A stretch of DNA of 20,485 nt from a virus. Each line of letters starts with the position of its first letter. The first letter of the stretch is position 1. The DNA is taken from the IMG/VR virus record IMGVR_UViG_3300006919_000608, positions 1-20,485 of that record; one strand, 5' to 3'. The translations under genes and the position numbers were made by a program. Under the pieces are notes generated by a model. That model was not told the DNA's origin and did no database searches. It saw only the letters and a list, made by a program, of their open reading frames with translations. Positions 1-20,485 of the stretch are shown piece after piece.

Positions 1-537
1 CTAGCTATTGGATATAACATGGGAGTCACAGCGGGAGGTTCAGTAAGAGGAGCTATTGGTTATAACAATGGCTCAACAGGAACAGCAGATTATGCCATAA
101 CCTTTGGTAGAAGTGGTACTGACTGGTCAAGACTTTCTTATGGGGGTTCTAGTTTTACTACTGGTTCTGATGAACGCAAGAAAAAAGATATTACAGACCA
201 TCCGCTAGGTTTAGATTTTATTAATCAATTAAGAACTGTTAATTATCATTTTAAAGCCCCTTGTGATGTTCCTGAAGAATGGGATACCCATAAAGCATCT
301 GAAAAAGAAGCAAAAATAACCACATGGCAAACAGGTATGTTGGCACAAGATGTTAAAGCAGCACTTGACAATCTTGGCGTTGATGCTGAGAAATTTAATG
401 GTTGGGGTCAAGAACCTGATGGTATGCAAACACTAGATTATGGTCAATTTGTTATGCCACTTGTAAAAGCAGTAAAAGAACTTTCTGCTAAACTTACAGC
501 AGCAGAAGCAAGAATAACAACTTTAGAAGGAGAATAA
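1..537 (+). CDS. Tail fibre/spike C-terminus with S74 intramolecular chaperone (5'-truncated)
   Basis: Frame 1 is open from the first base, so this is the 3' end of a longer gene; the ATG at 19 is internal. The visible 178 residues begin with a Gly-rich repeat (AIGYN at residues 2-6 and again at 18-22), typical of fibre beta-structure. The motif SDERKKKDI at residues 56-64 is the signature of the peptidase S74 / intramolecular chaperone auto-processing domain. In that family the Ser-Asp start marks the self-cleavage site, and the released chaperone helps the fibre trimerise. The end (LDYGQFVMPLVKAVKEL and following) is a predicted coiled coil, also usual for this domain. The product would be a virion host-recognition fibre whose last ~120 residues are removed during maturation. 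The domain call is firm; which fibre or spike it belongs to cannot be told. Confidence 0.9.
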   Translation, partial: LAIGYNMGVTAGGSVRGAIGYNNGSTGTADYAITFGRSGTDWSRLSYGGSSFTTGSDERKKKDITDHPLGLDFINQLRTVNYHFKAPCDVPEEWDTHKASEKEAKITTWQTGMLAQDVKAALDNLGVDAEKFNGWGQEPDGMQTLDYGQFVMPLVKAVKELSAKLTAAEARITTLEGE

Positions 538-538
538 T

Positions 539-862
539 ATGGCTCAAACAGTAGCACAAGTATTAACAGCAGCAACTGACAGCGTGACAGTTATTAATGA
601 TATTAATACTAATGGCAATAAATCACTTCATGCAGGTGGTACAGCTGACGCAGACGGAAACGCTGTAGCAGGTGATTGGTCACAAGCAGATATAAATGAA
701 AAAGTACAACGTAATGTTGACCACTTAGAAACTATCTTGGCTTACGAACCTGTTGATTCAGATGACGATACACCTAACGTGGTTGGTTCATCTTCAAGCA
801 AGAAAACTGCTTGTAGTACCGCTATAACTACAGGTAAAGCTTACATATCAGCTAATTCATAA
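539..862 (+). CDS. Conserved-type phage protein of unknown function, 107 aa
   Basis: The ATG lies one base after the fibre stop, with a good ribosome site (AAGGAG) overlapping the end of the fibre gene. The product is polar, acidic and Ala/Thr/Ser-rich, with no signal peptide or membrane segment. Its middle (WSQADINEKVQRNVDHLETI, about residues 47-66) looks like a short amphipathic helix and its ends look flexible. Its place just behind the fibre gene fits a small virion or fibre-accessory protein, but I recognise no domain and infer no specific function. Confidence 0.7.
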   Translation: MAQTVAQVLTAATDSVTVINDINTNGNKSLHAGGTADADGNAVAGDWSQADINEKVQRNVDHLETILAYEPVDSDDDTPNVVGSSSSKKTACSTAITTGKAYISANS

Positions 863-871
863 GGAGTAAAA

Positions 872-1117
872 ATGACTGAAGAGAAAGCAGTAGAAACAAC
901 TGAAACTACAGAACAACCTGTAGACCCACAACTACAACAAAGAATCGCTTATACAGAAACTTTGCAACAAGAAATTAAAAATCTTCAAGAGCAAATGGCA
1001 CAACTACAATATCAATTAGATATTAGAGTTACAGCTTTAGTTGGTTATCAAAGCACTTTAGAAGTTATAGACGAATCTGAAGAAGAAATTAAATTAAATG
1101 GAGAAGGAGAAAAGTAA
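872..1117 (+). CDS. Small coiled-coil protein, 81 aa, unknown function
   Basis: A ribosome site (AAGGAG) lies 6 bases before the ATG in the 9-base gap after the previous gene. Residues ~1-20 are Thr/Glu-rich and probably disordered. Residues ~20-55 have spaced Leu/Ile and Gln/Glu (LQQEIKNLQEQMAQLQYQL), a clear coiled coil. The tail is acidic. There is no membrane segment or catalytic motif. The stop overlaps the next start by one base (TAATG), so the two are probably translationally coupled. It could be a structural or chaperone-like accessory; no function is assigned. Confidence 0.7.
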   Translation: MTEEKAVETTETTEQPVDPQLQQRIAYTETLQQEIKNLQEQMAQLQYQLDIRVTALVGYQSTLEVIDESEEEIKLNGEGEK

Positions 1118-1314
1118 TGGATACATTAATGAGTCTTGTGCAATGGATTACTACAATAGTAACAGTTGCTTCTATAATAGCTGCATCTACACCTACACCT
1201 AAAGATGATGAATGGATTGGTAAGCTATATAAACTTATTGATTTATTAGCCGTAAATATAGGTAAAGCTAAACAACAAGCACCTGTAGTTGAATCTAAAG
1301 ATGGCGACAGCTAA
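1117..1314 (+). CDS. Small single-pass membrane protein, 65 aa, holin-like candidate
   Basis: The start overlaps the preceding stop by one base. Residues ~5-24 (LVQWITTIVTVASIIAAS) form one hydrophobic helix. After it comes a short soluble tail with the stretch TPTPKDDEWIGKLYKLIDLL, a pattern I associate with small membrane proteins in many tailed phages. Size and topology would suit a holin or a holin-associated protein, but nothing in the sequence proves it and two other small membrane genes (1301 and 3021) compete for the role. The last 14 bases overlap the next gene in another frame. Confidence 0.6.
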   Translation: MDTLMSLVQWITTIVTVASIIAASTPTPKDDEWIGKLYKLIDLLAVNIGKAKQQAPVVESKDGDS

Positions 1315-1486
1315 AGATGCTTTAAATGCGATTGAGTCGCATGAAAAAGAATGTAAATTAATTTATAAAAGCATAGATGCTAGACTAGAAGCTGGTTCTA
1401 AAAGATTTGATAAATTAGAAGCTATACTATGGGGTGTATATCCTTTTATATTGGCAACAATAATAGCATCAAGGTTTTTAGGATGA
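1301..1486 (+). CDS. Small protein with C-terminal membrane anchor, 61 aa (XhlA/holin-associated type?)
   Basis: I chose the ATG at 1301. A TTG at 1289 would add only four residues and lies further inside the upstream gene. The protein starts with an amphipathic helix (residues ~5-40, charged, with His-Glu-Lys-Glu-Cys near residue 18) and ends with a hydrophobic segment (WGVYPFILATIIASRF). Soluble helix followed by a C-terminal anchor is the layout of XhlA-like lysis accessory proteins, so a lysis role is possible. It could equally be an unrelated membrane-tethered phage protein. It ends in an ATGA overlap with the next start. Confidence 0.6.
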   Translation: MATAKDALNAIESHEKECKLIYKSIDARLEAGSKRFDKLEAILWGVYPFILATIIASRFLG

Positions 1487-1671
1487 GTAGATCAAAAAAG
1501 TCAAAATCAAGGGTTAATGAGGCAGGTAACTATACAAAACCTGCTATGCGTAAACGTCAATTCCAAAGAATAAAAGCTGGATCAAAAGGCGGAAAAGCAG
1601 GACAATGGAGTGCAAGGAAAGCACAAATGTTAGCAAAAGCATATAAAGACGCTGGTGGTGGATATAAATAG
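1483..1671 (+). CDS. Small basic phage protein, 62 aa, unknown function
   Basis: The start is the ATG in the ATGA overlap at 1483; an upstream in-frame ATG at 1429 would add residues encoded inside the previous gene. The product is very basic: SRSKKSKSR at the N-terminus, then a Gly/Lys-rich centre (RIKAGSKGGKAGQWSARKAQ) and a YKDAGGGYK end. It has no hydrophobic core large enough for an enzyme. I recall very similar short basic proteins in many phage structural regions. The charge suggests nucleic-acid contact, perhaps DNA packaged in the capsid, but that is inference. The DUF5872-like gene at 2360 is a second small basic protein nearby. Confidence 0.65.
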   Translation: MSRSKKSKSRVNEAGNYTKPAMRKRQFQRIKAGSKGGKAGQWSARKAQMLAKAYKDAGGGYK

Positions 1672-2360
1672 TGTCCTATTTAATCAGCAATATACCTCAG
1701 TTTAAATGCTGGGTTAGAAAAGAATTTACTTGTAATCATCAAAGATATCACGGGGAATTTATTCATGCACTAGCTATTGCTGTTAATACTATTCCAGATA
1801 GATCATTAAGTTTTCAAGTAGTTTTTACTGGTTGTGAAATAGATAACTATGAAGATATGCCTAATGTACATGGTGGTGCTATGTGGGCAAGAATGCCAAT
1901 ACAAGCCTTAGTTGCTGATATACCTGTAGAAGAGTGGGCTTTACCAATGGAAGATCATTTAGCTCAACCTTGGGATTGTGAATCAAGAGATCACTCAGTA
2001 GTTGTAATGGATAGGGTAAGTTCTAGTCCTTGGATTTGTAAAATTAATAATGAATTTTATCAAGGCAAGTATTTGTTTACTGTAGATTACACAAATAATT
2101 CTATTGCAGATGATCCAGCACAACACAAACAATCTCATGTTTTATATATAACAGAAGATTGCGAATGGAAAGGAAATTTAGTTGCATTACCAAATAACAG
2201 AGTTAGAGCAACAAGTCCTGCATTATGGAGAACTGGAGAAGGTGCTCCTGATTTTGCACCATCACAACATATACATTCAGCAGAAGGACATGAAAGTTAT
2301 TTAGACCCTTTAATTACATTTAACAATTTGTATAGCGAAGGTTTAAACGAGGAAGACTAA
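1671..2360 (+). CDS. Conserved hypothetical phage protein, 229 aa, GTG start
   Basis: The start is GTG, overlapping the upstream TAG by one base (TAGTG); no ATG gives a comparable N-terminus. The product is a soluble, mixed alpha/beta protein rich in Trp, Cys and His: VRKEFTCNHQRYHGEF at ~15-30, WARMPIQALVADIP at ~72-85, and a late PNNRVR stretch that I associate with a widespread but uncharacterised phage family. Several Cys and His residues are scattered, but I see no regular zinc-finger spacing. There is no signal peptide. Its place between small basic proteins gives no clear functional hint. Confidence 0.75.
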   Translation: MSYLISNIPQFKCWVRKEFTCNHQRYHGEFIHALAIAVNTIPDRSLSFQVVFTGCEIDNYEDMPNVHGGAMWARMPIQALVADIPVEEWALPMEDHLAQPWDCESRDHSVVVMDRVSSSPWICKINNEFYQGKYLFTVDYTNNSIADDPAQHKQSHVLYITEDCEWKGNLVALPNNRVRATSPALWRTGEGAPDFAPSQHIHSAEGHESYLDPLITFNNLYSEGLNEED

Positions 2361-2599
2361 TGCCATTAAAAAAATCACAAAGAAGTTTAAAAAATTGGAC
2401 TAATCAAAAATGGCGAACAAAGTCAGGAAAAAAATCTTCTGAAACAGGAGAAAGATATTTACCTGAAAAAGCCATAAAAGCTATGTCTAGTTCTGAATAT
2501 GCAGCTACTACTAGAAAAAAAAGAGCTGATACAAAAAAAGGTAAACAATTTTCTAAGCAACCTAAAAAGGCTGCAAAAATATCAAAGAGGTATAGGTAA
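2360..2599 (+). CDS. Lys-rich small phage protein, DUF5872-like, 79 aa
   Basis: Starts and stops in TAATG overlaps with its neighbours. The sequence is strongly basic with conserved-looking patches: NWTNQKWRTKSGKKSSETGE (12-31), RYLPEKAIKAMSSSEYAATT (32-51) and TRKKRADTKKGKQFSKQPKK. From memory this matches a small domain family listed as DUF5872, found in phages and viruses and of unknown function; the DUF number should be confirmed. The high positive charge suggests nucleic-acid binding (inference). No membrane segment or signal peptide. Confidence 0.7.
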   Translation: MPLKKSQRSLKNWTNQKWRTKSGKKSSETGERYLPEKAIKAMSSSEYAATTRKKRADTKKGKQFSKQPKKAAKISKRYR

Positions 2600-3021
2600 T
2601 GTATGAATACGCTTGTAAAGTTGAAAGAGTCGTTGATGGTGATACTGTTGACGTTGTGTTGGACCTTGGGTTCGATATTCTTTATAAGTCTCGTGTTCGT
2701 TTATATGGCATTGATACTCCCGAGTCACGCACTCGTAACAAAGATGAGAAGGCTAGAGGAAAAATGGCTGCGTCTTTTTTAGAAGATGCTATTAATAATG
2801 GTAAGCAAGTAGTAATACAAACAAAATTAAAAGATTCTAGAGGTAAATTTGGTAGAGTTTTGGGTGATGTTGTTGTTGATGGAATAAATATTAACCAGTC
2901 AATGATAGATAATTATCATGCTGTTGCCTATTTTGGACAAAGCAAAGAAGCAATAGAAGCAGTACATCAATCTAATAGAACTAGACTTATAGAACTTGGA
3001 AAGTTTAGTCCAGTAAAATAA
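2599..3021 (+). CDS. Staphylococcal-nuclease-like (SNase/thermonuclease) enzyme, 140 aa
   Basis: This is a calcium-dependent OB-fold nuclease that cleaves DNA or RNA phosphodiester bonds. Family motifs appear in order: VVDGDTVDV (11-19), SRVRLYGIDTPE (31-42) and GKFGRVLGDV (82-91). The residues matching the catalytic trio Arg35/Glu43/Arg87 of the staphylococcal enzyme are R34, E42 and R86, and acidic metal ligands (D15, D39) are present, so it is probably active. The length is that of the bare catalytic domain. There is no signal peptide, unlike many secreted bacterial SNases, so it should act in the cytoplasm or be packaged in virions. It may degrade host DNA or process phage DNA. The start and end are TAATG overlaps. 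Confidence 0.92.
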   Translation: MYEYACKVERVVDGDTVDVVLDLGFDILYKSRVRLYGIDTPESRTRNKDEKARGKMAASFLEDAINNGKQVVIQTKLKDSRGKFGRVLGDVVVDGININQSMIDNYHAVAYFGQSKEAIEAVHQSNRTRLIELGKFSPVK

Positions 3022-3371
3022 TGGAACAAGCAATCCAATTTATTAATGAAGTAGGTTTTCCAATAGCTGCTGCATTAGGACTAGGTTTTTTTATATGGAA
3101 GCTGATTAATAGAATTATTGACGGCATGGAAACTAAACTTGATGTGTTAGATGATAAGGTAGCAGATCAAATAGCACAAATGGAAGAGAGACTAGGTACT
3201 AAGTTAGATTCACAGCATGGTATTTTAGTTGCTTTAATTGATAGAGTAAGGTCATTAGATAACGAAATTATTAGACAAGATACACTTATAAAAACAATAC
3301 TAGGTGTACCTCAACTAATAGATAGCAATAAAATCGCTAAAGCTGATCGTGATGATCAGAGGAAGGATTAA
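3021..3371 (+). CDS. Membrane-anchored coiled-coil protein, 116 aa, holin-like candidate
   Basis: Residues ~8-30 (VGFPIAAALGLGFFIWKLIN) form one membrane helix. A long charged coiled coil follows (~35-90), then a polar tail. This N-anchor plus coiled-coil layout resembles BhlA/UviB-type holin-like proteins and other small phage membrane proteins. It is the last gene before the curli-like cassette. Because spanins and endolysin follow that cassette, this is a plausible holin or antiholin, but the assignment rests only on topology and position. Its 3' end carries the ribosome site of csgF and a small hairpin. Confidence 0.6.
   Translation: MEQAIQFINEVGFPIAAALGLGFFIWKLINRIIDGMETKLDVLDDKVADQIAQMEERLGTKLDSQHGILVALIDRVRSLDNEIIRQDTLIKTILGVPQLIDSNKIAKADRDDQRKD
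3343..3359 (+). promoter_or_regulatory. Small hairpin next to the csgF ribosome site
   Basis: CTGATC (3343-3348) and GATCAG (3354-3359) form a perfect 6-bp inverted repeat around a 5-base loop. A purine-rich ribosome site (GAGGAAGG, 3359-3366) follows directly, then the csgF ATG at 3372. The stem could tune translation of the cassette's first gene. It also lies in the coding end of the previous gene and is short, so it may be chance. Confidence 0.25.
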
Positions 3372-3833
3372 ATGCACATAGATAATTTAATAGCAATTAT
3401 AGCTATTGTTTTTTTTACTTTACTTGTATCTTTAACAGTAGAAGCAGATCAAATAGTTCATAAATTTAAATCACCAAGTTTTAGCGGTGAAGCTACATCT
3501 AGTCATTATTTAACTATTGAAAATCAAGAACACAGCAGAAAGCTTACAATTAAAGAAGAAATAAAAGCTTTGCAAGATGAAATAGAAAGAGAAAAAGAAA
3601 ATTCTACTTTAGCAAGGTTTATGCGTAATTTAGAGTCAAGAGTTTACGCAGAGCTTTCTAGACAATTAGTTAATAATTTATTTGGTGAAACACCACAAAG
3701 CGAAGGAATAATAACATTAGAAGGAAACATCATTGAATATACAAGTGATGGTGTAACTCTTACTTTAAAAATAACAGAAGCAGATGGAACAGTTACGGAA
3801 ATTACCATACCTATCGGTACTTTTACTTTCTAG
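3372..3833 (+). CDS. csgF: CsgF-like curli secretion/assembly protein
   Basis: CsgF binds the extracellular mouth of the CsgG pore, forms a second constriction and couples curlin export to nucleation at the cell surface. Here residues 1-25 are a signal peptide with likely cleavage after VEA. The mature N-terminus begins DQIVHKFKSPSFSGEA, which parallels the E. coli CsgF start with its F-x-F-x-N-P-x-F-G-G pattern; this part plugs into CsgG. A helical middle (57-105) follows, then a beta C-terminus (GIITLEGNIIEYTSDGVTLT, 112-131) like the CsgF tail. The length of 153 aa compares with ~138 in E. coli. The ATG has a strong ribosome site. The last 50 bases overlap csgG. The neighbouring CsgG makes the call strong. 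Confidence 0.88.
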   Translation: MHIDNLIAIIAIVFFTLLVSLTVEADQIVHKFKSPSFSGEATSSHYLTIENQEHSRKLTIKEEIKALQDEIEREKENSTLARFMRNLESRVYAELSRQLVNNLFGETPQSEGIITLEGNIIEYTSDGVTLTLKITEADGTVTEITIPIGTFTF

Positions 3834-4656
3834 TTGTTCTATATTCCAACAGTTTGAAGATACTTATGAACAAAGGTTTCAGGACAAAAATATTGTTACA
3901 ATATCTGAATTGCAATCAAAAGAACTTGCAAATGTAGCTAAACCTTTGGTACAACCAGTAGTAGCTGTTTATCCTACTGCATTTACAGATCAAACAGGAC
4001 AAAGAAAAAGCAATAGTGAGTTTGCTTTATTTAGTACAGCTATAACACAACAACCTAGTGCATTATTAATTAGAGCTTTAAAACACGCTAGTAATGGTCA
4101 ATTTTTTAGAGTTGTTGAAAGAGTAGGTTTAGATAATTTAACAAAAGAAAGACAACTTATAAGGTCGGCAAGAGAGCAATTGTCTGATGAAGAAGAACAT
4201 AAAAAAACTCTACGACCTTTATTGTTTGCAGGGGTTTTAATAGAAGGTGCTGTAATTTCTTATGAAAGCAATCTTTCTACAGGTGGTACGGGGGCTAGAT
4301 ATTTAGGTATAGGCTCTAGTATTCAATATAGAGAGGATAGTGTAACAGTATCTTTGCGTATGGTTTCGGTGGCAACAGGAGAAATACTTATAGAAGTAAT
4401 GACTGAAAAAACAATTTTTAGTTATGGAAAATCTGAAGATGTATTTCGTTTTATAGAAATGGGAACAGAACTTGTAGAAATAGAATTAGGTAATTCTAGA
4501 AATGAGTCCTCTACCATAGCTTTAATGAAAGCTATTGAAAGTGCTGTACTAGAATTAATAAATGTCGGATACGACAGGAGTTTTTGGAAACATGAAGAAG
4601 TTGAAATTAATAAGCCTGATTGCGATGCTGATTGCATTGCCAATATACGGGGCTGA
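3784..4656 (+). CDS. csgG: CsgG-like outer-membrane curli secretion channel lipoprotein
   Basis: CsgG is a lipoprotein that assembles into a nonameric outer-membrane pore exporting unfolded curlin. The N-terminus has a basic start, a hydrophobic stretch and a lipobox LLSSC with C18 as lipidation site. Diagnostic stretches match E. coli CsgG: TDQTGQRKSNSEFALFSTAI (68-87, constriction loop), VVERVGLDNLTKERQLIRSA (~111-130), IEGAVISYESNLSTGGTGAR, YLGIG, VATGEILIEVMTEKTIFSYG, DVFRFIE and INVGYDRSFW near the end. The length of 290 aa compares with 277. In the constriction loop, Phe56 of E. coli is kept (F83), but Tyr51 and Asn55 align with Asn77 and Leu82. The start at 3784 lies inside csgF and is supported by the lipoprotein signal it encodes. 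The gene overlaps csgF by 50 bases and the next gene by 65. Confidence 0.95.
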   Translation: MEQLRKLPYLSVLLLSSCSIFQQFEDTYEQRFQDKNIVTISELQSKELANVAKPLVQPVVAVYPTAFTDQTGQRKSNSEFALFSTAITQQPSALLIRALKHASNGQFFRVVERVGLDNLTKERQLIRSAREQLSDEEEHKKTLRPLLFAGVLIEGAVISYESNLSTGGTGARYLGIGSSIQYREDSVTVSLRMVSVATGEILIEVMTEKTIFSYGKSEDVFRFIEMGTELVEIELGNSRNESSTIALMKAIESAVLELINVGYDRSFWKHEEVEINKPDCDADCIANIRG

Positions 4657-5323
4657 TAACGAAATATATATTGATCAGTCAGGAACTGGTGCAAATATAG
4701 ATTTAGAACAATTAGGTATTTCTAATATTATTGGAGGTTCTGATGCGTCAGCAGGTAACATGACTGCTTTAGACCTAGATGGTAATTCAATGACATTGGA
4801 TATAAACATGATAGGCGGAACAAATAAATTTTTAGGAGATATTTGGGCTGATAATTTTACTGGGTTTTATGAATTTACTGGAGGAAGCAATACTTTTAAT
4901 ATACAAGTTGATCCTTCAAATACTTATGGAGCAGATGATTCTGATCAAAATGTACAAGTAACAGGAAGTTCTAATACATTTACTTTAAATCAAGCAACAA
5001 CTGCTTTAGCTGATAGTTTAAATTTAGATTGGATAATACAAGGTTCTAACAATACTATTACATCAACTATTAATATTGATAATGCTACTAATTACATGGA
5101 TATAGATGGTTCTGATAATACTTTGACCTATGTAGGTACTGGTGTTACAGCTTCTGCTGGTGGTTATTTTTACTTAGATCATACAGGAGGATCAAGAACT
5201 TTTAATATTCAACAATTAAGTACACAAGATAATGATTGGCTCAAAATTTTATCTACAAGCGGTACTTCTGCTTCTACTGTTTGTGTCATTCAAAACGACC
5301 AAGGTACAAGCACAAGTTGCTGA
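4592..5323 (+). CDS. Curlin-like exported beta-repeat protein (putative CsgG cargo), 243 aa
   Basis: I chose the ATG at 4592 because it gives a clean signal peptide (MKKLKLISLIAMLIALPIYG, cleavage near G20/A21) and has an ACAGGAG ribosome site; an ATG at 4562 would bury it. The mature start IYIDQSGTGANIDLEQLGIS (25-44) has Q-x-G-x-G-x-N and Q-x-G-x-x-N spacing, the hallmark of CsgA/CsgB repeats. Seven looser units of G-x-x-N-T-(F/I/L) type follow at about residues 63, 75, 97, 125, 151, 173 and 199, a 12-28-residue rhythm that suggests stacked beta turns. Composition is Asn/Thr/Gly/Asp-rich with very little Lys or Arg. Two Cys residues lie near the end (231, 243). Position right after csgG supports it being the secreted fibre subunit. 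It is not a close CsgA copy, so the function is inferred. Confidence 0.7.
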   Translation: MKKLKLISLIAMLIALPIYGADNEIYIDQSGTGANIDLEQLGISNIIGGSDASAGNMTALDLDGNSMTLDINMIGGTNKFLGDIWADNFTGFYEFTGGSNTFNIQVDPSNTYGADDSDQNVQVTGSSNTFTLNQATTALADSLNLDWIIQGSNNTITSTINIDNATNYMDIDGSDNTLTYVGTGVTASAGGYFYLDHTGGSRTFNIQQLSTQDNDWLKILSTSGTSASTVCVIQNDQGTSTSC

Positions 5324-6347
5324 TATAGGAGATATATCTGAACTTAATGGTTTTGCTCAAATAGTTAGAGATAAACCATATGTAGCTAATTTAGATTTTG
5401 CAATACAAAGTAATGATGAAGCCATAACTACAAATGGAAGAATGGCTATTACTTTTTTAGATGATAGCAAGGTAAAACTTACAGAACATTCACAATTAAT
5501 TATTGATGAATATATTTATGATCCTGATCCTAGTAAAGCCAAAATGGCTCTTACATTTGGTTTAGGTACAGCTCGTTTTATAACTGGCAATCTTAATCGT
5601 ATAGATAAACAAAACATAAGTCTTAAAACACCTACTGCTGATATCGCTATAAGAGGAACGGATTTTACAGCTACAGTAGATGAATTAGGTCGTAGTTTAA
5701 TAATACTGCTTCCAGACCCATTTGGGCTTTCTAGTGGCGAAATAGAAGTTGTGACTGCTATGGGTACTGTAATACTAAATAAGCCCTACGAAGCGACTAC
5801 AGTAAGCGTATTTGAGTCTGCACCAAGTAAACCTGTTATTTTAGATTTAACATTAAATCAAATAGATAATATGTTAATTGTTACTCCTCCCAAAAAAGAA
5901 GCAGTTATTGAAGAACAAATAGTCACTAAAAAAGCAAATATATTAGATTTTAATGATTTAGATATAGATTATTTAGCAGAAGATTTATTGGCTGAAGATG
6001 ATTTAGAATTTAATGAATTAGATATAAATTATTTAGATGTTAATTTTTTAGAAGATTTACTTAATGTTTTAGATGCTTTAGCAATAGAAGAAGAGGAAGA
6101 TCAATTAGCACAAGCTACAAGCACACAAATAACAGGTACATTATTAGGTAGAGACCCTGATACACAAATTACAACATTAATAACAGGTAATGTTATAAGT
6201 ATGAGAAGAAGCATAAATGAATCTGTAAGAATAGATTTAGATGCCAGTAATTCTTATACAGTTATATTTATACAGGATGGAGTTTCTAATGTAGTTAAAG
6301 TAAATGGTGGTAGTGATTCAACAATAACTATAACTCAGAGTGATTAA
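5232..6347 (+). CDS. Exported FecR-domain protein with acidic repeats and curlin-like tail, 371 aa
   Basis: The start at 5232 overlaps the upstream gene by 92 bases and is supported by a signal peptide (hydrophobic 9-20, cleavage near VQA/Q at 27-28). Residues ~40-147 are a FecR domain: NDEAITTNGRMAITFLDDSK, then KLTEHSQLIIDEYIYDP, then LKTPTADIAIRGTDFTATV. This domain is an extracytoplasmic beta structure used in signalling. Residues 238-290 hold imperfect acidic repeats (LDFNDLDIDYLAEDLL and LEFNELDINYLDVNFL). The C-terminus (340-371) has IQDGVSNVVKVNGGSDSTIT, with the Q-x-G-x-x-N spacing of curlin. In bacteria, FecR proteins are often encoded beside CHASE2 cyclases, as here. It lacks the N-terminal anti-sigma helix of classical FecR. 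It may link the fibre to the cyclase sensor (inference). Confidence 0.8.
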   Translation: MIGSKFYLQAVLLLLLFVSFKTTKVQAQVADIGDISELNGFAQIVRDKPYVANLDFAIQSNDEAITTNGRMAITFLDDSKVKLTEHSQLIIDEYIYDPDPSKAKMALTFGLGTARFITGNLNRIDKQNISLKTPTADIAIRGTDFTATVDELGRSLIILLPDPFGLSSGEIEVVTAMGTVILNKPYEATTVSVFESAPSKPVILDLTLNQIDNMLIVTPPKKEAVIEEQIVTKKANILDFNDLDIDYLAEDLLAEDDLEFNELDINYLDVNFLEDLLNVLDALAIEEEEDQLAQATSTQITGTLLGRDPDTQITTLITGNVISMRRSINESVRIDLDASNSYTVIFIQDGVSNVVKVNGGSDSTITITQSD

Positions 6348-8107
6348 TGAAAAAAATATTATTAGTTTTAGTTATAGTTTTATTTATTCCATTTATTACG
6401 CAAGTAAATATATTACAAATAATAAAACTTAAAACATTTGATGCTTTTGTAACTAAACAAAAACCTTCAGAATATTTTACTATTTTAAATATAACAGAAG
6501 AAGATATAGCTAATGAAGGTGGTTATCCCTTATCTAGACAAACACTAGCACAAATACAAATAAATCTTTTACGTCAGGGTGCTATAGGAGTTGGATGGGT
6601 TATAGCTTTTCCACAACCTGATAGATTTGGTGGTGATTTTGAATTTGCTAATGCTTTATCTTTTTCTCCTAGTGTATTAGCTATGTTTGAAGGCAAAGGA
6701 GATTATCCTCCTACAATAGGCACAGTTATATTGGGTGACGACATTGGAGGTTTAAAAGCTGAAGGGGTAATACAAAACATAGAATTATTACAACAAAATG
6801 CAAATCAAGGTTTAGCTGTTGCAAGAACTGATATAGATAATTTAGTAAGAAGATTGCCTTTACTTATGAGAAGCAATGATGGATGGGTAGCTTCTTATGG
6901 AACAGAAGTTTTAAAAGTATTAGCTGGTGCGGATACTTATGTTATTAAAACTAATGTTAATGGCATTGAAGAAATAAGAGTTAAAGGCTTACCGCCAGTT
7001 AAAGTAGATAGTTTTGGTAGAAAGTGGATTAGCTGGGTTAATACACCACAAACAAATTTACAAGAAATGAACGTGGAAGGTAAGTTTGTTTTTGTAGGTT
7101 TTACAGCAAAAGGCATAATGCCACAAATTGCTACACCAGCAGGTTTATTAGAACCACACAAAATACAAGCTGCATTAGCTGAATCTATACTTATACAAAA
7201 TAGTCCACACATACCTGACTATGCACTAGCAGTAGAAGCAGTATTATTAATTTCAATGATATTGTTAACTTGGGTGTTAATAAATATTTTTGGAATATCG
7301 TTAGGAATACTATTTACCAGTCTATTGTTTTTTTCTACAGCAGGAAGTGGGTATTATTTAATACAACAAGGTTTATTAATAGACGTAACATGGTCGCTTA
7401 TATCTCAGTTTATTACAGCAGCAACAGCTTTTTATTTAAGATTTAGAGAACAATACAAATTAAGACAACAAATAAAACAACAGTTTGGAAAATACTTAGA
7501 CCCAAGGATGGTTAAGAAATTACAAGATAATCCTGAACTTTGTCAGGTTAATGGTAAAAGAGTTGATTGTTCTATTATTTTTACAGACCTTAGAGGATTT
7601 ACTAGCTTATCGGAATCAGTTGAACCTGAAGTAGTAACCTACATTATGAATTCTGTATTAGATGCACAAGTACAAGCAGCTAATAAATATTTTGGATGCA
7701 CAGATAAATTTATTGGAGATGCTGGTATGTTTCATTGGAATACTATTATTCCACAAGAAGATCATTACAATCTTGCTTTACAAGCAGCAAAAGAAATAGA
7801 AAAAAATATTGACCAGTTAAATATTAAATTTGCAGAAGAAGATATACCTGAAGTTGCTATTGGTATAGGTGTAAATTCTGGAGTTTGTATAGCTGGTAAC
7901 TTTGGAGCAACAGATAGATTTGCATTTAGCCTTATAGGAGACCCTTGTAATGTAGCAGCTAGACTAGAATCAAGTACAAAGGTTGCAGGAGTAGGAGTTT
8001 TGATAGGTGAAGAAACTGCCAAATATAGCGATTTTAAGCTACAATTATTAGAACCTATAGAAGTAAAAGGTAAAGCTAAACCATTACAGGTTTATACATG
8101 GGCATAA
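6347..8107 (+). CDS. CHASE2-domain class III adenylate/guanylate cyclase, 586 aa
   Basis: The product should be an inner-membrane receptor making cyclic nucleotide from NTP. TM1 is at ~3-20. An extracytoplasmic CHASE2 sensor spans ~25-285, with the typical GGYPLSRQTLAQIQINLLRQ at 58-77. Three membrane helices follow (~293-313, 316-338, 343-364), then a linker and the class III catalytic domain (~405-586). Metal Asp residues are D414 (FTDLRGFT) and D458 (KFIGDA). K454 is the adenine-specifying Lys, and S528 sits where Asp/Thr usually stands. The transition-state residues are N535 and R539. Spacing D414-K454-D458 and N535-R539 equals that of well-studied cyclases, so activity is likely and ATP is the probable substrate. 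The TAATG start couples it to the FecR gene. Confidence 0.92.
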   Translation: MKKILLVLVIVLFIPFITQVNILQIIKLKTFDAFVTKQKPSEYFTILNITEEDIANEGGYPLSRQTLAQIQINLLRQGAIGVGWVIAFPQPDRFGGDFEFANALSFSPSVLAMFEGKGDYPPTIGTVILGDDIGGLKAEGVIQNIELLQQNANQGLAVARTDIDNLVRRLPLLMRSNDGWVASYGTEVLKVLAGADTYVIKTNVNGIEEIRVKGLPPVKVDSFGRKWISWVNTPQTNLQEMNVEGKFVFVGFTAKGIMPQIATPAGLLEPHKIQAALAESILIQNSPHIPDYALAVEAVLLISMILLTWVLINIFGISLGILFTSLLFFSTAGSGYYLIQQGLLIDVTWSLISQFITAATAFYLRFREQYKLRQQIKQQFGKYLDPRMVKKLQDNPELCQVNGKRVDCSIIFTDLRGFTSLSESVEPEVVTYIMNSVLDAQVQAANKYFGCTDKFIGDAGMFHWNTIIPQEDHYNLALQAAKEIEKNIDQLNIKFAEEDIPEVAIGIGVNSGVCIAGNFGATDRFAFSLIGDPCNVAARLESSTKVAGVGVLIGEETAKYSDFKLQLLEPIEVKGKAKPLQVYTWA

Positions 8108-8110
8108 AAT

Positions 8111-8506
8111 ATGAGTAAAGTTTTAATAGGTATAATTGCAGTATTATTAATAATTGGTTATTTTCTTTGGAATGAAAATGCAAGATTATCTGCATTAAAT
8201 CAAGCTTTTGAATTACGGGATCAAGAACAACAAGCTGCTATAGAGTCTTTGCAAAATGATTTTAAATTGCAAACAGAAGGTTTATTAGAGATACAAAGTA
8301 AAAATCAAGCTATAGAAGCTGAAATGTCTAGATACTTAGATGTATTTAAAAGACATGATTTAACTAAACTAGCAGCAGCTAAACCATCTTTACTAGAGCC
8401 TAGGGTTAATAAAGGAACTAAAAATGTATTTGATAGTATTGAAGAAGACAGTCGCAGCATTGATGATCTTGATGATGGTCTCCAGTTGCAGTCTGTTTCC
8501 AAGTAA
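8111..8506 (+). CDS. Inner-membrane spanin-like (Rz-like) protein, 131 aa
   Basis: An N-terminal membrane helix (~3-20, VLIGIIAVLLIIGYFLW) is followed by a long periplasmic coiled coil (~22-80) and a polar tail with the stretch HDLTKLAAAKPSLLEP (82-97), which I associate with Rz-like proteins in marine phages. Rz-type i-spanins span the periplasm and, with an outer-membrane lipoprotein partner, fuse the two membranes at the end of lysis. The overlapping downstream lipoprotein gene and the endolysin after it fit this role well. The ATG follows the cyclase stop by three bases. Confidence 0.75.
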   Translation: MSKVLIGIIAVLLIIGYFLWNENARLSALNQAFELRDQEQQAAIESLQNDFKLQTEGLLEIQSKNQAIEAEMSRYLDVFKRHDLTKLAAAKPSLLEPRVNKGTKNVFDSIEEDSRSIDDLDDGLQLQSVSK

Positions 8507-8804
8507 ACAAAACGTACAAATAACTACTAAAGCTTTAGAAAGGCAAATAGCACAGCCTGTTATGCCTAGAGAAATAGATTTAAAAGAACCATATTGGTAT
8601 GTAGTTTCAGATAAAAACATAGATGAGTTTTTGGCTAGAGTTGAAAAAGAACATGGGCAAATAGTTTTCTTTGCTATGTCTGTACCTGATTATGAACTCA
8701 TGTCTTACAATATGCAGGAATTAAAGAGATATATAAATGAACTTAAACAGGTTGTGGTCTATTATAGAAAAGTTACTACAAATAAACCTGAAACAGGGGA
8801 GTAA
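8424..8804 (+). CDS. Outer-membrane lipoprotein, o-spanin-like (Rz1-like), 126 aa
   Basis: The start at 8424 lies inside the Rz-like gene in the +1 frame, an 83-base overlap typical of Rz/Rz1 pairs. The N-terminus has a basic/hydrophobic signal ending in the lipobox MVSSC (C22 lipidated). The mature part has a short linker containing QPVMPREIDLKEP, then a small folded region (WYVVSDKNIDEFLARVEKEH, later YINELKQVVVYYRKV). It is longer than classical Rz1 (about 60 aa or less), so the extra domain is unusual for the class but familiar from other marine phages. Pairing, lipobox and position give good support for the spanin role. Confidence 0.7.
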   Translation: MYLIVLKKTVAALMILMMVSSCSLFPSKQNVQITTKALERQIAQPVMPREIDLKEPYWYVVSDKNIDEFLARVEKEHGQIVFFAMSVPDYELMSYNMQELKRYINELKQVVVYYRKVTTNKPETGE

Positions 8805-8805
8805 T

Positions 8806-9249
8806 ATGAACATATCACAAGAGGGGATAGCTTTAATTAAAAAGTTTGAAGGTTGTGAATTAGAAGCTTATCAAGATTCTGTAGGTGTTTGGACTATAGG
8901 ATACGGACATACTAAAGAAGTAAAAGAAGGTGACAAAATAAATCAAGATGAAGCCGAACATTTATTACAAGAAGAGATGCCTGAATACGAAGGCTATATA
9001 AATGACATGGTTACAGTACCTTTAAAACAATGTCAGTTTGATGCTTTAGTTTGTTGGGTCTATAACCTAGGACCAACTAATCTTGGCAATTCAACATTAT
9101 TGAAATTACTTAATGCAGGTGATTATCATACAACACCATCACAAATTAAAAGATGGAATAAAGCTGGAGGAAAAACATTGCAAGGATTAATTAGACGAAG
9201 AGAAGCAGAAGCACTTCTTTTTGAAGGTAAAGAATGGATTGAGGTCTAA
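8806..9249 (+). CDS. Endolysin, GH24 (T4-lysozyme type), 147 aa
   Basis: This muramidase cuts the MurNAc-GlcNAc bond of peptidoglycan to end the infection. The GH24 catalytic triad is complete with lambdoid spacing: E15 (KKFEGCELEAY), D24 (QDSVGVW) and T30 (TIGYGHT). Later family features are FDALVCWVYNLG (84-95) and LIRRREAEALLF near the end. There is no signal-anchor helix, so it would need a holin to reach the wall. The ATG at 8806 was chosen over one at 8737: it follows the lipoprotein stop by one base, has an AGGGGAG ribosome site and gives the canonical N-terminus. Confidence 0.95.
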   Translation: MNISQEGIALIKKFEGCELEAYQDSVGVWTIGYGHTKEVKEGDKINQDEAEHLLQEEMPEYEGYINDMVTVPLKQCQFDALVCWVYNLGPTNLGNSTLLKLLNAGDYHTTPSQIKRWNKAGGKTLQGLIRRREAEALLFEGKEWIEV

Positions 9250-9250
9250 T

Positions 9251-11119
9251 ATGCCTTTAGCTAAATATGTTTTTAAACCAGGTATTAATAAAGAAGGAAC
9301 AAACTACTCTAATGAGGGTGGTTGGTTTGATGCTGATAAAGTAAGATTTAGAAAAGGTAAACCTGAAAGAATAGGTGGCTGGTCTAAATTTACTACAGAT
9401 TCTTTTATAGGAACTTGTAGAAAATTATATCCCTATAAAGCAACAAGCGGAGATAGTTTTGTAATATTAGGCACTCATCAAAAATTATATAATCTTAGTG
9501 GTGATGTTTACTATGATATAACCCCTATTAGAGCTACAACTACAAATGGTATTACATTTTCTGCAAGCAATGGCTCTTCTACAATAACTGTAACAGATTC
9601 AAGTCATGGAGCAGTTACAGGAGATTTTGTTACTATTTCTGAAGCAGTTTCTTTAGGTGGATTAATTACAGCAGATGTATTAAATCAAGAGTATCAAATA
9701 GAAAAAGTTACAGGAGATAATACATACGAAATAATAGCTAAAGATACTTCAGGAACAACAGTAACAGCAAATGCTAGTGATTCTGGTAATGGTGGTTCTG
9801 GAGTAGATGGTGCATATCAAATTAATTCAGGATTAGATGTTTATGTAAGAAGCACAGGTTGGGGTGTAAATACTTGGGGAGCTGGAACATGGGGTTCTGC
9901 TAGTGATTTAACATTAACTAATCAACTTAGATTATGGTCAATAGATAATTTCGGTGATGATACTATTGCTGCACCTAGAGCTGGAGCTTTATATTTTTGG
10001 GATAAATCAGATGGTCTTACTACAAGAGCAGTAGCTGTATCTTCAGAATCAGGTGCTAGTGATGTTCCAACAGCTTGCTTGCAAGTTATGACATCAGATG
10101 TAGATAAGCACGTTATAGCATTTGGAGCTAATCCTATAGGTAGTTCAACTATAGACCCATTATTAGTTAGATTTTCTGACAGAGAAAGTGCAGTTGATTG
10201 GACACCTACTGCAACAAATCAAGCTGGTGGTGTGCAATTATCTCAAGGTTCTACAATTGTAGGAGCTTTGCGTACTAGACAAGAAATACTTATATGGACA
10301 GATGCAGGTATTGTATCTATGCGTTTTGTTGGTGAACCTTTTGTTTTTAGTTTTACAGAAGTTGCCGAGGGTGTAAGTTTAATATCACCAAATGCTGCAA
10401 CTAATGCAAATGGTAGAGTATATTTTATGGATCGTGATGGTTTTCATGTTTACTCAGGAACATCACAAAGGTTGCCATGTACTGTATTAGATTATGTATT
10501 ATCTGATTTAAACCAAGATCAAGCTTATAAAGTATTTGCAGCTTCAAATTCAAGCGTTAATGAAGTTATGTGGTTCTATCCTTCAGGAACAAATACAGAA
10601 ATTGATAAGTATGTATTATTTAATTATTTAGAAAATACATGGTCTATAGGAACAACATCAGATAATTTTGTAAGAACTGCATGGAATGAAGCTTCTATAT
10701 ATGAAAATCCAGTAGCAGCAAGTAAAAATAGCAGTACATCTAATTTGAATTATGTATATAGCCATGAAATAGGACATGGAGATGACACAGATGCTTTTAC
10801 AGCTTTTATAGAATCAAGTGATTTTGATCTAGCACCAGATGGAGAAAGATATACATTCATATCAAAATTAATACCTGACATAGAATTTAGAGATCAACAA
10901 TCAACAAGTGATAGTGTTACTTTTACTATTAAAGGCAGAGACTTTCCTTTACAAGATTTATCTACTTTACAAACTATAGATGTAACACCAACTTCTACAT
11001 TTGCAAATACGAGAGCAAGAAGCAGACAAGCAGCTTTGCGTATATCAAATTCGTCTAGTGATTACGGCTGGAGATTGGGTGATTTAAGATTAGAAATTAG
11101 ACCTGATGGTAAAAGATAA
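9251..11119 (+). CDS. Large tail structural protein, probably beta-propeller tail hub (P22 gp10-like), 622 aa
   Basis: The ATG at 9251 sits one base after the endolysin stop; an in-frame ATG at 9221 would lie inside the endolysin gene. The start MPLAKYVFKPGINKEGTNYS and the following GGWFDADKVRFRKGKPERIG are a pattern I know from tail proteins of marine podophages and siphophages. The rest is beta-rich, with Gly/Ser/Thr-rich inserts at ~95-215 and blade-like repeats of hydrophobic beta strands such as KHVIAFGANP, IVGALRTRQEILIWTDAGIV and NGRVYFMDRDGFHVYSG. This suits a propeller like the P22 gp10 tail hub/DNA-stabilisation protein. Family naming is inference; structural virion protein is likely. 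Confidence 0.7.
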   Translation: MPLAKYVFKPGINKEGTNYSNEGGWFDADKVRFRKGKPERIGGWSKFTTDSFIGTCRKLYPYKATSGDSFVILGTHQKLYNLSGDVYYDITPIRATTTNGITFSASNGSSTITVTDSSHGAVTGDFVTISEAVSLGGLITADVLNQEYQIEKVTGDNTYEIIAKDTSGTTVTANASDSGNGGSGVDGAYQINSGLDVYVRSTGWGVNTWGAGTWGSASDLTLTNQLRLWSIDNFGDDTIAAPRAGALYFWDKSDGLTTRAVAVSSESGASDVPTACLQVMTSDVDKHVIAFGANPIGSSTIDPLLVRFSDRESAVDWTPTATNQAGGVQLSQGSTIVGALRTRQEILIWTDAGIVSMRFVGEPFVFSFTEVAEGVSLISPNAATNANGRVYFMDRDGFHVYSGTSQRLPCTVLDYVLSDLNQDQAYKVFAASNSSVNEVMWFYPSGTNTEIDKYVLFNYLENTWSIGTTSDNFVRTAWNEASIYENPVAASKNSSTSNLNYVYSHEIGHGDDTDAFTAFIESSDFDLAPDGERYTFISKLIPDIEFRDQQSTSDSVTFTIKGRDFPLQDLSTLQTIDVTPTSTFANTRARSRQAALRISNSSSDYGWRLGDLRLEIRPDGKR

Positions 11120-11322
11120 TGGCTGATATCAAAACGATAGCATTACCATTAGCAAGCATAGAATATGATTCTAATGATGAAGCTTTAACTAGAAGAACTA
11201 TAGAACAGGCTATAGAAGATATAAATGTAAAAATAACTAACATACAAAGAATGCAGTCTACAGTTACAAGTAAAGCTTCTAAGAGACATCAATTTTTATT
11301 AATGGGATTAAAACATGGCTGA
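11119..11322 (+). CDS. Small helical protein, 67 aa, unknown function
   Basis: Starts in a TAATG overlap with the tail-hub-like gene and ends 8 bases inside the next gene. After a short beta-like start (MADIKTIALPLASIEYDSND) it is one amphipathic helix (~22-50, TIEQAIEDINVKITNIQ) and a basic tail. No membrane segment or enzyme motif is present. Being small and placed between two likely structural genes, it may be a minor virion protein or assembly factor; I cannot say more. Confidence 0.65.
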   Translation: MADIKTIALPLASIEYDSNDEALTRRTIEQAIEDINVKITNIQRMQSTVTSKASKRHQFLLMGLKHG

Positions 11323-11653
11323 TGATTTAAAAGTATTAGGTCAGTTAGACCCAGCAGCTACTACTACAACAGTTTTATATACTGTGCCAGATATGACACA
11401 GACCACAATTAGTTCAATTGTGGCAGCTAATAGAACAGGATCAGCTATAACATTTAGATTAAGTGTTCATGTTGCTGGTGCAGGTGCAGATGACAAACAA
11501 TTTTTATACTATGACAAATCAGTTGCAGCTAATGATTCGTTAGCTATAGTTATAGGTATAACCCTTAATCAAACAGATGTGTTGAAGGTTTATACAAGTG
11601 CAGTTGATATGAGTTTTAATGTGTTTGGTTGCGAAACTAAAGAGGAAAGATAA
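11315..11653 (+). CDS. Small beta-sandwich-like virion protein, 112 aa
   Basis: The ATG at 11315 overlaps the upstream gene by 8 bases. The sequence alternates hydrophobic and polar residues and reads as beta strands throughout: LKVLGQLDPAATTTTVLYTV, SSIVAANRTGSAITFRLSVH, KQFLYYDKSVAANDSLAIVI, DVLKVYTSAVDMSFNVFG. This pattern recurs in small proteins beside tail genes of many phages and suggests a beta-sandwich decoration or tail accessory protein. That function is inferred from fold pattern and place. An 8-bp perfect palindrome lies inside the gene. Confidence 0.7.
   Translation: MADDLKVLGQLDPAATTTTVLYTVPDMTQTTISSIVAANRTGSAITFRLSVHVAGAGADDKQFLYYDKSVAANDSLAIVIGITLNQTDVLKVYTSAVDMSFNVFGCETKEER
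11403..11423 (+). other. Perfect 8-bp inverted repeat inside a coding region
   Basis: CCACAATT (11403-11410) and AATTGTGG (11416-11423) are exact reverse complements around the 5-base loop AGTTC. No T-run follows, so it is not a terminator. It codes for part of the small beta protein, so it may reflect protein coding alone or act as an RNA stem or protein-binding site. Confidence 0.4.
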
Positions 11654-14064
11654 TGGATATTAAACAACAAACTAAAAATGTAGCAGCTCAAGGTCGTTAT
11701 GGCGACTCTATGCTTTTGCACGTTAATCCAGCAGAGGTAAAAGGATTAGCGTCAGCTATGCCTATAACAGTAAATCCGCAAACTGGACAGCCAGAAGCCT
11801 TTTTACCTTTTCTTGCTCCTTTAGCAGGAAGTTTATTAGGAAGTAGTTTATTAGCTGGTGTAGGTGGCATGAGTGCTTTGACAGCAGGAGCTTTAGGTTC
11901 AGGTCTTGCACAATATGCAGCTACAGGCGATTTAAAAAAAGGATTGCTAGCTGGTCTAACAGGATATGGTTTAGGAACAGCTATGCAAGGAGCAGGTGCA
12001 GCTAAAGCTGGAGCAGATGCAACAGCAGCAACCACACAAGCAGCAACAGAAGCAGCAACACAAACAGCTTTAACTAATCCTGCTAATTTAAATATAACAG
12101 ACCCAACTTTACTTAATATTGCTTCAACTGATCCTACGTTAGCTTCTCAATTAGGAGCAGAAGCTTTAAATCCAGCAGGACAATTAGCAGTAGGAAAACA
12201 ACTAGCAATGGCTCAACCAGCAATAGCACAAGCTGGTAGAACAGCAGCAGAAGCTTATACAGGTACTGGTGTAGATGCTTTAAAAGATGTGTTTACAGGT
12301 AATACTATTGGTGAAGGTTTTGGAAACCTAGCAACAGGATTAGCTGATCCTATGTCATACATACCAGCAGGTATAGGTATGGGCGGTACTGGCATAATGG
12401 AATCACAAGAAGCCTTTGCAAGAATGGTAGGAGAAAGCGAGGAAGCATACAGGAGAAGAAGAGAACAAAATCTTTTGGATAATCCAGAACCTATTCTTTA
12501 TTCAGCAGAAGGCGGAAGAACAGGATATTTTATGGGTGGCAAGATGAGAGCTGCTATTGATAGTGTAGGTGGTCGAGATATAACAGGTGGTAATTTGCCA
12601 CAGATATTTGCACCTGCCAAACAAGCATATGATGTAAACCCTGATTTTATGGCAGGATTCGCACCTGAAACTATGTATTTTAATCCAGCTACAATATCAG
12701 CCCCTGCGTCTGGTTTACAAGCAGGAGCACCTCCTATAGGGATAGATACATATGAAGGCTCTAAAGGCGGTTATGGAGGCAGACAAGCATCTATAGCACC
12801 TCAAGTATCTATAGACCCATACTCAGCTTATACAGGTTCTGCACCTAAAGGTTTAGAATTTACTGAAGCACCCATGCCTGAACCAATACAACCTATGCCT
12901 GTCTTACCTATAACTCCACCTGATTTTGGAATAGGTGTACCTGATATAGGAGGTATAGTTGGTATTCCTAATATAGGCAATATAGACATTCAATCAATAA
13001 TAGATGGATTAGGAGATTATAATAGACCAGAAAGATTTATGCCCATGACAGGAGAAGATTTAGGAATTACACAACCTTTTACTCTTGGTGAACAACTTCC
13101 AAAAGGTGTTGATAATAATATAGATATTTCAAATTATTTATCTAATAAAGAAGATACTTTAGGAACTGCAAAAGATATTTTTGGACCACAAGTAGAATTT
13201 GCAACAAGTCCTGTTGAAGGCTCTAATTATATGATGACTGCTGCTGCATTAGAAGGTATGGGAATTGCTCCACAACCAGTTAGTGGTGGTGGATTAGGTG
13301 GTCTTTTTGGTGGTTTAACTCCACAAGAACCAATTGTTAGTGAAATGAATACGCAAGTTGCACCTGCATTAGATGTAACTTCTGTACCTGCTTTAGATGT
13401 TTTAGACCCAGTTGTAGCTAAACAAGTAGTTGATATTCCAACTTATAATTATAACGATCCAGCTAGATTAGCCAGAATAGATGATTATTTTGCAAGTGAT
13501 AGATTTGCATCTGCATCAGGTGGTTCTACTAATTTTCAAGAAGGAGGAGCTCTAAAGCCTATTCCAGAAGATAATAAAGGTTTACCTAATTTACCTAAAG
13601 ATGTAAGAAATGAAATGGGTTATATGCAAGAAGGTGGTATGACTGATATGCAAAGTGATCCACTTACTCAAGAAGTTACTATGTTTATTTTAGGTGAAAC
13701 AGATAATGAACAAGCACTCAATGACTTTATAACAAAATATGGAAGTGATGCTTTTATGCAACTTAGAGAGGCAGTATTGCAGTCTATAGTTCCTAATGCC
13801 CAAACAGAAGGTTTAATTAGAGGTGATGGAGAAGGTGGAATGGATGATGACCTTAGGGGCATGATAGGCGGTAAGGAACGTATTGCAGTATCTCAAGATG
13901 AATTTATTGTTCCTGCTGATGTAGTATCAATGTTAGGAGATGGCAGTTCAGATGCTGGTTCTAAAGAACTTTATGACATGATGGATAGAGTTCGTAAAGA
14001 AAAAACTGGTACTACAAAACAAGCACCTAAATTAGCTAATGCTGGAGGACTATTACCTGCATGA
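11653..14064 (+). CDS. Large Gly/Ala-rich phage structural protein, 803 aa
   Basis: TAATG start. Residues 18-48 (DSMLLHVNPAEVKGLASAMP and following) form a conserved-looking head that I have seen in phage tail/internal proteins. A Gly/Ala/Leu hydrophobic region (48-115) could cross or insert into a membrane, as ejection proteins do. A Pro-rich disordered middle (~330-480) has repeated PIG/PDIG/PNIG tripeptides. The C-terminus holds GKERIAVSQDEFIVPADVVS and a short helix (LYDMMDRVRKEK). Recurrent GG-T-x-Y-x-x-GG type motifs (GGRTGYFMGG, QEGGALKP, QEGGMT) occur here and in the 693-aa protein downstream. It is probably an internal virion or tail protein delivered with the DNA; the precise role is unknown. 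Confidence 0.7.
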   Translation: MDIKQQTKNVAAQGRYGDSMLLHVNPAEVKGLASAMPITVNPQTGQPEAFLPFLAPLAGSLLGSSLLAGVGGMSALTAGALGSGLAQYAATGDLKKGLLAGLTGYGLGTAMQGAGAAKAGADATAATTQAATEAATQTALTNPANLNITDPTLLNIASTDPTLASQLGAEALNPAGQLAVGKQLAMAQPAIAQAGRTAAEAYTGTGVDALKDVFTGNTIGEGFGNLATGLADPMSYIPAGIGMGGTGIMESQEAFARMVGESEEAYRRRREQNLLDNPEPILYSAEGGRTGYFMGGKMRAAIDSVGGRDITGGNLPQIFAPAKQAYDVNPDFMAGFAPETMYFNPATISAPASGLQAGAPPIGIDTYEGSKGGYGGRQASIAPQVSIDPYSAYTGSAPKGLEFTEAPMPEPIQPMPVLPITPPDFGIGVPDIGGIVGIPNIGNIDIQSIIDGLGDYNRPERFMPMTGEDLGITQPFTLGEQLPKGVDNNIDISNYLSNKEDTLGTAKDIFGPQVEFATSPVEGSNYMMTAAALEGMGIAPQPVSGGGLGGLFGGLTPQEPIVSEMNTQVAPALDVTSVPALDVLDPVVAKQVVDIPTYNYNDPARLARIDDYFASDRFASASGGSTNFQEGGALKPIPEDNKGLPNLPKDVRNEMGYMQEGGMTDMQSDPLTQEVTMFILGETDNEQALNDFITKYGSDAFMQLREAVLQSIVPNAQTEGLIRGDGEGGMDDDLRGMIGGKERIAVSQDEFIVPADVVSMLGDGSSDAGSKELYDMMDRVRKEKTGTTKQAPKLANAGGLLPA

Positions 14065-14534
14065 ATGAGCCAGCAATAAAACAAGAAGCATCTGGAGTCT
14101 ACGAATTGTCTTTAGTTCCTGTAGAACAGATATCTTTAGTTTGGAGTCAAGTAGAAAAGTTTTTAAAAAAATCAGCTAGTCGTTCAGGCGGAAGAACAAG
14201 AATAGAAGATATATTTTATGAACTTATAAATAACCAAACACAGCTTTGGATAATTTTTGATACAGGTGATCTAAAGATAAATGGAGTACAAATTACTTTA
14301 TTTAATACATATCCAACAGGTAAAAAAATGTTAAACCTAGAACATACGTCAGGAAAGAATATGCAAGACTGGGTTGAACAAGGTATTGAAACTATGATTA
14401 AGTTTGCTAAAGCTAATGGATGTGAAGGCATAGAAGGTATGGGTCGTCATGGTCAATGGAATTGGGTTAAAAATAAAAAGGGTTGGAAAAAACCTGCAAC
14501 ATTTTACGAATATATATTTGAGGATGATAAATGA
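14061..14534 (+). CDS. Small phage protein, possible GNAT-fold acetyltransferase-like, 157 aa
   Basis: ATGA overlaps join it to both neighbours. The sequence has the order and length of small phage GNAT-like proteins: an N-terminal strand-helix (VPVEQISLVWSQVEKFLKKS), a central strand with LWIIFDTGDLKINGVQITLF (~73-92), another strand (KKMLNLEHTSGKN), a helix (WVEQGIETMIKFAKANGCEG) and GMGRHGQWNWVKNKKGWKKP near the end. The usual acetyl-CoA pyrophosphate-binding R/Q-x-x-G-x-G/A signature is not clear, so enzymatic activity is doubtful. Its position between two structural genes is common for this family in marine phages. The fold call is tentative. Confidence 0.6.
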   Translation: MNEPAIKQEASGVYELSLVPVEQISLVWSQVEKFLKKSASRSGGRTRIEDIFYELINNQTQLWIIFDTGDLKINGVQITLFNTYPTGKKMLNLEHTSGKNMQDWVEQGIETMIKFAKANGCEGIEGMGRHGQWNWVKNKKGWKKPATFYEYIFEDDK

Positions 14535-15961
14535 GAAAATTTAAAGGTGGTGGTGGAAGTTCTGCACCAACAGAACAAACTGTATATAGCACAGACTTAC
14601 CTGAATACGTTGAGCCGTATTTTAAACGACTACTGCAACGTGGTGAGGCTGAATCATTACAAGGATATACTCCATATGGCGGTCAAAGACTAGCTTACTT
14701 TTCACCTGATGAATTAACCAGTCAAGCAATGACTAGGGGTTTTGCAACTGCTGGTACACCACAACAATTTACAGATGCAGCAGCAAGATATGGACAGACC
14801 ACACCATTAACTTCTCAATATACAGCAGGAACATTTGATTCAGGATATGCAGCAGGAGATGTAGGTCCAACTTATCAAGCAGGTACTATAGGTTCAGATT
14901 ATAGAGGTAGACAAATAAGATCATCTTATAGACCTGATGCAAGACGTTCACAGTATATGGCAGGAATAGTTGGTGATAGCTATACACCCATAGGCTATGA
15001 ACAAAATCTTCAAAGGTTTATGTCACCTTATCAACAGAATGTTATTGATGTAGAAAAAAGAGAAGCAAGAAGACAATCTGACATAATGGGAAAAGGTATT
15101 GGTGATGCAGCTACAGCTCAAGGTGGTTTAGGTGGATATAGAGAAGCTATACAGCAAGCTGAACGTGAACGTAATTTAGGACAACAACTAGGAGATATAC
15201 AAACTAGAGGTAGTCAAGCAGCATTCCAATCAGCACAACAACAATTAGCAGCAGAAAGAGCTGCTGGTTTAGGTGCAGCACAATTTGGTTTACAACAATT
15301 CCAAGCTGGTGAATCAGCACAACAAGCACAAGAAAAATTAATGCAAGCTGCATTCCAAGCTGGTGAGCAAGCCAAGCAACAAGCTGCTTCATTGGGCTTA
15401 ACAGCAGAACAACAAACTGAAGCATCAAGACAAGCACAAGAAAAGTTCGCACAATCTGGATTCCAATTAAGTCAACAGGCTTTACAACAACAAGGTGCTC
15501 AATCACTACAAGCTTATCAAGCAGGTGAATCTGCTAGACAACAAGCAGCAAAACTTGGACTGACTGCACAGCAACAAGAAGAAGCTGCAAGACAAGCACA
15601 AGAAAAGTTTGGTCAAAGTGCATATGATTTATCTAATCGTTACAACTTAGCTGCTGCACAGGGATTAATGGGTGCAGGTGAAACTATTAGCAGAGATGCT
15701 CTATCTAGAATAGCAGCATTACAAGGTATAGGTGAACAACAAAGAGCATTGCAACAAGCTAGTTTTGATGTTGGTTATGAAGATTTCCAAAGACAAAGAG
15801 ATTTTGCACAAAATCAACTTGGGTTATTTAGTAACTTGTTAAGAGGTGTACCAGTACAACCACAACAAAGAATAAGTACGTTTCAACAACAACCTGGATT
15901 ATTTCAAACAGCCGTAGGTGCAGGTTTATCAGGTCTAGGTTTATATAGAGGAATGAGTTAA
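14531..15961 (+). CDS. Gln/Ala-rich internal virion-type protein with internal repeats, 476 aa
   Basis: ATGA start overlap. After a Gly-rich start (GGGGSSAPTEQTVYSTDLPE) come a Tyr/Gly-rich region with three S/TY-type repeats (~95-150) and the stretch RFMSPYQQNVIDVEKREARR (162-181), which I recognise from many marine phage internal proteins. Residues ~205-370 are a long Gln/Ala helix-rich segment with a 54-residue repeat (277-314 and 331-368). The C-terminus is Gly-rich and hydrophobic (VGAGLSGLGLYRGM). There is no enzyme motif. Composition and position among very large neighbours suggest a DNA-ejection or tail core protein. Function is inferred from context only. Confidence 0.7.
   Translation: MRKFKGGGGSSAPTEQTVYSTDLPEYVEPYFKRLLQRGEAESLQGYTPYGGQRLAYFSPDELTSQAMTRGFATAGTPQQFTDAAARYGQTTPLTSQYTAGTFDSGYAAGDVGPTYQAGTIGSDYRGRQIRSSYRPDARRSQYMAGIVGDSYTPIGYEQNLQRFMSPYQQNVIDVEKREARRQSDIMGKGIGDAATAQGGLGGYREAIQQAERERNLGQQLGDIQTRGSQAAFQSAQQQLAAERAAGLGAAQFGLQQFQAGESAQQAQEKLMQAAFQAGEQAKQQAASLGLTAEQQTEASRQAQEKFAQSGFQLSQQALQQQGAQSLQAYQAGESARQQAAKLGLTAQQQEEAARQAQEKFGQSAYDLSNRYNLAAAQGLMGAGETISRDALSRIAALQGIGEQQRALQQASFDVGYEDFQRQRDFAQNQLGLFSNLLRGVPVQPQQRISTFQQQPGLFQTAVGAGLSGLGLYRGMS
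15359..15634 (+). repeat. 54-residue (162-bp) internal tandem repeat in the Gln-rich protein
   Basis: Copy 1 (15359-15472) encodes AGEQAKQQAASLGLTAEQQ and following; copy 2 (15521-15634) encodes AGESARQQAAKLGLTAQQQ and following, through QAQEKF in both. The period is exactly 162 bp, so frame is kept. A partial third unit (QAGESAQQAQEKLMQAAF) lies just upstream. The DNA copies have diverged more than the protein, so the duplication is old and selected at the protein level. Confidence 0.8.
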
Positions 15962-18042
15962 TGAATTTAGTAGATTTAGCAACAGAATTAGAATATGTGC
16001 CTAAAGAACAATTGGCACAAATGTCACAAGACCCTAGCAGTAGGTATCCTCAATACTTAGTATTGTCAGAAATACAAAGAAGAACTGCTAACGAAAAAGC
16101 TTATGCAGCAGCTAAACCTAGACCTACTACTACAGTAGCAGAAGAAGTTGTTGGTGAATTTATGCAACCTCAAAGTTTGCAAGCAGGTATGCCGTCTGAA
16201 TCAGCTCCAACTGATGCTTTCTCTTCAGAGTCTATGGGTATACCTGCCTCTGCTCCTATGCAACAACCTATGATGATGGCTGGCGGTGGTCAAACTAAGG
16301 CAGAAGCTAGAGAAAGCATTATTGATATGATGTCTGATATAAACATAAAACGTGGTGAAGCTGGATTATCTGGATTAATGGATGCTGCTGGTGATGTTAT
16401 AACTGCTGGTAGTGCTGTTATACCTGTAAATGCAGCAGGTAAGTTAGCACTTATAGAAAAAGCCATGAAGCCTTTATCTGGTGCTTACAGAAAAGCTTTA
16501 GAAGCTTCTAGAAAAGGTAATGTTGAATATGCAAATTTAGACCCTCTAGTTAAAGAACAAGCAAAAAAATATATACAACTTAGTAAAGAATCTGATAAAG
16601 CTTCTTTTACTTTGGGTGCAGGTGCACCAACAGCTTTTTCTTTAGGTGTTGCTAATCAAGCAGGAAAGTTTAAATATCAAGATGAAGATAAAAAAGCTAG
16701 TGGTGGTTTAACTGAATATATGAAAGAAGTTGGCTCTGAACTTAAACGTATAAAAGAAAAAGAATCTAGATATGCAGCTAGAAACAAAAGAGAAAAAGAA
16801 GGAAAAACAATATTTTCTACTTCATTATCACCTAGAAAATATGTAATACCTGATGAAACATATAAAAAATTAACTGATAAAGGAATGGTTAGGGCTTTTG
16901 ATGCCTATAGACCTATGGGATTATTGTTTAACGCTTTATCTGGAGAAGGTGCATTTAGTGGAATGGATAGAACAATACCTGAATCAAAATTAAAAAACTT
17001 AGAGTCTGCAATGAAACAGTCTCGTAATGAAATGCAACAAAGACAATTAGGTTTAGCTAGTGGTGGTTTAACTGCTTATGCTAATGGTGGTGCATTAGAA
17101 CAAAGTTTTGCAGACCCATATGAAAACGTATTAGGTTCATCTTCTAATCCTTACCCTATGGAATATATTGAAGATGAAGAAGATTTAACAATAGGAGATT
17201 TACGAGACCCATTAGCAGCAGCTACAGCGTTATTAGCCCTTGATCCAAGAAGAAAAGCTTTAAGTTATTTAGGAGGTAAAGCCAAAGGTTTATTTGGTGC
17301 AATAAAAAGAAGATATAAAAAAGATGATATAGATTTAGGACCAACAGGTATGCCAGCAGGTAAAGTTAAAGTTGGAAAAGAAACTTATGATCCATCAAAA
17401 GTAACTGTTCCACAAACAGGTATAGACTTAAAAAAAGTTATTAAAGACCCTTTAATTACAGTTCCTGCTGGATTAGGAACTGCATATTCTATATCGTCTT
17501 TATCAGATGAATCTGTTGATACAAATGATAAAAATAAAACAGAAACAGATACAGAAAAACAACTTCGTTTGCAAAGAGAAGAATATGAAAAACAACTCGC
17601 AGAACTCAGAAATAAAGCCACAGGAATAGCTAAACCTAAAAAAGAAATAGACTATGACTTAGTAGGATTAGGTGGTCTTATAATGGGTGCTAGAAATATG
17701 AGTGAACTTGGTACAGGATTAGCTGGATTAGCTGAAAGAAGACAAGCTAGAGAAGATGCTTTATTAGAAGGACAAGCACAACAAGATTATTATAGAGCTA
17801 GTGCTGATAAAGTAAGAGCTGAAATAGAAGGTTTACCTTTAGAAAATAAAATGGATGCTTTAGAACAAGTAAATGATATTCTTACTAAAGCTTTAGAAGG
17901 TGAAATTGAGCTCACAGAAGAACAATTACAATATTATAATGTAGCCTCTCAAACTTTAACTTCACAAATTTTAGCGTTACAAGGAATAACTGCAAATTCA
18001 TTAACAGGACTTGATCCATTAGAAGAAAATAGAATACAGTAA
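15961..18042 (+). CDS. Large phage structural protein, 693 aa, internal-protein type
   Basis: TAATG overlap at both ends. The N-terminal 45 residues (LAQMSQDPSSRYPQYLVLSE, IQRRTANEKAYAA) match a pattern I know from many marine phage virion proteins. A Met/Pro-rich linker (QPMMMAGGGQTKAE, ~100-115) leads into an alpha-helical region with a hydrophobic patch (DAAGDVITAGSAVIPVNAAG). Then come a Lys/Glu-rich stretch, the motif ASGGLTAYANGGAL (~367-380), further helices and a long coiled-coil-like C-terminus (~520-665). No catalytic motif was found. It is likely an internal or ejection protein; the role is inferred from neighbours. Confidence 0.7.
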   Translation: MNLVDLATELEYVPKEQLAQMSQDPSSRYPQYLVLSEIQRRTANEKAYAAAKPRPTTTVAEEVVGEFMQPQSLQAGMPSESAPTDAFSSESMGIPASAPMQQPMMMAGGGQTKAEARESIIDMMSDINIKRGEAGLSGLMDAAGDVITAGSAVIPVNAAGKLALIEKAMKPLSGAYRKALEASRKGNVEYANLDPLVKEQAKKYIQLSKESDKASFTLGAGAPTAFSLGVANQAGKFKYQDEDKKASGGLTEYMKEVGSELKRIKEKESRYAARNKREKEGKTIFSTSLSPRKYVIPDETYKKLTDKGMVRAFDAYRPMGLLFNALSGEGAFSGMDRTIPESKLKNLESAMKQSRNEMQQRQLGLASGGLTAYANGGALEQSFADPYENVLGSSSNPYPMEYIEDEEDLTIGDLRDPLAAATALLALDPRRKALSYLGGKAKGLFGAIKRRYKKDDIDLGPTGMPAGKVKVGKETYDPSKVTVPQTGIDLKKVIKDPLITVPAGLGTAYSISSLSDESVDTNDKNKTETDTEKQLRLQREEYEKQLAELRNKATGIAKPKKEIDYDLVGLGGLIMGARNMSELGTGLAGLAERRQAREDALLEGQAQQDYYRASADKVRAEIEGLPLENKMDALEQVNDILTKALEGEIELTEEQLQYYNVASQTLTSQILALQGITANSLTGLDPLEENRIQ

Positions 18043-20485
18043 TGAGCGTATATAAAGCACCTGATGGAAGTAAATATAATATTCCTACAGAGCCTTTACA
18101 AAGAAAAAGATTTGTTGATGCTGTAAAAAATAAATACGGAGAAGATTTAGATCAAACTTCTACATTAGATCAGGCAATAGAATTTGGTAAAGCAATACCT
18201 AGGGGTGCTGCTAGTTTAGCTTTGTCTGTACCTACAGGTATAGTTTCTTTATTTGATATTGGTGATGATAGTGCAGCACTTAAAGGTTTACGAGGTCTAG
18301 AAAAATCATTACGAGAAGATTCAGCACTTGCAGCCGATCCTAGATACGCAGATAAATTTAGTACAAAACTAGGTGAAGGTATTGGATCATTTGTTCCTTT
18401 TTTAGGTGCTGCGAAAGTAGGTAGCACTTTAGCTAAAGCAGGAGCAGTAGGTCAAAAAACTGGACAATATGGTGTACCAGCAGCATTAGCTATACCAACA
18501 GGTATGTCTGCACAAGCTGATCGTATAAACATGGCTAGAGAAATGGGTGAAGATGTTGGTGGTTTAACAGAAACAACTGCCACTCTATTAGGTGGTGCTA
18601 TAGGTATTACAGAAATATTACCTGTTGCACACATATTTTCTAAAGTATCTAAAGCAGCTCCTAAATCTGTAAAAGAACAATTAGTATCTGCACTTAAATC
18701 AGGTGCATTTGAAGGTGGTCAAGAAGTAGGTGCAAGCATACTGCAAGATTTAACTGCTCGTGGTTTATATAGTGAAGAATTACCTATTGGTGAAAGTCTA
18801 TTTGATGAGTTTACTATAGGTGGCATTATTGGTGCTGGTGCTGATCTGGTTGTTACTAGCATGGGTAAGAAAGGTATAAAAGACTATCACGCAGAAGAAA
18901 AAGCTAGAAGAGAAACTTTAAACAAACAAGAATTATTAAAAACAAAAAAAGTGGAATTAGGTCTTGAACAAGGCACTATTCCAGAATTTCAAGAACCAAC
19001 TCAAATTGATGTTCCAAACATCCCCGCCCCCGAATCCATACAAGACCCTCTTAATTTAGATTATGTAGAAAATGCTGATGGCAGCTTTGCTATATTAGAT
19101 TTAAATCAACCAGCCAATCCTATTATATCTACAGCACCTACACAGGCTGCTGCTGTTACAGGTATTGAGAAACTTAAAACAAAACAAAACAATGCTTTGT
19201 TAAAAAACCAACTAGATAATATGCTTTACCTACAAGGTAATGTTAATAGTGCTGCTGCGTTTGAATTAGGACAAACTTTATTAGACCCCATAGCTACAAC
19301 TGTTACAGCTAATGATATAGCAGTTAATAACAGTAGACTTAAAGACACAGGTAAAAAGAATTTTGTAGATCAAAATAAAAATAAAACTTTTAGTATGCCT
19401 GAAGCAAAAAAACTGCTTACTAAAAAAGATTTTAACACCATGACAGAAAGTATGGCACAAGCCGTATTTAAACAATCAGAAAAGTCTGGAGAACCTTCTT
19501 TAACTGCTGGTAAACAAAAACTTAATACTACTCCTAAGTTTTTAAAGTCTATGCTTGCTTCTAAAAACATAGACCCAGATAGTATTATCTCACCTGCTTT
19601 TCAACACGCTGCTGAAGTATTTACAGGAACAAGTCAAATTTCAAGCATGACTAAAGGACAAAAAGAACTTTTGTTAGCTAGAATTCATGCTATGCCTAAG
19701 TTTAATAATAAAATTTCTTTTCCTGAATTTAGAAATAGAGAGTATTCAGCCAAAGATATGGCTGATTTTGTAGCTAATATTGGTAAAACTGAATTTACAA
19801 TAGATAATGTCAAAGATTTTTTAACTCAAAGATATACAGGTAAAAAAGCCAAATATCACAAAGGTAACTTTGAAGATAATTCTTTTTTAGCAATACAAGA
19901 AGCTGATACATTTTTAAGAGATTTAAAGGATAGTGGTAGAGCAGAATTACAAGAAGATTTTGTTACATACAAAATTAGAGACAACTTTGAATTTGATATT
20001 GCAAGACGAGCTGAAAGTTTTGGACAAACACCAGAAGAGTTTAGAGCCAAGTTAGAAGCAGAAAATAAATTACCACAAGAGATTATTGACCAGTTAGTAG
20101 AATCAGAAAGAGTAAAACAAGAAAAACTTTTACCTCCAGAAGAGGTTGAACCTAAAGTTATAAATTATCGTGAAGCAGTAGAAGAGGGTAGAACTAATAA
20201 GTTTGCTAAAGAAGCTCAAAGAATATTAAACGAAAGGGGCTTGAAAGATACTGGTGTAGTTATAAGTAATGAATTGTTATCTGCTAGCACATTAAGACAA
20301 GTAAAAGATAACGAACTTATTTATGATCCAAGAGCAGTAAAAGATAGAGGCATATTAGGTGAGTATGATAAACAATCTGACATTATATTTTTATCACTTA
20401 ATAGAATTAATCCTGATGGCAATCTTACAGAGTCAGATATACAACAAAAGTTAAATAGAGTTCTTGACCATGAAATGATTCATGC
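18042..20485 (+). CDS. Giant polyvalent/ejection-type protein with zincin motif, 3'-truncated (814 codons seen)
   Basis: The frame opens at the TAATG at 18042 and has no stop to the window end, so the gene continues. The N-terminus (MSVYKAPDGSKYNIPTEPLQ, then RKRFVDAVKNKYGED) is a short soluble cap. Hydrophobic Gly/Ala stretches follow, such as PRGAASLALSVPTGIVSLFD (~49-68), GIGSFVPFLGAAKVGSTLAK and TLLGGAIGITEILPVAHIFS. The region around EGGQEVGASILQDLTARGLY is a pattern I associate with large polyvalent phage proteins. The last residues are VLDHEMIHA, an HExxH zinc-protease motif (H810, E811, H814). These are features of proteins that are injected with DNA and act in the host. Identity beyond that is inference. 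Confidence 0.75.
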   Translation, partial: MSVYKAPDGSKYNIPTEPLQRKRFVDAVKNKYGEDLDQTSTLDQAIEFGKAIPRGAASLALSVPTGIVSLFDIGDDSAALKGLRGLEKSLREDSALAADPRYADKFSTKLGEGIGSFVPFLGAAKVGSTLAKAGAVGQKTGQYGVPAALAIPTGMSAQADRINMAREMGEDVGGLTETTATLLGGAIGITEILPVAHIFSKVSKAAPKSVKEQLVSALKSGAFEGGQEVGASILQDLTARGLYSEELPIGESLFDEFTIGGIIGAGADLVVTSMGKKGIKDYHAEEKARRETLNKQELLKTKKVELGLEQGTIPEFQEPTQIDVPNIPAPESIQDPLNLDYVENADGSFAILDLNQPANPIISTAPTQAAAVTGIEKLKTKQNNALLKNQLDNMLYLQGNVNSAAAFELGQTLLDPIATTVTANDIAVNNSRLKDTGKKNFVDQNKNKTFSMPEAKKLLTKKDFNTMTESMAQAVFKQSEKSGEPSLTAGKQKLNTTPKFLKSMLASKNIDPDSIISPAFQHAAEVFTGTSQISSMTKGQKELLLARIHAMPKFNNKISFPEFRNREYSAKDMADFVANIGKTEFTIDNVKDFLTQRYTGKKAKYHKGNFEDNSFLAIQEADTFLRDLKDSGRAELQEDFVTYKIRDNFEFDIARRAESFGQTPEEFRAKLEAENKLPQEIIDQLVESERVKQEKLLPPEEVEPKVINYREAVEEGRTNKFAKEAQRILNERGLKDTGVVISNELLSASTLRQVKDNELIYDPRAVKDRGILGEYDKQSDIIFLSLNRINPDGNLTESDIQQKLNRVLDHEMIH

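Follow-up and report, generated by a model that had tools for sequence, protein, structure and literature searches.

Why a tailed phage should carry genes for curli-type secretion alongside an apparent envelope sensor is the question raised by a viral DNA of 20,485 nt, here termed the window. Five genes at 3372-8107, all on the + strand, lie head to tail, with overlaps of 50, 65, 92 and 1 bp between successive members from csgF to the cyclase gene. A first-pass annotation, made from the sequence alone, regarded them as one module exporting a fibre-like cargo and sensing the envelope, in a combination of which CsgG/CsgF, but not the full set, was familiar from some marine phages. The cassette is a well-formed further example of a type VIII (curli-type) secretion module already published for pelagiphages, and the reading favoured here, at a probability of roughly 0.6, is that an HTVC023P-related podovirus carries this module and that it acts by CsgG-CsgF export and FecR/CHASE2 sensing.

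Genomic context of the cassette

The window is 99.96% identical over its length to the 57.7-kb contig G001, and no DNA match to the whole window was found in public phages. Judged by the portal protein of G001, which is closest to those of HTVC023P, 023Pt_psg01 and HTVC027P (41-44%), the virus is a marine tailed phage, a podovirus related to the SAR11 podophage HTVC023P. The closest relative of the tail protein belongs to DSL-LC04, a phage of a gammaproteobacterium (39.5%); with portal and tail proteins pointing in different directions, SAR11 is a likely but not a certain host. At one edge of the window, 1-537 encodes the C-terminal part of a tail-fibre-like protein that resembles an S74 intramolecular chaperone by eye and has no NCBIfam match; at the other, a large ORF (18042-20483) runs off the window end and reaches at least 1573 residues in G001.

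Phage genes flank the cassette on both sides. The upstream flank holds an SNase-like nuclease and a small transmembrane (TM) protein. Downstream, on the + strand, lie an inner-membrane Rz-like spanin (8111-8506), an overlapping outer-membrane lipoprotein spanin of Rz1 type (8424-8804) and an endolysin of the phage lysozyme type (8737-9249), so that both spanins and the endolysin are closely packed after the cyclase gene at 8111-9249; a tail 'stabilization' protein is also encoded in this flank.

Curli-type secretion components

Four of the five cassette proteins, namely CsgF, CsgG, FecR and the CHASE2-class III cyclase, have Pfam matches above curated cut-offs. The CsgF homologue (3372-3833, +) consists of a signal peptide followed by an F-x-S-P-x-F-x-G motif aligning with the N-terminus of Escherichia coli CsgF, and matches PF10614 with E=4e-17 (62.9 bits against a curated cut-off of 25.8). 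All 82 phage relatives retain the motif as F.[NSG]P.F.G, and the CsgF profile matches solved CsgF weakly (E=0.5), over the FQFRNPNFGG stretch of the E. coli protein. The CsgG homologue (3784-4656, +), a predicted outer-membrane lipoprotein pore with an LSSC lipobox, matches PF03783 with E=3e-50 (170.7 bits against 20.8) and solved E. coli CsgG chains with E of about 1e-46, bearing out the first-pass assignment of both proteins. Likewise CsgE, already noted as missing, was not detected with PF10627 in four relatives or in two cultured myophages, HTVC008M and Melnitz. It is missing from all Alphaproteobacteria surveyed (PMC3521004), and its absence is therefore compatible with an alphaproteobacterial-type system. 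A CsgG 41.8% identical to that of the window is also encoded by OR851715.1, an unverified 1499-base 'Salmonella phage' record that may be host DNA.

The third gene (4592-5323, +, with an alternative start at 4562) encodes a secreted, curlin-like, all-beta repeat protein, the presumed cargo of CsgG-CsgF export. It possesses a signal peptide, its AlphaFold model is all-beta with a mean pLDDT of 81, and invariant N-x-I-Y and Q-x-G positions are common to it and the annotated curlin-associated proteins of two cultured phages, in keeping with the secreted fibre-like partner first proposed. Its sole curlin-repeat match falls below the Pfam cut-off (13.7 against 20.7 bits), for which reason it is termed curlin-like only; the G001 version scores 17.3 bits, and relatives of the protein match weakly in 9 of 18 cases. 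Curlin repeats above the cut-off are present within the module of both Melnitz and HTVC008M. A fold search with the cargo model returned no PDB match at E<0.001.

The FecR protein and the cyclase

The fourth gene (5232-6347, +) encodes an exported FecR-domain protein (PF04773, E=6e-9). Its structure model, of low confidence (pLDDT 39), was not used, and a candidate curlin repeat at its C-terminus (IQDGVSN...TITQ) was rejected: the motif occurs in 24 of 25 sequences, but with a curlin-repeat profile it scores no better than shuffled tails do.

The last gene (6347-8107, +) encodes a CHASE2 transmembrane class III nucleotidyl cyclase, matching CHASE2 (PF05226, E=4e-27) and Guanylate_cyc (PF00211, E=3e-15) above Pfam cut-offs and also matching a PDB structure, as expected of the sensor cyclase initially described. 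It diverges further than the other four proteins (median identity 58% against about 80%), yet its catalytic residues are complete: metal-binding D414 and D458, substrate-binding K454 and transition-state R539 are conserved in 57/57 sequences and transition-state N535 in 55/57. Position 528 is Ser or Thr in most relatives, as in class IIIb. With its active site intact, the cyclase looks active.

The suggestion that the module signals by cAMP meets a difficulty: no cNMP-binding domain is encoded by four relatives, whose linear records may be fragments and so do not prove absence, or by the two myophages. Among 297 genomes from the family of a Pelagibacter-named MAG, representing the SAR11 family, 16 have such a domain and 281 do not, and an above-cut-off cyclase was found in two, both times on contigs bearing the phage module. 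A frame of 870 residues that matches the cNMP-binding domain weakly is present in about a dozen SAR11-family genomes. It is a doubtful proposition, if a conceivable one, that hosts mostly without class III cyclases and cNMP-binding proteins receive from the phage its own envelope sensor, made up of FecR and the CHASE2 cyclase, together with a cAMP signal that acts via an undescribed receptor or through nucleotide depletion.

A Pycsar anti-phage system was also considered and rejected: PycC profiles match the cyclase domain generically, and the adjacent cyclic-nucleotide effector that defines such systems is lacking, as no effector profile matched among the cassette proteins scanned and the relatives have no cNMP-binding domain. 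Nor was the premise that FecR proteins commonly neighbour CHASE2 cyclases in bacteria upheld, with 4 of 20 alphaproteobacterial loci having the two within about 6 kb and 1 of 30 short bacterial loci having a FecR motif beside CHASE2, both counts coming from a weak regular-expression test and the former from a small sample.

Conservation and published modules

In IMG/VR, at least 377 stretches encode a relative of this CsgG, the closest 80 of which were kept for locus comparison. The complete five-gene set occurs in 68 of the 80, with order and single strand kept in 68/68; this search of viral contigs for co-occurrence, proposed with the first-pass annotation, agrees with its view of one conserved module, as does the order in the two cultured myophages. 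Because the loci compared are closely related, with CsgG proteins at least 76% identical, a shared gene order is in itself weak evidence of function; HTVC008M and Melnitz, at 36-45% CsgG identity, offer better evidence. A promoter search, yielding fewer candidates than in shuffles, was uninformative.

The full gene set is not new. Wittmers et al. 2022 described HK-CsgF-CsgG-CsgA/B-FecR-(CsgA/B)-adenylate cyclase in HTVC023P-type podophages and myophages, reporting metatranscript evidence, transfer of the module between phage families and an alphaproteobacterial origin (PMC9599517); the CsgF/CsgG part has also been reported (PMC7029224, PMC9004378), and the set is present in the GenBank genomes of HTVC008M and Melnitz. 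The published module and the window share the same genes in the same order and, by portal protein, the same virus group, CsgE being found in neither. They differ in that a second curlin gene, frequent but not constant in the published module, is absent from the window, where the 'HK' position is occupied by a TM coiled coil without kinase domains. HTVC008M and Melnitz resemble the window in having csgF-csgG-curlin-like-FecR-cyclase preceded by two relatives of this small TM protein, but have an additional gene between fecR and the cyclase gene (curlin-associated in Melnitz) and different flanking genes.

The small protein at 3021-3371 (+, 116 aa), whose gene is abutted by csgF, is a membrane-anchored coiled coil with a single N-terminal TM segment (phrog_18771) and a weak holin profile match; a permissive Pfam scan of it found no kinase family match, including HisKA and HATPase. 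All 65 testable loci have a relative of its gene upstream of csgF, no more than 900 bp away, and the gene belongs to the cassette as a sixth member. By position only, it is probably the gene called 'HK', and the upstream 'kinase' of the published module is probably not a kinase.

Bacterial curli (csg) operons share with the window the CsgG pore and CsgF. In the class to which a Maricaulis-named MAG belongs, CsgF exceeded its cut-off in six of 385 genomes, one being that MAG itself with its phage contigs; the five other cellular csg loci have strong curlin repeats in three cases and FecR or a cyclase nearby in none. A genome scan for cellular donors was set aside, 7 of its 8 matches being contigs bearing the phage module inside MAG bins. 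Such contigs (L087-L093) turn up in the bins of MAGs labelled Maricaulis, Neomarinimicrobiota, Rhodobacteraceae, Flavobacteriaceae and Pelagibacter, and bacterial CsgG, FecR and CHASE2 counts from MAGs can consequently be contaminated.

Proposed function and alternatives

From the gene identities, their order and conservation, and the intact cyclase active site, it may be inferred that the infected host would make a CsgG outer-membrane pore with docked CsgF, and that the curlin-like protein would cross the inner membrane via its signal peptide and exit through CsgG-CsgF, to cover the infected cell with fibres or a coat. The periplasmic FecR protein and the CHASE2 domain would report on export or envelope state, a signal that the cytoplasmic cyclase would pass on as cAMP. 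An altered host surface is the most likely benefit, and may cause nearby hosts to aggregate or block competing phages; clumping was not seen in Melnitz-infected cultures (PMC9004378), which weighs against aggregation.

Lysis timing is a weaker alternative. A contribution to lysis was entertained at first pass and a lysis role was proposed in PMC9004378. In this view the CsgG-CsgF pore would open the outer membrane or depolarise the envelope, and the small TM protein, given its weak holin match, would serve as a holin-like partner. Spanin or lysin genes do stand directly behind the module in 40 of 41 testable close relatives, but the annotated stretch around it in HTVC008M and Melnitz shows no lysis genes, and the link is lineage-specific. 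The window's phage is, moreover, already equipped with an endolysin and both spanins, and the idea gives no account of the curlin-like cargo, the FecR protein or the cyclase, making it unlikely that the pore is a lysis device. A surface-changing role is preferred because no lysis neighbourhood is seen in the myophages and lysis needs neither cargo nor sensor.

Uptake of large nutrients or cofactors through the pore, with FecR and the cyclase sensing iron or nutrients, has been suggested (PMC7029224, PMC9599517), and seems improbable in a cassette that has no transporter gene and whose CsgF and secreted cargo it would not explain, a FecR domain alone being no proof of an iron role. Misassembly of bacterial DNA with phage contigs, the artefact that the first-pass annotation guarded against, is effectively ruled out by independent contigs crossing both cassette/flank junctions (L003, L022 and L033, each comprising cassette and flanks) and by the same order in cultured phage genomes.

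Conclusions

To the published account this analysis adds that the upstream 'kinase' is probably none, and that the cyclase is apparently active, although neither the phages nor most SAR11-family genomes show a cAMP receptor. Among ocean viruses the module is widespread, and an infected cell would gain from it a surface function reportedly missing in SAR11.
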